A program made the position numbers and the translations under genes. Positions 1 through 64,000 of a DNA stretch of 64,000 bases are shown here, one piece after another. This DNA comes from Claveliimonas monacensis. GTDB taxonomy: Bacteria; Bacillota; Clostridia; Lachnospirales; Lachnospiraceae. The notes under the pieces are model-generated. The model was not told where the DNA came from and did no database searches. It saw only the letters and a list, made by a program, of their open reading frames with translations. Location of the stretch: positions 62,001-126,000 of the forward strand of contig NZ_JADCKL010000004.1 in the NCBI RefSeq assembly GCF_014982975.1. The letters are read 5' to 3'. The stretch's first letter is position 1. Each line of letters begins with the position of its first letter.

Positions 1-52
1 GTCCTCAAAAGATCCATAACCCTTTCCCTTTCGTTTTCCTGCTCATTTCCCT

Positions 53-553
53 TTATTTCCTCTGTTCCAGCAAAGCCAGATACGCGTCCGCATCTTCTCT
101 TTTCCTGAAGACAAAAATATCCCTGCTGTCTCTGTATTTTTCCAGCATCTCGTAGATACGGGGGAGCTGGTCCTCCGGGAAATCCACGATCCACTGGCGG
201 AATTCCCGGTCAAACTCTTTCTCCACCCAGGGCAGGTCCTCCCTCTTTTTCCCTATGCGCTCTTTGGCTCCGTCCAGGCAGAGCTCCGTGGGATAGTCCA
301 GGAGAAAAACCGTGTCGCACTCCTGAAGCCTCATTTCCAGGGAATTCAGATAGTTGCCGTCTATGATCCACTGTTCTCCGCCTACAATCTCACTTACCTG
401 CCTGACAAACGCTTCCCTGGAAATGTTGGTGCCGTCAGCCCTGTGCCAGATCATATCCAGGTAATACAAAGGCAGCGATGTCCTCTCCCGCAGCTTCCGG
501 GCAAAGGTACTTTTCCCCGCGCCGGGGCATCCTATCACGATCACCTTTTTCAT
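53..553 (-). CDS. P-loop nucleoside/adenylate kinase-like protein (FlaR-like)
   Basis: A 166-residue cytoplasmic P-loop protein. The Walker A motif GCPGAGKST is at residues 8-16, followed by LPLYYLDMIWHRADG and a WIIDGNY segment. This pattern is typical of the adenylate-kinase-like proteins annotated as DNA topology modulation protein FlaR. The LDYP segment near residue 85 fits a Walker B-type strand. Family members are thought to bind ATP and phosphorylate a small molecule, but the substrate is unknown and the FlaR name is historical. It is the last gene of a tightly packed minus-strand operon, 4 bases after the preceding stop codon, so it is probably translated from the same message. Family assignment is fairly secure; exact function is not. 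Confidence 0.75.
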   Translation of the reverse strand: MKKVIVIGCPGAGKSTFARKLRERTSLPLYYLDMIWHRADGTNISREAFVRQVSEIVGGEQWIIDGNYLNSLEMRLQECDTVFLLDYPTELCLDGAKERIGKKREDLPWVEKEFDREFRQWIVDFPEDQLPRIYEMLEKYRDSRDIFVFRKREDADAYLALLEQRK

Positions 554-557
554 CCTC

Positions 558-935
558 TCACCTGCTCACCGGGTCCCACAGGTCCCCGTATCCGTAGCAA
601 TCCACAATGTATTTCATTCCGTCCACCACCTCATCCTGGGTAAAGCCGTGCTCCTCCAGGAATTCCTCGCTCTTGCACCCCAGCTTCTCATAAAAGCGGA
701 GAGCCATCTCAAAGTAGGACTGGCTGTCCGGGTCCAGCTCGTCCAGGAGCTGATTTTCCGCCTCGTTGATCTGACCGTCGTCTATCATGGCGGTCAGCTT
801 TTTAAACTGCTGCAGTCTCTCCACAGAGACCGGAAGCTCGTCCTCCTTGTCGATATCCCTGCCAAATATTAGTCTTATGAGCATGCGCGCGATCTCGTGG
901 GTAAGGCGCATGATATAGTCCTTATCCTCTATCAT
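558..935 (-). CDS. Small acidic protein of unknown function (possibly DUF6483)
   Basis: I chose the ATG at 933-935 because it follows a strong AAGGAGG site 8 bases upstream; the longer open frame reaching 1007 would run into the upstream gene. The 125-residue product starts MIEDKDYIMRLTHEIARML, is acidic and looks all-helical, with no signal peptide or membrane segment. The spacing of a DELDPDSQSYFEMAL segment and a FYEKLG segment resembles a small Firmicutes family of unknown function (DUF6483), but this is from memory and uncertain. It lies between a nucleotidyltransferase and a P-loop kinase-like protein in one operon. No function is proposed. Confidence 0.6.
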   Translation of the reverse strand: MIEDKDYIMRLTHEIARMLIRLIFGRDIDKEDELPVSVERLQQFKKLTAMIDDGQINEAENQLLDELDPDSQSYFEMALRFYEKLGCKSEEFLEEHGFTQDEVVDGMKYIVDCYGYGDLWDPVSR

Positions 936-948
936 CTGTCCTTCCTCC

Positions 949-1605
949 TTACAGTCTGTTGATCCACCCCTGGGCCCACAGAAGCAGCCTGTCCGACATT
1001 TCTCCAAGGTCCGCCTTTCCGCCTGCCTTCAGCGCCAGGAATGTTTTGACAATATTCTGTTCCTCTTTCCCGGCTATGTCAAGCAGATCCTTCTGTTTCC
1101 TCGTATATTTCCCCGTCTGTAAAAAGCAGATGGCCTGCACCACAAAGGAGGCCGCCTTGTACAGTCCCTTCAGGATCTCCTCCTGTCTGTCGTACAGCAT
1201 GTTGTGTATGCAGCCGTGGTAAATATTGCACACTCCCAGCCTGACTGCCCGGCGCACCGCTTCCTCGTCAATCCGCTCCAGCAGCTCATCCAGACTTCCC
1301 ACAATCGGCCTTGTGTCATAATAGAACTGGAAAAGATCTGACGGTTCCCATTTAAAAAGTTCTGCTTTCCCGGAGAGAAATCCACAGACAAGCTCTCTGT
1401 CCGGCAGCCCATCCAGCATCTTATCATAAGTCCGTATGTCGCCGGGTGTAAGTTCATCCAGAATCACCACCAGGTCAATGTCGCTTCCTTCGGTCTCCTC
1501 TCCCCTCCCCCGGCTTCCCTGAAGGCCCGCAAACCAGATCCGCTCTCCAAAAGTTTCCCTTAATACCTGTATAAAATGTTCTGTCCAACTCTCTATCTCA
1601 AGCAT
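949..1605 (-). CDS. Pol-beta superfamily nucleotidyltransferase
   Basis: 218 residues. The N-terminal third carries the nucleotidyltransferase signature: GLQGSRGRGEE at about residues 27-37, then GSDIDLVV at 40-47, giving the G-S plus D-x-D metal-binding residues. The remainder is helical, including a possible substrate domain with C and H residues (CNIYHGCIH). Members include aminoglycoside nucleotidyltransferases, tRNA-modifying enzymes and toxin-like MNT proteins; this one cannot be placed. A helical HEPN-like partner is not encoded separately nearby, though the C-terminal half could serve that role. It shares an operon with Tag and several unknown small genes. Family call is secure; substrate unknown. 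Confidence 0.75.
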   Translation of the reverse strand: MLEIESWTEHFIQVLRETFGERIWFAGLQGSRGRGEETEGSDIDLVVILDELTPGDIRTYDKMLDGLPDRELVCGFLSGKAELFKWEPSDLFQFYYDTRPIVGSLDELLERIDEEAVRRAVRLGVCNIYHGCIHNMLYDRQEEILKGLYKAASFVVQAICFLQTGKYTRKQKDLLDIAGKEEQNIVKTFLALKAGGKADLGEMSDRLLLWAQGWINRL

Positions 1606-1666
1606 GTTTTCCTCCTCACTTTCCTTCTATATCTCTCATCCCCAGGAAAAATAGATCTGCCCTCGC

Positions 1667-1948
1667 TTACTGTGTATTGATAAAATACCTGGCTCTGTCC
1701 AGGTCTGTTCTCAGAACAAAAATCTCATACTCGTACATGATATCAATCGGACTGATCATACTCACCAGAGTCCCCCGGGCTGTGCCATGGCCCCCCCAAT
1801 TGCCTCCGCTGTTTCTCGTCTTGTAAGTGTAGGGAATACGCTCCCTCTCCAGCACATCCCTGATCGCATTAAAACGTGTCAGGTCTCTTCCGATCCACAG
1901 GCTCTCCCTGTTAAAAATTGTGAGCATATCTCCTGCCCCCCCTCTCAC
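1667..1948 (-). CDS. Small DUF2007-like protein
   Basis: The frame opens with GTG at 1946-1948, overlapping the tag stop codon (GTGA overlap, suggesting translational coupling). An ATG seven codons later (1925-1927) has an AGGAG only 2 bases upstream and is the alternative start. The 86-93 residue product has the pattern of DUF2007-like putative signal-transducing proteins: a hydrophobic strand, an RDVLERERIPY segment (a subunit made sensitive to position within repeats in that family), a glycine-rich loop and an EIFVLRTDLDRARYFI helix. No catalytic motif is visible. Function unknown. Confidence 0.55.
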   Translation of the reverse strand: MRGGAGDMLTIFNRESLWIGRDLTRFNAIRDVLERERIPYTYKTRNSGGNWGGHGTARGTLVSMISPIDIMYEYEIFVLRTDLDRARYFINTQ

Positions 1949-2544
1949 TGTTCTTTTTCTTCTCTCTCCTCCACATCCGCCAGCTTCAGCAGTTCCTCAT
2001 ACCGGAAGCAGTCTCTCTGGTGATCATTAATCATCCCGCATGCCTGCAAGTGGGAATACACGGTGATAGATCCCATGTATTTCAGCCCTCTCCTTTTCAA
2101 ATCCCGGCTGATCTGATCCGACAAGTCATTGCTGGCCGGCATCCCCTCTGTCTGGTGCGCCGGATAGACATAGGTTTTTCCTCCTGTGAAACTCCACAGG
2201 TAGTCGCTGAAACAGCCCGCCTCCTCCCGGATCTTCTGGAAGCACCGGGCATTGTGTATGACAGCACGGATCTTTCTCTCTGAGCGGATCATCCCCTCCG
2301 TCTCCATGATCCGGCTCACATCCTCCTCTCCGTAGGCTGACACTTTATCAAAGTCAAACCCGTCAAAGCACTGCTGAAAAATCTCCCGTTTCTGTATCAT
2401 CATATTCCAGTTCAGGCCGCACTGCATGACCTCCATCATCAGGAACTCAAACTGTTTCCGGTCATCATACAGGGGAACACCCCACTCCTCATCGTGATAC
2501 CGGATCATCTTTTCGTTGCACATGCACCACTTACATCTCTCCAA
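1945..2544 (-). CDS. tag: DNA-3-methyladenine glycosylase I
   Basis: 199 residues, the usual length for Tag. It removes 3-methyladenine from alkylated DNA in the cytoplasm, starting base excision repair. The N-terminal RCKWC, the YHDEEWGVPL block with His17, and the C-terminal NDHQRDC supply the Cys4/His17/His/Cys zinc ligands expected for the family. The QCGLNWNMMIQKRE and MIRSERKIRAVIHNA segments are the helix-hairpin-helix core and lesion pocket. The gene sits in a minus-strand operon of small metabolic or repair-like genes and overlaps the next gene by four bases. Identification is confident. Confidence 0.93.
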   Translation of the reverse strand: MERCKWCMCNEKMIRYHDEEWGVPLYDDRKQFEFLMMEVMQCGLNWNMMIQKREIFQQCFDGFDFDKVSAYGEEDVSRIMETEGMIRSERKIRAVIHNARCFQKIREEAGCFSDYLWSFTGGKTYVYPAHQTEGMPASNDLSDQISRDLKRRGLKYMGSITVYSHLQACGMINDHQRDCFRYEELLKLADVEEREEKEQ

Positions 2545-2564
2545 TGATCCAACCTCCTTATCGG

Positions 2565-3203
2565 CTATCTTGTGTAATAGAACATCTTTCCATCATATTT
2601 TTCATCCAAAGTCTGTCGGCTTGTGAACACACACTGCACCCCGTCCTCAAAAGCTCCAAATACGTCCTTTTGTTTTACGATCTCCTCCACTTCTCTTTTC
2701 ACACTGCCGCACACGCCATCCCGGCGGTGCAGGGCCTCCTGCTCATCTGTCCCGAAAAAGATATGCACCCTGTCAAAGATAATCTCCACCCGCCATATAT
2801 CAGGGACCTCCAGCGCTTTCAGTTCCCCGGCGCATTGCCGAAGCACTCTCTTTTGCATCTCATCTTTTAATGTATCATAACAAACAAAAACATCCTGCGG
2901 TCTGTGGTAATCTGGGTGCACGTCATATTTTCTGCACAGATTGGCAAATTCCCCGGCTATGCGCCTCTGTTTTTTCTCATCAAACTCTGCTCCCCTCTTC
3001 ATCTTCCCGGCGCAGCCCCGATCCCAGAGGAGCAGACGAACCCGGGGAAGGCCCCCATTGGTACAGTCACAGTAATAGTCGTAGAGCTGCAGTCTGAACG
3101 CATTTTTAAACCACTGCTCCACCTCGGCAAAAAAGGGCGTTTTCTCCACTTTGCCGGACAGGACAGCAACTGCATGCCCGTATTCCTTTTCGCTCAAAAA
3201 CAT
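2565..3203 (-). CDS. Hypothetical protein, first gene of the tag operon
   Basis: 212 residues, not recognised. The start at 3203 has a GGGAGG site upstream, and a TATAAT-like box lies at 3232-3237. The product is soluble, with several cysteines (YYCDCTNGG, GCAGKMKRG, LRQCAG) and a mixed alpha/beta pattern. The central DIWRVEIIFDRVHIFFGTDEQEA stretch looks like two beta strands followed by an acidic helix. There is no signal peptide or membrane segment. It is probably co-transcribed with tag and the genes that follow. No function is proposed. Confidence 0.6.
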   Translation of the reverse strand: MFLSEKEYGHAVAVLSGKVEKTPFFAEVEQWFKNAFRLQLYDYYCDCTNGGLPRVRLLLWDRGCAGKMKRGAEFDEKKQRRIAGEFANLCRKYDVHPDYHRPQDVFVCYDTLKDEMQKRVLRQCAGELKALEVPDIWRVEIIFDRVHIFFGTDEQEALHRRDGVCGSVKREVEEIVKQKDVFGAFEDGVQCVFTSRQTLDEKYDGKMFYYTR

Positions 3204-3293
3204 CCTATCAACCTCCCTCTATCTTACTCCTATTATAATACACATGGCTGCTTTTTTCTCTCTTTTTCCGCAGATACAGTCTCTTCTCTAAAA

Positions 3294-3346
3294 GGCGCAA
3301 AAAGACAGCCGCCCTGCCCGCTCCCTTAAGAGCCCGCCGGCGGCTG
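3294..3346 (-). terminator. Intrinsic terminator of leuS
   Basis: CAGCCGCC (3306-3313) pairs with GGCGGCTG (3339-3346). Read on the minus strand the stem is followed by CTTTTTG, so it fits a Rho-independent terminator 30 bases after the leuS stop codon. Confidence 0.75.
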
Positions 3347-3376
3347 CCTCTGACTAAATTTCTATCGTCTATGTCA

Positions 3377-5803
3377 CTATTTTACTACAATATTGATGAT
3401 CCTTCCCGGCACATAGATCTCTTTCACAATGTTTCCGGTCAGTTTATCCTGGACAGCTTCCTTTCCTTTTGCAATAGCGTCCTCTTTGGACACATCAGCA
3501 GGAAGAGCCACAACTGCCCTTGTCTTTCCGTTGACCTGGACAGCGATCTCTACCTCGTCGTCCTTCATGGCTTCCTCGTCATAGCTCGGCCATCCTGCGT
3601 GGAAGACAGTCTCTGTGTGGCCCAGCTCCTCCCACATCTCCTCTGCCATGTGAGGTGCGAAGGGCGCCAGAAGCACTGCCATAGTCTCCAGGGTCTCCTT
3701 GTCCACGCCGCCCTCTTTCTTGGCGATGGCGGCCAGGCTGTTGGTGTGCTCCATAAATGCGGAGATGACCGTGTTCAGGCTGAAGTTCTCCAGACGTGTG
3801 GTCACGTCGTAAACCAGTCTGTGGCGCTCCTTGAGCATATCTTTTGTGGCCTTGATGTCTTTCTCCTTGCTGTCCTGAAGCAGGTTCCAGACTTTCTTGA
3901 GGAAACGGTACACACCGTCAATCCCTCTGTCATCCCACTCTGCATCCAGCTCCGGCGGCCCCACGAAGAGCTCGTACATACGCAGGGAGTCGCAACCGTA
4001 GTCGCGGACAAGGTCGTCCGGGGAGACGACATTTCCCTTGGATTTGCTCATCTTGATGCCGTTCTTTCCAGTGATCATACCCTGGTTGAACAGCTTGGTA
4101 AAGGGCTCGTCAAAGTCGATCACTCCGATGTCACAGAGGAATTTTGTATAAAATCTGGAGTACAGAAGGTGAAGCACCGCGTGCTCCACGCCGCCGATAT
4201 ACATATCCACCGGCAGGAGGGCGTCTGCCTTCTCCCTGGAAACCAGCTCCTTGTCATTGTGGTTGTCCACATAGCGGAGGAAATACCAGGAAGATCCTGC
4301 CCACTGAGGCATGGTGTTTGTCTCTCTCTTGGCCGGTTTTCCGCAGACCGGACACTTGCAGTTCACCCACTCGTCAATGGCTGCCAATGGTGACTCGCCT
4401 GTTCCTGTGGGCTCATAGGACTCCACATCCGGCAGCTGCAGCGGAAGCTCTTCCTCCGGCACGGGCACAGCGCCGCAGTCCGGGCAGTGTACGATAGGGA
4501 TGGGCTCACCCCAGTAGCGCTGGCGGGAGAATACCCAGTCGCGCAGCTTGTAGTTCACTGTGGCACGTCCGATACCTTTTTCTTCTATAATGTGGGGACC
4601 TTCCTTCTTCAGCACGGAGGACTCCATGCCGTTCCACTCGCCGGAGTTGATCATAATTCCGGACGCTTCTGTGTAGGCCTCTGTCATATTCTCAATCTCT
4701 TTTCCATCCTTTGAGATAACCTGGATGATCGGAATATCAAATTTCTTCGCAAACTCAAAGTCACGGTCATCGTGTGCAGGCACACACATGATGGCTCCGG
4801 TACCGTAATCTGCCAGTACATAGTCAGAGAGCCAGATCGGCACTTTCGCACCGTTCAGCGGATTGATGGCATAGGTTCCTGTGAACACACCTGTCTTTTC
4901 CTTGTCCTGCATACGGTCCACATTGGATTTCATGGAAGCCTCGTAGATATATCTTTCCACAGCCTCTTTATTCTCCGGTGTAGCCAGAGAGGCCGCCAGC
5001 TCATGCTCCGGCGCCAGCACCATGAAAGTCGCGCCATGCAGCGTGTCGGGGCGGGTGGTGTAGACGGTGATCTTCTCCTCTCTGCCTTCTACCGGGAAGT
5101 CCACCTCAGCGCCGTAGGATTTGCCGATCCAGTCTGTCTGCATCTTCTTTACTTTCTCCGGCCAGTCCAGTTTGTCCAGATCATTTAAGAGACGCTCTGC
5201 GTAGGCTGTGATCTTCAGCATCCACTGGCGGAGGTTCTTCTTGGTCACCTCTGTACCGCAGCGCTCACATTTTCCGTTGACAACTTCCTCGTTTGCAAGT
5301 CCTGTCTTACAGGATGGGCACCAGTTGATGGGGAATTCCTTCTCATATGCCAGGCCCGCTTTGAACATCTTCACAAAGATCCACTGTGTCCACTTATAAT
5401 AGTTCGGATCTGTCGTATTGACCTCCAGATCCCAGTCGTAGAGGGCCGCAATCTGGTTGATCTGCTCTTTGATATGTTTGATGTTCTCAGCCGTGGACTT
5501 TGCCGGGTGCACGCCCATCTTGATAGCATAGTTCTCAGCCGGAAGGCCAAAAGCATCCCATCCCATGGGATGGATGATATAGTATCCCTGCAGCAGTTTG
5601 TATCTGCTCCACACGTCAGAGATCACATATCCTCTCCAATGTCCTACATGGAGCCCGTTTCCGGAAGGATACGGGAACATGTCCAGACAGTAATATTTTT
5701 CACGCTTATTGCCGTTCTTATCTTCTTTGGTATTCACCGGGTTCTTTTCCCAGTTTTCCCGCCACTTCTTCTCGATCGCCTTATGATTATAAGGTACTGC
5801 CAT
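3377..5803 (-). CDS. leuS: Leucyl-tRNA synthetase
   Basis: 808 residues, full length for bacterial LeuRS. It charges tRNA-Leu with leucine in the cytoplasm. The class I signatures are intact: HVGH at residues 52-55 and KMSKS at 584-588. The CP1 editing insertion carries the YTTRPDTLHGATF threonine-rich motif and the VPAHDDRD block. A zinc-type cysteine cluster (CPSCKTG...CERCG) is also present. The start has a good AGGAGG site. Transcription comes from a promoter at 5848-5875 with a short leader; I saw no T-box (no tRNA-sensing AGGGTGG block) in the 300-base divergent region. Identification is secure. Confidence 0.97.
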   Translation of the reverse strand: MAVPYNHKAIEKKWRENWEKNPVNTKEDKNGNKREKYYCLDMFPYPSGNGLHVGHWRGYVISDVWSRYKLLQGYYIIHPMGWDAFGLPAENYAIKMGVHPAKSTAENIKHIKEQINQIAALYDWDLEVNTTDPNYYKWTQWIFVKMFKAGLAYEKEFPINWCPSCKTGLANEEVVNGKCERCGTEVTKKNLRQWMLKITAYAERLLNDLDKLDWPEKVKKMQTDWIGKSYGAEVDFPVEGREEKITVYTTRPDTLHGATFMVLAPEHELAASLATPENKEAVERYIYEASMKSNVDRMQDKEKTGVFTGTYAINPLNGAKVPIWLSDYVLADYGTGAIMCVPAHDDRDFEFAKKFDIPIIQVISKDGKEIENMTEAYTEASGIMINSGEWNGMESSVLKKEGPHIIEEKGIGRATVNYKLRDWVFSRQRYWGEPIPIVHCPDCGAVPVPEEELPLQLPDVESYEPTGTGESPLAAIDEWVNCKCPVCGKPAKRETNTMPQWAGSSWYFLRYVDNHNDKELVSREKADALLPVDMYIGGVEHAVLHLLYSRFYTKFLCDIGVIDFDEPFTKLFNQGMITGKNGIKMSKSKGNVVSPDDLVRDYGCDSLRMYELFVGPPELDAEWDDRGIDGVYRFLKKVWNLLQDSKEKDIKATKDMLKERHRLVYDVTTRLENFSLNTVISAFMEHTNSLAAIAKKEGGVDKETLETMAVLLAPFAPHMAEEMWEELGHTETVFHAGWPSYDEEAMKDDEVEIAVQVNGKTRAVVALPADVSKEDAIAKGKEAVQDKLTGNIVKEIYVPGRIINIVVK

Positions 5804-5847
5804 TGTTCATTCCTCCTAATAATTTGCGTAAATGTACACTATTTCTA

Positions 5848-5875
5848 ATTTTACCATAGGAAGCCCGTCTGTCAA
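5848..5875 (-). promoter_or_regulatory. Sigma-A promoter of leuS
   Basis: On the minus strand TTGACA (5875-5870), a 16-base spacer and TAAAAT (5853-5848) precede leuS by about 45 bases. The divergent region (5804-6107) otherwise holds only the alsT promoter. Confidence 0.7.
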
Positions 5876-5958
5876 GTTTTCAGCCCGGATTTTCCAGATT
5901 TCACTCTGTATTTTCTTAGTACAGAAACATATAAGTTGCATTTCATACTATTTTTATC

Positions 5959-5988
5959 TGGACAAACTATAGGGAATTGCGATATGAT
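5959..5988 (+). promoter_or_regulatory. Probable promoter of the amino-acid symporter gene
   Basis: TGGACA (5959-5964), an 18-base spacer and TATGAT (5983-5988) lie about 120 bases before the start. The leader contains a weak CTGCCG/CGGCAG pairing but no glycine-riboswitch core or terminator. Confidence 0.5.
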
Positions 5989-6107
5989 ATAGTGGTCTGC
6001 CGTCAGATCTGCATTCGTCTGTATTCCAGGCTATTCCGGCAGATATCCGACTTTATTTTCACCACATAAATATAAAAAAATAAAACAAAAGAAAGAGAGG
6101 GGCAAAC

Positions 6108-7511
6108 ATGTTTGCACAGATTATCAACACCTTGAGCGACCTGTTATACTCCTACATTCTGATCGTGCTGCTTCTTGGGACAGGCATCTATTTTACAATC
6201 AGAACAAAAGGTGTACAGTTTCGCATGCTGCGCGAATCCATTCGCGTTGTTATGGAGCCAAAGGACAATGACGACGGACTTTCCTCCTTCCAGGCTCTGA
6301 TGGTTTCTACCGCTTCACGAGTAGGTACGGGAAATATTGCAGGTATCTCCACCGCCATCTGCATCGGCGGCCCGGGCGCAGTATTCTGGATGTGGCTGAC
6401 AGCCATCCTGGGGAGTGCATCTGCATTCATCGAGAGTACTCTGGCACAGATCTACAAAAGAAAAGCACAGGACGGCACCTGCTACGGAGGACCCGCCTAC
6501 TACATCCAGGCTGCTCTGAAAAAGCGTTGGCTGGGCGGAGTATTTGCCGTGTTCCTGATCCTCACCTACATGGTCGGTTTCAACATGGTGGCATCCTTCA
6601 ACATTGCGGACTCCTTCAGAACGTACAGCTTCTTTAACGAGTCCACCACACCGGTGATCATCGGCGTCATCCTGGCAGTCATCTTCTGTATCTGTATCTT
6701 CGGCGGAAGCACACAGATCTCAAAGATCACAGGCGTTCTGGTTCCGGTAATGGGAATTTTCTACCTGGCAGTCGCGCTGTTTATCGTAATAACCCATTTT
6801 AATCTGATCCCGCAGATGTTCATTTCCATCTTCAGCAGCGCATTTGACTTTCAGGCCATCTTCGGCGGATTTACCGGATCATGTATCATGCAGGGTATCA
6901 AGAGGGGACTGTTCTCCAACGAGGCCGGTGTTGGTTCTGCTCCCAACGCGGCAGCCAGCGCCTCTGTATCCCACCCTGTAAAGCAGGGACTTGTGCAGAT
7001 GCTGTCTGTATTTATTGATACGATCCTCATCTGTTCCGCCACATCCTTCATGCTTCTCTGCTCCGGTGTTGCGCCCAGCGATGCTCTGAAAGGTATGCCC
7101 TGGGTACAGGCCGCGGCAGCGGAGACACTGGGAAGCTTTGGAACCACCTTCATCACAATCGCGCTGTTCCTCTTCGCATTCACCACACTCATCGGCAACT
7201 ACTTTTATGCGGAGATGGGACTTGGCTATCTGTGCGACAAAAAGCCGGGGAAAAAACTGCTGACTGTTTTCCGCCTTTTTGCTACTGTTGTTGTATTTGG
7301 CGGCGCCCTCATGGAGTTCTCCGTTGCATGGGCCACGGCAGACGTGATCATGGGCTTCCTTGCACTTATCAACCTTCCTGTCATCATCATACTTAGCAAG
7401 CCAGCCATCCGCTGTCTCAGAGATTATGCCAATCAGAAAAAAGAAGGAAAAAATCCTGTCTTTAAGGCTGCTGACATTCAGCTGAAGGACAAGACAGATT
7501 TCTGGAACTAA
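6108..7511 (+). CDS. alsT: Alanine/glycine:cation symporter (AGCS family)
   Basis: 467 residues with about ten hydrophobic membrane segments. Family motifs are clear: GTGIYFTIRTKGVQFR near the N-terminus, SRVGTGNIAGISTAICIGGPGAVFWMW around residues 70-95, and GLFSNEAGVGSAPNAAA in the centre. AGCS proteins take up alanine or glycine with Na+ (or H+). The ATG has an AGAGAGGGG site upstream. The gene is monocistronic, divergent from leuS, and closed by a strong terminator. Substrate choice between alanine, glycine and serine cannot be read from sequence. Confidence 0.92.
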   Translation: MFAQIINTLSDLLYSYILIVLLLGTGIYFTIRTKGVQFRMLRESIRVVMEPKDNDDGLSSFQALMVSTASRVGTGNIAGISTAICIGGPGAVFWMWLTAILGSASAFIESTLAQIYKRKAQDGTCYGGPAYYIQAALKKRWLGGVFAVFLILTYMVGFNMVASFNIADSFRTYSFFNESTTPVIIGVILAVIFCICIFGGSTQISKITGVLVPVMGIFYLAVALFIVITHFNLIPQMFISIFSSAFDFQAIFGGFTGSCIMQGIKRGLFSNEAGVGSAPNAAASASVSHPVKQGLVQMLSVFIDTILICSATSFMLLCSGVAPSDALKGMPWVQAAAAETLGSFGTTFITIALFLFAFTTLIGNYFYAEMGLGYLCDKKPGKKLLTVFRLFATVVVFGGALMEFSVAWATADVIMGFLALINLPVIIILSKPAIRCLRDYANQKKEGKNPVFKAADIQLKDKTDFWN

Positions 7512-7517
7512 AGACAA

Positions 7518-7558
7518 AACCCCGGATTTTACAGCCGTGTGAAATCCGGGGTTTTTTT
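7518..7558 (+). terminator. Intrinsic terminator of the symporter gene
   Basis: A perfect 12-bp stem, AACCCCGGATTT (7518-7529) with AAATCCGGGGTT (7542-7553), followed by a run of T. Confidence 0.95.
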
Positions 7559-7584
7559 CTCTGTCATCTATACAAATATTTATA

Positions 7585-7613
7585 TTGTGTATCTGATTAA
7601 ATTCATGTATAAT
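7585..7613 (+). promoter_or_regulatory. Promoter of the small P-loop gene
   Basis: TTGTGT (7585-7590), exactly 17 bases, then TATAAT (7608-7613), with an A-rich leader to the AAAGGAG site of the next gene. Confidence 0.7.
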
Positions 7614-7665
7614 AAATGTTAAGAAAAATACGTATGTCAAATACATAAAAAAAGGAGTGTTTCCC

Positions 7666-8088
7666 ATGGTAAATTTATTGACAGGACCAAAAGGCAGCGG
7701 CAAGACCCAGCAGATGATCGAGCTTGCAAATCAGCAGGCAAAGGCATGTAACGGCAACGTAGTTTTTATCAAAAACAGTCACCGTGACACAAGCAGCGTG
7801 ACATTCGACATTCGCGTTGTATGTATGGATGATTATGAGGCCATCAAGAACATTGACGAGTACATAGGTTTCCTGTACGGCATGTACAGCGCCAACCACG
7901 ATGTAGAGTGCATCTTCATTGACGGCATTCTCAAGAGAGACCACATCAAGGCCGAGGATATGCCTAAATTTGTAGAGCGTCTGAAAGGGATCTCCGCACA
8001 GTGCGGCATCGACTTCTATGTGAGCATCAGCGCAGACAAGAGCGAGCTTTCAAATGTAGATCTTACCGACTGCAAAGTATTAAACTAA
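7666..8088 (+). CDS. Small P-loop ATPase-like protein
   Basis: 140 residues. I start it at ATG 7666, 8 bases after AAAGGAG; a GTG at 7657 overlaps the ribosome binding site itself. The Walker A motif GPKGSGKT is at residues 7-14 and a Walker B-like CIFIDG near residue 85. No membrane segment or DNA-binding domain is seen. The size is too small for a full AAA+ or kinase fold with lid. Comparable short P-loop proteins occur in gut Clostridia without known function (recollection). It has its own promoter and terminator, so it is a stand-alone gene. Confidence 0.7.
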   Translation: MVNLLTGPKGSGKTQQMIELANQQAKACNGNVVFIKNSHRDTSSVTFDIRVVCMDDYEAIKNIDEYIGFLYGMYSANHDVECIFIDGILKRDHIKAEDMPKFVERLKGISAQCGIDFYVSISADKSELSNVDLTDCKVLN

Positions 8089-8120
8089 AAGGCCGGGGAA
8101 TTTATTCTGAACAAACGACT

Positions 8121-8164
8121 AAAAAAGCTTCGGAACAGTTGTGAAACTGAACCGAAGCTTTTTT
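8121..8164. terminator. Bidirectional intrinsic terminator
   Basis: AAAAAAGCTTCGG (8121-8133) pairs perfectly with CCGAAGCTTTTTT (8152-8164). Because both sides carry A/T tracts it can stop the P-loop gene from the left and the Na/Pi gene from the right. Confidence 0.9.
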
Positions 8165-8184
8165 CTGTTTTTATATCTTTACTG

Positions 8185-9813
8185 TCATGCTATCTCATTG
8201 TATTTCTGCGCGATATTCAGGGCATGGTCGCCGATACGCTCGAAGTCTGTCAGAATCTCGGAGTAGATGATGCCTGTATCTGCCTGGCAGGTGCCCTTCT
8301 GCATACGCGCCACCTGCTTCTCTCTGTAATCATCTCTCATATCATCGATCTTCTGCTCATTTTTCGCTGTCTTTTCCAGGATTTTATCTTTTCTGCCCTG
8401 TGTAAAATCACGGATATCATCAATGGTCTTCAGACACATATCCCGCATTCTGCCGATCTCACCGAGAGCCTCCTCTGAAAACGTCTGTTTCCACTTTTTC
8501 AGATTTGCTGCATATCCGGCGATATTCATGGCATGATCCCCGATACGCTCAAGGTTGCTGACCACTGTATAGTAGCCGCTGATATTTACCAGATCCTGGC
8601 TGCCTGTCTCCGAGGACATAACATGCACAATATACCTTGATATCTCCACATTGAGATAATCGATATACTCTTCTCTGTCATCGATCTCTTCACTTTTACC
8701 GATATCAGATGAAAGAAGCGCCTCAAAACTGTCCTCAATATTTTTTCTTACCATATCTGTCATACGGTCTACTTCCTGCTCTACCTGGGCCTGCATGATA
8801 GCAGTCTGACCTACCTGGTAGCTGGTCTCAAAAGGAGTAATGTACTTGAGATGCTTGACTTCTTCTTTTTCTTTCTCGCTCTCCGGCAGGATCTTTGTCG
8901 CCAGCTTTGCCATGTATGTACCAAACGGCAGAAGCAGAATCGTTGTCACAATGTTAAAGGTTGTATGCACATTTGCAATCTGGGCCGCCGGGTTCCCCGG
9001 TGCTGTTGTCGCCATAATATCCACAAACGGTGTGGCGATCGAAATGATCGTAAACAGAACAGATCCAATAATATTGAACATCAGGTGAATGATCGTGGTG
9101 CGCTTTGCGTTTGTCTTTGTACCAATAGATGCCAGCACAGCTGTGATACATGTACCGATATTCTGTCCAAACAGGATAAAGACTGCACTGTGAAGCGGCA
9201 CCAGTCCTGCCATAGCCAGCGCCTGCAGAATACCCACGGACGCAGAAGAGGACTGGATAATCGCCGTAAAGATCGCTCCAATAGCAATACCGGCCAGCGG
9301 ATTGGACAGGCTGGTCATGAAGTTGATAAATACCTCGGAGCTCTGCAGGGGCACCATGGCGCTTCCCATCATATCCATACCGATGAAGAGCACACCGAAA
9401 CCTGCAATGACCTCGCTGATATGCTTTACTTTCTCCTTCTTTACGAACATGATGCAGGCTACACCTATAAACGCAAGCAACGGTGCAAGGACTCCAATGT
9501 CAAGAGCGATAAGCTGTCCTGTGATGGTGGTACCGATGTTGGCTCCCATGATCACCCAGACTGCCTGCTGAAGTGTCATAAGTCCTGAATTAACAAATCC
9601 CACCACCATGACTGTAGTGGCTGAGGAGGACTGGATCACTGCTGTGATCACAGCTCCGGCAATGACTCCCATAATACGGTTGGATGTCAGCTTCTCCAGG
9701 ATCGTCTTCATTTTGTTTCCCGCCGCTGTCTCCAGTCCGGTACTCATCATCTGCATACCGTACAGAAACAGGGCAAGTCCCCCTAGTAACTGCAAAACCT
9801 CTGTAATTCCCAT
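8185..9813 (-). CDS. Na+/phosphate cotransporter with C-terminal PhoU-like domain
   Basis: 542 residues. The membrane part has the two inverted PNaS repeats with their QSSSATT (about residue 61) and QSSSASVG signatures, which define the NptA/SLC34-like family. From about residue 340 a soluble helical region carries PhoU-like blocks (NLERIGDHAMNIA and FERIGDHALNIAQ). It probably imports phosphate with Na+ at the membrane, and the PhoU part may regulate this. It is the last gene of a transport block running from trkA, 45 bases after the AEC carrier gene. Family call is secure; the substrate is inferred. Confidence 0.92.
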   Translation of the reverse strand: MGITEVLQLLGGLALFLYGMQMMSTGLETAAGNKMKTILEKLTSNRIMGVIAGAVITAVIQSSSATTVMVVGFVNSGLMTLQQAVWVIMGANIGTTITGQLIALDIGVLAPLLAFIGVACIMFVKKEKVKHISEVIAGFGVLFIGMDMMGSAMVPLQSSEVFINFMTSLSNPLAGIAIGAIFTAIIQSSSASVGILQALAMAGLVPLHSAVFILFGQNIGTCITAVLASIGTKTNAKRTTIIHLMFNIIGSVLFTIISIATPFVDIMATTAPGNPAAQIANVHTTFNIVTTILLLPFGTYMAKLATKILPESEKEKEEVKHLKYITPFETSYQVGQTAIMQAQVEQEVDRMTDMVRKNIEDSFEALLSSDIGKSEEIDDREEYIDYLNVEISRYIVHVMSSETGSQDLVNISGYYTVVSNLERIGDHAMNIAGYAANLKKWKQTFSEEALGEIGRMRDMCLKTIDDIRDFTQGRKDKILEKTAKNEQKIDDMRDDYREKQVARMQKGTCQADTGIIYSEILTDFERIGDHALNIAQKYNEIA

Positions 9814-9858
9814 TTCTTTTTTCCATCCTTTGTTTTTTCACTTTTTATACTGAGCCTG

Positions 9859-10791
9859 TCAGATGACTGCTTCGTATAGAAGCACCATCAGAGGCATCGT
9901 AACAATACAGAAGATCACGGACATGACGTTGATCACGCTTGCGTATCTGGCGTCTCTTCCGTGGATCTGGGCAAGCTGGGTCACCATGACCGCCACCGGC
10001 GCGCTTGTAGCCAACAGCACCACCATCAGAATATATTCTGCATCTGGATGCAGGCGCTCTGCCCCGCTGAGGGCAAAGATAAGTATGGTGATCACCGGGA
10101 AGAGTACAAGCCGTATAAAACAGATGAGATACGGTCTCTTCTGCCGGAACACCCATCCCAGGTTCACATTTCCGATGATCATACCAACCACCAGCATACT
10201 GGCCGGTCCGATCATATCCCCGAAACCGCTGATACACTGCCCCACAACCGAGGGCAGATGTATGCCTGTGGCAAAGAGGATAAACCCCACTGCAATAGCG
10301 ATAATATTTGGATTGAGAAGTATTTTTCTGTAGTCTTTTTCCTGTCCCTGGCGGATCACAGACTGTCCGTGGGTCCAGATAAGAACTGTCTGCACGATAA
10401 TATAGGCTGTTGTGTAAAAAACCCACTCTTCTCCCAGAACAGACGACACCAGGGGCACGATCAGGTTCCCGGCGTTGCTGTACTCAACCGAAGCCTTCTC
10501 AACGCCGTTCAGATGCAGCGGACCCGAGAGAAGTTTTCCTCCGCCAATCAGTATAATGTGTACAAGGACAGCGGCTCCTACTGCCAGCAGGAGCCCCTTG
10601 AGCTTGTCCGGCGTAAACGTGATCTGAAACGCGTTTATGATGACACAAGGGGAACAGATATATACGACTGCGTTTGAAATGATCCTGCTGTCCTCTTCTT
10701 TAAATTTCCCTGCCTTTACTGCCAGAAAACCCACCAGTCCCATGAAAAAAAGAACGGTGATCTGCTCTGCCAGCAGTACACTTATCTCCAT
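9859..10791 (-). CDS. AEC family carrier (auxin efflux carrier-like)
   Basis: 310 residues with about ten hydrophobic segments in two five-helix bundles, typical of the bacterial AEC family (malate, malonate or other organic anion carriers). Recognisable blocks are FFMGLVGFLAVKAGKFKEED at the N-terminus, YSNAGNLIVPL in the middle and a C-terminal ATSAPVAVMVTQLA segment. The organic substrate is unknown. It lies between the large unknown membrane protein gene and the Na/Pi gene, 45 bases from each, all on the minus strand. Confidence 0.88.
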   Translation of the reverse strand: MEISVLLAEQITVLFFMGLVGFLAVKAGKFKEEDSRIISNAVVYICSPCVIINAFQITFTPDKLKGLLLAVGAAVLVHIILIGGGKLLSGPLHLNGVEKASVEYSNAGNLIVPLVSSVLGEEWVFYTTAYIIVQTVLIWTHGQSVIRQGQEKDYRKILLNPNIIAIAVGFILFATGIHLPSVVGQCISGFGDMIGPASMLVVGMIIGNVNLGWVFRQKRPYLICFIRLVLFPVITILIFALSGAERLHPDAEYILMVVLLATSAPVAVMVTQLAQIHGRDARYASVINVMSVIFCIVTMPLMVLLYEAVI

Positions 10792-10836
10792 GGCATCTCT
10801 CTCATCTTACTTCTCCTTTATGCAAAAACCTTTCTG

Positions 10837-12435
10837 CTACTTTATAGATGTGACTTTGTTAACCGCAGATCCCTCCTGATATTCCAGAGTGATACTCTGC
10901 CCCTCCTCATAGCGGATAATATCCAGGCAGTCCGCCACGGACACATCAAAGATCTCGTCGGAGCCCTCCACCAGCACATAGTAGTGGGAATTTCCCTCCA
11001 CAACAGCCTCTGCCATCCTGGTGATCACGCCGGTGACTGTCATTTTCTCAGCCACCTCAGCCTCCGCCTCAGCTTTAATGCCATTGCTCACAAGAAGCTC
11101 CCGGTAATTTTCCTGGCACTGGCTGACGCTGTCGCCGACAGCTACGATCTGGTATTTCTGCACATTTACCATGGCGTATTTTTTCACAAGGCCAGCGTCA
11201 TCCTTCAGCGCTATAAAGTAAGTGGGCTCGTCAGCAATATTCAGAAGCAGAGGAAATGTTGCCTGGTACTTCAGGTTCTGTACCTGCCCTTCCGCCGAGC
11301 CCATGGCCGCAGCCTCAGTGGCGCCCTCCACCTCGTAGTATTTGGTCTCCATCGTCCTCTGGTTGGCAAGGACAAATCCCACATTGGACTGATCGCCGTT
11401 GACAGATGTCACGCCTGTGTACATCCACACGTCGTCGTCCAGGGCAAGATAATTGTAGCCTTCTGTTGTCTGCAGGCAGTCTCTCTGGCTCAGTACACTG
11501 TTCAGGAAACCATGCTGCAGTGTACCATAATAATCAAAAAGTTCCACCAGAAGATCTGCCGAGTATACCCGGTCGATCCACTGGGGGGCGTCCTCCACAT
11601 CGTAGGTGGTCGTCTCTCCCGTCACGGCATTGCAGAGAACCACTTTTCCCACAGTCTCTCCGCCGAACAGGCCAATATTAAATTTTTTCACCGGGGCGAT
11701 CCAGTAGGGAACCCCATCCTCGTCAATCTCAAAACTCAGTTCCCCATAGATATAAGTAGGGTGGGCAAATCTGAGGTGCCGATGGATATTCCGGTTGAAG
11801 TATTCACTTGTGGAATACTTTATGCCCTCGTCCAGCTTCACAAGCTCTGTGTTCTGGCTGGCCATGTCGATGAGAATGTAGGCCGGGATGCCTTCCGACT
11901 GGTTGGTCAGCCACTTGATGGGACTGGCGTACTTAAGGGGGGTAACTCTGACCGGACGATCCTGATAATTGATCTGACTGTAAATGTCATCCGCCTCAAA
12001 CTGGGAGACCATATCCACCATGCTTCCCATTTTCCTGTCGCCAAGGATCGCTGCCGAGTCCTTATCAAGAAGCGGGATCTGGTCAAAAGACAGTTCCTCT
12101 ATATCTTCAGTGAAATCTCCTTCCTCCACTGTCATGAGCTTCTGGTATTTCTTTGCGTTAATGACAGGGGAAGAGAGAAGCGTACCGACAAGATACACGA
12201 TGCCGACCCCAAGGATCAGCCCGAGGAAGATCTTCATAGGACGGGACTGTCTGATCTCCCCTCTTCCCAGCCGTTTTCTTGCACCGTAAACAACAGCAAT
12301 GACAACAAGCAGGAAGAGAAGGAAAAACCAGGTGTCCGAAGAATGGATATTGAATGCCGGAAGCGCAATATAATAGTAGAGACATGCAAGAAGCACCAGC
12401 ACAATACCCAAAATGATCTTTTTACTCTTTTTCAT
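10837..12435 (-). CDS. Large membrane-anchored protein of unknown function in the trk operon
   Basis: 532 residues. Three hydrophobic segments lie in the first about 100 residues (near 7-27, 35-52 and 68-88). They are followed by a soluble domain of over 400 residues that is probably extracytoplasmic; it is acidic, rich in Tyr and aromatic residues, and has few cysteines. I recognise no catalytic motif. It follows trkH by 21 bases and is thus probably co-expressed with the potassium uptake system. A role in envelope sensing or transporter partnership is only inference from context. The last about 70 residues form a small beta-rich unit (VTGVITRMAEAVVEGNSHYY and following), which may be an OB-like fold. 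Confidence 0.7.
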   Translation of the reverse strand: MKKSKKIILGIVLVLLACLYYYIALPAFNIHSSDTWFFLLFLLVVIAVVYGARKRLGRGEIRQSRPMKIFLGLILGVGIVYLVGTLLSSPVINAKKYQKLMTVEEGDFTEDIEELSFDQIPLLDKDSAAILGDRKMGSMVDMVSQFEADDIYSQINYQDRPVRVTPLKYASPIKWLTNQSEGIPAYILIDMASQNTELVKLDEGIKYSTSEYFNRNIHRHLRFAHPTYIYGELSFEIDEDGVPYWIAPVKKFNIGLFGGETVGKVVLCNAVTGETTTYDVEDAPQWIDRVYSADLLVELFDYYGTLQHGFLNSVLSQRDCLQTTEGYNYLALDDDVWMYTGVTSVNGDQSNVGFVLANQRTMETKYYEVEGATEAAAMGSAEGQVQNLKYQATFPLLLNIADEPTYFIALKDDAGLVKKYAMVNVQKYQIVAVGDSVSQCQENYRELLVSNGIKAEAEAEVAEKMTVTGVITRMAEAVVEGNSHYYVLVEGSDEIFDVSVADCLDIIRYEEGQSITLEYQEGSAVNKVTSIK

Positions 12436-12456
12436 AATTCCTCCTTTTTGAGGGAG

Positions 12457-13899
12457 TTAGAATTTCTTTCTCCACATATATGAGAATAACATCAAAAAGG
12501 GGAATATTTCAAGCCTTCCGGCCAACATATCAATACAAAATACAAATTTTGAGAACATGGAGTAGTCCGCAAAGCTTCCCACCGGCCCTGTCAGGCCAAG
12601 TCCCGGTCCCACGTTGCCGATGGTTGTCAGCACAGAACCCACTGTGGTCTCAAAATCAAAATTGTCTATAGATACCAGCAGCACAGAAACAATGGCGAGG
12701 ATTGCATAGGCCATCAGATAGATATACACATTGTGGATCGTGTCCTCACCCAGCTTTTTGCCGCTTAAGCGCACCACGTTAACGGACTTGGGATGGGCCA
12801 TCTGTTTAACTTCCTTTCCAATGCTCTTCAGAGCGATCAGAAGGCGTGACACCTTGATCCCGCCGCCGGTGGAGGAAGCACAGGCTCCCACGATCATAAG
12901 GGCCGCCAGCACACATTTGGAAAATACCGGCCACAGGTTATAGTCCGCCGTAGCGTATCCTGTGGTGGTGATAATGGACGCCACCTGAAAGGCTGCGTAA
13001 CGGAATGCCTCCAGCACAGATCCATATATATGGTAAATATTAGCTGTGATAGCCGCAATGGCCGCGCCGATGATGATCAGGTAGGCACGCAGCTCCTCAT
13101 TAGTGATGGCCAGCTTAAATTCCCTGATAGCCAGGAAAAAATAAAGATTAAAGTTAATGCCAAAGAGGATCATAAACACGGTAATCACCCCATCCAGGTA
13201 GGCACTGTCAAAATGGCCCACACTGGCTGCATAGTTTGAGAATCCGCCGGTTCCCGCAGTTCCGAAGGCGTGGACCAGAGAGTCGAACAGATTCATGCCT
13301 CCTGCCATCAGAAGCACGACAAGTATCACTGTCAACACAAAATACATACCGTAGAGGATCTGGGCTGTCTCCCTTGCTTTGGGCACCAGCTTATCCTTCT
13401 CCGGTCCGGGCACTTCCGCACGCATCAGGTGGATGGAACTCTGCTTATCCAGATTAGTCAGCACCATGACAAAGACAAGCACGCCCATACCTCCCACCCA
13501 GTGAGTAAAGCTTCTCCAAAATGCCATACAGTGGGGCAGGACTTCCACATTCTTCAGGATGGTGGAGCCTGTCGTTGTAAATCCGGACACGGTCTCAAAA
13601 AAGGCATCCATGTAGTTCGGAATGGAGCCGGACAGGAAAAAGGGAAGGGCACCGAACAGAGACCAGAGGATCCATGCCGAGGAAACGATAAAAAGTCCGT
13701 CCTTTCCATAAAGTCCGGGAGTCCCCGGCTTCTTAAGGCCTGTCAGAAGGAAAAACACAAAAAGGATGGCTGCCGTGACAACAAACCAGATGGCACAGCT
13801 CTCGCCGTAAATCCATCCCACAAAAGCCGGGAGCAGAAGCAGAAGCGCTTCCACCCCCATCATTTTTCCCAGTATATGTACAATCATTTTTTTATTCAT
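12457..13899 (-). CDS. trkH: Trk-type potassium uptake membrane subunit
   Basis: 480 residues, the channel subunit of a Trk/Ktr K+ uptake system. The four pore-loop repeats are visible as TVSGFTTTGST (about residue 104), FGTAGTGGFSN, TTTGYATADY and TTIGNVGPGLG, each centred on the filter glycine. The pore lies in the plasma membrane and is gated by the TrkA-like RCK partner encoded 12 bases upstream in the same operon. The start follows the trkA stop closely. Identification is secure; TrkH versus KtrB naming depends on partner type, and the two-RCK-domain partner favours TrkH. Confidence 0.94.
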   Translation of the reverse strand: MNKKMIVHILGKMMGVEALLLLLPAFVGWIYGESCAIWFVVTAAILFVFFLLTGLKKPGTPGLYGKDGLFIVSSAWILWSLFGALPFFLSGSIPNYMDAFFETVSGFTTTGSTILKNVEVLPHCMAFWRSFTHWVGGMGVLVFVMVLTNLDKQSSIHLMRAEVPGPEKDKLVPKARETAQILYGMYFVLTVILVVLLMAGGMNLFDSLVHAFGTAGTGGFSNYAASVGHFDSAYLDGVITVFMILFGINFNLYFFLAIREFKLAITNEELRAYLIIIGAAIAAITANIYHIYGSVLEAFRYAAFQVASIITTTGYATADYNLWPVFSKCVLAALMIVGACASSTGGGIKVSRLLIALKSIGKEVKQMAHPKSVNVVRLSGKKLGEDTIHNVYIYLMAYAILAIVSVLLVSIDNFDFETTVGSVLTTIGNVGPGLGLTGPVGSFADYSMFSKFVFCIDMLAGRLEIFPFLMLFSYMWRKKF

Positions 13900-13911
13900 G
13901 TCTGTCTACCT

Positions 13912-15273
13912 CTATCTGCGAAACATCTCTCGTAAGTCTTCTGTCCCGCGCTCAGTCGTGACGATCACGACACTGTCGCCCACCTGGATGCAGTCATCTC
14001 CGCCGGGAATGACGATGCTGCCTTTTCGTCCGATACAGGCGATCAGGTACTCCGGTTTTATGGGCAGATCCTTCAGCGGAATATCTGTGTATTCACACTC
14101 CTGGCGGATCAGGAACTCAAGGGCTTCCACCTTGCCCTCCACCAGTCGGTACAGTGTCTCTACATTGGCACTCTTGATGGATTTCCTTCTGGCACGCACG
14201 TAGCTCAGGATCGCGTCTGCCGTCACGCTCTTGGCTGACACAATGCTGTCAATGCCCAGTCCCTCCACCATCTGTGCTCTGGAATCCTCGTTGACCTTGG
14301 CAACGATCTTAGGCACATTCTGCGTCTTGGCAAACAGGGCCATGATGATATTCTCCTCATCCATGCCGGTGAGCGCAATGAGAGCGTCTGCACTCTCAAT
14401 GCCTTCCTCGATCAGAAGGTCATGGTCCGTGGCATCCCCGTGAATGATGGTAGCCTCCGGCAGAAGCTCTGTCAGCTTCTCACATCTTGCGTAGTCCTTC
14501 TCTATGATCTTCACGTGCATCCTGCTGTGCTGAAGCTGGTGCGCCAGATAGTAGCTGACTCCGCCTCCTCCGCAGATCAGGACATTGCGGACTTTCCCAG
14601 TCCTCTTTCCCAGTGCATTAAAGAAATTTTCCAGCTCCCTGTGGGTAGCAGCGATATGGATCCTGTCTCCCTCCCGAAGGATCGTATCTCCGTTTGGAAT
14701 AAAGACTTCCTTCCCACGTCTCACTGCACAGACAAGGATACGGATCTGAAACCTGCGATAAATCTCGGCAAGGGACAGGTCTTTCAGTCTGCTGTCCGGC
14801 CGGATACCAAACTCCACAAGCTCCACTCTCCCCTTTACAAATGTCTCCACTTTGCTTGTGTCCGGGAACAGGAGCACCCTGGCGATCTCGTGGGACACGG
14901 CCAGCTCCGGGTTGACTGCCATGCTCAGATGAAGATCGTCCTTTAACAGTCCGATCTGACGGTAATAGACAGGGTTTCTCACCCTGGCAATGGTATGTTT
15001 TGCACCCAGTCTTTTTGCCAGCAGGCAGCTCAGCATATTGAGCTCGTCTGTGGATGCGCAGGCGATAACCAGATCTGCGTGAGGAACGTCCGCTTCCTTC
15101 TGTACCTCCACGTTGGCCCCGTCACCGGTAATACAAAAAATATCCATCCGATTCAGCGCTTTTTTCAGCTTTCCCGCGTTCTGGTCGATCAATACGATAT
15201 CATAATCCTCTTCTGACAACTGGGCACAAAGCTTATGCCCCACCTTTCCGTCGCCAATGATAACTATCTTCAC
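13912..15273 (-). CDS. trkA: TrkA potassium uptake regulatory subunit
   Basis: 453 residues with the double arrangement RCK-N, RCK-C, RCK-N, RCK-C typical of TrkA. The first nucleotide-binding fold starts MKIVIIGDGKVGHKLCAQL (G-x-G-x-x-G, acidic residue in LIDQN at the second strand end). The second starts NVLICGGGGVSYYLAHQL near residue 230 with IIEKD. It binds NAD(H) or ATP/ADP at the cytoplasmic face and gates TrkH. It is the first gene of the block, driven from a promoter at 15341-15369. I saw no c-di-AMP riboswitch in the short leader. Confidence 0.95.
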   Translation of the reverse strand: MKIVIIGDGKVGHKLCAQLSEEDYDIVLIDQNAGKLKKALNRMDIFCITGDGANVEVQKEADVPHADLVIACASTDELNMLSCLLAKRLGAKHTIARVRNPVYYRQIGLLKDDLHLSMAVNPELAVSHEIARVLLFPDTSKVETFVKGRVELVEFGIRPDSRLKDLSLAEIYRRFQIRILVCAVRRGKEVFIPNGDTILREGDRIHIAATHRELENFFNALGKRTGKVRNVLICGGGGVSYYLAHQLQHSRMHVKIIEKDYARCEKLTELLPEATIIHGDATDHDLLIEEGIESADALIALTGMDEENIIMALFAKTQNVPKIVAKVNEDSRAQMVEGLGIDSIVSAKSVTADAILSYVRARRKSIKSANVETLYRLVEGKVEALEFLIRQECEYTDIPLKDLPIKPEYLIACIGRKGSIVIPGGDDCIQVGDSVVIVTTERGTEDLREMFRR

Positions 15274-15340
15274 CTTTTTATACCTCTTTTTTCCATATTC
15301 TCTTTAGAACCTCTGTATCTTTTTGATATACAGCAACAGG

Positions 15341-15369
15341 ATTATAGCACTTTTATATCTGAACCGCAA
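15341..15369 (-). promoter_or_regulatory. Promoter of the trkA operon
   Basis: Minus strand: TTGCGG (15369-15364), 17 bases, TATAAT (15346-15341), about 70 bases before trkA. It is the only clear promoter before the five-gene transport block. Confidence 0.65.
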
Positions 15370-15385
15370 TACAGAAAAGGGCATG

Positions 15386-15424
15386 AAAACGGCAGCATAC
15401 ATCACAAAAAAATGTATGCCGCCG
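15386..15424 (-). terminator. Intrinsic terminator after the EF-G-like gene
   Basis: Near-perfect 13-bp arms (15390-15402 and 15412-15424, one mismatch) around a 9-base A-rich loop, followed on the minus strand by TTTT. It lies 86 bases beyond the EF-G-like stop codon. Confidence 0.65.
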
Positions 15425-15509
15425 CAGCCGATTTTTGTGCTATTTTTACACCCGCTTTTTTATCTATGAGTTTGCGGAAGAATGTCTATAGATCAGCAGG
15501 CTTTTCCTT

Positions 15510-17585
15510 CTAATCCTCTGCAGCTCTCTTGGCAATTTCTTCTTCCTGCACATCGTGAGGAGCCTGCTCATAGCGGGCAAAGGTATACTCATATGTTCCT
15601 CTTCCGCCTGTCATGGAGCGAAGTGTGGTGCAGTAGCCAAACATGCCTGTCATAGGCACATCCGCCTCAATGATCTGGCGTCCGCCGCTCACCGGGGTCA
15701 TGCCAAGCACCCGTCCTCTTCTCTTGTTCAGATCACCCATGATATCTCCTGTATAGTCGTCCGGCACGTTCACTTTCACAGAAGCGATGGGCTCAAGAAG
15801 GATCGGGTCTGCCTCCATAAAGCCTTTCTTGAATGCCTGAATGGTGGCTGTCTTGAATGCCATCTCAGAGGAGTCTACCGGATGGTAGGAGCCATCGTAG
15901 AGCACGGCCTTGACACCCACAACCGGGTATCCGGCCAGAGGTCCCTTTTGCACGGACTCCTGAAGTCCTTTCTCCACTGCCGGGAAGTAGTTCTTTGGCA
16001 CAGCCCCTCCCACAACTTCCTCTGCGAATACATATGGCGTTTCCAGATCTCCTGACGGCTCAAAGCGCATCTTTACATGACCATACTGGCCGTGGCCGCC
16101 TGTCTGCTTCTTGTACTTGGAATCCACATCGGATTTCTTTCGGATCGTCTCGCGGAAGGCTACCTTCGGAGTCTCCAGAAGAATCTCACATTTGTATCTG
16201 GAAAGGAGCTTGCTGGCCGTGATCTCCAGATGCTGGTCGCCCATTCCGTAGAGGAGGCTTTGGCGGTTCTCACTGTCATTGACAGCCTTCAGTGTCACAT
16301 CCTCGGCCATCATCCTCTGGAGAGCCTGGGATACTTTATCCTCATCCCCTTTATTCTTCACTACATATTTCATATATGTATAGGGTTTGGAGTAGTCTGT
16401 CTTGCTGTACACAACCTGTGTCGTCTTGGCAGACAGAGTGTCTCCTGTCTGGGTGTTCGGCAGCTTTGCGATGGCGCCGATATCACCTGCAAACATTTCG
16501 CTCACTTCCACAGGCTTGTTACCGTTCATCGTGTAGATCTTACCCAGCTTCACTTCTGTATCTGAAGCAGTGTTGTAGAGTGTGTCATCACCCTTCAGCA
16601 CGCCGGAGCACACTTTGATGAAGGAATATTTTCCAATAAATGGATCTACCATGGTCTTGAACACGTAAGCGCTCTTTGCAGCGGAGAAATTGTAGTCTGC
16701 CTCAAAGATCTCGTTTGTCGTCCTGTTCAGACCGGCACATTTTCTGCAGTCCGGGCTGGGGAAGAAGCGGACGATGTCAGACAGAAGGTTGGCAACGCCC
16801 TGGGCCTGGATGTTGGATCCCATAGCCACCGGAACGATATCTCCGTCCATAACCTCTGTACGCATGGCTGCGCGGATCTCCTCCACAGAGAACTCCTCTC
16901 CTGCAAAGTACCGCTCCATGAACTCCTCGCTTGTCTCTGCCACAGCCTCCAGAAGTTTTTCTCTGTAAATCTCCAGATTGGGCTTGCAGTAATCCGGGAT
17001 CTCGCACTCTTCTCTCTGACCGATGCCTGTGTAGCGGCGTCCTGCATTCTTGATGACATTGACATAACCTACCAGTTTCTCATTTTCACGGATGGGCTGG
17101 AAATGGGGCGCGATCACTTTGCCGTAGCGTTCTGTCAGCTGCTGCACAACCTCGCGGAAGCTGGCATCGTCCACGTCCATCTCTGTCACGTACACCATAC
17201 GGGGCAGATTGTACTTGTCGCACAGTTCCCATGCCTTCTCAGTTCCCACTTCCACACCGGCTTTACCGGAAACCACGATGACGGCCGCGTCCGCCGCGCT
17301 GACGGCCTCCTCTACTTCGCCCACAAAATCAAAATATCCCGGCGTGTCCAGAACATTAATCTTGGCTTTCTCCCACTCGATGGGCACCAGTGTCGTACTG
17401 ATCGAAAATTTACGTTTCTGCTCCTCTTTATCAAAATCGCTGATGGTGTTGCCATCCGCCACTTTTCCCATACGGCTGATAGCACCGGAGACGTAAGCCA
17501 TAGCCTCCACAAGGCTTGTCTTTCCGCTTCCCCCATGTCCCAAAAGGACCACGTTTCTGATTTCGTCCGTTCTGTAAACCTTCAT
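15510..17585 (-). CDS. Elongation factor G-like translational GTPase (paralogue)
   Basis: 691 residues, collinear with EF-G: G domain, domain II, and domains III-V (GGHGQYGHVKMRFEP and the C-terminal MGDLNKRRGRVLGM block). G1 is GHGGSGKT at residues 16-23 and G3 is DTPGYFDF at 80-87. The fourth GTPase motif, normally NKxD, reads TEMD at residues 134-137, so the guanine-contacting Asn and Lys are missing. This marks it as an EF-G paralogue (FusA2 or EF-G-like class) rather than the house-keeping factor, which normally sits in the str operon. Possible roles are recycling, stress or accessory translocation. It is monocistronic, divergent from tyrA. Confidence 0.88.
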   Translation of the reverse strand: MKVYRTDEIRNVVLLGHGGSGKTSLVEAMAYVSGAISRMGKVADGNTISDFDKEEQKRKFSISTTLVPIEWEKAKINVLDTPGYFDFVGEVEEAVSAADAAVIVVSGKAGVEVGTEKAWELCDKYNLPRMVYVTEMDVDDASFREVVQQLTERYGKVIAPHFQPIRENEKLVGYVNVIKNAGRRYTGIGQREECEIPDYCKPNLEIYREKLLEAVAETSEEFMERYFAGEEFSVEEIRAAMRTEVMDGDIVPVAMGSNIQAQGVANLLSDIVRFFPSPDCRKCAGLNRTTNEIFEADYNFSAAKSAYVFKTMVDPFIGKYSFIKVCSGVLKGDDTLYNTASDTEVKLGKIYTMNGNKPVEVSEMFAGDIGAIAKLPNTQTGDTLSAKTTQVVYSKTDYSKPYTYMKYVVKNKGDEDKVSQALQRMMAEDVTLKAVNDSENRQSLLYGMGDQHLEITASKLLSRYKCEILLETPKVAFRETIRKKSDVDSKYKKQTGGHGQYGHVKMRFEPSGDLETPYVFAEEVVGGAVPKNYFPAVEKGLQESVQKGPLAGYPVVGVKAVLYDGSYHPVDSSEMAFKTATIQAFKKGFMEADPILLEPIASVKVNVPDDYTGDIMGDLNKRRGRVLGMTPVSGGRQIIEADVPMTGMFGYCTTLRSMTGGRGTYEYTFARYEQAPHDVQEEEIAKRAAED

Positions 17586-17687
17586 ATAGCTGCCTCCTTG
17601 CGTTTGTAAAATCTCATGGGTATATTGTACTAAAAATTTTCTGATTTTACAACTATTTCATGCATATTTTACAAATTCAATACTATT

Positions 17688-17716
17688 TTGACAACTTCTG
17701 TCAATCGTAGTAAAAT
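17688..17716 (+). promoter_or_regulatory. Promoter of tyrA-aroA
   Basis: A near-consensus promoter: TTGACA (17688-17693), 17 bases, TAAAAT (17711-17716). The -35 box is part of a short perfect inverted repeat TTGACA-acttc-TGTCAA, which could be an operator. The EF-G-like promoter must lie on the other strand of the same 215-base gap. Confidence 0.75.
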
Positions 17717-17800
17717 TTTCATCAAACAGTCGCATTTATATAAAGAATATGTTCTGCAAAACAGTGCGCCTGCAGCTTACAGAGAGGAACTTAACAAATC

Positions 17801-18904
17801 ATGGATCAGAAAAAGAAAATCGGATTTATCGGGCTGGGACTCATCGGCGGCTCCATCGCAAAAGCCATCCGCCAGTACTATCCCGACTACACTATCACAG
17901 CTTTTGACAAGAATAAGGAAACACTGGCGCTGGCCACACAGGAGTCGGTCATCGATGTGGCGGCCACACACATTGACGACAGCTTCCGGGGCTGCAGCTA
18001 CATTTTCCTGTGCGCCCCTGTGTCCTACAACAACGCCTATCTGAAACAGGTTTCCCAGTTTCTCGGCGAGGACTGCATCCTGACAGATGTTGGCAGCGTA
18101 AAGACGAGCATCCACAGGGAAGTGGAACGGATGGGACTTGGAAAATATTTCATCGGCGGCCACCCCATGGCCGGATCCGAGAAAAGCGGCTACTCCAACT
18201 CAAAGGCCATGCTCATTGAGAACGCCTACTATATTCTTACCCCCACGGAGGAAGTGGCCCCGGAAAAGGTGTCGGCTTTTGAGACATTTATCGAAAGTCT
18301 GCGGGCCCTCCCCGTTGTGTTGGACTACCGGCAGCATGATCAGATCACCGGCACCATCAGCCATCTGCCCCACATCATCGCCGCCAGCCTTGTATGCCTG
18401 GTGCGGGACACGGACACAAAGGATGAGCTGATGAAACAGCTGGCGGCGGGGGGATTCAAGGACATCACACGGATCGCCTCCTCCTCCCCCACCATGTGGC
18501 AGCACATCTGCCTGAACAACAAGGAGAATATTGCCCTTATTCTGGAGCGCTATATCCACATGCTCCAGGAGGCAGAGGAGGCCGTATCAGAGGGGGATGC
18601 CCAGGCGCTGTACCAGCTTTTTGACAGCTCCAGAAATTACCGCAATTCCATTCCCGGCGGCTCCTCCGGCCCCATCAAGAAAGTGTTTGCCGTGTACTGT
18701 GACATTATCGATGAGGCGGGCGGGATTGCCACTATTGCCACTATCCTTGCCTCCAACAATATCAACATTAAAAATATAGGGATCGTGCACAACAGAGAAT
18801 TTGAAGAAGGGGTTCTGCGGATCGAGTTCTACGACGATGCCTCCTCCAGGAAGGCGGCGCAGCTTCTGCAGAAATACAGGTATATCGTCTATGAAAGACA
18901 GTAG
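17801..18904 (+). CDS. tyrA: Prephenate dehydrogenase with ACT domain
   Basis: 367 residues. The N-terminal Rossmann motif GLGLIGGSIAKAI (about residues 11-23) binds NAD+. The family blocks GGHPMAGSEKSGY and SHLPHIIAASL, with the catalytic His, follow. The last about 75 residues (AGGIATIATILASNNINIKNIGIVHN and onward) form an ACT domain, the usual site of tyrosine feedback inhibition. It converts prephenate to 4-hydroxyphenylpyruvate in tyrosine synthesis. The gene overlaps aroA by 14 bases, making a short aromatic amino acid operon that does not include the other shikimate genes. Identification is secure. Confidence 0.94.
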   Translation: MDQKKKIGFIGLGLIGGSIAKAIRQYYPDYTITAFDKNKETLALATQESVIDVAATHIDDSFRGCSYIFLCAPVSYNNAYLKQVSQFLGEDCILTDVGSVKTSIHREVERMGLGKYFIGGHPMAGSEKSGYSNSKAMLIENAYYILTPTEEVAPEKVSAFETFIESLRALPVVLDYRQHDQITGTISHLPHIIAASLVCLVRDTDTKDELMKQLAAGGFKDITRIASSSPTMWQHICLNNKENIALILERYIHMLQEAEEAVSEGDAQALYQLFDSSRNYRNSIPGGSSGPIKKVFAVYCDIIDEAGGIATIATILASNNINIKNIGIVHNREFEEGVLRIEFYDDASSRKAAQLLQKYRYIVYERQ

Positions 18905-20246
18905 TAAGATCATCTATCCTGCCCGGCAGCCTCTCACCGGAGAAATCCAGGTTCCCGGGGACAAATCCATCTCCCACCGGGCAGTCATGCTGGGGGCCAT
19001 TGCCAAGGGCACTACCCGGATCCAAAATTTCCTCATGGGAGGGGACTGCCTCTCCACCATTGACTGCTTCCGGCGTCTGGGCGTACAGATCGATGTAAAC
19101 GCTGCCGAGGGCCAGGTGGCTGTCCACGGTAAGGGGATGCATGGGCTTGGCGTCTACCCAGGCGCCGGCAATGCGCAAAAAACTGGCGGGCCAGACGGGG
19201 ATCTGAAGGAAGCGGTGCTGGATACAGGCAACAGCGGCACCACCACAAGGCTGATCTCCGGCATTCTGGCAGGCCAGGATTTCCCCTCTCTGCTCTCCGG
19301 CGATGTTTCTTTAAACACCCGCCCCATGAACCGGATCCTGGAGCCCCTGACCCAGATGGGCGCCCATATCCGCAGTGTCCACGGCAACGGCTGCGCACCT
19401 CTGTCCATCAGACCGGGGCAGCTGCATGGCATCCATTCCCGCACAAAAGTGGCCTCCGCCCAGGTAAAATCAGCTATCCTTCTGGCAGGCCTTTTTGCCG
19501 ACTCCCCCACTTCCGTGACCGAGCCCTCCCTCTCCAGGGATCACACGGAGCTGATGCTTAGGGGATTTGGCGCAGATGTTTCTTCTATTATAAATGAGGA
19601 CGGCACAGCTACTGCCTCCATCCGCCCCTGCCGGGAGCTGTACGCTCAGGACATTGTGGTGCCCGGGGACATCTCCTCTGCGGCCTACTGTATCGCCGCG
19701 GCGCTCATTGTGCCCGGCTCCAGCCTGCTTATCAGAAATGTGGGCATCAATCCCACCCGGGCCGGCTTCCTGTCCGTCTGCCGGGACATGGGCGGAGACA
19801 TCACGCTTCTCAATGAAAGGACGACCGGCGGGGAGCCCTCCGCGGATCTGCTTGTGCGGCACAGCTCCCTGCACGGTGTCACCATAGAGGGCAGTCTCAT
19901 CCCCACCCTCATAGATGAGCTCCCCATGGCTGCTGTCCTGGCTGCTTTTGCAGAGGGGACCACAGTGATCCGGGACGCAGCAGAGCTGAAAGTCAAAGAG
20001 AGCGACCGCATCGTCACAGTCACCGAAAATCTGCTGGCCATGGGCGGGGATGTCACTCCCACAGCCGACGGCATGATCATCCGGGGCGGTTCGCCCCTCC
20101 ACGGCGCTGTGATCGATAGCCATCTGGACCACCGCATCGCCATGTCCTTCGCCGTGGCGGCTCTCGCCGCCGACGGCGAGAGCCGGATCAGTGGTGCCAA
20201 TTGTGTAGACATTTCATTCCCGGGGTTCTATGATTATTTCAACTAA
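18891..20246 (+). CDS. aroA: 3-phosphoshikimate 1-carboxyvinyltransferase (EPSP synthase)
   Basis: 451 residues when started at ATG 18891, inside the 3' end of tyrA; this places the conserved PGDKSISHRAVMLGA block at the expected N-terminal position. Other signatures are GNSGTTTRLISGILAG, VKSAILLAGLFA, SRDHTELMLRGFGA, the ELKVKESDRI block and DHRIAMSFAVAAL near the C-terminus. The enzyme joins PEP and shikimate-3-phosphate in the shikimate pathway. Translation is probably coupled to tyrA. A REP-like palindrome begins 3 bases after the stop codon and may serve as the transcript end. Identification is secure. Confidence 0.95.
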   Translation: MKDSSKIIYPARQPLTGEIQVPGDKSISHRAVMLGAIAKGTTRIQNFLMGGDCLSTIDCFRRLGVQIDVNAAEGQVAVHGKGMHGLGVYPGAGNAQKTGGPDGDLKEAVLDTGNSGTTTRLISGILAGQDFPSLLSGDVSLNTRPMNRILEPLTQMGAHIRSVHGNGCAPLSIRPGQLHGIHSRTKVASAQVKSAILLAGLFADSPTSVTEPSLSRDHTELMLRGFGADVSSIINEDGTATASIRPCRELYAQDIVVPGDISSAAYCIAAALIVPGSSLLIRNVGINPTRAGFLSVCRDMGGDITLLNERTTGGEPSADLLVRHSSLHGVTIEGSLIPTLIDELPMAAVLAAFAEGTTVIRDAAELKVKESDRIVTVTENLLAMGGDVTPTADGMIIRGGSPLHGAVIDSHLDHRIAMSFAVAALAADGESRISGANCVDISFPGFYDYFN

Positions 20247-20249
20247 CGC

Positions 20250-20322
20250 AATTGCGGACGTAATACTTTTAAAAAGTATTACGTCCGCAATTAACATTAT
20301 TGGTGTACCATTGTATCAGTTG
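20250..20322 (+). repeat. REP-like palindromic element, copy A
   Basis: A perfect 21-bp inverted repeat (20250-20270 with 20272-20292, one-base centre) containing GGACGTAATACTTTT, followed on the right by a tail with GGTGTACCATTGTATCAGTTGT. The tail resembles the tails of the three other copies near 42.7, 43.6 and 51.2 kb. It fills the whole gap between the converging aroA and phosphatase genes and could act as a bidirectional terminator. Confidence 0.85.
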
Positions 20323-20323
20323 T

Positions 20324-21496
20324 CTAGTAATATTTGACTTTTACAGTCTTCCCCAGCTTCTCCGCGCAGTCTTTCAACTGCTCCACCAGGTTCATCCTGA
20401 CGCTCAGGTCAAAGGGAAGGTTGGAGTTCTGATGCGCCGGATTCAGGGCTTTTCCCACAAAGAGGTTCAGGTCTGTGCACTCTTCGATGAGAAGCTTGGC
20501 CAGTTTGGAAGCCCCGTTGTCGGCATCCAGCTCGTTGAAAAACTCTTCGTCAAATTCATCCTGTTCATATTTTCTCAGAATGCCCAGGGCTTTCCCAAGA
20601 GTCAGCACGCCCTCTGTCACAAGGTCCAGCCCCTCGATAGAGGCTGTGGGCGGGACGGATGGATCGGCGTAGTTCACAGATGTGACGATCTCTTTTTTCA
20701 GCACGCGGGCCGCGATATTGGCGCTGGTTCCGCCGCAGACCACCTTTTTCCCCTCACACTTCATAAAGTCGCTGACCAGCTGCTCATCGTCCTCCTTGTC
20801 AGTGGGCGGCCCTGTAAATATATTTACCACCCTCCTCTCGATGACTCTGACTACTGCCACCGTAGTGTCATCTCCCGGCTTTTCCCCGTAGAGGTCATAG
20901 CAGGCCTGGGACAGCATGGCCGCAAGCCGGGAGGCGGAGAGCGTCTCCTTTGTGCATTTCAGAGTATACTGGGCCATGTCCTTCCATGTCCAGCCAAAAT
21001 TAAGGAGCTCTCCCACCCCGGCGTAGATCACGCCGTCGCTCATAAGGACAAAACAGTCATTGATCTGTACCCGGAACCTGTATTCCCGTATCTTTTTATC
21101 CTCAATGAAACGCTCTTCATATGGATAATCCACAATCTGCCGGTCCCGCACAAACACGCAGGAGGGGTTGTCAAATTCCACAAGATAGGCGCTTCCGTCA
21201 TGGGAGATCTGCAGGATGCTGAAGGTGGCGTAGGCCACTTTCCTCACCTGGCAGATAGGCAGCGTCCGGGCAATAGTCTCCACGCAGGACTCGATCTCCG
21301 CCCCATTTAAGAACATGGTCCCCAGGATCTTGGAAGTGAGCGTGGCCAGAATATTGGCCTTAACGCCGCTTCCCATGCCGTCTGCCAGGATCACAATGTC
21401 CGAGTCCTCTGTATGCAGCACCTCCACCTTGTCGCCGCACAGCTCTTCGTTATGCTTATTCAGGCTTTTCCATGCAATATCCACACAAACGCTCAT
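20324..21496 (-). CDS. SpoIIE-type PP2C serine/threonine phosphatase partner of HydS
   Basis: 390 residues. I start it at ATG 21496, preceded by a GAGGAAG site and separated from the upstream stop codon by one base. The PP2C/SpoIIE fold is shown by the DSDIVILADGMGSGVKANILA motif near residue 40, LMSDGVIYAG in the middle and PGDDTTVAVVRV around residue 220. These supply the metal-binding aspartates. The C-terminal about 160 residues (from about 230) are an extra acidic domain of unknown role. The upstream gene encodes a PAS-containing hydrogenase-like sensor; phosphatase genes next to such sensors are known from hydrogenase regulatory loci in other anaerobes. It probably dephosphorylates a protein in an H2/redox signalling pathway, which is inferred from context. 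Confidence 0.85.
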   Translation of the reverse strand: MSVCVDIAWKSLNKHNEELCGDKVEVLHTEDSDIVILADGMGSGVKANILATLTSKILGTMFLNGAEIESCVETIARTLPICQVRKVAYATFSILQISHDGSAYLVEFDNPSCVFVRDRQIVDYPYEERFIEDKKIREYRFRVQINDCFVLMSDGVIYAGVGELLNFGWTWKDMAQYTLKCTKETLSASRLAAMLSQACYDLYGEKPGDDTTVAVVRVIERRVVNIFTGPPTDKEDDEQLVSDFMKCEGKKVVCGGTSANIAARVLKKEIVTSVNYADPSVPPTASIEGLDLVTEGVLTLGKALGILRKYEQDEFDEEFFNELDADNGASKLAKLLIEECTDLNLFVGKALNPAHQNSNLPFDLSVRMNLVEQLKDCAEKLGKTVKVKYY

Positions 21497-21497
21497 A

Positions 21498-23225
21498 TCA
21501 ATCTTCCTCTTCAAACAAAATAGAGTCCCGCAGCTTTGACAGTGTCACCTTGGTCTCCGCCGTCGTCTCTCCCAGAAGCCCGGCGATCTCCTGCGCCACC
21601 ATCATCTGTTTGTCAATGACCTTCTGGGCCATCTCCACCGTCTCCATCTTTAGGTGGTAATGCTGCTCCTTCACCTTCTCCTCTTTTGATACATCCTGAT
21701 AAGTGACAAGGACTGACTCCAGATGGTCTATGTAAATAATGCTCTCCACCACGGACATGCCAACCGGTTCCAGCCGGATCTTCTTTCTTATGATCTGCTC
21801 TTTTGTGTCCAGCACATGGACAATATCATCCACTTCAAAAAATTCAAATATATACCGGTCCAGCGCCTCCTCCCTGGACACCTCCAGCAGTTTTAGCGCC
21901 TTTTTGTTGCACTCCCGTATGCGCATCTCCCCGTCCACGATAAAGATCATGCTGGGCGTGGCGTCCATGACGATGTTGGACATGGACTCTGCCTGGGCCA
22001 CTGCATTGGGAAGGCACATGCCGATCTCCGCTTTCTTCTGGAATACAGCCGTGGCCTTGGCGCGGCAGCTTGGATAGCCGCAGGCACCGCAGTCCAGCTC
22101 ATCGGACTTTGTGTATTTTCCCATGGCATGGAGCACATCCAGCATCTGCTCGTCTGTGGGCAGGGGATCTTCCACTCTCCGGTCCATAAATACTTTGTGC
22201 ATCTCCACTTCTGTTCCGTCTATTTCCTCTGCCGGTCCTCTTTTGACCGCATACCGCTCTACATCCATCTTCGCCCGGACCGCGGACCGGTTCCACTTGT
22301 CAGAGGCAGGGCCCTTGATGCATCCGCCCTCACACACGTTGACCTCAAAGAAGCAGCCCTGGATCTCACCTTTTTTCAGCTCTTCAAAAAGTTCCATGCA
22401 GGCTCCCAGTCCGTCCACTGCCACTTTGTAATAGTGCCCCTGTTCTTCCCGGGGCTCTCCCGGCCCTGCCAGCACAGACTGGATGATGCCTCCCCCCACA
22501 GGGTAGAGCTGGTTCACCATGGGACAGGGATTCGCCAGTGCCTCCTCCTCGCACGCGGAGACGTCGATGCCCTCCAGCTCCCACCATTTCACCACTTCCT
22601 CAAAGGTAAGGATAGCGTCAACAGCACCGCTCACACGCTCATCTCCCACAGCCTCCGCCTTCTTGGCAATACAGGGGCCCAGGAAAACCACCTTTACGTC
22701 CTCCCCGTAGATCCGGCGGATCAGACGCCCGTGGGCGATCATGGGGGACACCACAGGAGCCATCAGTGGGACAAGCTCCGGATAATATTTCTCGATCAGA
22801 TCGTTGACGCTGGGACAGCAGGTTGTGATGATATTGGACATCTCCCCTGCCTGCAGCAGTTTCTGGTACTCAGCCGTCACAAGGGCCGCCCCTTCCGCCG
22901 TCTCCCTGACCGCATAAAATCCCAGCTTTTTGAGCGCCGCGACAACCTGCCCCGGCCGTTCATACTCCAGCACTCCCAGGTAGGAAGGGGCAAGGGAGAT
23001 GATCACTTTCATTCCCTGGCGCAGGTATCCTCTCACCCTGTCTATATCGCTGGCAAATTTTTTGGCGTTCTGGGGACAGACTTCCAGACAGTGGCCGCAG
23101 TTAATGCAGTGATCCTTCATAATGTGGGCCTGCTCATTCTGCACAGAAATCGCCTTCACCTCACAGTGCCGCACGCATTTATAACAATGTCGGCAGCTTG
23201 CATCTTTAAAATCTATAACTCTCAC
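21498..23225 (-). CDS. hydS: Sensory [FeFe] hydrogenase-like protein with PAS domain (HydS type)
   Basis: 575 residues from GTG 23225, chosen because GGAGGAGGG lies just upstream and a promoter lies at 23268-23296. Domains in order: two [4Fe-4S] clusters (CRHCYKCVRHC and CINCGHCLEVCP); an H-cluster domain with TCCPS, GPCIAKK and VCEGGCIKGP motifs, all four H-cluster cysteines kept; a further FeS motif CGACGYPSCRAKA near residue 390; and a PAS domain at about 420-530 ending in a helical tail. This matches group C 'sensory' hydrogenases, thought to signal H2 or redox state rather than produce H2. No output kinase is fused. The downstream phosphatase is the likely effector. The architecture call is confident; the signalling role is inferred. 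Confidence 0.87.
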   Translation of the reverse strand: MRVIDFKDASCRHCYKCVRHCEVKAISVQNEQAHIMKDHCINCGHCLEVCPQNAKKFASDIDRVRGYLRQGMKVIISLAPSYLGVLEYERPGQVVAALKKLGFYAVRETAEGAALVTAEYQKLLQAGEMSNIITTCCPSVNDLIEKYYPELVPLMAPVVSPMIAHGRLIRRIYGEDVKVVFLGPCIAKKAEAVGDERVSGAVDAILTFEEVVKWWELEGIDVSACEEEALANPCPMVNQLYPVGGGIIQSVLAGPGEPREEQGHYYKVAVDGLGACMELFEELKKGEIQGCFFEVNVCEGGCIKGPASDKWNRSAVRAKMDVERYAVKRGPAEEIDGTEVEMHKVFMDRRVEDPLPTDEQMLDVLHAMGKYTKSDELDCGACGYPSCRAKATAVFQKKAEIGMCLPNAVAQAESMSNIVMDATPSMIFIVDGEMRIRECNKKALKLLEVSREEALDRYIFEFFEVDDIVHVLDTKEQIIRKKIRLEPVGMSVVESIIYIDHLESVLVTYQDVSKEEKVKEQHYHLKMETVEMAQKVIDKQMMVAQEIAGLLGETTAETKVTLSKLRDSILFEEED

Positions 23226-23267
23226 TTTTGCCCTCCTCCCGCATCGCTCTTTTTCATACTTATGCAT

Positions 23268-23296
23268 ATTATAGCATTCCCGACACAGACAGAGCA
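23268..23296 (-). promoter_or_regulatory. Promoter of hydS-phosphatase operon
   Basis: Minus strand: TTGCTC (23296-23291), 17 bases, TATAAT (23273-23268). Its position downstream of any longer upstream reading frame supports the GTG start at 23225. Confidence 0.6.
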
Positions 23297-23339
23297 ACGA
23301 AAAGCCTGGAAAATGCTGAAATCCCCCTCTGTTCAGGGC

Positions 23340-23368
23340 TTGTTTTTATACAGGAGAGGACGTACAAT
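23340..23368 (+). promoter_or_regulatory. Promoter of the leader peptide-capA unit
   Basis: TTGTTT (23340-23345), 17 bases, TACAAT (23363-23368), placing the RNA start about 25 bases before the leader ATG. Confidence 0.55.
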
Positions 23369-23400
23369 ATAAGTATTACATAAGAGGGAGGGGAGCCGGT

Positions 23401-23442
23401 ATGCCCGCAAAAAAATACCGGTTCAAAAAGAGAAATGACTGA
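23401..23442 (+). CDS. 13-residue basic leader peptide overlapping capA
   Basis: MPAKKYRFKKRND, with a strong GGGAGGGG site upstream. Its TGA stop overlaps the capA ATG by 8 bases (ATGACTGA). capA itself has only a weak AAGAGA site, so ribosomes may reach it by re-initiation after this leader. The peptide is not recognised and could be only a coupling device. Confidence 0.45.
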   Translation: MPAKKYRFKKRND

Positions 23443-24835
23443 ATTTGAGAACCATAGAAAAAGGGCCCGGGAAATGCAGCGGGCAGAGGAAGCGCGGGAA
23501 CAGGCCGCAGCAGAAGTTCGGCGTTCCAGAAAGCGTTCCAGGAAGAAAAATGACCAGAAATTCTTCCTTTTTGTCTTTGCCACGATCATTCTGGGCATCG
23601 TGGCTGCCTCCCTGCTGTCCGTCTTCTTCCCGGCAGAAGGACAGGAGAGTAAAAAAGAGAAAGCCCAGCCTGCCAGCGCCCAGGCCCAGACTTACACACC
23701 AGCAACCGCCACCTGGACAGCTACCGGAGATATTGTTTTCCATCTTCCCTTTCTCGAGTCAGGCGTGTACCTGAACTCCTCAGACGGCAGCTACAACTAT
23801 AACTCTATTTTTGACTACTGCCGCCCTCTCCTCGAGGAAGCAGATTTCTCCACTGTCACCACGGAAACCTCTCTTGCCGGGGAGGAGGCCGGATACAGCG
23901 GTTATCCTATGTTCAAGGCGCCGGATGCCCTGGCTGACGCCCTGGCCGGAGGCGGATTTGACATGGTCAATCTGGCCAGCAACCATGTGTACGACGGGCT
24001 GGACGACGGATTCCAGCGCACCATGGACGTGCTGCAGCAGAGAAATCTCCAGTACATGGGAACGCGCCGTGATGAAAACCAGAAGAAATATAATGTAGTA
24101 GATGTAAACGGCATCAAGGTGGGCGTGCTCAGCTATGTATATGAAACCACAGCACAGAGCGGTTCCAAGTCCATCAACGGCATTCCCCTGTCAGACACGG
24201 CATCTGCTCTCATCAATTCCTTTGATCCCAGCAATCCGGATCCATTCTACAGTGAAGTAGAGACCTCCCTTTCCGCCATGAAGGAGGAGGGTGTCCAGTA
24301 CACCATCGCCTACATGCACTGGGGCACAGAGTACCAGACACAACAGTCCGAAGAGCAGACACAGATCGCCCAGAAGCTCTGCGACATGGGCATTGACACC
24401 CTCATCGGCAGCCATCCCCACGTGATCCAGCCGGTAGATGTGCTGACCTCCGCAGACGGAGAGCACCAGATGCTCTGCGCCTATGCCATCGGCAACTTCC
24501 TCTCCAACCAGCGTGCTGAATACATGCAGGCGGAAATGCCCACCGGCGAGACCGAGGACAGCTACATGCTGACGCTGACCCTTTCCAGCGATGAGAAAGG
24601 AAAGGTTACCCTCACAGACGCTGGTTTCACTCCCATGTGGACGTACCGCTACGAAACCGACGCCGGCGCCGCCTTTGCCGTCCTTCCGGTAAATGATACC
24701 TCCACCTTGGAGGAGAGCACCGGACTTTCCGGCATCAAGGGGGAGGCTGACGAGTCCGCTGCCAGAACCCAGGCTATCATCGGGGCAGGCGTGGAGAAGG
24801 TAAAAGCAGCGCTGCCGCTGAAATCCGCTATATAG
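23435..24835 (+). CDS. CapA family protein (PGA_cap metallophosphatase-like), membrane anchored
   Basis: 466 residues. A charged cytoplasmic N-terminus (about 1-45, rich in Arg/Lys/Glu) precedes one membrane helix (about 46-66), a low-complexity linker, and a PGA_cap domain from about residue 88 outside the cell. Family motifs are TGDIVFH, ETSLAGEE, LASNHVYDGLDDG, MHWGTEYQ and GSHPHVIQPVDVL, matching the metal-binding Asp/His/Asn set of calcineurin-like folds. CapA relatives take part in poly-gamma-glutamate or other envelope polymer synthesis, but no capBC genes are nearby, so the substrate is unknown. It is monocistronic apart from a leader ORF and has its own terminator. Confidence 0.88.
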   Translation: MTEFENHRKRAREMQRAEEAREQAAAEVRRSRKRSRKKNDQKFFLFVFATIILGIVAASLLSVFFPAEGQESKKEKAQPASAQAQTYTPATATWTATGDIVFHLPFLESGVYLNSSDGSYNYNSIFDYCRPLLEEADFSTVTTETSLAGEEAGYSGYPMFKAPDALADALAGGGFDMVNLASNHVYDGLDDGFQRTMDVLQQRNLQYMGTRRDENQKKYNVVDVNGIKVGVLSYVYETTAQSGSKSINGIPLSDTASALINSFDPSNPDPFYSEVETSLSAMKEEGVQYTIAYMHWGTEYQTQQSEEQTQIAQKLCDMGIDTLIGSHPHVIQPVDVLTSADGEHQMLCAYAIGNFLSNQRAEYMQAEMPTGETEDSYMLTLTLSSDEKGKVTLTDAGFTPMWTYRYETDAGAAFAVLPVNDTSTLEESTGLSGIKGEADESAARTQAIIGAGVEKVKAALPLKSAI

Positions 24836-24843
24836 TCACATAG

Positions 24844-24902
24844 AAAAAGATGCACATTCCGCAGTGAGTATACTCCCACATGCGGCCGTGCATCTTTTTT
24901 TC
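24844..24902 (+). terminator. Intrinsic terminator of capA
   Basis: AAAAAGATGCAC (24844-24855) pairs with GTGCATCTTTTT (from 24888), with an inner CCGCA/TGCGG pairing and a long T run. It can also work for the converging HAD gene. Confidence 0.88.
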
Positions 24903-24909
24903 TGCCCTT

Positions 24910-25560
24910 TTATTTTACGATTTTTAGAATATCTTCCACTTTTTCCGCCAGATAGCAGGCGCCGGCCTGCTCCAGCTCCTCTCTACTTCCATATCCGTAG
25001 AGAACGCCCAGGCTGTCCACACCGTTTGCCCTGGCGCCCTCGATATCATGGCGACGGTCTCCCACCATGAGCACCTGCCCCGGATCTGTGATGCCGCAGG
25101 ACTCCATGGCATAGGCGATAACCTCTTCTTTTTTCACCCTTGTCTCGTCCATGGTCGCTCCCGCCGCATAGGCAAAATAAGAAGCCAGATGAAAATGCTC
25201 CAGTATTTCGCGGGCAAAGGGCTCCGGCTTGGAGGTTGCGAGCACCAGCGTCTTTCCTCTTTGTTTCAAAGTGCCCAGCATCTCTTCCATGCCGTTGTAG
25301 ACTCTATTTTCAAAAATGCCCCGGTCCCTGTAATATTCCCGGTACAGATCGATCCCACGCCTGGCCTCCTCCCGGGTAAATCCATAGAACTCCTGAAAAG
25401 AGTCCGCAAGAGGCGGCCCGATAAACCGGTACAGCTTTGTCCGGTCTGTCTCCTCAATGCCAAACCCTTTCAGGGCATACATGACAGAATTGGTGATGCC
25501 CATCCCCGGGTCTGTCACTGTTCCGTCCAGATCAAAAAAAATGTACTTGTACTCTTTCAC
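24910..25560 (-). CDS. HAD-superfamily phosphatase (phosphoglycolate phosphatase-like)
   Basis: 216 residues from GTG 25560, which has an AAGGAGG site 6 bases upstream; a longer frame to 25590 lacks that support. HAD motif I is FFDLDGTVTDPG at residues 8-19, motif II lies in LVLATSKPEP near residue 105, and motif IV in MVGDRRHDIEGARANG near 165. The cap is the helical type of PGP/Gph relatives. It probably hydrolyses a small phosphate monoester in the cytoplasm; the exact substrate is unknown. It follows the interrupted MoxR gene by about 50 bases on the same strand. Confidence 0.87.
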   Translation of the reverse strand: MKEYKYIFFDLDGTVTDPGMGITNSVMYALKGFGIEETDRTKLYRFIGPPLADSFQEFYGFTREEARRGIDLYREYYRDRGIFENRVYNGMEEMLGTLKQRGKTLVLATSKPEPFAREILEHFHLASYFAYAAGATMDETRVKKEEVIAYAMESCGITDPGQVLMVGDRRHDIEGARANGVDSLGVLYGYGSREELEQAGACYLAEKVEDILKIVK

Positions 25561-25611
25561 GTCTTCCTCCTTGTCCCTGTCCTCTGCCACGCCGGCCTGT
25601 CCTGCCAGGCA

Positions 25612-26481
25612 TCACAGGCACCAGATATATTTATACTTCCACTTCTGCCAGCCTTTCAGTTCCCTGTACATCTCTGCTTCCGTCCGCCGGCAGATATCCA
25701 TCGCCCTGCTGTATTCTTCCCGGGACGGGCGCTTGTGGAAAAACATGCTCTCCAGCACAAGCTGATACAGCCACATCATCTCCTCCTCCCGGACGCTTTC
25801 CCATAAGCCTGCCATGTGCCGGCAGGTCTCCTCCTCCAAGGGCCTGTATTCTTTCATTCCCTTCCGGAGACTTCTGTCATAGATGAAGTCATAGACAGCC
25901 TTCACCGCTTCCGCCCGGTCCGGATACCCCATTTTCACACAGATCATAAAACGGTCCAGCTGCGACTCCGGGAGCAGCTGGGTTCCGGCTGAACCTGCCG
26001 GGTTCTCCGTGGCCATGACAATAAAAGGACGGCCGGTCTGCCTTGTCACGCCGTCCACCGTCACCTGCCCTTCCTCCATGACCTCCAGCAAGGCAGACTG
26101 GGTCTTGGGCTATGTGCGGTTGATCTCATCAGCCAGAAGAAAATTGCACATAGCCGCCCCCGGCTGGTAGACAAATTTCTCCAGCTCCTTTTTGTAGATC
26201 GTAAATCCTGTCAGATCTGAGGGCAGTACATCCGGCGTGAACTGCACCCTCTTTTCCTTCAGTCCCATAGCTCTGGAAAAGGCAAGTGCCATTGTGGTCT
26301 TTCCAGTTCCGGGCATGTCCTCCACAAGGATGTGCCCGCCTGCCAGAATGGCTGTCATGATCTTCTCTATGATTTGTTCCTTTCCCACCACAGCCTTCTC
26401 CACCTCACGGATCACTTTCCAGGCTGCCTCCTGATATGTTTCGCTCATCCACAGCTCCCCTTTCCCCTGTTTCTTGCTCAT
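25612..26481 (-). pseudogene. MoxR-type AAA+ ATPase interrupted by an in-frame amber codon
   Basis: One reading frame of 290 codons broken only by TAG at 26110-26112 (codon 124). The first part has Walker A PGTGKTT (57-63) and Walker B LLADEINRT (115-123). After the TAG the frame resumes at once with PKTQSALLEVMEEGQVTVDG, exactly the continuation expected for MoxR (DEINRTxPKTQSALLE). The missing residue is commonly Ser or Pro; TCG to TAG is one base. MoxR ATPases usually work with a DUF58/von Willebrand partner, which is absent here. The last about 60 residues (WQKWKYKYIWCL end) do not look like the usual MoxR lid. It is either a young pseudogene, a strain-specific nonsense allele, or a sequencing error. 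Confidence 0.8.
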
Positions 26482-26537
26482 CTGCCATCATATTAGCACA
26501 CATACAGGAAGATATCCACCGCATCCCCGGGGCTCAC

Positions 26538-27365
26538 TCATTTTTCTGCAGTGTCCGCCTTTCCTGTCATCCGCTTTCTGTATTCTCTGGGCGGCATATG
26601 AAAACGCTCCTGAAAGACGCGGTTGAAGGTCCGCATGCTGGTAAATCCCGCATTCATAGCCAGATCTGTGACAGACGCATCCGCATCCTGCATCAGAGAC
26701 AACGCCTGATTCAGGCGGAGTTCATTTAAATACCGGTTGAAATTGGTGTGAAACGTGTGAGAAAAAACACGGGACAGGGCAAAGGGGCTGTACCCCAGAT
26801 CCTGCGCCATCCTGGTGAGGGACATCTCCTCCTCGGTATAGTGCTCTGCCATATAAGCCACCATGTCGTACACGATATCCTGTCCCGGCTGTTCCCCACG
26901 CTTCTGCAGAGTAAGACAAGGAAATGCCCTTGCCAGGATGATCTGGGTGAACGCCTTTCCGAGCGCCTCCCCCTGCTGTCCCTCTCCCAGGTCGGCCAGC
27001 TCCCTCAGACGTTCCAGGGCGTAAGGGATATCCGGATGTACAAGCGCTGCCGGAAGCACCGGGTTTTTGGGCTGGCAGGTCTGGAGTTGCTCCAGATAAA
27101 ATCCCGCAAAAGATGGCGGAGCCAGGAAATACAGAGCCCTGGACTCCCCCCGGCTGAACACCTGGTAGTGGTGGATGACATTGGGAAAAACAATCCCAAA
27201 GTCCCCGGTCTCCATATGGCACAGCGTCCTCCCCACGCCAAGCTCCAATGTCCCGCTTGTCACATAGATACACTCCATGGACTTGTGGATGTGGGGCGGG
27301 TAGTGGACAGACTCTTTCTCATAGATCTCCATCTGCTCTTCTTTTAACTCGTAGAAAAAATGCAT
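26538..27365 (-). CDS. AraC family transcription regulator with cupin sensor domain
   Basis: 275 residues from ATG 27365 (GGAGG 5 bases upstream). The N-terminal about 150 residues form a cupin-like arm (HYPPHIHKSMECIYVTSGTLELGVG, a metal/ligand-binding beta barrel pattern). The C-terminal 100 residues hold two helix-turn-helix units (MSLTRMAQDLGYSPFALSRVF and ASVTDLAMNAGFTSMRTFNRVF) ending in the FHMPPREYRKR signature. It probably activates or represses a nearby sugar- or metabolite-linked promoter. The closest candidate is the divergent small peptide gene 100 bases away. The ligand is unknown. Confidence 0.9.
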   Translation of the reverse strand: MHFFYELKEEQMEIYEKESVHYPPHIHKSMECIYVTSGTLELGVGRTLCHMETGDFGIVFPNVIHHYQVFSRGESRALYFLAPPSFAGFYLEQLQTCQPKNPVLPAALVHPDIPYALERLRELADLGEGQQGEALGKAFTQIILARAFPCLTLQKRGEQPGQDIVYDMVAYMAEHYTEEEMSLTRMAQDLGYSPFALSRVFSHTFHTNFNRYLNELRLNQALSLMQDADASVTDLAMNAGFTSMRTFNRVFQERFHMPPREYRKRMTGKADTAEK

Positions 27366-27404
27366 GAGGCCCTCCTGCAAGATTTGGCTGATTTATCTTC
27401 TCTT

Positions 27405-27438
27405 TTGACAAGAATTATAGTCCGGATCACACTATAAT
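27405..27438 (+). promoter_or_regulatory. Possible regulated promoter of the 25-residue peptide gene
   Basis: A perfect TATAAT (27433-27438) lies 30 bases before a GGAGG site. The only good -35 (TTGACA, 27405-27410) is 22 bases away, too long for unaided sigma-A. This would suit activation by the divergent AraC regulator, but is speculative. Confidence 0.35.
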
Positions 27439-27468
27439 GCAATTGAAAATAAAGAGGAGGTGCCACAT

Positions 27469-27546
27469 ATGATCAGAAGATTTAGCAATTTCTTAAGAGA
27501 CTCTTTTGAGACATATATGCAGATTTATACAAAAGATCTCTTCTAG
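27469..27546 (+). CDS. 25-residue peptide of unknown function
   Basis: ATG at 27469 follows AAAGAGGAGG by 8 bases, one of the best ribosome sites in the window. The product begins MIRRFSNFLRDSFETYM and ends QIYTKDLF; it is amphipathic, aromatic-rich and lacks a clear signal peptide or cysteine. It is transcribed away from the AraC regulator and closed by a strong terminator 40 bases later, so the transcript is only about 200 bases. It could be a small membrane-active or signalling peptide, or the mRNA could be a regulatory RNA. I do not recognise it. Confidence 0.5.
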   Translation: MIRRFSNFLRDSFETYMQIYTKDLF

Positions 27547-27583
27547 AAAACACGGTAAAAAACAATGAAACAAAATAACAATA

Positions 27584-27657
27584 AAAAAGCAGGTAGCTGT
27601 CCTGGCCTTTCACCCTGTTAAGAGTGTCCGGTCCCAAACAGCTGCCTGCTTTTTTTG
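27584..27657 (+). terminator. Intrinsic terminator of the small peptide gene
   Basis: GCAGGTAGCTGT (27589-27600) pairs with ACAGCTGCCTGC (27638-27649) across a 37-base loop, with A tract before and eight T after. It also reads as a terminator for the converging VanZ gene. Confidence 0.85.
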
Positions 27658-27685
27658 TCGTCTTTAACTTCTATCCATTTTCCTT

Positions 27686-28258
27686 TCATGCCGCAGCCGC
27701 TTTTACAGCCCCGGCCCGCTGACTCTTTCTCTGCAGAAAAAAGTGAAGCGCAGCGTTTGCAGCCATGCACCCTATCATGCATCCCAGCGAATTGTGTATG
27801 ATATCATCCAGCTCAAAAAGCCCCCGCCTGAAGATAAACTGGCTCGCTTCGATCATCCCCGACAGGAGCATGCCCACTGCCAGAGCAGCTGCCGGCCGCA
27901 CCCTGCGCCCTGCTGCCGCCGGGAGCAACATCCCCACCGGGGCCAGCATCACGCAGTTCAGCAGGATCTGCTGCAGCATGTCTCTGTCATGGTATGCCAG
28001 CATCTCCCTCCACGACCAGAAAAGCGTCAGCTCAAACTGCCGGTCCGTCACGCCTCTCGTAAACACCGTAGATCCAAATACCAGCACGATATAGACCAGC
28101 GCAGCCAGCACACTGACCGCCTGGCTTTTCTTGATCCTGCGCATCCCTGCCGCTGCCAGGAGCAGCAACGCCACGGCCATGATCACGCTCCCAAAGAAAA
28201 CGATCTCCCGCTGGGACCAGGGACGGCTGTGAATTGCTATGATCTGATAGATACCCAT
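27686..28258 (-). CDS. VanZ-like membrane protein
   Basis: 190 residues with four to five hydrophobic segments. The VanZ-like core is visible in the LLNCVMLAPVGMLLPAAAG segment, an EASQFIFRRGLFELDDIIHNSLGCMIG block (acidic D-D-I-x-x-N-x-x-G motif), and short loops. VanZ-like proteins occur widely in Firmicutes; one member confers teicoplanin tolerance, but the general function is unknown. No glycopeptide resistance genes are nearby. The gene is monocistronic. Upstream (28259-28551) is AT-rich DNA in which I see no other gene. Confidence 0.8.
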   Translation of the reverse strand: MGIYQIIAIHSRPWSQREIVFFGSVIMAVALLLLAAAGMRRIKKSQAVSVLAALVYIVLVFGSTVFTRGVTDRQFELTLFWSWREMLAYHDRDMLQQILLNCVMLAPVGMLLPAAAGRRVRPAAALAVGMLLSGMIEASQFIFRRGLFELDDIIHNSLGCMIGCMAANAALHFFLQRKSQRAGAVKAAAA

Positions 28259-28551
28259 ATGCAGGCCTCCTTTTTGTGTCTGTCAACTTGTGTCACCTTC
28301 AGAGACCTTATAGTATATGTTTTTGACTGAATCGTCAAGGAAGAGCGGCTTATGATTTTATTAATTTTCCTTAAACACCGTATGGCTGCTATGGACGCAC
28401 CGCATTGCTTCTTTCCCCTTCATATTTTTCGTAGACTTATATGCTCTACGAATTTTTTATGCCTTTTTTATTTCACATTGCATTTCATATTTATTTATGT
28501 TAATATCTTTATAATTCAGACTGTCTGCTCTGGGCAGTCTCCCACAGCCCT

Positions 28552-29670
28552 ATGGGCATCAAAAGCTATTTCCCAAAGATCCGCACAAAAGAAGAAATCC
28601 TTGCAGAGATCAGAAGTTCAGACAATCTTTCAGACATGTACGGCAAATGGACGAAAGACCGCCAGGAACATTTCCTTGCATTCTGTTCCGGTGAAAAGGG
28701 CATTAATATCCTGACGGATGGCTTCATTAAAGAGATCTTTAATCCCGAGTATGCTCCGGAACGAATGGAAGATTTCCTATCGCTTCTCCTTCATCAGCCT
28801 GTAAAGATCAGGTCTGTCCTGCCTAATGACTCCGCAAGGATCGCCGGCGAAAGTTATTTGATCATTACAGACATTGTGATCGAACTGGATGATGGAAGCA
28901 TTGCCAACCTTGAAATCCAGCGACTGGGATATATGTTTCCCGGACAGCGCAGCGCCTGCTACTCTGCCGATCTGCTCCTTAGGCAGTACAAACGAGTGCG
29001 CGGAAAGCGCAGTAAAGAAGAGAAAAGATTCAGCTATAAAGATATCCAGAACGTCTACACAATCGTTCTCTACGAAAAATCCCCCTCTCAATTTCATGCT
29101 TTCCCCAATGACTACCTTCACCATCTGGAAGCCAGATCCGATACGGGTATCAAGATCAATCTTCTACAGAAATACATTTTCATTCCACTTGACATATTTC
29201 AGGAAATACTTCACAATAATGGTATCAGAAACCGGCTGGAAGCATGGCTTGCATTCCTCTCTTCCGATGAGCCCGGAACCATTCTCTCACTTTTAGAGGA
29301 CTATCCATTCTTCCAGAAACTTTACGAAGAACTTTATACACTATGCCAGGATACAAAGAAGGTGATGAATATGTTTTCAGAAGAGTTGGCTATTTTAGAC
29401 CGTAATACGGAACAGTATATGATGGATGAGATGCAGACAGAGATCGACCGGATGAAGGCAGAAAGGATGCAGATCCAAACTGAGAGAGATCGGATGTTAG
29501 CTGAAAAAGACCAGATGCTAGCCGAAAGAGACCAGATGTCAGCTGAAAGAAGTCAGATGTTAGCCGAAAGAAACCGGATGCAAGCCGAAAGAAACCGGAT
29601 GCAAGCCGCACTCGACGAAAAGGACAGGCTGATCGCAGAGCTTAAGCGTCAGCTTGCCAGCCAGAACTAA
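28552..29670 (+). CDS. Rpn-family PD-(D/E)XK nuclease ('recombination-promoting' / transposase-like)
   Basis: 372 residues. The N-terminal about 260 residues fit the Rpn / PD-(D/E)XK transposase-like family: IFNPEYAPERMEDFL, then catalytic-type D107 (ITDIVIELDDG) and E121-x-Q123 (ANLEIQR), then YSADLLLRQY. The C-terminal about 80 residues are a coiled coil of near-identical MxAERxx heptads encoded by tandem 21-bp DNA repeats. No Shine-Dalgarno is visible before ATG 28552. Family members are reported to cut DNA and, in E. coli, to act in phage defence with a product of an internal start. An internal ATG at 29371 here follows AAGAAGGTG and would give a 99-residue coiled-coil product (inference). 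Confidence 0.8.
   Translation: MGIKSYFPKIRTKEEILAEIRSSDNLSDMYGKWTKDRQEHFLAFCSGEKGINILTDGFIKEIFNPEYAPERMEDFLSLLLHQPVKIRSVLPNDSARIAGESYLIITDIVIELDDGSIANLEIQRLGYMFPGQRSACYSADLLLRQYKRVRGKRSKEEKRFSYKDIQNVYTIVLYEKSPSQFHAFPNDYLHHLEARSDTGIKINLLQKYIFIPLDIFQEILHNNGIRNRLEAWLAFLSSDEPGTILSLLEDYPFFQKLYEELYTLCQDTKKVMNMFSEELAILDRNTEQYMMDEMQTEIDRMKAERMQIQTERDRMLAEKDQMLAERDQMSAERSQMLAERNRMQAERNRMQAALDEKDRLIAELKRQLASQN
29488..29613 (+). repeat. Six tandem 21-bp repeats in the Rpn-like gene
   Basis: Units start at 29488, 29509, 29530, 29551, 29572 and 29593, with the pattern (gat/gac/agt/aac)C(G/A)GATG..AGC(T/C)GAAAGA. Each codes one coiled-coil heptad (D/N-R/Q-M-x-A-E-R). The unit number could change by slippage without a frameshift. 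Confidence 0.9.
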
Positions 29671-29695
29671 AACAGAAGAACAGGCCAGAATCAGT

Positions 29696-29734
29696 GAAGC
29701 GGGAAGAAAGCCTCAAGAGCTCTCTTCCCGCTTC
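29696..29734. terminator. Hairpin between converging Rpn-like and hydA genes
   Basis: GAAGCGGGAAGA (29696-29707) pairs perfectly with TCTTCCCGCTTC (29723-29734). T tracts are weak on both sides, so termination is probable but not certain. Confidence 0.6.
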
Positions 29735-29768
29735 GCTATTTGTATAAATATCACATAAGGAGGTTTTC

Positions 29769-31514
29769 CTATCCGTTGATGGTCCGTTTCACGTAGGTTG
29801 TGTGCAGATACTCGTGAGCCTTGTGGCTTCCCGGCTCGCCCAGATATTCCTCGTAAAGCTTTTTGATGGCCGGATTCTCATGGGACTTCCGGATTTCCTT
29901 GGCCTCGTCATTGCGGTACAGCACGCCGGCGCGGATGGCCCGCACATCTGTAAAGTTTCGCACATCGCCGGACACCTGAGGCTGGCCGCCGCCGTTGACG
30001 CATCCGCCCGGGCAGCCCATGATCTCGATAAAGTGGTAGCTGGCTTCTCCTGCTTTCACCTTGTTGAGAAGGGTTCTGGCATTGGAAAGACCGGAGGCGA
30101 CTGCCACCTTGATATCCAGGCCCGCCACATTGTAGGAGGCTTCCTTGATACCTTCTGTTCCTCTCACATCGGTGAACTCCAGTTTTGCCAGCTCCTCGCC
30201 GGTGAGGGTCTCCACCGCTGTCCGCAGGGCCGCCTCCATAACACCGCCTGTGGCGCCGAAGATGACGCCGGCTCCCGTGGACTCGCCCATGGGATCGTCA
30301 AATTTCTCATCCGGGAGGGAGGTAAATTCAATGCCGCACCGCCGGATCAGCCGTGCCAGCTCCCTTGTGGTGATGGCTATATCCACATCCGGCACGCCGG
30401 CCGCGCTCTGGTCGTCTCTTCCGATCTCAAACTTCTTGGCTGTACAGGGCATGACGCTGACGGACACGATCTTTGCCGGGTCAATGCCTTCCTTCTCGGC
30501 AAAGTAGGTCTTTAACATGGCTCCGAACATCTGCTGGGGCGACTTACAGCTTGACAGGTTCTCTGTCATATCCGGGAAATAGTGCTCGCAGTATTTGATC
30601 CAGCCCGGTGAACAGGAGGTGATGAGAGGAAGCACGCCGCCGTTTTTGATCCTGTCAAGGAGCTCTGTGGCCTCCTCCATGATGGTCAGATCCGCCGCCC
30701 AGTCTGTATCAAATACTTTGTCAAATCCGATTCTTCTCAGGGCTGCCGCCATCTTTCCTTCTACATCTGTTCCCATGGGATAACCGAACTCCTCGCCAAG
30801 GCCGGCTCTGACGGAGGGCGCTGTCTGCACCACCACGTATTTGTCCGGATCTGCGATGGCCTCCAGGATCTGGTCTGTGTAGTCCTTCTCGTAGAGAGCG
30901 CCTGTGGGACAGACGGCAATACACTGTCCGCAGGAGACGCAGCTGGTCTGGCCAAGGCCCATGTCAAAGGCTGAGCCGATAAAGGTGGCAAAACCTCTGT
31001 TGTTGGGGCCAATGACACCGATACCCTGGGTCTTCTCGCACACAGCCACGCAGCGGCGGCAGAGGATACACTTGTTGTTGTCCCGGATCATGTGGGCCGC
31101 AGAGGTGTCCAGCTCGTAGTGGTTGGACTCTCCCTGGAAATAATCTTCATCGTCAACGCCGTACTCACGGCAGAGCTGCTGCAGTTCGCAGTTGCCGCTG
31201 CGCACGCAGGAGAGACATTTTTTGTCGTGGTTGGAAAGCAGGAGCTGCAGGGTCCGCCTTCTTGACTTTATGAGCCTGGGCGTGTTGGTCCACACCTCCA
31301 TCCCTTCATTGATGGGATAGACACAGGCCGCCACCAGGTTCTTGGCTCCCTTGACCTCCACCACGCACATACGGCAGGCGCCGATCTCATTGATTTCTTT
31401 TAAATAGCACAGGGTCGGGATCCTGATACCCGCCAGGTGCGCCGCTTCGAGAATGGTGGAACCAGCCGGAGCGGATACTTCTAAACCGTTTATCTTTAAG
31501 TTGATATTCTCCAT
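29769..31514 (-). CDS. hydA: NAD(P)H-linked [FeFe] hydrogenase catalytic subunit HydA
   Basis: 581 residues from ATG 31514 (GGAGG 9 bases upstream; an ATG three codons earlier overlaps that site). Domains in order: plant-type [2Fe-2S] (CYLKEINEIGACRMC...C), His/Cys3 [4Fe-4S] (HDKKCLSC...C), two [4Fe-4S] (CILCRRCVAVC, CVSCGQCIAVCP) and the H-cluster domain with L1 TSCSPGW, L2 MPCTAKKFE and L3 MGCPGGCVNGGG. In L1 the second cysteine is Ser, replacing the usual proton-relay Cys. The C-terminal small subunit domain is fused. With HydB and HydC it forms the cytoplasmic trimer that couples NADH and ferredoxin oxidation to H2 formation (electron bifurcation, family knowledge). It is last in its operon. 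Confidence 0.95.
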   Translation of the reverse strand: MENINLKINGLEVSAPAGSTILEAAHLAGIRIPTLCYLKEINEIGACRMCVVEVKGAKNLVAACVYPINEGMEVWTNTPRLIKSRRRTLQLLLSNHDKKCLSCVRSGNCELQQLCREYGVDDEDYFQGESNHYELDTSAAHMIRDNNKCILCRRCVAVCEKTQGIGVIGPNNRGFATFIGSAFDMGLGQTSCVSCGQCIAVCPTGALYEKDYTDQILEAIADPDKYVVVQTAPSVRAGLGEEFGYPMGTDVEGKMAAALRRIGFDKVFDTDWAADLTIMEEATELLDRIKNGGVLPLITSCSPGWIKYCEHYFPDMTENLSSCKSPQQMFGAMLKTYFAEKEGIDPAKIVSVSVMPCTAKKFEIGRDDQSAAGVPDVDIAITTRELARLIRRCGIEFTSLPDEKFDDPMGESTGAGVIFGATGGVMEAALRTAVETLTGEELAKLEFTDVRGTEGIKEASYNVAGLDIKVAVASGLSNARTLLNKVKAGEASYHFIEIMGCPGGCVNGGGQPQVSGDVRNFTDVRAIRAGVLYRNDEAKEIRKSHENPAIKKLYEEYLGEPGSHKAHEYLHTTYVKRTING

Positions 31515-31529
31515 ATTCTCCATCCTCCA

Positions 31530-33317
31530 TTATTCTTTGTAGATTGCGCCAAAGCGGCATTTCTCCATGCAGGCGCCGCATTTTACACATTTGTCCTGAT
31601 TGATCACGTGAGGCTCTCTCACCTTGCCCTCGATAGCTTCGTTGGGGCAGGTGCGGGCACAGAGCGTACATCCGCGGCACTTGTCCGCATCGATCCGGTA
31701 CTGCAGAAGATCCTTGCACACGCCCGCCGGACATTTCTTATCCACAATGTGGGCTATGTACTCGTCCCGGAAATACCGCAAAGTGGACAGAACCGGGTTT
31801 GGCGCTGTCTGTCCCAGAGCACAGAGGGAACCTGACTTCAGATGCTCTGCCAGCTCCTCCAGGCGGTCCAGGTCCTCCATGGTTCCCTGGCCCTTTGTGA
31901 TCTTCTCCAGGATCTCCAGCATCCTCCTTGTGCCCACCCGGCAGGGTGTACACTTGCCGCAGGATTCATCTACCGTAAACTCCAGGAAGAACTTGGCGAT
32001 GTCCACCATACAAGTGTCCTCATCCATGACGATGAGTCCGCCGGATCCCATCATGGAGCCGATGGCGATCAGATTGTCATAGTCTATAGGCACGTCAAAG
32101 TGCTCTGCCGGGATACAGCCGCCGGAGGGGCCGCCGGTCTGAGCTGCCTTGAACTTCTTGCCCTTGGGGATGCCCCCGCCGATCTCCTCCACGATCTCCC
32201 GCAGGGTGGTTCCCATGGGGATCTCCACCAGTCCTGTGTTGTTTACCTTTCCGCCCAGGGCGAAAACCTTGGTTCCCTTGGACTTCTCGGTTCCCATGGA
32301 CGCGAACCACTCAGGGCCGTTTAAGATGATCTGGGGGATATTTGCAAGCGTCTCTACATTATTTAAGATGGTGGGTTTCTGGAACAGGCCTTTCAGCGCC
32401 GGGAAAGGCGGACGGGGACGGGGCTCGCCCCTGTTGCCCTCGATGGATGTCATAAGGGCTGTCTCCTCGCCGCAGACAAAGGCTCCCGCACCCAGGCGCA
32501 GTTCAATATCAAAATCAAATCCTGTCCCGAAAATGTCTTTGCCGAGAAGTCCGTACTCTCTTGCCTGTCCGATGGCAATGTTCAGTCTCTCTACCGCAAT
32601 GGGGTACTCTGCCCGGACGTAAATGTAACCCTGGGAGGCGCCGATGGCGTATCCCGCGATGGCCATGGCCTCCAGCACCACGTGGGGGTCGCCCTCCAGC
32701 ACGGAGCGGTCCATGAATGCTCCCGGGTCGCCCTCGTCGGCGTTACAACAGACATATTTCTGGTCCGCCTCGTTTGCGGCGGCAAATTTCCACTTCAGTC
32801 CCGTGGGGAAGCCGGCTCCTCCTCTTCCCCGAAGGCCGCTGTCCAGAAGGATCTGGATCACGTCCTGGGGCTTCATCTCTGTGAGCACCTTCCCCAGCGC
32901 CTCGTATCCGCCGGTGCCGATGTACTCCTCAATATTCTCCGGGTTGATGACACCGCAGTTGCGCAGGGCGATACGATGCTGCTTTTTGTAGAATTTTGTC
33001 TCCTGGAGCGGCAGCACCTCCGCGCCTTTGACTGTCTCATCATAGAGGAGTCGCTTGACCACTCTTCCTTTTAAGAGGTGTTCGGACACGATCTCCGGGA
33101 TATCCTCTTCTTTTACCATGGAATAGAAGGCCCCTTCCGGGTACACGATCATGATGGGACCTAAGGCGCACAGACCGAAGCAGCCCGTCTTTACCACGCC
33201 AACTTCATTTTCCAGTCCCTGTTTTCTGATCTCTTCTTCCAGTCTGTCTCTGATCTTCTGGCTTCCCGAGGAGGTACATCCGGTTCCTCCACAGACCAGT
33301 ACATGTGAACGATACAT
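31530..33317 (-). CDS. hydB: NADH-binding hydrogenase/diaphorase subunit HydB (NuoF-like)
   Basis: 595 residues. An N-terminal thioredoxin-like [2Fe-2S] domain (CGGTGCTSSGS...TGCFGLCALGP) is followed by the NuoF core. The core has the FMN/NADH site (GLRGRGGAGFPTGLKWKFA and GAGAFVCGEETALMTSIEGNRG) and the [4Fe-4S] motif ESCGKCTPCRVGTRR. Two C-terminal ferredoxin clusters (CRGCTLCARTCP, CVKCGACMEKCRFG) complete it. It is the flavin subunit of the bifurcating hydrogenase, passing electrons between NADH, ferredoxin and HydA. The gene lies 15 bases before hydA. Identification is secure; NAD versus NADP preference is not readable. Confidence 0.95.
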   Translation of the reverse strand: MYRSHVLVCGGTGCTSSGSQKIRDRLEEEIRKQGLENEVGVVKTGCFGLCALGPIMIVYPEGAFYSMVKEEDIPEIVSEHLLKGRVVKRLLYDETVKGAEVLPLQETKFYKKQHRIALRNCGVINPENIEEYIGTGGYEALGKVLTEMKPQDVIQILLDSGLRGRGGAGFPTGLKWKFAAANEADQKYVCCNADEGDPGAFMDRSVLEGDPHVVLEAMAIAGYAIGASQGYIYVRAEYPIAVERLNIAIGQAREYGLLGKDIFGTGFDFDIELRLGAGAFVCGEETALMTSIEGNRGEPRPRPPFPALKGLFQKPTILNNVETLANIPQIILNGPEWFASMGTEKSKGTKVFALGGKVNNTGLVEIPMGTTLREIVEEIGGGIPKGKKFKAAQTGGPSGGCIPAEHFDVPIDYDNLIAIGSMMGSGGLIVMDEDTCMVDIAKFFLEFTVDESCGKCTPCRVGTRRMLEILEKITKGQGTMEDLDRLEELAEHLKSGSLCALGQTAPNPVLSTLRYFRDEYIAHIVDKKCPAGVCKDLLQYRIDADKCRGCTLCARTCPNEAIEGKVREPHVINQDKCVKCGACMEKCRFGAIYKE

Positions 33318-33332
33318 AGCTGCAACCTCCTT

Positions 33333-33713
33333 CTACTCTTTTCCGATCTTCTCTGTGGCGAGGGTGTACTTTGTCACTACCTGGCCGCCTTTTAAGTGCA
33401 GGCGGAACACTTCCATCGCCTTCTCGGGTGTCATTTTTACATACGTTACTTTCTCTTTGCCCGGCTCCATGACCTCCACAATGGGCTCATACTGGCACAG
33501 GCCGATGCAGCCTGTCTGGGTGACATTGATATTGTTCAGCCCCTCCTCCTGCACAGCGTCAGAAAGGGCTGTAAGTACAGGACGGGCGCCGCTGGCGATG
33601 CCGCATGTGGCCATTCCCACCACAACCCTTGTCTGGGTGGCATCCTCGGAGCGGAAGCCCACTTTTCCCTGCATCTTCTCTCTTATAGCACGTAATTCTT
33701 CAAGAGATTTCAT
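33333..33713 (-). CDS. Thioredoxin-like [2Fe-2S] ferredoxin (HndB-like)
   Basis: 126 residues, starting MKSLEELRAIREKMQGK. The thioredoxin-like [2Fe-2S] cysteines are in GMATCGIASGA (about residue 37) and VTQTGCIGLCQYEP (about 75-88), the same pattern as the HydB N-terminus and the HndB/HydD small subunits of NADP/NAD-reducing hydrogenases. It probably carries electrons within or next to the hydrogenase complex. It lies 16 bases before hydB, so it is co-transcribed with the complex. The family call is good; whether it is a true subunit is inferred. Confidence 0.88.
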   Translation of the reverse strand: MKSLEELRAIREKMQGKVGFRSEDATQTRVVVGMATCGIASGARPVLTALSDAVQEEGLNNINVTQTGCIGLCQYEPIVEVMEPGKEKVTYVKMTPEKAMEVFRLHLKGGQVVTKYTLATEKIGKE

Positions 33714-33736
33714 ATCCTTCCTCCAATCTTTCCGTT

Positions 33737-34294
33737 TTATAACACGTTTCCGCCGTCCGCCTCTCTGTGATTCGTCTCCAGGTATTCTTTTATGAACCCG
33801 GACACCTCCGGCAGTCCTGGCGGCACATTTCCAAGTATTTCCTTCATCTCCCGCGTGTCCAGCACAAACCCGCGTCCGTCACAGTCATATCTGTAATAAA
33901 AATCCATCTCCTCATGGCAGGTGACAAGTGTATGTATGGTGGCTGTCATATCTCCCAGGGGCATCCTGTCGATGCTGTCGAGGACAAACACCGCCTTTGT
34001 CACTGTCCCCTCCCCCTCCTTTGACCGGATGGAAAAGCTTCCTCCTGTGGCCAGGGCCGCCTGCTTGAAAAAGGGAATGCCAAGCCCCACCTTCCGGGTA
34101 TTCCTGGTGGTAAAAAAGGGATCTTCCACTTTTGCAAGCTGTTCCTCTGACATGCCGCAGCCGTTGTCCGCTATCGTAACGGAGAGGGTATTTTCAGCCG
34201 TGTCAGCCAGCACTTCGATCCTTACCAGGGTCGCGCCTGCCCGGACAGAATTCTCTGCCACGTCCAGGATATGAAGGGATATCTCCGGCAGCAT
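33737..34294 (-). CDS. Histidine-kinase-like ATPase protein in the hydrogenase operon
   Basis: 185 residues. A GHKL ATPase fold: N box HILDVAENSVRAGA (residues 8-21), G1 DNGCGM near 43, PFFTTR, and the G2-like KVGLGIPFFKQAA. No phospho-accepting His domain or sensor is fused, so it is not a classical histidine kinase; a phosphotransfer or anti-sigma-like role is possible. A C-terminal about 75-residue extension is of unknown role. Such ATPases are regularly found between HydC and HydB genes in Clostridia. It lies 2 bases after hydC. Confidence 0.85.
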   Translation of the reverse strand: MLPEISLHILDVAENSVRAGATLVRIEVLADTAENTLSVTIADNGCGMSEEQLAKVEDPFFTTRNTRKVGLGIPFFKQAALATGGSFSIRSKEGEGTVTKAVFVLDSIDRMPLGDMTATIHTLVTCHEEMDFYYRYDCDGRGFVLDTREMKEILGNVPPGLPEVSGFIKEYLETNHREADGGNVL

Positions 34295-34296
34295 GG

Positions 34297-34791
34297 CTAT
34301 TCGTATTTGGCCAGAATGTCGTCGATATCGTCCACCTTCAGCCTGCCGTAGACCTCATCGTTGATAGTCATGACCGGAGCCAGGCCGCAGGCACCGATAC
34401 AGCGGCATGCATCCAGTGAAAATTTTCCGTCGGGGGTACACTCTCCGCCCACAATCCCCAGCTTCTCCATCAGCTTGTTGTAGATGTCGCCGGATCCTTT
34501 CACATAGCATGCCGTGCCAAGACAGACAGAAATCTGATATCTGCCCTTGGGACTCAAGGTAAACTGTGAATAAAATGTCACAACTCCGTAAATTTTTTCC
34601 AGGGGGATCCCTGTCTCATTGGAAATGATCTTCTGCACCTCTATGGGAAGATAGCCGTATATCTCCTGAGCCTTCTGCAGAATCGGCATGAGGGCGCCCT
34701 TTTCATCCTTCATACCGCGGATGACAGCAAGCAGCGCCTCTTCCTGCTCTTTCGTTCCACGGAATGGAACGGTCGACTTCGTAGAACCCAT
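34297..34791 (-). CDS. hydC: Hydrogenase subunit HydC (NuoE-like, thioredoxin-like [2Fe-2S])
   Basis: 164 residues from ATG 34791 (AAGGAGG 7 bases upstream). The NuoE pattern is complete: helical N-terminal LPILQKAQEIYGYLP-like block, then the [2Fe-2S] ligands C-x4-C in SVCLGTACYVKG and C-x3-C in DACRCIGACGLAP. It links HydB to HydA in the trimer. It is the first gene of the minus-strand hydrogenase operon; the promoter must lie in the AT-rich 34792-35097 gap shared with the divergent operon, which also holds a Rex-like site. Confidence 0.95.
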   Translation of the reverse strand: MGSTKSTVPFRGTKEQEEALLAVIRGMKDEKGALMPILQKAQEIYGYLPIEVQKIISNETGIPLEKIYGVVTFYSQFTLSPKGRYQISVCLGTACYVKGSGDIYNKLMEKLGIVGGECTPDGKFSLDACRCIGACGLAPVMTINDEVYGRLKVDDIDDILAKYE

Positions 34792-34940
34792 CTGTAAACC
34801 TCCTTGTTCGTTTTTTGTCTGAAAATTGCGTTGCATTTCACTCTTTATTCATTCTATCATAGACTTTTCTAAATATCTACAATTTTTTATCCTGTTTTTT
34901 AGTTATTATACCTTTTTCAATGTTTATTTTTTCACAGTAT

Positions 34941-34958
34941 ATGTTAAAAAATGCACAA
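34941..34958. promoter_or_regulatory. Candidate Rex operator between the two hydrogenase-linked operons
   Basis: The minus strand reads TTGTGCATTTTTTAACAT, matching 11 of 14 fixed positions of the Rex consensus TTGTTAANNNNTTAACAA. Rex is an NADH-sensing repressor that controls fermentative and hydrogenase genes in Firmicutes. The site is AT-rich like its surroundings, so chance cannot be excluded. Confidence 0.35.
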
Positions 34959-34997
34959 TAATGTGTTTTCATTTTTATCTATTTTATACAATTTGCC

Positions 34998-35026
34998 TTG
35001 ATTTGGATATTTTCTGATGTTATACT
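34998..35026 (+). promoter_or_regulatory. Promoter of the divergent DRTGG/hydrogenase-like operon
   Basis: TTGATT (34998-35003), 17 bases, TATACT (35021-35026), about 70 bases before the first start codon. Confidence 0.6.
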
Positions 35027-35097
35027 CTCTTTATGATTATTGTTTCTTATTTAAATATCTTTTCTGTGTTTTTACAGTATTTTTACAGGAGGTTTCC

Positions 35098-35430
35098 ATG
35101 TTAATCAGAGAAATCAAAACCCTTCTGGATGCACAGATCCTGTCCGGCGAACAGATGCTGGATCAGGATGTGGCAGAGGCTTTTGCCTCGGACATGATGA
35201 GCGATGTGCTGGCCTTTGCCAATCCCCACTGTGTCCTGCTCACCGGTCTGTGCAACCCACAGGTCATCCGGACTGCCGAAATGCTGGATGTTTCCTGTAT
35301 TGTTTTTGTACGGGGCAAGCCCCTGGACAGCGAGATCCTGAATCTGGCAAGGGCAAAGGATATGTGCGTTCTGCACACGGAGAAAGGAATGTATACAACC
35401 TGCGGCATTCTGTACAGCAGCGGGCTGTAA
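35098..35430 (+). CDS. DRTGG-domain-like protein 1
   Basis: 110 residues from ATG 35098, 5 bases after AGGAGG. Pattern: KTLLDAQILSGEQMLDQDV, then alternating strands (VLLTGLCNPQVIRTAEML, CIVFVRGKPLD) ending MYTTCGILYSSGL. This resembles the small alpha/beta DRTGG-like regulatory domains found near CBS/PTA proteins, although the literal DRTGG tetrapeptide is not present. Paired with a second copy four genes later and with H-cluster protein genes, it may be a ligand-binding switch. First gene of the rightward operon. Confidence 0.65.
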   Translation: MLIREIKTLLDAQILSGEQMLDQDVAEAFASDMMSDVLAFANPHCVLLTGLCNPQVIRTAEMLDVSCIVFVRGKPLDSEILNLARAKDMCVLHTEKGMYTTCGILYSSGL

Positions 35431-35465
35431 TGCCGGTCATGCCGGCATCAAGGAGGTAAACAGAC

Positions 35466-35888
35466 ATGAGCGAATGCCTGACATTCGAATACCAGGTTTC
35501 CGGCGATGATTTCACCCGCGCCGGCGAAGCCAGCAGCGATGTAAAGAACAAACTCAAGATGATGGGCGTGGACAGCGGCGTCATTCGCCGGGTCGCCATC
35601 GCCATGTACGAAGGAGAGATCAATATGGTCATCCATGCAGACGGAGGCAGCATTAAAGTCCTGGTCTCTGACGACAACATCCGGCTCATACTGGCGGACA
35701 CAGGCCCCGGCATCCCGGACGTGGAAAAAGCCATGCAGCAGGGCTACTCCACCGCCCCGGAGGAGGTGCGCTCCCTGGGCTTTGGCGCCGGTATGGGTCT
35801 GCCCAACATGAAAAAATTTTCAGACAATATGCAGATCGACACTGAGGTGGGTGTCGGGACCACAGTGACCATGGACATACACCTGTAG
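35466..35888 (+). CDS. RsbW/SpoIIAB-like anti-sigma-type ATPase
   Basis: 140 residues, a GHKL-fold protein. N box AIAMYEGEINMVIHA near residue 45, G1 LADTGPGIPD near 80 and G2 GFGAGMGLPNMKKF near 105 match serine-kinase anti-sigma factors. Those proteins phosphorylate a STAS antagonist and sequester a sigma factor. No STAS protein is encoded in the window, while the PP2C phosphatase next to hydS would be its natural opponent. A partner-switch role in redox control is inference. It lies 35 bases after the DRTGG-like gene. Confidence 0.8.
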   Translation: MSECLTFEYQVSGDDFTRAGEASSDVKNKLKMMGVDSGVIRRVAIAMYEGEINMVIHADGGSIKVLVSDDNIRLILADTGPGIPDVEKAMQQGYSTAPEEVRSLGFGAGMGLPNMKKFSDNMQIDTEVGVGTTVTMDIHL

Positions 35889-35918
35889 GCGGATCTGCCC
35901 TGTAAAGGAGGACATCTT

Positions 35919-37292
35919 TTGGATAAATTCATACATTCTGTCAAACTGGATAAAGATGCCTGCACAGGCTGCATCAACTGTATCAAATACTGCCCCACCC
36001 AGGCCATCCGGGTACACGGCGGAAAGGCTTCCATCAAGCCCCAGTTCTGCGTGGACTGCGGCCGCTGTATCAGGTACTGTCCCCACCACGCCAAGATCGC
36101 GGAGTCGGACTCCCTGGATGAGATGCATAATTATAAATACACGGTGGCTCTTCCCGCCCCCTCCCTCTACGCCCAATTCAACAATCTGACCAACGTGGAC
36201 ATTGTTCTCAACGCCCTCCTCTCCATGGGCTTTGACGATGTCTTTGAGGTCAGCGCCGCAGCGGAACTGGTGTCGGAGATGACCCGCTCCTACATAGAAG
36301 AACACCGTGATGAGGCGCCTTTCATCAGCAGCGCCTGCCCCACCATTGTGCGCATCATCCGGGTCCGCTTTCCCACTCTGATCCCCCGCCTTTTGCCCAT
36401 CCGGCCCCCGGTGGAGATCGCGGCACAGATTGCCAGAAAACTGGCTATGGAAAAGACAGGACTTCCCTCCTCGGACATCGGAATCTTCTTCATATCCCCC
36501 TGTCCCTCCAAGGTCACCTACGCCAAGGCTCCTCTTGGTATTGAGAAAAGCCAGATTGACAAGGTACTTGCCATCAAAGATGTGTATCCTGTGCTCCTCT
36601 CCCACATGACCCACGATGAGTCGAAGCTGCGCCCCCTCTCCACTTCCGGCCGCATCGGCATCGGCTGGAGCAACAGCGGCGGTGAGGCAGCCGGGCTCAT
36701 CACAGACAATTACCTGGCAGCTGACGGCATCATGAATGTACTGCGGGTGCTCAGCGATCTGGAGGACGAGAAGTTTCACGGTCTTCTCTTTGTGGAGCTG
36801 AACGCCTGCAACGGAGGATGCGTGGGCGGTCCTCTGACCGTAGAAAATCCCTACGTGGCCACCGCCAAGACAAAGCGGCTCCACCGGTATCTGCCTGTCT
36901 CCGGCACCCATATGGAAGCCTGCCCGGATGTGGACTATCTGTGGGAAGAGTATGTGGAGTACGAACCGGTCTTCCGCCTTGGGAGCAATTTCCGCGAAAG
37001 CTTTGAGATGATGGGTATGGTGGAGGACCTGACAGAGCAGCTTCCCGGCCTGGACTGCGGCTCCTGCGGCGCTCCCACCTGCCGGGCCCTGGCGGAGGAT
37101 ATTGTCAGAGGAGAAGCCTCGAGAAATGACTGTATCTATGAATTTATTGCATTTATCCAGAGCCTCTCCGGAGATCTGTCCTACATGACTACCGAGATGG
37201 AGGCCTCCGGCCGCATTGGCCCCGAGGATCTGCAGAACCTGCAGCACTCCATCGGGAAACTGGCTCTGGAACTGCGCAGAAAGGATGTGTGA
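35919..37292 (+). CDS. Group D-like [FeFe] hydrogenase H-cluster protein
   Basis: 457 residues starting at TTG 35919 (AAAGGAGG 7 bases upstream). Two N-terminal [4Fe-4S] clusters (CTGCINCIKYCP, CVDCGRCIRYCP) precede an H-cluster-like domain with diverged loops: SSACPT instead of TSCCP, SPCPSKV instead of MPCTxK, and ELNACNGGCVGGP. A further FeS motif CGSCGAPTCRALA lies near residue 375. The four H-cluster cysteines are kept, but L1 and L2 differ from catalytic HydA. This matches a poorly studied clade (group D-like), probably regulatory or with other chemistry. It lies between the RsbW-like ATPase and DRTGG-like gene 2. Confidence 0.8.
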   Translation: MDKFIHSVKLDKDACTGCINCIKYCPTQAIRVHGGKASIKPQFCVDCGRCIRYCPHHAKIAESDSLDEMHNYKYTVALPAPSLYAQFNNLTNVDIVLNALLSMGFDDVFEVSAAAELVSEMTRSYIEEHRDEAPFISSACPTIVRIIRVRFPTLIPRLLPIRPPVEIAAQIARKLAMEKTGLPSSDIGIFFISPCPSKVTYAKAPLGIEKSQIDKVLAIKDVYPVLLSHMTHDESKLRPLSTSGRIGIGWSNSGGEAAGLITDNYLAADGIMNVLRVLSDLEDEKFHGLLFVELNACNGGCVGGPLTVENPYVATAKTKRLHRYLPVSGTHMEACPDVDYLWEEYVEYEPVFRLGSNFRESFEMMGMVEDLTEQLPGLDCGSCGAPTCRALAEDIVRGEASRNDCIYEFIAFIQSLSGDLSYMTTEMEASGRIGPEDLQNLQHSIGKLALELRRKDV

Positions 37293-37295
37293 CAG

Positions 37296-37625
37296 ATGGC
37301 TTCTGTACAGAATCTTATAGAAAAAAATTGTTTTGAGCTGAAGAATGCAGGAAAGACTGACCGGGACATCACAAAAGTGTTCTGCTGCGATCTTCTCAGT
37401 ATCGCCATGGGGAAGGCTCCCGGAGACAGTGCCTGGGTCACGGTCATGGGAAACCGGAACACGCTGGCCGTCGCCTCCCTGGCGGATGTCTCCTGTGTGA
37501 TCCTGGCAGAGGGGGCTGCCTTCGCACCGGAAGATCTGGACTGCGCAAAAAAAGAGGAGATCACCGTATTTTACACCGAGCTGCCCGTCTTTGAGGCAGC
37601 CCTGGCGGTGCATGCTCTCCTGTGA
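37296..37625 (+). CDS. DRTGG-domain-like protein 2
   Basis: 109 residues, starting 3 bases after the H-cluster protein gene. Like the first copy it is a small alpha/beta protein (KNCFELKNAGKTDRDITKVF, WVTVMGNRNTLAVASLADVSCVILAEGA, a final LPVFEAALAVHALL). The two copies share fold pattern but little identity, suggesting ancient duplication. The 3' end overlaps the PHP gene by four bases (GTGA). No enzymatic motif is visible. Confidence 0.65.
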   Translation: MASVQNLIEKNCFELKNAGKTDRDITKVFCCDLLSIAMGKAPGDSAWVTVMGNRNTLAVASLADVSCVILAEGAAFAPEDLDCAKKEEITVFYTELPVFEAALAVHALL

Positions 37626-38341
37626 ACATGCTCTTCTACGATCTTCACATCCACTCCTGCCTCTCCCCCTGCGGCGACGGAGATATGACGCCGGCCAACA
37701 TCGCCGGCATGGCTGCCGTGAAGGGGCTGGATGTGATCGCCCTCACAGACCACAATTCCTGCAGGAACTGTCCCGCCGCCATGAGGCACGCTGAGGCTCT
37801 GGGCATTACGCTGATCCCGGGCATGGAGCTGACCACCTCCGAGGAAGTTCACGTGGTCTGCCTCTTTCCCTCTCTGGAGGCAGCCATGGATTTCGACAGC
37901 TATGTGTATGCACATCTCCTTCCTGTAAAAAACCGTCCGGACATTTTCGGTGAACAGCTGATCCTGGATGAGAAGGATCAGATCACAGGCACCTTAGAGA
38001 AACTCCTGATCAATGCTACAGACATCCCCTTCTACCGGACAGAGGCTCTCGTGGCAGGATTCCACGGCATCTGTTTTCCGGCCCACCTGGACAAATCTTC
38101 CACCAGCCTGCTCTCCAACCTGGGCTTTATTCCCCCGGAGAGCACTTTCCGATGCGCAGAAATCCGTGATCTTACAAAGCTGCATCAGCTAAGGAGAGAC
38201 CACCCCTATCTGGAGAGCTGCCGCATCCTCTCAAGTTCAGATGCCCACTATCTCTGGGACATCAGAGAGCCGGACCTGCAGATCCCCTGCGCCTCCCGCA
38301 GCATACCGGACATACTGGACGCCCTGTCCGCGCCAATATAA
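37622..38341 (+). CDS. PHP-domain phosphoesterase
   Basis: 239 residues. The GTG at 37622 overlaps the upstream stop; an in-frame ATG at 37628 is an alternative. PHP motifs are intact: DLHIHSCLSPCGDG (His-x-His) near residue 9, ALTDHNSC near 40, PGMELTTSEEVHVV near 65, FPAHLDKSS near 145 and SSDAHYL near 205. These bind two or three metals. PHP proteins of this size hydrolyse small phosphoesters such as 3',5'-nucleoside bisphosphates or histidinol phosphate. It closes the rightward operon, before a perfect terminator. Confidence 0.87.
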   Translation: MNMLFYDLHIHSCLSPCGDGDMTPANIAGMAAVKGLDVIALTDHNSCRNCPAAMRHAEALGITLIPGMELTTSEEVHVVCLFPSLEAAMDFDSYVYAHLLPVKNRPDIFGEQLILDEKDQITGTLEKLLINATDIPFYRTEALVAGFHGICFPAHLDKSSTSLLSNLGFIPPESTFRCAEIRDLTKLHQLRRDHPYLESCRILSSSDAHYLWDIREPDLQIPCASRSIPDILDALSAPI

Positions 38342-38360
38342 TTAATGGCGCCACACACAA

Positions 38361-38390
38361 AAATCCCGCCTCATTTCCGAGGCGGGATTT
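38361..38390. terminator. Bidirectional terminator between PHP gene and ppdK
   Basis: AAATCCCGCCTC (38361-38372) pairs perfectly with GAGGCGGGATTT (38379-38390), with A/T tracts on both sides. Confidence 0.9.
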
Positions 38391-38416
38391 ATATACCACG
38401 CTATATTCTGCTGTGA

Positions 38417-41050
38417 TTAGTTTTTCTTCTGTGCGATTGCAGCCTGTGCAGCAGCCAGACGAGCGATCGGTACACGGAACGGTGAGCAGGATACATAGTC
38501 AAGACCAAGCTTGTTGCAGAACTCTACAGAGCTCGGATCTCCACCGTGCTCGCCGCAGATACCTACGTGGAGCTTGGAGTTAACCGGTTTTCCAAGATCG
38601 ATAGCCATCTTCATCAGCTTGCCAACGCCAACCTGATCCAGTTTTGCGAACGGATCGTTCTCAAAGATCTTAGCATCATAGTAAGCCTCAAGGAACTTAC
38701 CTGCATCGTCACGGGAGAAGCCGTATGTCATCTGTGTCAGGTCGTTTGTGCCGAAGCAGAAGAAGTCAGCCTCTGCAGCGATCTCGTCAGCTGTAAGAGC
38801 AGCTCTCGGGATCTCGATCATTGTACCAACTTCGTACTCAAGGTCGCTTCCTGCAGCAGCGATCTCAGCGTCAGCTGTCTCAACAACGAATTTCTTCACG
38901 TATTTCAGCTCTTTGATATCGCCAACAAGCGGGATCATGATCTCCGGCTGAACTTTCCAGCCCGGATGAGCTTTCTGTACATTGATAGCCGCGCGGATAA
39001 CAGCCTTTGTCTGCATCTTTGCGATCTCAGGATATGTTACAGCCAGACGGCATCCGCGGTGACCCATCATCGGGTTGAACTCATGGAGGCTGTCGATGAT
39101 CTCTTTAATTCTCTCAACAGTCTTGCCCTGAGCCTCTGCCAGTTTCTTGATGTCCTCTTCCTCTGTCGGAACGAACTCATGAAGCGGCGGATCAAGGAAA
39201 CGGATTGTTACCGGGTTGCCTTCCAGAGCCTCGTACAGTTTCTCGAAGTCGCTCTGCTGATACGGAAGAACTTTCTCAAGAGCTTTCTCTCTCTCTTCCT
39301 CTGTCTCAGCACAGATCATCTCACGGAATGCGTCAATTCTTCCCTCGCCGAAGAACATATGCTCTGTACGGCAAAGTCCGATACCCTCAGCGCCAAGCTC
39401 AGCAGCTTTTCTTGCATCTTCCGGTGTATCTGCGTTTGTGCGGACTTTCATTGTTCTGTATTTGTCAGCCCAGTCCATGATACGTCCGAACTCACCAGCG
39501 ATTGTAGCGTCTACTGTCGGGATGATACCGTCGTAGATGTTACCCGTGGAACCATCGATAGAGATAGCATCTCCCTCGTGGAACTCTTTTCCGCCAAGTG
39601 TAAATTTCTTGTTAGCCTCATCCATGATGATGTCGCCACATCCGGATACGCAGCACTCGCCCATACCACGAGCAACAACGGCTGCGTGAGATGTCATACC
39701 ACCGCGGACTGTCAGGATACCCTGCGCAGACTTCATACCTGTGATATCCTCAGGTGATGTCTCAAGACGAACAAGGATAACCTTCTCGCCTCTTGCAGCC
39801 CACTCTACAGCGTCATCAGCTGTGAAGACAACCTTACCGCAGGCAGCTCCAGGAGAAGCTCCAAGACCTTTGCCCATAGGAGTAGCAGCCTTCAGTGCAG
39901 CAGTGTCAAACTGCGGATGAAGCAGTGTATCCAGGTTACGGGGATCGATCATTGCAACAGCTTCTTCCTCTGTTCTCATTCCCTCGTCAACCAGATCGCA
40001 TGCGATCTTCAGCGCAGCCTGAGCTGTTCTCTTACCGTTACGCGTCTGCAGCATGTACAGTTTGCCGTGCTCTACAGTAAACTCCATGTCCTGCATATCT
40101 CTGTAGTGTGTCTCCAGAGTCTTGCATACGCTCTTGAACTGAGCAAATGCCTCCGGGAATTTGTCTTCCATCTCGGAAATGTGCATAGGTGTGCGGACAC
40201 CAGCAACAACGTCCTCGCCCTGTGCGTTTGTAAGGAACTCACCGAAGAGTCCGTTTTCTCCTGTAGCTGGATCACGTGTGAACGCAACACCTGTACCACA
40301 GTCATCACCCATGTTACCAAATGCCATCATCTGTACGTTGACAGCTGTTCCCCATGAATACGGGATGTCGTTGTCACGACGGTATACATTTGCTCTCGGG
40401 TTGTCCCATGAACGGAACACGGCTTTAACAGCTCCCATTAACTGCTCTTTAGCGTCAGACGGGAAGTCTGAACCGATCTTCTCTTTGTACTCAGCTTTGA
40501 ACTGTCCTGCAAGAGTCTTCAGATCCTCTGCTGTCAGATCAACATCCTGTGTAACACCTTTCTCTTCTTTCATCTTGTCGATAAGCTCTTCAAAGTATTT
40601 CTTACCAACTTCCATAACTACGTCAGAGTACATCTGGATGAATCTTCTGTAGCAGTCCCAAGCCCAGCGCGGGTTACCGGAAGCTTCTGCCAGAGTCTCA
40701 ACAACTTCCTCATTTAATCCCAGGTTCAGGATTGTGTCCATCATACCAGGCATGGAAGCTCTTGCACCGGAACGTACGGAAACGAGAAGCGGATTCTCTT
40801 TGTCTCCGAATTTCTTTCCTGTGATCTCTTCCAGCTTAGCCATAGCGTCCATGATCTGACCCATGATCTCGTCGTTGATCTTTCTGCCATCCTCATAGTA
40901 CTGTGTACAAGCCTCTGTAGTAACAGTGAATCCCTGCGGTACCGGGAGTCCCAGGCCTGTCATCTCTGCGAGGTTGGCGCCTTTGCCGCCGAGAAGGTTT
41001 CTCATGGTTGCGTTACCTTCTGTGAACATATAAACCCATTTTGTTGCCAT
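38417..41050 (-). CDS. ppdK: Pyruvate, phosphate dikinase
   Basis: 877 residues, full length for PPDK. It interconverts PEP, AMP and PPi with pyruvate, ATP and Pi. The ATP-grasp N-domain (GGKGANLAEMTGLGLPVPQGFT and the SGARASMPGMMDTILNLG block), the phospho-His loop GGMTSHAAVVARGMGECCVSGC and the C-terminal PEP/pyruvate barrel (GTNDLTQMTYGFSRDD...CGEHGGD) are all present. In anaerobes with limited pyruvate kinase it serves glycolysis or gluconeogenesis. It has its own promoter. Codon use in the gene appears strongly biased toward highly expressed type (visual impression). Confidence 0.97.
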   Translation of the reverse strand: MATKWVYMFTEGNATMRNLLGGKGANLAEMTGLGLPVPQGFTVTTEACTQYYEDGRKINDEIMGQIMDAMAKLEEITGKKFGDKENPLLVSVRSGARASMPGMMDTILNLGLNEEVVETLAEASGNPRWAWDCYRRFIQMYSDVVMEVGKKYFEELIDKMKEEKGVTQDVDLTAEDLKTLAGQFKAEYKEKIGSDFPSDAKEQLMGAVKAVFRSWDNPRANVYRRDNDIPYSWGTAVNVQMMAFGNMGDDCGTGVAFTRDPATGENGLFGEFLTNAQGEDVVAGVRTPMHISEMEDKFPEAFAQFKSVCKTLETHYRDMQDMEFTVEHGKLYMLQTRNGKRTAQAALKIACDLVDEGMRTEEEAVAMIDPRNLDTLLHPQFDTAALKAATPMGKGLGASPGAACGKVVFTADDAVEWAARGEKVILVRLETSPEDITGMKSAQGILTVRGGMTSHAAVVARGMGECCVSGCGDIIMDEANKKFTLGGKEFHEGDAISIDGSTGNIYDGIIPTVDATIAGEFGRIMDWADKYRTMKVRTNADTPEDARKAAELGAEGIGLCRTEHMFFGEGRIDAFREMICAETEEEREKALEKVLPYQQSDFEKLYEALEGNPVTIRFLDPPLHEFVPTEEEDIKKLAEAQGKTVERIKEIIDSLHEFNPMMGHRGCRLAVTYPEIAKMQTKAVIRAAINVQKAHPGWKVQPEIMIPLVGDIKELKYVKKFVVETADAEIAAAGSDLEYEVGTMIEIPRAALTADEIAAEADFFCFGTNDLTQMTYGFSRDDAGKFLEAYYDAKIFENDPFAKLDQVGVGKLMKMAIDLGKPVNSKLHVGICGEHGGDPSSVEFCNKLGLDYVSCSPFRVPIARLAAAQAAIAQKKN

Positions 41051-41109
41051 GTTCCAATGACCTCCTAAAAATTTTTCTTTCTAGTAATATCTAGTAATTT
41101 GCACATAAT

Positions 41110-41138
41110 ATTTTACTGTTTTTGCCATGGTTCGTCAA
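41110..41138 (-). promoter_or_regulatory. Promoter of ppdK
   Basis: Minus strand: TTGACG (41138-41133), 17 bases, TAAAAT (41115-41110), 60 bases before ppdK. It lies downstream of the apeB stop codon, so ppdK has its own start of transcription. Confidence 0.75.
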
Positions 41139-41212
41139 GTCCTTAACCAGTAAGTTGTAAAATAATATGCCGGCCGCTCTTTTTTGCCATAAAACCCTTG
41201 AAAACCAAAGAT

Positions 41213-42616
41213 TTACATCTCTCGGATAAACGCCTTGTACCCCTTGTATGCCTCGTACACATCCGCCTTGCTTGTGATCTCCCAGGGAGCGTGCATGCAC
41301 AGCACGGCCACGCCGCTGTCAATGACTTCCATCCCATAATTTGCCATGATGTAGGCAATAGTTCCGCCACCGCCTGCGTCTACTTTTCCAAGCTCCGCGA
41401 ACTGGTAAGCCACATTCTGCTCATCCATGGCGCGGCGGATCTGTGCAAGGTACTCGGCATTGGCATCATTGGATCCGCTTTTTCCCCTGCTGCCTGTGAA
41501 TTTGTTGAACACCAGGCCCTTGGCAAAAAAGGCGGAGCTCCTCTTCTCAAACACTTCCGCGTACATGGGATCGTAGGCAGCGCTCACATCAGAAGAAAGC
41601 ATTTTGGAATTCTGCAGGGCCCGGCGCAGCTTCAGCTCTGACTCTCCCTCTTTAAGCGCCATCACCTCAGCCACTGTATTTTCAAAGAACCGGGAATGCA
41701 TGCCTGTGGCGCCAACGCTGCCGATCTCTTCCTTATCTACCAGGATACAGCAGGCGGTCTTTTTCAGATCAGCCGTGTCCATCATGGCGAACAGGGATGT
41801 GAATGCGCAGACTCTGTCGTCCTGTCCGTAGGCCATGATCATGCTGCGGTCAAGTCCGCAGTCCCTGGACCTTCCTGCTGGAACGATTTCCAGCTCAGCG
41901 GAAAAGAAATCTTCTTCCTCAATCTGGTACGTTTCTTTAAGAAGCTGCAGGATCTGTTTTTTCACTGCTTCTTTTTCTGCTTTGTCCTGGGCGTCTTCTT
42001 CCTCTTTTTTAAGTGGTCTGCTTCCCACCAGAAGATCCAGCTTTTCTCCCTCAATGACAATGTTCGCCTTTTTCTCCAGCTGCTTTCCTGCCAGGTGCAC
42101 AAGGAGGTCTGTCACTGCAAAGACCGGATCCTCCTCCTTTTCTCCTATGCAGATATCCACGGTTGTCCCGTCTTTTTTCACAACCACACCATGAAGCGCC
42201 AGAGGCAGGGTCACCCACTGGTACTTTTTGATGCCGCCGTAATAGTGAGTATCCAGATAGGCAAGTTCCTCATTTTCATAGAGAGGATTCTGCTTTACAT
42301 CAATGCGGGGCGAGTCAATGTGGGCGCCCAGAATATTCATACCCTCCTCCAGTGGATTCTCGCCAATGTGGAAGAGGATAACGCTTTTTTCCATGCACAC
42401 TGCGTAAACTTTGTCTCCTGCTGAAAGGCTGCCGCCGGATGTGATCACTTCCTTCAGATCACGGTATCCGTGTTCCACGGCAATTCGGACAGCGGCCTTT
42501 ACACACTCCCGCTCCGTCTTGCCCTCGTCCAGGCATGCTTTGTATAAACTGCTGATGCGCTCCAGCTCGCCGAGCTCCCCTTCGGAGTAGGTAAGCCATG
42601 CATTTGTTCTTTCCAT
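41213..42616 (-). CDS. apeB: M18 family aminopeptidase
   Basis: 467 residues, matching M18 (aspartyl aminopeptidase-type) enzymes. Zinc-binding blocks: LGAHIDSPRIDVK near residue 95, DKEEIGSVGATGMHSRF (Asp plus Glu-Glu catalytic pair) near 300 and CMHAPWEITSKADVYEAYKGYKAF at the C-terminus. The AGGAGG site precedes ATG 42616. It removes N-terminal, often acidic, residues from peptides in the cytoplasm. It precedes ppdK on the same strand. The upstream edge holds REP copy B, only about 50 bases from the start. Confidence 0.92.
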   Translation of the reverse strand: MERTNAWLTYSEGELGELERISSLYKACLDEGKTERECVKAAVRIAVEHGYRDLKEVITSGGSLSAGDKVYAVCMEKSVILFHIGENPLEEGMNILGAHIDSPRIDVKQNPLYENEELAYLDTHYYGGIKKYQWVTLPLALHGVVVKKDGTTVDICIGEKEEDPVFAVTDLLVHLAGKQLEKKANIVIEGEKLDLLVGSRPLKKEEEDAQDKAEKEAVKKQILQLLKETYQIEEEDFFSAELEIVPAGRSRDCGLDRSMIMAYGQDDRVCAFTSLFAMMDTADLKKTACCILVDKEEIGSVGATGMHSRFFENTVAEVMALKEGESELKLRRALQNSKMLSSDVSAAYDPMYAEVFEKRSSAFFAKGLVFNKFTGSRGKSGSNDANAEYLAQIRRAMDEQNVAYQFAELGKVDAGGGGTIAYIMANYGMEVIDSGVAVLCMHAPWEITSKADVYEAYKGYKAFIREM

Positions 42617-42667
42617 ATCTGTAGTCCTCCTTTATGATGATGGGTATAGTATAACATATTTGATTGG

Positions 42668-42757
42668 GGACGTAACCCTTTTAAAAAGTATTACGTCCGG
42701 AATTAAACTAACTGGTGTGCTTTTATGAAATATTCCCCGTGTAATTGTGTCAGTTGT
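42668..42757 (+). repeat. REP-like palindromic element, copy B
   Basis: Left arm 42668-42682 and right arm 42684-42698 (two mismatches), then the tail TTAAACTAACTGGTGTG (42702-42718), and after a 19-base insertion a second tail part GTGTAATTGTGTCAGTTGT (42739-42757). The latter contains the stop codon of the transposase gene (42750-42752). It is inverted relative to copy C on the other side of the gene. Confidence 0.85.
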
Positions 42758-43541
42758 TTTTTACCTGATTTCTTACTTTTGAATATAGAAGTTTAGATTT
42801 GCGCTGTGATACATGCAGTGTTTGTTGAATCCTTTCCATATATTCTTCCCGATATTCTTTTTCTTCAAACACCTGGCTAAGATAATTCATCCTTGCCTGC
42901 GCATACATTTCTCTTGCGATTCTTTCTGCAATCTCAATCCTCTGCTGTTCCATTTCCTCATAGATATCCTGGAAAATTTCGTACTTCCTCTTTCCATGGA
43001 AATCATCAAAAGACATCCGATCACAAAATCTCTGTTTTACTAGTTGTATACTGTCTGGATGTATCAGCGGATCTTTCCCAGAAAAGAACTCTTTCATACT
43101 GCTAAAGCGGTAATCTCCTGCATGCACCACCATTCCGGCTTTTACCGGATTCATATGAATATAGCGAAGACAATTCCAGAAATAAGATTCTGTCTCAATA
43201 CATTCACTTGTAAAACGATTCTGAAACACATGCCCATTACGGTTATGTTTATAATTATAATAAAATGCGTATTCTGCCAGGATCCTGGCCATGAACAAAG
43301 ATAAAACCTGAAGCTCTGCCCCAATCATAATATGCACATGATTCGACATGATACAGTAGGCATAGATTTTTACTGCATATTTGCTCTGATATTTTCTGAT
43401 AATTTTCTGGAAATATTTCTTTTCTCTTGTCTGATTAAAATTATTTTCCCGGGCTATTCCTTTTCCAACAACGTGGTATATGCCGGTACTACTCTCCTGT
43501 CTTTTTCTCTGTGGCAAAATATCTCTCCTCTCACTTGCCAC
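42750..43541 (-). CDS. REP-associated tyrosine transposase (RAYT, Y1 family)
   Basis: 263 residues. The Y1_Tnp (HUH) fold is clear: IYHVVGKGIARENNF near residue 21, AYCIMSNHVHIM with the HUH pair His68-x-His70, and AEYAFYYNYKHNRNGHVFQNRF with probable catalytic Tyr91, followed by YFWNCLRYIHMNPVKAGMV. These are RAYT-type signatures; ordinary IS200 transposases lack the NPVKAG block. The about 110-residue C-terminal helical tail ends in an HTH-like segment (HVSQRKSKLLYSKVR) that could bind the REP hairpin. Such proteins nick single-stranded hairpin DNA and are thought to spread REP sequences while themselves staying single-copy. It is flanked by REP copies B and C. Confidence 0.9.
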   Translation of the reverse strand: MASERRDILPQRKRQESSTGIYHVVGKGIARENNFNQTREKKYFQKIIRKYQSKYAVKIYAYCIMSNHVHIMIGAELQVLSLFMARILAEYAFYYNYKHNRNGHVFQNRFTSECIETESYFWNCLRYIHMNPVKAGMVVHAGDYRFSSMKEFFSGKDPLIHPDSIQLVKQRFCDRMSFDDFHGKRKYEIFQDIYEEMEQQRIEIAERIAREMYAQARMNYLSQVFEEKEYREEYMERIQQTLHVSQRKSKLLYSKVRNQVKNN

Positions 43542-43553
43542 AGGGACATTTCA

Positions 43554-43613
43554 CACAATTACACACCAGTTAGTTTAATTCCGGACGTAATACTTTTGCA
43601 AAGTATTACGTCC
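43554..43613 (-). repeat. REP-like palindromic element, copy C
   Basis: Arms 43583-43596 and 43600-43613 are perfect over 14 bp with a 3-base centre. Reading the minus strand, the tail runs TTAAACTAACTGGTGTG then TAATTGTGT, ending about 12 bases before the transposase start. It is the transposase-side partner of copy B and closes kbl 20 bases after its stop codon. Confidence 0.87.
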
Positions 43614-43633
43614 AGAATTAACGGAACTACATA

Positions 43634-44830
43634 TTACAATCCCATCTCATCTCTTACTTCCATGAAGCATTTCACGATGAAATCGATGTCTTCTTTCGTG
43701 TGGCTTGCGCACACCTGGGTACGGATTCTTGCCTTGCCCTTCGGTACAACCGGGTAGGAGAAGGCAACTACATATACGCCCTTGTCCACCATACGTTTTG
43801 CGAATTCTGCTGCTGTCTTCTCATCGTACAGCATAACCGGTACGCAGGGATGTGTGCCGGGGATTACGTCAAAGCCGTTGTCCACAAGAAGTTTTCTGTA
43901 GTAAGCTGTCACTTCTTCCAGATGATCCCGAAGTTCTGTGCTCTCATCCAGCATCTTGAACATCTCAATGCTGGCGCCTGCAATAGCGGGAGCAAGGGAG
44001 TTGGAGAACAGGTACGGACGGCTTCTCTGGCGGAGAAGGTCAATGATCTCTTTGCGGCCGGATGTGTATCCGCCTGACGCACCGCCGAGTGCTTTTCCAA
44101 GAGTACCTGTGATAATGTCCACACGGCCCTGCACGCCGCAGTACTCGGGAGTTCCCCGGCCTGTCTTTCCGACGAATCCGACTGCATGACTGTCATCCAC
44201 CATAACCAGTGCATTGTACTGGTCTGCCAGATCGCAGATACCTTTCAGGTTACAGATAATTCCATCCATGGAGAACACGCCGTCTGTAGCGATCAGTTTG
44301 ATCCTGGCTCCCGCCTCATCTGCCTCTTTCAGCTTAGCCTCCAGGTCTTCCATGTCGTTGTTTTTATAGCGGTATCTCTTTGCCTTACACAGGCGCACAC
44401 CGTCAATGATGGAAGCATGGTTCAGCTCATCGCTGATCACTGCGTCATCAGCTGTCAGAAGTGTCTCGAAAAGTCCGCCGTTGGCGTCAAAGCAGGAGGA
44501 ATACAAGATGGTGTCATCTGTTCCAAGGAAATCGGAGATAGTCTTCTCCAGCTTCTTGTGGATATCCTGTGTTCCGCAGATGAATCGCACGGATGCCACG
44601 CCAAATCCTTTTTCGTCATATGTTTTCTTGGCAGCCTCGATCAGCCTCGGGCTGTCTCCCAATCCCAGGTAGTTATTTGCACACATGCAGAGGAGTTCTC
44701 TTCCATCTTCCATGGTCACTCTCGCTCCCTGAGGAGAAACGAAAGGCGCCTCGCCTTTAAACAATCCTGCTTCCTTGATCCCCTCCACTTCTTTTGCATA
44801 AATGCTTAAAATATCGTCTTTACGTGCCAT
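43634..44830 (-). CDS. kbl: Glycine C-acetyltransferase (2-amino-3-ketobutyrate CoA ligase)
   Basis: 398 residues, a PLP-dependent alpha-oxoamine synthase. [19 protein letters not shown] (about 205-222) and the PLP-lysine block [15 protein letters not shown] (Lys near 240) are conserved. An N-terminal NNYLGL motif follows. It splits 2-amino-3-oxobutanoate with CoA into glycine and acetyl-CoA, the second step of threonine catabolism. The first step is encoded by tdh 75 bases upstream in the same operon, and a serine/threonine transporter gene is divergent, making a threonine-use module. Confidence 0.95.
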
Positions 44831-44904
44831 TTTCTTTTTTCGCTCCTTTACCTTATTGTTAATGTACTTTCCTAATTATAATGCAATCACATTCAGATGT
44901 CAGA

Positions 44905-45969
44905 TCAGTCATTTACATGGGCCCAGTCCAGGATCACCTTGCCGGACTCTCCGGAAATCATTGCCTCAAATCCCTTGCGGTAATCTTTGATGTCGAAATG
45001 GTGAGTAATAATGCCGCTGATATCCAGACCAGCCTGAAGCATAGTGGACATCTTGTACCATGTATCCCATACCTTTCTTCCATAAATACCGCGCAGGTTC
45101 AGTCCGTTGAAGATGACGGTCTCCAGATCCACCTTGGCATCTGTCCTCTGCAGTCCGAGAAGCGCGATCTTGCCGCCGTGCTTCATATTGTGGATCATAT
45201 CGTGGAGCGCTGCCTGGGAACCGGACATCTCAAGACCAACGTCAAAGCCCTCTGTCATTCCGATCTCTTTCATAACATCCGGAAGCTTTTCTTTGCCCAG
45301 ATCAACTACTCTGGTAGCACCCAGCTTCTTTGCCAGGTCGAGACGGTACTCGTTGAAATCTGTCACCACCACGTGTCTTGCGCCCGCAAATTTTACGATA
45401 GCTGCTGCCATGATGCCGATAGGACCTGCGCCTGCCACAAGCACATCCTCGCCCAATACATCATAAGAAAGGGCTGTGTGAGTTGCATTTCCAAAGGGAT
45501 CAAAAATCGCGTACATCTCTTCCGGTATATTAGGATTGCAGGGCCATACGTTAGAAGCCGGGATGACCAGATACTCCGCAAACGCTCCGTTGCGGTTTAC
45601 GCCCACGCCCTTGGCATCCTTACAGTTTTCCTTGTGTCCTTCCAGACAGTTGCGGCATTTTCCACATGTGATATGTCCTTCTCCGGACACCAGATCACCG
45701 ATGTTAAATCCGCGAACGCCTTCCCCTGTCTCCACGACTTCCCCAACATACTCGTGGCCGGCCGTAAGACCAATGGGAATCGTATGCTGTGCCCAGTCAT
45801 TCCACTGCCAGATATGTACGTCTGTCCCGCAGATCGCTGTCTTGTGGATCTTAATCTTCACATCATTCGGTCCTACCTCCGGTATGGGTACTCGCTTCAT
45901 CCAGAGTCCCTCTTCCGGTTTCTCCTTGACAAGCGCCCACATCATTCCATCATTTTTTCCTTCTCCCAT
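44905..45969 (-). CDS. tdh: L-threonine 3-dehydrogenase (zinc type)
   Basis: 354 residues from ATG 45969, chosen because GGAGG lies 10 bases upstream. Medium-chain dehydrogenase motifs: catalytic zinc site [10 protein letters not shown] and GHEYVGEV, structural zinc cysteines [15 protein letters not shown], and NAD site [15 protein letters not shown]. It oxidises threonine to 2-amino-3-oxobutanoate with NAD+. It is co-transcribed with kbl. A longer reading frame begins nine codons earlier but lacks a properly spaced ribosome site. Identification is secure. Confidence 0.95.
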
Positions 45970-46055
45970 GATATACATACCTCCATATTCTATCAATTAC
46001 TGCCCCGTTTTTATAGAAATATTCTATAAAAAATGCCGGCAGCCTACCTTTGTTT

Positions 46056-46084
46056 ATTATAGCACTCCTGGCCAGTGACTACAA
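46056..46084 (-). promoter_or_regulatory. Promoter of tdh-kbl
   Basis: Minus strand: TTGTAG (46084-46079), 17 bases, TATAAT (46061-46056), about 85 bases before tdh. Confidence 0.65.
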
Positions 46085-46124
46085 TTACATATTGACAAAT
46101 TTTATGCATTTTGCATTATTTTAA

Positions 46125-46142
46125 TTGTTAATCTTATAACAT
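46125..46142. promoter_or_regulatory. Candidate Rex operator in the threonine-gene divergent region
   Basis: TTGTTAATCTTATAACAT matches 12 of 14 fixed positions of TTGTTAANNNNTTAACAA. It lies between the tdh promoter and sstT. Redox control of threonine dehydrogenase would be sensible because it makes NADH, but the AT-rich setting weakens the call. Confidence 0.38.
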
Positions 46143-46300
46143 TTTTGTAAGATTTATTCTACTTTTTACAAGTTTTTTCACTTTTTCTATAGCATTATTG
46201 ATGATAATATGCGATAATAAGTCCTATCAGGAAATACAGCAACTGAAATCATGAGAGAAAGAGAGGAGAAGCAGATCCAAACATATCTGCGAAAAAAAGT

Positions 46301-47566
46301 ATGAAAAATCTAATCAAAAAATGGAACAGCATCAGTCTTGTAACGCGTATCATCTGCGGATTGATCATCGGTATCATCCTGGGGCTTGCTGTTCCACAGG
46401 CAACCGGCATTTCCATTCTCGGAGATCTGTTCGTTGGGGCGCTCCGCGGCGTTGCACCCGTCCTGGTATTCTTCCTGGTCATGAGTGCACTGTGCCACAT
46501 GGGCGAAGGACAGAAGACCAACATGAAGGCCATCGTGATCCTCTACTGCCTGGGCAACCTTCTGGCCGCTCTGGTAGCTGTGATCGCGCATTACATCTTC
46601 CCGGTCACCGTAACCTTCTCCGAGAACACTGCCACAAGTGATGTAGCTCCCCCGAGCGGCGTTGTAGAAGTGCTGACCAACCTTCTGATGAACCTGGTGG
46701 ACAATCCGGTGAATGCCATCGTGAACGCTAACTACATCGGCATCCTGGCATGGGCCATCATCTTCGGCGTAGCCCTCAAGAAGGCCGGCCCCGGCACGAA
46801 AAAAGCCCTGGAGGATATCTCCGAGGCCGTTTCCGTTGCCGTGCAGTGGGTTATCAGCTGTGCTCCCTTCGGTATCATGGGCCTGATCTTCGGCACCATC
46901 TCCGAGCAGGGACTGGGTGCACTTGTAGAGTACGGAAAGCTGATCGCTGTTCTGGTTGGCAGTATGGCGGTTGTCGCTTTTATCATCAACCCGCTTGTTA
47001 CATTTATATGTGTGCGCAAAAATCCGTACCCACTCGTGTTCACCTGCTTAAAAGAGAGCTTTATCACAGCGTTCTTCACAAGAAGCTCTGCTGCCAATAT
47101 CCCGGTTAACATGGAGCTCTGTAAGAAGCTGAACCTGGATGAGGATACATATTCTATCTCCATCCCGCTGGGATCCACAGTCAACATGGCCGGAGCCGCT
47201 ATCACGATCTCCACCATGGCGCTGGCAGCAGCGACAACACTGGGCATCGAGGTATCCTTCGGATCCGCTCTGATCATGTGCGTACTGGCGGCAGCAAGTG
47301 CAGCCGGAGCATCCGGCGTGGCCGGCGGTTCCCTTCTGCTGATCCCGCTCGCCTGCAGCCTCTTCGGCATCCCGAACGACATCGCTATGCAGGTTGTCGG
47401 CGTAGGCTTCATCATCGGCGTAATCCAGGATTCCTGCGAGACAGGTATCAATTCTTCCACAGATGTTCTCTACACAGCCTGTGCGGAGTTCCGCGACAGA
47501 CGTCTTCACCCCGAGAATTACGTTGGAAAGCCGGAAGCTCGCTTCACAGTTCCTAAGAACAAATAA
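46301..47566 (+). CDS. sstT: Serine/threonine:Na+ symporter SstT
   Basis: 421 residues with about eight hydrophobic helices and re-entrant loops, of the DAACS family. Typical SstT blocks are RGVAPVLVFFLVMSALCHM, FFTRSSAANIPVNM (hairpin serine motif), IPLGSTVNMAGAAITIS and GVIQDSCETGINSSTDVLYTA. It imports serine and threonine with Na+, feeding tdh-kbl on the opposite strand. Its GAGGAG site is about 30 bases before the ATG; a small hairpin GCAGAT/ATCTGC lies between them and could bring it closer. A terminator follows at 47607. Confidence 0.94.
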   Translation: MKNLIKKWNSISLVTRIICGLIIGIILGLAVPQATGISILGDLFVGALRGVAPVLVFFLVMSALCHMGEGQKTNMKAIVILYCLGNLLAALVAVIAHYIFPVTVTFSENTATSDVAPPSGVVEVLTNLLMNLVDNPVNAIVNANYIGILAWAIIFGVALKKAGPGTKKALEDISEAVSVAVQWVISCAPFGIMGLIFGTISEQGLGALVEYGKLIAVLVGSMAVVAFIINPLVTFICVRKNPYPLVFTCLKESFITAFFTRSSAANIPVNMELCKKLNLDEDTYSISIPLGSTVNMAGAAITISTMALAAATTLGIEVSFGSALIMCVLAAASAAGASGVAGGSLLLIPLACSLFGIPNDIAMQVVGVGFIIGVIQDSCETGINSSTDVLYTACAEFRDRRLHPENYVGKPEARFTVPKNK

Positions 47567-47606
47567 GATAATACAGACAAGTAAATATACGGCAAGTAAA
47601 ATAGGG

Positions 47607-47645
47607 TGCCGCCCGATCATCAGATTAGAGGATCGGGCGGCATTC
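47607..47645 (+). terminator. Terminator of sstT
   Basis: TGCCGCCCGATC (47607-47618) pairs perfectly with GATCGGGCGGCA (47631-47642), followed by TTCTC, a weak T tract. Confidence 0.75.
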
Positions 47646-47654
47646 TCGCTCCGT

Positions 47655-47837
47655 TTATGAAAAATCAGGAGAGTATCGCTTTGTTTTGTGGATATTCTCC
47701 TGGTTCAGAAAAGATACGAAAGGGGTTCTTCCTGCCAGCAGCCGGACAGGATCATCATCAGGAACCAAGCTTTCCAAATTGAATGGCAAAACCAGTTGAT
47801 AAGAAAAGGAGCATTGCTCCATAGATGAATGACTCAT
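47655..47837 (-). pseudogene. Remnant of an IS1182-like transposase N-terminus
   Basis: The minus-strand frame encodes about 60 residues beginning MSHSSMEQCSFSYQLVLPFNLESLVPDDDPVRLL. The LPFNLExLVPxDDxVRLL segment is the usual start of IS1182-type DDE transposases. After it the similarity stops, and no DDE domain remains. The remnant lies between sstT and glyS. Confidence 0.7.
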
Positions 47838-47867
47838 CTATTTTGCAACACTCCTTTTCTTATCAAC
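47795..47867. repeat. 73-bp foldback of the transposase 5' end
   Basis: Arms 47795-47811 and 47851-47867 are perfect 17-bp inverted repeats, with an inner perfect pairing 47821-47828/47834-47841. The right half on the plus strand reads MNDSSILQHSFSYQL, a mirror of the remnant's own start MSHSSMEQCSFSYQL. It is probably head-to-head duplication of an IS end, or a bidirectional hairpin at the glyS 3' end. Confidence 0.85.
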
Positions 47868-47889
47868 TTTTTTGCTTTCTGCTGCTGTC

Positions 47890-49281
47890 TTACCATTCAA
47901 ATTTCTTTTCGAAATATTTCTCCAGATCCTCGATCTTTACTCTCTCCTGCTCCATGGTGTCTCTGTCACGGACAGTCACTGCACCGTCTTCTTCTGACTC
48001 GAAATCGTAGGTCACGCAGAAAGGTGTGCCGATCTCATCCTGACGGCGGTAACGCTTTCCGATATTTCCTCTCTCATCGAACTCACAGTTATATTTTTTG
48101 CAGAGCTGTGTATAAATCTTTGTGGCGCCCTCGCTCAGTTTTTTGGAGAGTGGAAGCACGCCGATCTTCACAGGAGCAATTGCCGGATGGAAATGAAGGA
48201 CTGTACGCACATCTCCGCCTTCCAGCTCCTCCTCATCGTAAGCGCTGCAAAGGAACGCCAGAACCATACGGTCAGCCCCCAGCGAAGGCTCAATAACATA
48301 GGGGATATATTTTTCCTTTTTCTCATCGTCAAAATAGGTCAGATCCTGCTTGGACACTTCCTGGTGCTGGCTTAAGTCATAGTCTGTCCTGTCAGCAATA
48401 CCCCACAGCTCGCCCCAGCCGAATGGGAAGAGGAATTCCACATCTGTGGTAGCACGGCTGTAGAAGCAGAGCTCTTCCGGAGAATGGTCTCTTGCGCGCA
48501 TCTCTTCTTCTTTAATTCCCAGTGTTTTCAGCCAGTCAAGGCAGTACTTTTTCCAGTATGCATGCCACTCAAGGTCTGTTCCCGGCTCGCAGAAGAATTC
48601 CAGCTCCATCTGCTCAAACTCTCTGGTACGGAAAATAAAGTTACCCGGTGTGATCTCATTTCTGAAAGATTTTCCGATCTGGCAGATACCGAACGGAATT
48701 TTCTTTCTGGATGTACGCTGCACGTTTTTGAAGTTCACAAAGATGCCCTGGGCTGTCTCCGGGCGCAGATAAACAGTATTCTTTGCATCTTCCGTTACGC
48801 CCTGGAATGTCTTGAACATAAGGTTGAATTCCCGGATCTCTGTGAAATTGTGTTTACCGCACGTAGGACAGGGAATGTTATGTTCCTCAATAAAGGCTTC
48901 CATCTGCTCGTGGCTCCAGCCGTCAATGGTGGGGCCGATGTCAATGCCGTTCTCCTGGGCATAATCCTCGATCATTTTGTCCGCACGGAATCTTTCATGG
49001 CACTCCTTACAGTCCATCAGAGGGTCGCTGAAACCGCCCAGATGCCCGGATGCCACCCATGTCTGTGGATTCATCAGGATGGCACAGTCCACACCTACAT
49101 TGTATGGATTTTCCTGGACAAATTTCTGCCACCAGGCTTTTTTTACATTGTTTTTCAGTTCCACGCCAAGATTTCCATAGTCCCATGTATTCGCAAGACC
49201 ACCGTAAATCTCAGACCCCGGATAGACAAAACCTCTTGATTTTGCAAGGGCCACGATTTTGTCCATTGTCTTCTCAACCAT
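47890..49281 (-). CDS. glyS: Glycyl-tRNA synthetase (alpha2, single-chain type)
   Basis: 463 residues, the dimeric class II GlyRS found in many Firmicutes and eukaryotes (not the glyQ/glyS tetramer). Class II motif 2 is in [29 protein letters not shown] (with Glu/Arg contacts), motif 3 in the [12 protein letters not shown] block, and the start [28 protein letters not shown] is typical. It charges tRNA-Gly. It is downstream of recO by 64 bases. No T-box leader was seen in that gap. Confidence 0.96.
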
Positions 49282-49345
49282 TTCTCTTTCTCTCCTTTAT
49301 AAATATTGGATAATGTCAATATTATACCGTTAAGCACTGCAGTTT

Positions 49346-50080
49346 TCAAGCCCTGATCATCTGCTCCAGAATATCCAGCGACTTAAAATGCCGGTCCACG
49401 TAGATCTCCATGTACCTTTTCATGATCATCTCCAGCTCGCCCAGCACTTTCTCAGAAACGGTAAAGGTATACAGCTTTTCAATGCTGGATGTTTCAATGT
49501 ACTGCATCGTATAGAGCGTGGAGGGATCCAGCGGCAGGCAGTCTGCCCCCTGGGGCCGGCACCCGTCGCAGACAAGTCCTCCCTTGAGAGGGCTGAAAAA
49601 ACTTCCTGTCGTCTCCCGGCGGCAGATCACACAGTGGAACACATCCGGCCCCTCACCATTTATAGTAATAGCTTTCAGTTCGTATATGTAGCGGATCAGT
49701 TTATCCGGAATAGACTTTTTCACAAGAGCTCGCAGCGTCTGATAGAGAAGCTTCAGAAGCTCTGTCTCATCATTTGCCTCCCGGGCATAATAATTGGCAA
49801 TATCCATAAAATAAAATCCGTAGAAAGCCCCCTCCACGTCCATCCTCAGCTCTGCAAAATAATTTGATATAGAAGCCGATATCAGTGTGTAGGAAGTGCG
49901 CCCCTCATACAGGGAAAAACTGCCAAAAGAGAAGGGCTCTGTCGCCCCGGCCAGGGGGCTGTTGGGTCTGCGCGCACCCCTAGCGAATGCGGCGACTTTG
50001 CCCCGCTCTTTTGTAAGCAGCACAACTCGCTTGTCATATTCACCGATAGGAGTGGTCAAAAGGACCATTCCCGTCAACAT
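49346..50080 (-). CDS. recO: DNA repair protein RecO
   Basis: 244 residues from ATG 50080, 7 bases after GGAG; the MLTGMVLLTTPIGEYDKRVVLLTKERGKVAAFARGARRPNS start is the family's OB-fold N-terminus. A cysteine-bearing segment (HCVICRRETTGSFFSPLKGGLVCDGC) is the zinc-type region. RecO loads RecA with RecR at gaps. It overlaps the yqzL-like gene by about 40 bases, keeping the era-yqzL-recO order seen in Firmicutes. Identification is secure. Confidence 0.92.
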   Translation of the reverse strand: MLTGMVLLTTPIGEYDKRVVLLTKERGKVAAFARGARRPNSPLAGATEPFSFGSFSLYEGRTSYTLISASISNYFAELRMDVEGAFYGFYFMDIANYYAREANDETELLKLLYQTLRALVKKSIPDKLIRYIYELKAITINGEGPDVFHCVICRRETTGSFFSPLKGGLVCDGCRPQGADCLPLDPSTLYTMQYIETSSIEKLYTFTVSEKVLGELEMIMKRYMEIYVDRHFKSLDILEQMIRA

Positions 50081-50225
50081 TATCTGCTCCACTGTCTTCC
50101 TCTCCTGTCCCGTCTCCCGGCTCTTCATATTTCCGCATGATGGCCATGCACATCTCTATTCCTTTGTACTCGAGATAGTCTGAAATAGCTCCCGAATGCA
50201 TAAACTTGTCCCAGTGTTCTTCCAT
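50040..50225 (-). CDS. YqzL-like small protein
   Basis: 61 residues starting MEEHWDKFMHSGAISDYLEYKG, resembling the YqzL family (short proteins between era and recO in Firmicutes). Its tail is acidic (EEPGDGTGEEDSGAD) and overlaps the recO start. Function unknown. Confidence 0.7.
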   Translation of the reverse strand: MEEHWDKFMHSGAISDYLEYKGIEMCMAIMRKYEEPGDGTGEEDSGADNVDGNGPFDHSYR

Positions 50226-50292
50226 CTTTTCACCTCATCCTATTGTTGGTTCCAATATTCATGAGGTTAGCATCTCCTGTGGACGGTTCTTT

Positions 50293-51189
50293 TTATTCAT
50301 CTTCCCGATATCCAAAATTTTTCATCAGGTATTCACTGTCTCTCCAGTCCTTTTTCACTTTGACCCAAAGCTTCAGGTTTACCTGGCATCCCAGCATTTT
50401 TTCAATCTCGTACCGGGCTGTACTGCCGATCTTTTTCAACATATTTCCTTGTTTTCCAATAATGATCCCCTTGTGGCTGTCCCGCTCGCAGATAATCGTC
50501 GCATCAATGTGCATGACTTTTTTATTGCGCTTCATGCTCTCGATCGTCACAGCGATGCCGTGGGGGATCTCTTCATTCAGACAGTGCAGGGCTTTCTCAC
50601 GGATCAGTTCCGCCACGATCTGACGTTCCGGCTGGTCTGTGATGGTGTCCTCATCATAAAACTGCGGCCCGTAAGGCAGATATTTCATGATCACCTTCAG
50701 GAGCTCATCTGTATTCTCCCCGCTCCTGGCAGACACAGGCACGATCTCTGCAAAATCGTAGAGATCCTTATAAGCAGCAATGGCCGGGAGCACTTCCTCC
50801 TTCTTCACCATGTCCACTTTATTGATCACAAGGATCACCGGCGTCTTCACTTTCTGGAGCTGATCGGCAATATGCCTCTCGCCTGCCCCGATAAAAGTGG
50901 TTGGCTCCACAAGCCAGAGCACCACATCCACCTCATTGAGGGTCCGCTCGGCAATATTGACCATATATTCGCCCAGCTTGTTTTTCGCTTTATGTATGCC
51001 CGGAGTGTCCACAAAAATGATCTGTCCCTCTTCTGTGGTCAGCACAGTCTGGATCCTGTTCCTTGTGGTCTGGGGTTTGTTGGATGTTATAGCGATCTTC
51101 TGGCCGATCAGATAGTTCATAAGCGTTGATTTTCCAACATTTGGGCGGCCTATGAGGGTCGCAAAACCTGATTTAAAATTATCTGTCAT
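50293..51189 (-). CDS. era: Ribosome-maturation GTPase Era
   Basis: 298 residues. G1 GRPNVGKSTL (residues 12-21), G3 DTPG, G4 NKVD and the KH RNA-binding domain with GKQGNMLKKIG near residue 240 are conserved. It binds 16S rRNA and assists 30S maturation. First gene of the era-yqzL-recO group; REP copy D lies about 25 bases upstream of its start. Confidence 0.96.
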   Translation of the reverse strand: MTDNFKSGFATLIGRPNVGKSTLMNYLIGQKIAITSNKPQTTRNRIQTVLTTEEGQIIFVDTPGIHKAKNKLGEYMVNIAERTLNEVDVVLWLVEPTTFIGAGERHIADQLQKVKTPVILVINKVDMVKKEEVLPAIAAYKDLYDFAEIVPVSARSGENTDELLKVIMKYLPYGPQFYDEDTITDQPERQIVAELIREKALHCLNEEIPHGIAVTIESMKRNKKVMHIDATIICERDSHKGIIIGKQGNMLKKIGSTARYEIEKMLGCQVNLKLWVKVKKDWRDSEYLMKNFGYREDE

Positions 51190-51227
51190 ATTTACTCCTT
51201 TTTATTATATTTCACAGGGGTTGGTAC

Positions 51228-51286
51228 ACAATTACACACCAGTTAGTGTAAATCCGGACGTAACACTTTTTAAAAGTGTTACGTCC
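51228..51286 (-). repeat. REP-like palindromic element, copy D
   Basis: Perfect 15-bp arms 51256-51270 and 51272-51286 with a 1-base centre. Reading the minus strand the tail includes ACTAACTGGTGTG then TAATTGTGT. It starts 4 bases after the M16C stop codon and ends about 40 bases before the era start. Confidence 0.87.
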
Positions 51287-51290
51287 CCTG

Positions 51291-54212
51291 TTAAAAGTTT
51301 GTCACATTGTCAAACATATCCCGGTTTTCCTCGATCTTCTCCTCGCTTCCGATGACGCAGATCTGGTCCGCCGCCAGCATGGCCTCCACAACGCCTGCCA
51401 GAGCCCGGATATCTTCCTGGGTAGCATCCAGCACCTGGGCGCGCTCCCTGCGGATCATCTCCGCGCTGACATGGTTCATGTAAAGATTCATGGAGCGGTC
51501 TCCCTTAGACGCAGGAGTCATGGGCTGATCCAGATTGCTGATGGTGCCGATGATATATTTGTTCATATCCCGGTCGCTGACCGTAAAGTTCTTCAGGTAG
51601 TCCACAACGCCCTCGTACACGTCCATGGTGCGCTTTAAATGAGGATCACGGTAGGAGACAAGATATCCCTCACCGATCCGGTTAAAGCTGCTCATGCAGC
51701 CGTAGGCTCCACCCTTGACGCGGATATTCTGCCACAGGTAATCGTAGCTCAGGATCACTTTCAGGATCTGCAGCGCACCTGTGTAGGATGCCCCATGATC
51801 GATGAAATTACCGGTGCGGGCCACGTACTGAACCTTGGAAGCTGTCTTGAACCCCTCGTTCTTCTTCTGGCAGTGGATCACGCAGGGTGTCCCCGGAGCT
51901 CCGTCTGCAAAGAGGCCTTCCTTTATCTCTTTTACCAGCTCCTCCAGGCCATCCAGGCCATCCCGGGAAGCAGTAAAGCTGACCATCATATGGTCCCCCC
52001 GGAAAATCTGCCGGCTCAGTGTTTCAAGCACCTGTGTCAGCTCATCTTTTCTCTCCTCAAAGTGTTCTGACAGGTCTGCCACAAACTGGTAAAAGTCTAT
52101 ACCGTTGGTCATGTCCTTGAATTTCGCTGAGGGCGAGGCGTAAGACAGGGCCCGCAGGGCAGCAGTGGTGTGTCCCGAGGACTGGAACCGCATGAGAAGC
52201 CGGGATTTCAACATATCCAGGATCTCCTTGATCCTCTTTGTATCCTCCAGTTTTGACCCGGTCAGGATCTCACGCATCATCCGGAAGGCAAAAGGCATCT
52301 GACCGTACATGGCCTTTGCCTTTATCTCAAAGGTAGCACGGAAAGCTTTCTCCTCCACCTTAGTCACATCGTTGTAAAGTTCCAGGGATGTACCGATGCC
52401 GCCAGTGTGGCTGTTGATCTCATTGAACAGTTCCCCGTACTCATAATTTTCTGTATCGATAATGCCCAGCACGGACTGAAGAATGCCCACATACCCCAGC
52501 ATCTCCTCCGGCACATCCGAAAGATCAAACATGAGATCCACATAGCCGATCCCGTTGGTCCAGGTCTCGTGGAACACAGCAGGCACACCGGCAAGTGTCA
52601 TCTCCTCGTTGATGATAGGCGCAATCTCCCGGGAAATATCCGTCCTCTGCAGCACGGGGATCTTCTCAATATCCTCAGGCCTGTCCGGCTGGGACTGGTA
52701 GTCCTCCAGCTCTTTGGTCTGCTTCACCAAGCGCTCTTTCTGGGCATCGCTGAGGCTGTCCTTGAGGGTCTCCAGCTTCTCCTCCAGCTCCCTGTCCATT
52801 CTGGCCGTGCGGCCCTTCTCCGGCTTCACCACGACAATGGCCCCGTGAGTGTTGTCCAGCAGGTATTTCCGGATCAGCTCCTCATAGTATCCTGTTCCCA
52901 CCTGACTTTTCAGGAACGCAAATGTATCCAGGGCATCAATGTGCATAAATGGCTCGTTTTCATCGTAGAGCCAGCTGTCCATCATCTGCAGCCCATACAT
53001 AAGTCCCTTGGGATAGCTGCCGAAGTCCGCCTCCCTGTATCGGAACTCATGATAGTTGATCCCCGCCTCCAGGGCTTTCTTGTCTATACCTTTGTCCGCC
53101 GCATCTGTCAGCACCTCTTCGATGATGCGGATAAATTCCTCTTTCTGCTCCACGTTGGCATTTTTGGCAACAACAGAGAAGATGGGCTGGTAAATGCCGT
53201 TGTCGTAGGATCCTATAATATCCTTCCCGATGCCTGCATCTGTCAGGGCTTTCTTCAGGGGTGCGCCCGGCGCGGACAGAAGCGCGTAGTCCAGGATCTG
53301 GAATGCCAGATACAGCTCTTTGTCCAGGCTGGTGCCGATCACTTTATTGTAAGAGAGGTAGGTGTTGTCCTCCTCCGGTTCATCGCTTGCGATGGAGTAG
53401 GGGATCTCCTTTTCCACCATCCTGTCAAAAGGCTTCTGCAGACGGATGGCTGAGTCCACCGGCTCATTCTCATAGGCGCTCAGATATTCCTCATCCAGCC
53501 AGTTCAGTTTCTCCTCCATGTCCATGTCTCCATAGAGGTAAATGTAGCTGTTGGACGGATGATAGTATCTCCGGTGGAAGTCAAGGAACTGCCCGTAGGT
53601 CAGCTCCGGGATCACCTCCGGATCACCTCCGGACTCATTTGCGTAAGACGTATCCGGGAAGAGGGTGTTCAGCACCACTCTGTCCAGCACGCCTTCCGGA
53701 GAGGAAAACGCACCTTTCATCTCATTGTACACAACCCCGTTGTAGGTCAGTTTCCCGTCCTTCTCCTCCAAACGGTAACTCCACCCCTCCTGGCGGAAGA
53801 TCTCATCGTGCTCGTAAATATTGGGATACAGCACAGCGTCCATGTACACATGCATCAGGTTCTGGAAATCCCGGTCATTGCAGCTGGCCACAGGATAGAC
53901 CGTCTTGTCCGGGTAGGTCATAGCATTTAAGAAGGTATTCAGGGAACCCTTCACCAGCTCCACAAAAGGATCTTTAGCCGGAAAATGCTTTGATCCGCAC
54001 AAAACCGAATGTTCCATAATATGGGGCACACCTGTGCTGTCTGCGGGCGGCGTACGAAAAGCGATGCTGAACACTTTATTGTCGTCATCATTTTCAATGA
54101 GGACCACTCTGGCACCGCTCTTCCTGTGTTTCAAAAGGTAACCTGTCGATTTGATCCCGCCCAGTTCCTCCCGGCGGATCAGTTCATAGGCTTTGCAGTT
54201 ATTGATCTCCAT
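51291..54212 (-). CDS. M16C zinc metallopeptidase (presequence protease-like)
   Basis: 973 residues from ATG 54212 (TGAGGA upstream). The inverted zinc motif HIMEH is at residues 64-68, with the distal Glu in YNEMKGAFSSPEG. Two further M16 domains follow, ending in the GGAYGCMSSFNRIGEGYLVSYRDPHLKRT block typical of the C-terminal half. Such single-chain four-domain M16C enzymes digest oligopeptides in a closed cavity. No signal peptide is present, so it is probably cytoplasmic. The longer reading frame to 54257 is less likely. Confidence 0.92.
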   Translation of the reverse strand: MEINNCKAYELIRREELGGIKSTGYLLKHRKSGARVVLIENDDDNKVFSIAFRTPPADSTGVPHIMEHSVLCGSKHFPAKDPFVELVKGSLNTFLNAMTYPDKTVYPVASCNDRDFQNLMHVYMDAVLYPNIYEHDEIFRQEGWSYRLEEKDGKLTYNGVVYNEMKGAFSSPEGVLDRVVLNTLFPDTSYANESGGDPEVIPELTYGQFLDFHRRYYHPSNSYIYLYGDMDMEEKLNWLDEEYLSAYENEPVDSAIRLQKPFDRMVEKEIPYSIASDEPEEDNTYLSYNKVIGTSLDKELYLAFQILDYALLSAPGAPLKKALTDAGIGKDIIGSYDNGIYQPIFSVVAKNANVEQKEEFIRIIEEVLTDAADKGIDKKALEAGINYHEFRYREADFGSYPKGLMYGLQMMDSWLYDENEPFMHIDALDTFAFLKSQVGTGYYEELIRKYLLDNTHGAIVVVKPEKGRTARMDRELEEKLETLKDSLSDAQKERLVKQTKELEDYQSQPDRPEDIEKIPVLQRTDISREIAPIINEEMTLAGVPAVFHETWTNGIGYVDLMFDLSDVPEEMLGYVGILQSVLGIIDTENYEYGELFNEINSHTGGIGTSLELYNDVTKVEEKAFRATFEIKAKAMYGQMPFAFRMMREILTGSKLEDTKRIKEILDMLKSRLLMRFQSSGHTTAALRALSYASPSAKFKDMTNGIDFYQFVADLSEHFEERKDELTQVLETLSRQIFRGDHMMVSFTASRDGLDGLEELVKEIKEGLFADGAPGTPCVIHCQKKNEGFKTASKVQYVARTGNFIDHGASYTGALQILKVILSYDYLWQNIRVKGGAYGCMSSFNRIGEGYLVSYRDPHLKRTMDVYEGVVDYLKNFTVSDRDMNKYIIGTISNLDQPMTPASKGDRSMNLYMNHVSAEMIRRERAQVLDATQEDIRALAGVVEAMLAADQICVIGSEEKIEENRDMFDNVTNF

Positions 54213-54384
54213 ACTATCTATCCTCATTTCTTTTTTATTCTCTTTATATCTGAACATATATTATAGCAGTTTTCCCGTAAATAAGAAAGCTAATCAGCTC
54301 TTTTTCCGGGTCTGACCTAATGAAAAAAAATGCAGGATATGTTATCATCAATACAGATCGTAAAAAAGACCGGAGGATATACAA

Positions 54385-54921
54385 ATGACCATATTCAGAC
54401 ATTCCACCCCAGAAGACATAGAAAAGATCACCGAGATTGCAGGTTGCGCTTCAGACTTTTTAAGAGCCCAGGGAATCGACCAGTGGCAGAAGGGCTACCC
54501 GGACAGGCAGATCTTCCTGTCTGACACAGGCACAGGCCTGGGCTATGTGCTGGAGGAACACGGACAGATCGCCGCTGTGTGCGCGATCACATTCACAGAA
54601 GATCCCTCCTACCGGGAGATATTTGACGGGCAGTGGCTGACAGAGCGGGAAGGAGAAAAAGCTCCCGCCTATGCCGCCATCCACCGCATGGCTGTAAATG
54701 CCGCTCTGCGCGGAAAAGGGTATGCGGGACAGCTCTTTGAAAATGCCGCCTCCCTTGCCAGGGAGAAAGGAATGAAGAGTATCCGGATCGACACCCACGA
54801 GGGCAACCTGCCCATGCAGAGCGCCCTGAAAAAGGCCGGTTTCATCCGCTGCGGCAGGATCTTTCTGCAGGGTGGAGCCGAGGATGGGGATCCAAGGATC
54901 GCCTTTGAAAAGCTCCTGTAA
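54385..54921 (+). CDS. GNAT family N-acetyltransferase
   Basis: 178 residues. The acetyl-CoA fold is seen as IHRMAVNAALRGKGYAGQLFENAASLAREKGMKSIRIDTHEGNLPMQSALKKAGF (motifs A and B). The substrate is unknown. It is a single gene, closed by the terminator at 54940. Confidence 0.88.
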   Translation: MTIFRHSTPEDIEKITEIAGCASDFLRAQGIDQWQKGYPDRQIFLSDTGTGLGYVLEEHGQIAAVCAITFTEDPSYREIFDGQWLTEREGEKAPAYAAIHRMAVNAALRGKGYAGQLFENAASLAREKGMKSIRIDTHEGNLPMQSALKKAGFIRCGRIFLQGGAEDGDPRIAFEKLL

Positions 54922-54939
54922 AAAAGTTACACAAAGCCA

Positions 54940-54980
54940 AAAACCCGGCAGGACGTTCCTTGTCCCGCCGGGTTTTCTTT
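54940..54980. terminator. Bidirectional terminator after the GNAT gene
   Basis: AAAACCCGGCAGGAC (54940-54954) pairs with GTCCCGCCGGGTTTT (54962-54976) with one mismatch, with T and A tracts outside. Confidence 0.9.
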
Positions 54981-54995
54981 TCTTTTATATATCAG

Positions 54996-55556
54996 CTACT
55001 TTACTGCCAGGATCTTGAAATCATCCGCCTCTTTGCCGATCTGGCAGAGGAGACGCCTCATGTTGCTCTCCTTCAGATTCCCGTCCAGAGTCATGGTAAT
55101 CTTCTGTACTCCACCCTCTGTAGACAGATTCATGCTGTCTATGGCAATCTTGTTCAGCTTTGTCATATTGATGAACAGATTGAGATCGCTGGTCGCCGCC
55201 GGGCAGGTAAAGGAGATCTCCACCTGCGTGTGGGCGGCATTTTTATCCACGCCTGCCGTAGCCGCAGCGCCATCCACCACTGCGTCCTGCATGGCTGTCA
55301 GCTTGCCGTACTGGTATCTTCTGCTGACGCTCATAAGATGGCGCAGGAATGTAACATACTCATCGTAAACTTCCTTGTCCACATCCCCGGCTCTCTTCTC
55401 GATAATGGAAAGCTCTCTCTCCAGGACAAACACATCTCCGCCTGTCTGGGCCTTCACCTCGGCCACTTTTTTTGCACATTCCATTCTCTTCAAAAACAAA
55501 GGTTTCATCTGTGTATCCACAGCGTCAATATCTGCACGTGCTTCCTCAAGTGTCAT
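54996..55556 (-). CDS. Chorismate mutase-like protein with extra C-terminal domain
   Basis: 186 residues. The first about 95 match the AroQ fold: LEEARADIDAVDTQMKPLFLKRMECAKKVAEVKAQ, with the usual Arg/Lys/Glu arrangement, and a VLERELSIIEKR helix. This would convert chorismate to prephenate, which tyrA uses. The last about 75 residues (VEISFTCPAATSDLNLFINMTKLNKIAIDSMN) are beta/alpha and may be an ACT-like regulatory part. The gene is far from tyrA-aroA. Chorismate mutase is likely, not proven. Confidence 0.75.
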   Translation of the reverse strand: MTLEEARADIDAVDTQMKPLFLKRMECAKKVAEVKAQTGGDVFVLERELSIIEKRAGDVDKEVYDEYVTFLRHLMSVSRRYQYGKLTAMQDAVVDGAAATAGVDKNAAHTQVEISFTCPAATSDLNLFINMTKLNKIAIDSMNLSTEGGVQKITMTLDGNLKESNMRRLLCQIGKEADDFKILAVK

Positions 55557-55597
55557 AGTCTGTCTCCTTTCCTTTTCCCGTCCGGTTATATTTTATA

Positions 55598-56860
55598 CTA
55601 CAGAAGCGCTCCCTGCTTCTCCAGCTCCGCGCGCACCGCCTCTGCCGGAGCCTCACCGTGAAGCGCCTGGCAGGCTGCCGCCACGCCTGCTGCATGCCCG
55701 GTAGCAAAGCATGTTCCCATGACCCGGACCGCCGCGTGGGCTGTCTGCTCGGAGGACACCATTCTTCCGGCACCGTAGAGATTGTCCAGGCTCTCGCACT
55801 GGAGAGCGCCCAGTGGCACGTCAAACCAGCTTCCCTCAGACACCTCGATGTAGGTTCCCATCTTGTTGGCATCCATGTGGATCTCCGGCTTCCATCCGGC
55901 CCTGGCCACACCATCGGGCCGTTTTCTCCTTCCCAGCACATCCTCTGCCGTGATGATCTCCTTGCCCTTCATCCGCCTCGTCTCCCGGAAGCCGATGGCC
56001 GGACCGATGACTGTCAGCTCACAGCCCTCCATGCCGTGGAGATACTTTTTAAAGGCCTCCACGTAGTAGAGCACCTGTCTCCTCGTATCCAGCTCCATTT
56101 TCGTAAGCTCCTCGCAGTCCAGGCCTGCGGGGATGGTGCTGGGAAGCAGGACTGCCACCTGATCCGAGCCCTCCCTTTTCAGGATGAAGCCCTTCTCCTT
56201 TGTCAGGTGAGGAATACCATCCTCCTTTGCCCGTATGACTGCCTTCTCCACCGCCTGAGGCGTCAGGTCACAGGAGGTGTCCACGCCGCTTAAGCGGAAG
56301 GGAAGCGTGGCCGCCTGCACATTCCCGTTTTCATCTCCCCAGAGCGTCGGAGCGCCCGCCAGGTGGACCACATTGGCGTCTCCGGTTGTGTCCACAAACG
56401 CCTTTGCCTCCACCAGGAAGCACCCTTCATCGTCCACGCACTCAAGGGCTGTCACTGCCCGCTCCTCCGTGCAAACGCCTGTGATCCTTGTGTGGAAAAA
56501 GCAGGTGACGCCGGTCTTTTCCAGCACATTGTCCATGGCACACTTCAGATACTCCGGATGAAAATTGACATTTTTATTTCCCGTGGCAGAGACAACATAG
56601 TTCCAGGAGCTTTCGCTGAGAGCCTTCATCTCTTTCAGGATCAGCTCTCCCGCTCCTTCCACGACCCGAACCGGGTTTCCGCCGCAGGTGAAAAATCCGC
56701 AGAAGGCGGCCACGCCGGAATGGGTGGCCTCGCCTCCAAGGTAAGGATTTCTCTCAATAAGCAGTGTCTTTGCTCCTGCCATGGCAGCTCCGGCGGCGGC
56801 AGCAACTCCTGCCGTCCCGCCGCCTGCCACGACTACATCATACTGATATTTTCTTTTCAT
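55598..56860 (-). CDS. FAD-dependent oxidoreductase
   Basis: 420 residues from ATG 56860 (GAGGAG upstream). The FAD-binding motif VVVAGGGTAGVAAAAGAAMAGAKTLLIE starts at residue 9; LGGEATHSGVAAFCGFFTCGG and a C-terminal GAGRMVSSEQTAHAAVRVMGTCFATGHAAG block match the FAD-dependent oxidoreductase family (PF12831 type). It probably oxidises or reduces a small organic acid in the cytoplasm. It is the second gene after an SLC13-type transporter, so the transporter probably brings in its substrate. Confidence 0.87.
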   Translation of the reverse strand: MKRKYQYDVVVAGGGTAGVAAAAGAAMAGAKTLLIERNPYLGGEATHSGVAAFCGFFTCGGNPVRVVEGAGELILKEMKALSESSWNYVVSATGNKNVNFHPEYLKCAMDNVLEKTGVTCFFHTRITGVCTEERAVTALECVDDEGCFLVEAKAFVDTTGDANVVHLAGAPTLWGDENGNVQAATLPFRLSGVDTSCDLTPQAVEKAVIRAKEDGIPHLTKEKGFILKREGSDQVAVLLPSTIPAGLDCEELTKMELDTRRQVLYYVEAFKKYLHGMEGCELTVIGPAIGFRETRRMKGKEIITAEDVLGRRKRPDGVARAGWKPEIHMDANKMGTYIEVSEGSWFDVPLGALQCESLDNLYGAGRMVSSEQTAHAAVRVMGTCFATGHAAGVAAACQALHGEAPAEAVRAELEKQGALL

Positions 56861-56900
56861 GTGAATTTCTCCTCTCACACAACAGATATCCTTTTATCTC

Positions 56901-58370
56901 CTATGCAATGAACAGAGATCCAAGCGGGTATGCGATAAAGCTGAGCACCAGGATACCTGCGATGGCAAACAGTCCGCCCCACACGAACATGGACTTGGTG
57001 TCTGTCCATCCTGAACCGATGGCAACCGTGTTCACCGTACTCTGTCCTGCCGGCGTCATGTTGCAGATCGCCGCCGCAAAGCCTACCATACATACAACAG
57101 CGCCCACATTCACGGAACCTGCCGGAAGGGCTGTCAGGACAGACAGGGCAACCGCGCTAACAACTGTTGTGGTAACGATATTGGACGAGAAGTTGGTCTC
57201 GATAACCGCCCATGTCATGAAGAACAGGATCAGTCCGATCACGGGGAGGTTTGCTGTCAGAGGCTCAAGCGCACCTGTCAGCCAGGAGCTGATGCCTACG
57301 TCCTCGTTTGTCAGGCAGGAGCCAAGCTGCGTGGCTGCCGCTGTCATCAGTACGCTTCCCCAGAGAACACCCTTGCTGACTGTCTCTTTAAAGTTCATGA
57401 TGCTCTCACCGTCCACACGCACAACGAACAGGATGATGCATCCAAGAAGCGGAGGCATGGCTGTTGACCAGCTGTTGACGGTCTCGTAGAACTCCGGAAG
57501 CACATTCTGCACAAGGCTGGGAGCCACCCAGAGAAATACGGTGAGGGCCATAACGCCAAGTATCACTTTCTCTTTGAAATCCGCCGCCGGAACGGTCCCG
57601 CGAAGGCTCATGGCCTTATCCGGCTGGATGTCCTTCATATCGTCCGGGCGGTAGATAAATTTAAATATCAGGATCAGGATCACGATCAGGATGATACCTG
57701 TGGGAATACCCATAGCCATGTACTGGAACTGGTTTACATCATTTCCCGTAGCCGCTGTGTAGTACCCGATGGCCATTGTGGGCCACACATGGCCGATGGC
57801 TGTCATACCGGAGGAAAGGCTGATGCAGAAAGCAGAGCCCATCATGATCATATTTCCGGCCTTGCCGCCCTTCTTAAGTCCCAGCACCTGGTAGATATCC
57901 TCCAGGAAGGGCATGAAGGCCACGAACAGTACGGACGGGGAAATAAAAAGTCCCATAAACGTCACAGCCGCAAGCAGGAAACACACAAAATACCAGGGTC
58001 CTTTTCTTGCAATCCTGTTTGTGATAAAATAAATGGTACAGCGACGCACAAAGTTGGTCTTGGAAAGCGGATATACCAGCATAAAGGTAAACAGCAGGAA
58101 GGCTACCGTTGTATTGCCGAACGCCCCTGCAAATGTACCGGAAAATCCGAATATCGGAATCAGTCCCAGAGCCAGCAGCGTGATCATACTGGGCCAGTCA
58201 ATGGAAATCCCGATCCACATGATGAGTGAACCGAAAAATACACCCAGCACAGCCCATGCGTCTTCGGAAAGTCCTCCCATGGCCGGCATAAACCGGGAGC
58301 CTATGATGACTACAAGGGCAAGTACCAGGAATGCAGTGTCTTTTACGCTTTTCTTGTTTTGCATTGTCAT
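56901..58370 (-). CDS. SLC13/DASS family anion:Na+ symporter
   Basis: 489 residues with about twelve hydrophobic segments. Family-type motifs include FSSNIVTTTVV (SNT-like) and NMTPAGQSTVNTVAIGSG. It probably imports a di- or tricarboxylate or related anion with Na+. It is co-transcribed with the FAD oxidoreductase and divergent from the LysR regulator, suggesting a substrate-induced uptake and oxidation locus. Confidence 0.87.
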   Translation of the reverse strand: MTMQNKKSVKDTAFLVLALVVIIGSRFMPAMGGLSEDAWAVLGVFFGSLIMWIGISIDWPSMITLLALGLIPIFGFSGTFAGAFGNTTVAFLLFTFMLVYPLSKTNFVRRCTIYFITNRIARKGPWYFVCFLLAAVTFMGLFISPSVLFVAFMPFLEDIYQVLGLKKGGKAGNMIMMGSAFCISLSSGMTAIGHVWPTMAIGYYTAATGNDVNQFQYMAMGIPTGIILIVILILIFKFIYRPDDMKDIQPDKAMSLRGTVPAADFKEKVILGVMALTVFLWVAPSLVQNVLPEFYETVNSWSTAMPPLLGCIILFVVRVDGESIMNFKETVSKGVLWGSVLMTAAATQLGSCLTNEDVGISSWLTGALEPLTANLPVIGLILFFMTWAVIETNFSSNIVTTTVVSAVALSVLTALPAGSVNVGAVVCMVGFAAAICNMTPAGQSTVNTVAIGSGWTDTKSMFVWGGLFAIAGILVLSFIAYPLGSLFIA

Positions 58371-58520
58371 TCTCCTCTCATTCCTATTACTTTATTACTT
58401 TGATGTATTAAATTACTGTTATATTATAAACAATCTCGTGCTATTTGTAAAGAATTAATATGTTATAATACCAATAGGTTTTTCTTATACCATAATCCAT
58501 TCATAAAGGAGGTCATTCCC

Positions 58521-59408
58521 ATGCAGATCCAGCAGATGCGCTATGTGCTTGCCGCCGCGGAAAAAAAGAGCTTTTCAGCGGCAGCCAAAGCTTTATTCCT
58601 CTCCCAGCCCTCCCTGTCCCAGCAGATCCTCCATCTGGAAAAAGAGCTGGGGGTCTCCCTCTTTGTCCGGCACTCCAAGTCCGTCTCCCTCACCGAGGCA
58701 GGGGAGCAGTTCGTCACAGCGGCCCGGCGGATCCTCAATGAAGTAGACCAGCTCACAGAAAACATAAAAAAATACAGTATCCTGGAGGCAGGGACGCTGC
58801 GCATCGGCATGCTCTGGATCGCGGGATATCTCCAGCTTCCCAGAGTGATCACCGACTACCACCAGCTCTTTCCGCTGATCAGCTACCAGCTCCATGTGGA
58901 GGGCAGCAACACCTTGATGCGCATGCTGGCCGCCCGGCAGCTCAACGCCGTTTTCGTCATCGCATCCAACGACCTTTCGGACAGCGAGGACTTCTACTGC
59001 CACAAGATCATGGAAGACCATTATGTGGCCGTTATGTCACAGGCCAATCCGCTTTCCGGAAAAGACATCCTCCGTATCCGGGATCTGGACGGGGCAGACA
59101 TTCTGATGCCCGCAAAGGAATCCGCCTTTCGAAAGGATATTGAGCAGGTCTTTGCCCGTTTCCAGGCGGTCCCCAATGTTCTCTGCGAGACCAGCCAGTC
59201 TGACATTGTCATGCAGCTCGCTGCCCAGAATCTTGCCGTAGGCTTTGCCTCACGCTCCATTGCGGAAAAGCTCCTCGTGCCGGGATGCCGCATCGTTCCT
59301 CTGGAAGTCAGCCTGTCCCGCACCATCTACTACGTAACCTTAAAAGAGCTTCTGGATACCCCCGCCGTCCGGTCTTTCACTGATTTTGTAAAGTCCTATC
59401 CATTTTAA
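58521..59408 (+). CDS. LysR family transcription regulator
   Basis: 295 residues. N-terminal winged HTH: MQIQQMRYVLAAAEKKSFSAAAKALFLSQPSLSQQILHLEKELGVSLFVRHS. The remainder is a typical effector-binding domain (LRIGMLW... and IRDLDGADILMP). It is divergent from the SLC13-oxidoreductase genes, the usual target layout. Effector unknown. Confidence 0.93.
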   Translation: MQIQQMRYVLAAAEKKSFSAAAKALFLSQPSLSQQILHLEKELGVSLFVRHSKSVSLTEAGEQFVTAARRILNEVDQLTENIKKYSILEAGTLRIGMLWIAGYLQLPRVITDYHQLFPLISYQLHVEGSNTLMRMLAARQLNAVFVIASNDLSDSEDFYCHKIMEDHYVAVMSQANPLSGKDILRIRDLDGADILMPAKESAFRKDIEQVFARFQAVPNVLCETSQSDIVMQLAAQNLAVGFASRSIAEKLLVPGCRIVPLEVSLSRTIYYVTLKELLDTPAVRSFTDFVKSYPF

Positions 59409-59450
59409 AAAGCGGGGCTGCGCCGTCAAGGCACAGCCCCGCTTTTCTTT
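59408..59450. terminator. Bidirectional terminator between LysR and nhaC
   Basis: AAAAGCGGGGCTG (59408-59420) pairs perfectly with CAGCCCCGCTTTT (59434-59446), starting in the LysR stop codon. Confidence 0.92.
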
Positions 59451-59463
59451 TATCAGCAGAAGC

Positions 59464-61083
59464 CTATCCTTCCTCTTTTCCGTAAATATGTCTCAGCACA
59501 AGCAGCACTCCCAGCGTAAGTACGATACCTGCCGGAAGAGCGATCCAGGCTGTCTGCACAAACCCGGCAATGATGTAGGTCACAAACGAGATGGCCGCCA
59601 CTGTGATCGCGTAGGGAAGCTGCGTCGTGACATGGTTCACATGGTTGCACTGGGCTCCCGCTGACGACATGATCGTGGTGTCCGAGATGGGCGAGCAGTG
59701 GTCGCCGCACACAGCACCTGCCATGCAGGCGGAGATGGAGATGATCATCATGGTCTCGTTCTGTCCCTGGAAGACAGCCACAACAATGGGGATCAGGATA
59801 CCGAATGTTCCCCAGGATGTTCCTGTGGCAAAGGCGAGTCCGCATCCTACCAGGAATACGATGGCGGGCAGGAAATTCATCAGCCCGTCCGCACTGGACC
59901 TCACAAGCTCGGACACAAATACGTCCGCTCCCAGGCTGTCTGTCATGGCCTTCAGCGTCCATGCAAATGACAGGATCAGAATGGCCGGTACCATGGCCTT
60001 GAACCCGTCCGGAATACAGGACATACATTCACCGAATTTTATGACCCGGCGGATCATATAGAAAATGATGGTAATCACATAGGCGCAGAAGCTTCCCAGA
60101 ACAAGTCCCACGGAAGCGTCACTCTGTGAAAAGGATGTAACAAAATCCGTTCCCGAGAAGAAACCACCTGTATAGATCATGCCGATCACGCAGCAGATGA
60201 TCAGCGTAATGATAGGAAATACCAGGTCAATGACCTTTCCCTTTCCTGTCACAATTTCCTTCTCCGCATCCGCATAGGGACGATCCGGCGTGGTATAGAT
60301 ATCTCCCTTGATAGCGTTATTCTCATGAATCCGCATAGGTCCGTAATCCACCTTAAGGATCGCAATACCGACCATCATGAAGATCGTCAGCAGGGCGTAG
60401 AAGTTATAGGGGATAGCCCGGATGAAAACAGAAAACCCGTCCTCGCCGGGGACAAAGCCGGTCACTGCAGCAGCCCAGGAAGAAATCGGCGCTATGATGC
60501 ACACCGGAGCAGCCGTTGCGTCGATCAGATAGGACAGCTTGGCCCTGGATATCTTGTGCTTGTCTGTCACCGGACGCATGACGCTTCCCACTGTAAGACA
60601 GTTGAAATAGTCGTCGATAAAGATCAGCACGCCAAGAAGAACTGTGGCGAGCTGGGCGCCTGTCCTTGTTTTGATGTGGTCCTTGGCCCACTCTCCGAAG
60701 GCGGCTGAACCGCCCACCTTGTTCATCATGCACACCATGATACCGAGGATGACAAGGAACACGATGATCCCCACATTGTAGCTGTCCGAGAGCACCGAGA
60801 TGATGCCTCCCTGGAATACATGTGTGATGGTCCCCTCAAATGTGAATCCCGAATAAAAAATACCGCCGATCAGGATCCCGATAAACAGGGAGCTGTACAC
60901 TTCCTTTGTGATCAGCGCCAGCACAATGGCCACGAGGGGCGGAAGCAGGGACCACGGCGTGGCAAACAGCTGCGGGACATACTCTTCTCCCTCCTCAGCC
61001 GCAAAAGCCAGGAGCGGACTGCAGGCCACGAAGAGCATGACCAAGGAGAGCGTCCACAAAATCTTTCTCTTTACATTTCTCAT
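59464..61083 (-). CDS. NhaC-family transporter, probably lysine-linked
   Basis: 539 residues. An N-terminal hydrophobic segment with AFA-like end, then about 11 membrane segments of the NhaC ion transporter superfamily, with conserved FIDDYFNCLTVGSVMRPVTD and SWGTFGILIPI and DHCSPISDTTIMSSAGA blocks. NhaC members exchange Na+ and H+, but some take up amino acids such as lysine. The gene is under a lysine riboswitch, so a lysine transport or export role is likely (inference). The leader runs from a promoter at 61441-61469. Confidence 0.85.
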   Translation of the reverse strand: MRNVKRKILWTLSLVMLFVACSPLLAFAAEEGEEYVPQLFATPWSLLPPLVAIVLALITKEVYSSLFIGILIGGIFYSGFTFEGTITHVFQGGIISVLSDSYNVGIIVFLVILGIMVCMMNKVGGSAAFGEWAKDHIKTRTGAQLATVLLGVLIFIDDYFNCLTVGSVMRPVTDKHKISRAKLSYLIDATAAPVCIIAPISSWAAAVTGFVPGEDGFSVFIRAIPYNFYALLTIFMMVGIAILKVDYGPMRIHENNAIKGDIYTTPDRPYADAEKEIVTGKGKVIDLVFPIITLIICCVIGMIYTGGFFSGTDFVTSFSQSDASVGLVLGSFCAYVITIIFYMIRRVIKFGECMSCIPDGFKAMVPAILILSFAWTLKAMTDSLGADVFVSELVRSSADGLMNFLPAIVFLVGCGLAFATGTSWGTFGILIPIVVAVFQGQNETMMIISISACMAGAVCGDHCSPISDTTIMSSAGAQCNHVNHVTTQLPYAITVAAISFVTYIIAGFVQTAWIALPAGIVLTLGVLLVLRHIYGKEEG

Positions 61084-61140
61084 AAGTACCTTCCTCTCTC
61101 ATACAAAGACTTCTCGAGGGGACCCAAAGGGCTTCCCCGC

Positions 61141-61183
61141 AAAAAAAATACCATGAATAAGCGCTGCGTGCACTCATTCATGG
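61141..61183 (-). terminator. Lysine-riboswitch expression-platform terminator
   Basis: On the minus strand CCATGAATGAGTGC pairs with GCGCTTATTCATGG (14 bp with wobble pairs), followed by TATTTTTTTT. It lies 60 bases before the nhaC start, fitting an OFF-by-lysine switch. Confidence 0.9.
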
Positions 61184-61250
61184 CATGTCAAACCAAGGTC
61201 AGATATACTGCCTTCCCGCCGGCAGGACAGTGTATGTTCCTCATCCATTG

Positions 61251-61420
61251 ATACTATGATAGCGCTCCACAGTTGTGACAGTCCGCAGGATCTTCTCCGT
61301 ACGGCCCAGGGAACCCACTCCGGGCAGCTGTTCCCTTCGGCAGAGTCCCCTTTCCCTGTGCGGCAGTCCTCCCGGGACCATGGCCGCGCGGTACTGATGG
61401 ACACTGCGCCTCTATCCAGT
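61251..61420 (-). promoter_or_regulatory. Lysine riboswitch (L box)
   Basis: Minus-strand RNA contains the conserved series: GATAGAGGCGCAG (61416-61404) pairing with GGAGCGCTATC (61258-61268) as P1, then AGTA, GGGAAAGGGG, TGCCGAAGGG, CTGGGCCGT, CTGTCAC and TGTGGAG. All are hallmarks of the lysine aptamer in the correct order. It is followed by the terminator hairpin at 61141-61183, so lysine binding should stop transcription of the downstream NhaC-family gene. Confidence 0.95.
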
Positions 61421-61440
61421 CTTACTTATCCATATATACA

Positions 61441-61469
61441 TTTCTATCATCTTTGGCCGGGAAAGTCAA
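61441..61469 (-). promoter_or_regulatory. Promoter of the riboswitch-nhaC transcript
   Basis: Minus strand: TTGACT (61469-61464), 17 bases, TAGAAA (61446-61441), just upstream of the aptamer. Between 61470 and 61611 I see nothing else. Confidence 0.5.
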
Positions 61470-61611
61470 CCGTTATTTCCACATCCACACTGTAAATCTG
61501 ACGAAAACCCGTCCTGCATGGATCACCACGGGTGCCTCAGGGTGCATTCCGGGATGGCAGGCACTCGCCAGGGTACCGGACAGGCCCGGACTTTGGCTTT
61601 CCGTCATCACA

Positions 61612-61655
61612 AAAGCGGCCAGCAGACGGTTGTCCGCCTGCTGGCCGCAGCTTTA
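61612..61655 (-). terminator. Terminator of nifJ
   Basis: Minus strand: GCGGCCAGCAGGCGG pairs with CCGTCTGCTGGCCGC (one wobble), followed by TTTT, about 35 bases after the PFOR stop codon. Confidence 0.88.
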
Positions 61656-61685
61656 TCTCTGTCTGATCTGTTTTACAGAACCTTC

Positions 61686-64000
61686 TTATTCCTCTGTTCC
61701 GTACAGAGTAACGAGTTTCTTCAGATACTCGTATCTCTCTTTTGCTTCCTTCTCGTTCTGAGCGAACATTACGGCAGCTTTCTCCGGGTTGGATCTTACA
61801 AGTGAATTGTAGCGAACCTCGCCGTTCAGGAACTCCTGGTATCCTTCCATCTTAGGCTCTTTGCTGTCCAGAGTGAACTTGGAACCTTCTGCTGCCGGAT
61901 TGTAGCGGAAGTTGTTCCAGTATCCGCACTCAACAGCAAGCGCTTCTTCTGTCTGAGCCTTGCTCATACCCTTCTTGATACCGTGGTTGATACACGGAGC
62001 GTATGCGATGATCAGTGACGGTCCCGGATATGCCTCAGCCTCAGAGATTGCCTTTACAGTCTGATTGAAATCAGCACCCATAGCGATCTGTGCAACATAT
62101 ACGTATCCGTAGCTCATTGCGATGCTGGCAAGATCTTTCTTCTTTGTCTCTTTTCCGCCTGCTGCGAACTGAGCAACCGCGCCTGTCTTTGTAGCCTTGG
62201 AGGACTGTCCGCCTGTGTTGGAGTAAACCTCTGTATCGAATACCATGATGTTGATATCCTTGCCGCTTGCAAGTACATGGTCAACACCGCCGAATCCGAT
62301 ATCGTAAGCCCATCCGTCACCACCGAATACCCACTGGGATTTCTTGGCCAGGAAGTCTTTGTTGTTTACGATGTCCTTGCATACTTCGCAGTCGCATCCT
62401 TCCAGAGCTTTTACAAGATTGTCTGTAGCTGTTCCGTTTGTAGCGCCGCATCCGTATGTGTCAAGCCACTCTTTGCATGCAGCTTTCACTTCCTCAGAAG
62501 CTTTGTCGGACTCCATAACAGACTCAACTTTTGTCTTCAGACCTGCTCTGATTGTGTTCTGAGCCAGCAGCATACCATATCCGAACTCTGCGTTGTCCTC
62601 GAACAGGGAGTTGTCCCATGCCGGTCCTTTGCCTTCCGGTGTTACCGTGTAAGGTGTGGACGGTGAGGAGTTACCCCAGATAGAGGAGCATCCTGTAGCG
62701 TTGGCAATGTACATTCTGTCACCAAAGAGCTGTGTGATCAGTTTTGCGTAAGGTGTCTCGCCACATCCTGCACATGCGCCTGAGAACTCAAGCAGCGGCT
62801 GTTTGAACTGAGAACCTTTTACTGTATTTTCTTTGAATTTTGCTACTACTTCCGGTTTTACAGGAATCTCTCTTCCGAAGTCGAATCCTGTCTGGCATCC
62901 TGCGTTCTCTTCCATGTTTGCCATAACGAGAGCCTTCTCGCCCTTCTTGCCCGGGCAGACATTTGCACAGGAACCGCATCCTGTACAGTCGTAAGCTGAT
63001 ACAGTGATGGCGAACTTCATGCCAGGCATGCCGATCATATCGATCGTGTCAAATCCTTCCGGAGCCTTGGCTGCCTCTTCCTCTGTCAGCGCTACCGGGC
63101 GGATAACTGCGTGCGGACATACATACGCACAGCGGTTACACTGGATACAGTTCTCTGACTTCCATACCGGGATGTCTACTGCGATACCGCGCTTCTCGTA
63201 TGCAGATGTACCGGACGGTGTGGAACCGTCTACGTAATCCTTGAAGGCAGATACAGGCAGTGTATTTCCTTCCTGAGCATTTACTTTGGACTGGATATTC
63301 TTAACGAAGTCTACGACCTCTGTCCTTCCGCCCTTAACCTCAGGTGTGAATAATCCTTCATCTGCACAGTCTTTCCAGCTCTCGGGAACTGTCACTTCGT
63401 GCACCTGTTTTGCACCTGCATCGATGGCATCGTAGTTCATCTGTACGATCTTGTCACCTTTTCTTCCGTAGGTAGCCTTTGCAGCGGCCTTCATCAGGTC
63501 GATGGCTTCCTCTTCCGGAATGATGGCAGCCAGTTTGAAGAATGCAGACTGAAGGACTGTGTTGATACGTCCGCCAAGTCCGATCTCCTTACCGATCTTG
63601 ATACCGTCGATCGTGTAGAATTTGATGTTGTGGTTAGCGATGAATGCTTTCACCTGTCCCGGAAGGTGTTTCTCCAGTCCTTCCATATCCCACGGGCAGT
63701 TCAGAAGGAATGTTCCTCCGTCTACCAGCTCCTGTACCATGTTGTACTTGTTGATGTAGGACGGGTTGTGGCATGCAACAAAGTTAGCCTTCTTGATCAG
63801 ATATGTGGATTTGATCGGCTTCTTACCAAAACGAAGGTGAGACATTGTCACACCGCCGGACTTCTTGGAGTCATAGTCAAAGTAAGCCTGTGCGTACATA
63901 TCTGTGTTGTCACCAATGATCTTGATGGAGTTCTTGTTCGCTCCTACAGTACCGTCGGCTCCAAGTCCCCAGAACTTACAGTTGATGGTTCCTTCCGGAG
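61686..64000 (-). CDS. nifJ: Pyruvate:ferredoxin (flavodoxin) oxidoreductase, C-terminal part (gene continues beyond window)
   Basis: About 771 C-terminal residues; the reading frame runs open to the window edge, with upstream residues FWGLGADGTVGANKNSIKIIG. Two [4Fe-4S] clusters (CIQCNRCAYVCP, CTGCGSCANVCP), the proximal CxxC-type FeS cysteines and the thiamine-pyrophosphate block GGDGWAYDIGFGGVDHVLASG with NTGGQSSKAT are intact. It converts pyruvate and CoA to acetyl-CoA, CO2 and reduced ferredoxin, which feeds the HydABC hydrogenase. The missing N-terminus of about 400 residues lies outside the window. Identification is secure. Confidence 0.97.
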   Translation of the reverse strand, partial: PEGTINCKFWGLGADGTVGANKNSIKIIGDNTDMYAQAYFDYDSKKSGGVTMSHLRFGKKPIKSTYLIKKANFVACHNPSYINKYNMVQELVDGGTFLLNCPWDMEGLEKHLPGQVKAFIANHNIKFYTIDGIKIGKEIGLGGRINTVLQSAFFKLAAIIPEEEAIDLMKAAAKATYGRKGDKIVQMNYDAIDAGAKQVHEVTVPESWKDCADEGLFTPEVKGGRTEVVDFVKNIQSKVNAQEGNTLPVSAFKDYVDGSTPSGTSAYEKRGIAVDIPVWKSENCIQCNRCAYVCPHAVIRPVALTEEEAAKAPEGFDTIDMIGMPGMKFAITVSAYDCTGCGSCANVCPGKKGEKALVMANMEENAGCQTGFDFGREIPVKPEVVAKFKENTVKGSQFKQPLLEFSGACAGCGETPYAKLITQLFGDRMYIANATGCSSIWGNSSPSTPYTVTPEGKGPAWDNSLFEDNAEFGYGMLLAQNTIRAGLKTKVESVMESDKASEEVKAACKEWLDTYGCGATNGTATDNLVKALEGCDCEVCKDIVNNKDFLAKKSQWVFGGDGWAYDIGFGGVDHVLASGKDINIMVFDTEVYSNTGGQSSKATKTGAVAQFAAGGKETKKKDLASIAMSYGYVYVAQIAMGADFNQTVKAISEAEAYPGPSLIIAYAPCINHGIKKGMSKAQTEEALAVECGYWNNFRYNPAAEGSKFTLDSKEPKMEGYQEFLNGEVRYNSLVRSNPEKAAVMFAQNEKEAKERYEYLKKLVTLYGTEE

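Follow-up and report, generated by a model that had tools for sequence, protein, structure and literature searches.

What kind of system does a transposase gene form when it lies between two inverted palindromes, and similar palindromes are found elsewhere in the same genome? The question arises from a 64,000-nucleotide stretch of the Claveliimonas monacensis genome (contig NZ_JADCKL010000004.1, positions 62,001 to 126,000), referred to here as the window. A preliminary description, made from the sequence alone, had proposed a REP/RAYT-like system. We consider it quite probable that the locus belongs to a REP/RAYT-type system of Lachnospiraceae, in which a Y1 HUH transposase (RAYT) gene at a fixed locus goes with about 30 scattered hairpins. 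The system is real, and it is neither an artefact nor an ordinary insertion sequence.

The transposase and its locus

The RAYT open reading frame encodes 263 residues from a GTG start (Table 1). The protein matches PF01797 with 43.8 bits and NF047646, the NCBIfam model of REP-associated tyrosine transposases, with 83.6 bits (cut-off 80); against NF033573, the IS200 model, it scores 21.7 bits, below the cut-off of 55. Its HUH histidines are His68 and His70, as previously proposed, and both are invariant in an alignment of 33 sequences (A2) and in one of 20 closer relatives (A1). The nucleophile is Tyr127, within RYIHMNPVKAG, and not Tyr91, which had been named as the probable catalytic residue. 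Tyr127 does not vary in either alignment (33 of 33 and 20 of 20 sequences), and it pairs in alignment with residue 115 of TnpArep (PDB 4ER8), which we take to be the catalytic residue of that protein. Tyr91 is nearly invariant among the 20 closer relatives, not in the wider set of 33, and is Phe in 4ER8. The two alignments, in which His68, His70 and Tyr127 are numbered H67, H69 and Y126, omit relatives with an internal stop (L103, L107, L111 and L115) and several truncated or distant loci.

Passages of Nunvar et al. 2010 (PMC2817692) describe an NP(L/V)(R/K)xG motif beside the nucleophile and a Thr near the N-terminus. The motif is present within RYIHMNPVKAG, adjoining Tyr127, and T18 is nearly invariant in the 20 closer relatives (A1). 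The residues by which 4ER8 contacts GTAG (W94, E100, H101 and R104) align with F, S, E and E. The C-terminal 128 residues gave no Pfam match at E<=10, and one of 20 sequences gave a weak match to HTH_72 (E 0.073); the suggestion of an HTH-like tail that reads the hairpin is left unsupported.

The gene lies between two genes that we take to encode 2-amino-3-ketobutyrate CoA ligase (KBL) and an M18-type aminopeptidase. Within 1.5 kb on each side, both neighbours are present at 13 of 34 RAYT loci, spread over eight genera, and M18 without KBL at three more; the 13 include L103 and L107, which have a stop inside the match, so two of these genes may be broken. Between the genome of the window (G000) and a related complete chromosome (G002), RAYT is 65% identical and KBL 95%. 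No plasmid record covers 80% of the RAYT protein, and the single match in phage records covers 51%. The gene has apparently been kept vertically at a fixed locus. Its dN/dS is 0.14 against genome G010, 0.07 against G003 and 0.11 against G002, rough values, two of the three having saturated dS (1.5 and 2.2); the ratio against G004 was not computable. Between G000 and G010, dS is lower in the RAYT gene (0.08) than in the adjoining KBL gene (0.24) (L083 vs L082), which hints at recent recombination at the RAYT locus.

G000 holds a single RAYT gene; the several near-identical copies that the preliminary description would have taken as the mark of an ordinary IS200/605 element are not found. Its sole other Y1 gene is an ordinary IS200/IS605 TnpA (L081, G000:C12:173193-173549; 157.5 bits, cut-off 55), so both kinds coexist in this genome. 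Across the genus (the Claveliimonas group), six of 11 genomes carry a single RAYT match (65-100% identity) and the remaining five carry none.

Table 1. Features of the window, and positions of an element inserted into palindromes of a related genome
Feature	Position	Strand	Evidence or remarks
M18-type aminopeptidase gene (presumed)	41213..42616	-	Conserved neighbour
Left palindrome, tail rightward	42668..42698	+	Sequence, pattern match; two mismatched pairs
Left tail, box 1 TTAAACTAACTGGTGTG	42703..42719	+	TAATTGTGT after it degenerate
Left tail, second box TAATTGTGT	42742..42750	+	About 22 bp further in; likewise in relatives
Y1 HUH REP-associated tyrosine transposase (RAYT) gene	42750..43541	-	PF01797, NF047646, 4ER8 alignment, invariant residues
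Right tail, TTAAACTAACTGGTGTG-TAATTGTGT	43553..43578	-	TTAAACTAACTGGTGTG at 43562-43578, TAATTGTGT directly after at 43553-43561
Right palindrome, tail leftward	43583..43613	-	ssDNA fold, z -7.4
KBL gene (presumed)	43634..44830	-	Conserved neighbour
Solitary palindrome, tail rightward	20256..20286	+	Same aligned site in G010, G003 and G002
Solitary palindrome (51256-51286), tail leftward	51226..51286	-	Same aligned site in G010 and G003
Inserted element in G001	L182:11438-13025, L183:8576-10163, L184:7639-9226, L189:3798-5386		

The hairpins and their co-occurrence with the gene

The window contains eight strand-matches of the palindrome, which mark four places, against none in 100 shuffles. 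Two of these places bracket the RAYT gene as inverted palindromes of 31 bp each, with conserved tails that both point into the gene, and the other two lie 22 kb to the left and 8 kb to the right; on all of these points the earlier account is borne out. The left end has a degenerate first box, and for this reason its TAATTGTGT lies about 22 bp further in. A one-mismatch copy of TTAAACTAACTGGTGTG adjoins the rightmost palindrome, at 51235-51251. When folded as single-stranded DNA, the right palindrome (Table 1) and the solitary ones (z -7.2 and -5.3) stand out from the left one, whose two mismatched pairs leave it at only -2.0.

We searched the whole genome (3.0 Mb in 36 contigs) for GGACGTAA-N-TTACGTCC, allowing loops of 2-30; every match has a loop of 15. 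The search, which the preliminary description had called for, gave 29 palindromes for one RAYT gene, and none with the reversed pattern, so that the further copies on which the earlier reading depended do exist. Two more, degenerate and with a damaged foot, lie on contig C12. The resulting 31 copies are a minimum, since more degenerate ones may be missed, and comprise two that flank the gene, six in three doublets and 23 singlets, the last counted without a search for degenerate partners. The hairpins of each doublet are about 240 bp apart with their tails inward, giving about 270 bp overall with a common interior. The doublets (L062:1490-1775, L072:1515-1800 and L078:1515-1800) are alike along their whole length and carry in the middle a conserved A-run/stem/T-run hairpin, like a bidirectional terminator, with two-sided changes at four of 22 predicted pairs in five sequences and a slightly unfavourable covariation term.

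Conservation starts about 7-9 bp ahead of the 31-bp core and ends in the tail. A single element spans about 75 nt: a palindrome of about 45 bp, then one or two TGGTGTGTAATTGTGT boxes that form a directional tail. The tail consensus varies by lineage and resembles the RAYT gene's own ends: it is TAACTGGTGTGTAATTGTGT in G000 and G010, and CGGTGGGTAAAATTGC with a second similar box about 22 bp further on in G001 and G002. At a distance of 8-24 nt from the hairpin, GGTG is present on one side only: in 24 of 29, 19 of 26, 11 of 20 and 13 of 23 copies, against none of these 98 on the opposite side. This zero partly reflects the use of the tail to set orientation.

Pairing extends beyond the core more than in shuffles at several offsets and with several pair types; at G000 offsets -1, -2, -4 and -7 no more than 11 of 500 shuffles matched it, while offsets 1-7, which the search pattern fixes, and offset 0, where it allows only A/G and C/T, carry little information. 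The earlier account tacitly assumed a classical REP, but the unpaired GTAG foot of such repeats is absent: GGACGTAA is itself part of the stem, and the palindrome runs on beyond it. At L065:1547 (G000:C6:12146) symmetry continues past the 31-bp core into the flanks, for about 17 bp either way, which makes the whole inverted repeat about 65 bp. In some copies the two arms belong to different core types; the left palindrome of the gene, for instance, has CCC in one and GTA in the other. As to intrinsic terminators as the main source of the singlets, the stems lack a T-run at their foot. A simple ORF script places 19 of the 31 copies between co-directional genes, four between convergent and one between divergent genes, and seven inside an ORF. 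Five of these seven ORFs have 52-83 aa; the others, of 204 aa (L060) and 456 aa (L061), we read as start-extended or opposite-strand frames. The palindromes are nearly all intergenic.

The palindromes accompany the gene. The six genus genomes with RAYT carry 29, 20, 23, 29, 26 and 26 palindromes of this pattern and the five without it carry none (Fisher 0.002, with relatedness ignored), an association that may reflect one or two events on the tree. One palindrome site lies next to what is presumably the 3' end of rnpB, and no palindrome is present there in the four RAYT-less genus genomes, out of five, in which the site could be read; the downstream neighbours differ, so this site does not separate loss from a palindrome that was never present. 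In G002, 28 palindromes carry GGACGTAR and 23 carry GGACGTAA, so that this genome has a second, GGACGTAG-type set (for example G002:C1:37397-37427 and 103583-103613), of the kind dominant in other genera.

The family-wide set comprised 397 genomes drawn evenly from a larger group. At E<=1e-8, RAYT is matched in 79 of them, and some have two to four matches, which are divergent. Any GGACGTAR match occurs in 31 of the 397, with one or two each in 14 of them. Among the 16 genomes with at least six such palindromes (maximum 59), 15 have a RAYT match and the exception is 82% complete; with the cut at four or more, the palindromes are found in 15 of 79 RAYT-positive and two of 318 negative genomes (15 of 17 with RAYT). 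Both cuts were picked after seeing the table, and the reversed control reaches four in one genome. A strong palindrome of differing sequence (score at least 11) lies within 350 bp of 18 of 28 family RAYT loci, a count made without a shuffled control, and the remaining ten have none or a weak one. The fixed locus, the low dN/dS and this co-occurrence are consistent with the earlier proposal that the RAYT is domesticated and has its own repeat family. The RAYT may also maintain the palindromes.

Shared sites, changing cores and presence/absence events

We found shared sites by matching the flanks with the element masked, keeping unique pairs only. Of the 29 palindromes in G000, 23 have a unique counterpart in G010, 23 in G003 and ten in G002, and at these sites the hairpins align base for base; the flanks of the ten G000-G002 pairs are 68-84% identical. 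Many base pairs have changed on both sides with the pairing kept: 10 against G010, 28 against G003 and 34 against G002. Flank mismatch rates are 0.10, 0.14 and 0.22 in the same order, and as a rough expectation (rate squared/3, times 299, 299 and 130 pairs) about 1, 2 and 2 such changes would arise by chance. Pairs present in one genome only number 13, 31 and 22.

The same altered pair recurs at many sites. Against G003, 11 of 23 shared sites have an outer pair of A-T where G000 has G-C; against G002, seven of ten have C-G at position 9 where G000 has T-A. The direction is polarised in neither case. The gene-flanking palindromes of G003 also have A-T at the outer pair. At four sites a two-base core block, CC/GG or TA/TA, differs between G000 and G003 on both arms, and at several, for example L076, the locus-specific foot and tail are kept while the core has changed. 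The outer pair is half-changed, on one side, in six of 25 G000-G003 pairs. These comparisons show that elements need not move to change, and that the two arms of a core often change together, in the same direction at many sites of a genome. The average likeness between paralogues equals or exceeds that between orthologues in three of 24 pairs with G010, six of 25 with G003 and eight of 11 with G002 (of 24, 26 and 11 pairs, 24, 25 and 11 were aligned, and some targets were used twice). Orthologues are mostly still closer than paralogues against G010 and G003, so homogenisation is slow.

Some copies differ in presence. L071 and L074 occur in G000 only, and L102 and L170 in G010 only; the near flank of L076 was not found in the stretch of G010 examined. 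G000, G003 and G004 lack L171 of G010 at the corresponding site, an intergene too divergent to place junctions and hence not a precise empty site. At L058 about 108 bp are absent in the comparison with G010, with junctions that do not fall at matching element ends, and we do not count it as a clean event.

The comparison of strains for empty sites, also proposed in the preliminary description, yielded one clean case. G001 (Claveliimonas bilis c-25) and G002 are about 99% identical around most copies and share 19 of 20 (G001) and 19 of 23 (G002) palindromes. For one singlet of G001, G002 lacks a cleanly bounded stretch of about 77 bp that reaches from the tail to the far hairpin foot and adjoins ACAG; at the matching place, the end of the RAYT gene itself in G002 has ACAG-GGTATTTTGC. 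This single event, the sole sharp insertion or excision junction and one whose direction is not polarised, suggests, together with the gene end, a cut next to ACAG. The four palindromes found in G002 only are not empty sites in G001. Each is interrupted there by an inserted IS4-family element of 1588-1589 bp (Table 1), which sits in the centre of the palindrome and whose 21-bp ends are the same at all four sites. It is flanked by an 11-bp duplication, exact at two of them and imperfect at two. The transposase of the L182 copy, one of the four, was scanned and belongs to the IS4 family (NF033592, 154.9 bits). The palindrome-centred element resembles ISPpu9, described in passages of PMC8450116 as a REP-homing insertion sequence.

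Possible mechanisms and known relatives

How might the enzyme and its hairpins work together? The RAYT would recognise the hairpin in single-stranded, probably lagging-strand, DNA, and direction would be taken from the tail boxes rather than from an unpaired GTAG foot. Tyr127 would then cut and rejoin, and a single element would rarely be inserted or removed. The parallel change of cores could come from copying or conversion between elements, or from selection at each site to match a fast-changing enzyme; candidate routes for rewriting a core are copying started by a RAYT cut, per-site selection and hairpin template switching. We put forward only tentatively the idea that the RAYT edits hairpin cores in place, a form of concerted evolution in which about 30 mostly immobile sites stay matched to a fast-evolving enzyme and mobility is a rare by-product.

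It is possible, though doubtful, that the palindromes are instead host sites, for RNA processing, nucleoid organisation or regulation, to which a RAYT-derived protein merely binds, and that their cores are shaped by per-site selection and not by transposition or conversion. Most positions have long been fixed, as the sites shared with G003 and G002 indicate, the locus-specific foot and tail are often kept as the core changes, and the dN/dS of RAYT is low; half-changed outer pairs and mixed-arm copies such as the gene's left palindrome also speak for it. The difference between CC/GG and TA/TA blocks on both arms at four sites is harder to reconcile with host sites, as is the clean presence or absence of a 77-bp element between nearly identical genomes; gene contexts, compared by ORF arrangement, vary, moreover, with no common one seen. 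Symmetric change might also be a mutational artefact. Template switching within hairpins is a known mutational process that perfects imperfect palindromes during replication, and it would need no RAYT; the symmetry does reach locus-specific feet with several pair types, and extends well beyond the core at L065. It would not explain why the same altered pair appears at so many sites or why palindromes co-occur with the gene, and we regard an origin by template switching without the RAYT as improbable.

We find it highly improbable that the locus is an ordinary IS200/IS605 element whose internal deletions (MITEs) make up the dispersed copies, even though inverted ends bracket a gene of the Y1 family and the three doublets have a common interior and inward tails. 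Copy number (one per genome in all six RAYT-bearing genus genomes), synteny across eight genera and the IS200 model score speak against an ordinary element. Against it also stand the plasmid and phage results, the divergence of multiple RAYT matches within family genomes, and the fact that the dispersed copies are for the most part lone hairpins and not deleted elements.

A REP/RAYT-type system thus remains the reading that we prefer, and its nearest kind is TIRYT/TIRtron, followed by RAYT/REP and REPIN. Passages of Di Nocera et al. 2013 (PMC3733652) and of Quentin et al. 2018 (PMC6006769, subclass 2.1) describe RAYT-like genes with a long C-terminal extension and with TIRs rather than GTAG REPs, as here, where a gene for 263 aa lies between inverted 31-bp palindromes with tails on both sides; the likeness to subclass 2.1 is judged by TIRs and length and not by those authors' profiles. 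A C-terminal DnaA_C or HTH domain is a further mark of this group; scans of the present sequences gave the one weak HTH_72 match described above. GGGGAC occurs within the longest TIR match of nine of 40 relatives examined and resembles GGGGWSAS, the TIRYT motif in the published passages. TIR families are called 'moderately abundant' there, and some are self-complementary (PMC3733652). The present family differs in that its TIR is a long near-perfect palindrome with a boxed tail, dispersed in 20-29 copies per genome in the genus and, as GGACGTAR, in up to 59 in the family.

With the classical REP/RAYT systems of Gammaproteobacteria, as set out in passages of PMC2817692 and exemplified by E. coli TnpAREP (PDB 4ER8), our system shares the HUH and Tyr residues, the NP(L/V)(R/K)xG motif, palindromes in inverted orientation on both sides of the gene, a single gene for each repeat family, faster evolution of that gene than of its neighbours, co-evolution of repeat and gene, and an abundance tied to the gene. 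It lacks an unpaired GT(A/G)G foot, a boxed tail marks one side, the host belongs to the Bacillota and there are fewer copies: about 30, where REPs usually exceed 100 in that account. The CGTC REPs described in part of Di Nocera et al. 2013 have an unpaired CGTC tag at one end, a stem of 8-9 bp and no transposase, whereas here CGTC is part of a longer stem and the repeats enclose a transposase gene. REPINs (Bertels & Rainey 2011, PMC3116915) are likewise non-autonomous hairpins credited to a domesticated single-copy transposase, and a few inverted doublets exist here too. In the passages on P. fluorescens, however, the doublet is the unit and singlets are remnants; here singlets make up 23 of 31 copies against three doublets, and the clean presence/absence event concerns a singlet.

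In passages of Nunvar et al. 2010, suitable RAYTs are reported from Gammaproteobacteria only. The word 'Firmicutes' is absent from the main texts of PMC3733652 and PMC6006769, in which 'Clostridi-' appears 0 and 2 times, respectively, and a search of the open literature, a scope that leaves out a possible description in Bertels et al. 2017, gave no report of a REP-RAYT system in Firmicutes or Lachnospiraceae. For subclass 2.1, the relevant passages of Quentin et al. (PMC6006769) state that automatic and manual searches gave no REP-like sequences. The family described here would provide one for a transposase of subclass 2.1 or TIRYT appearance, where none had been found. REP/RAYT systems are known mainly from Proteobacteria, and this hairpin-transposase system would extend them to Lachnospiraceae. 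Part of PMC8049555 notes little evidence on the benefit that REP/RAYT systems bring, and the family touches on the open questions of why such a transposase is kept so long and how the repeats persist. In several related gut species, individual repeat sites can be paired as the enzyme and the repeats change, a favourable setting for testing how such repeats are kept up. The particular value of the family is that it separates the persistence of a site from the turnover of its sequence, and the relocation of a repeat from its rewriting in place.
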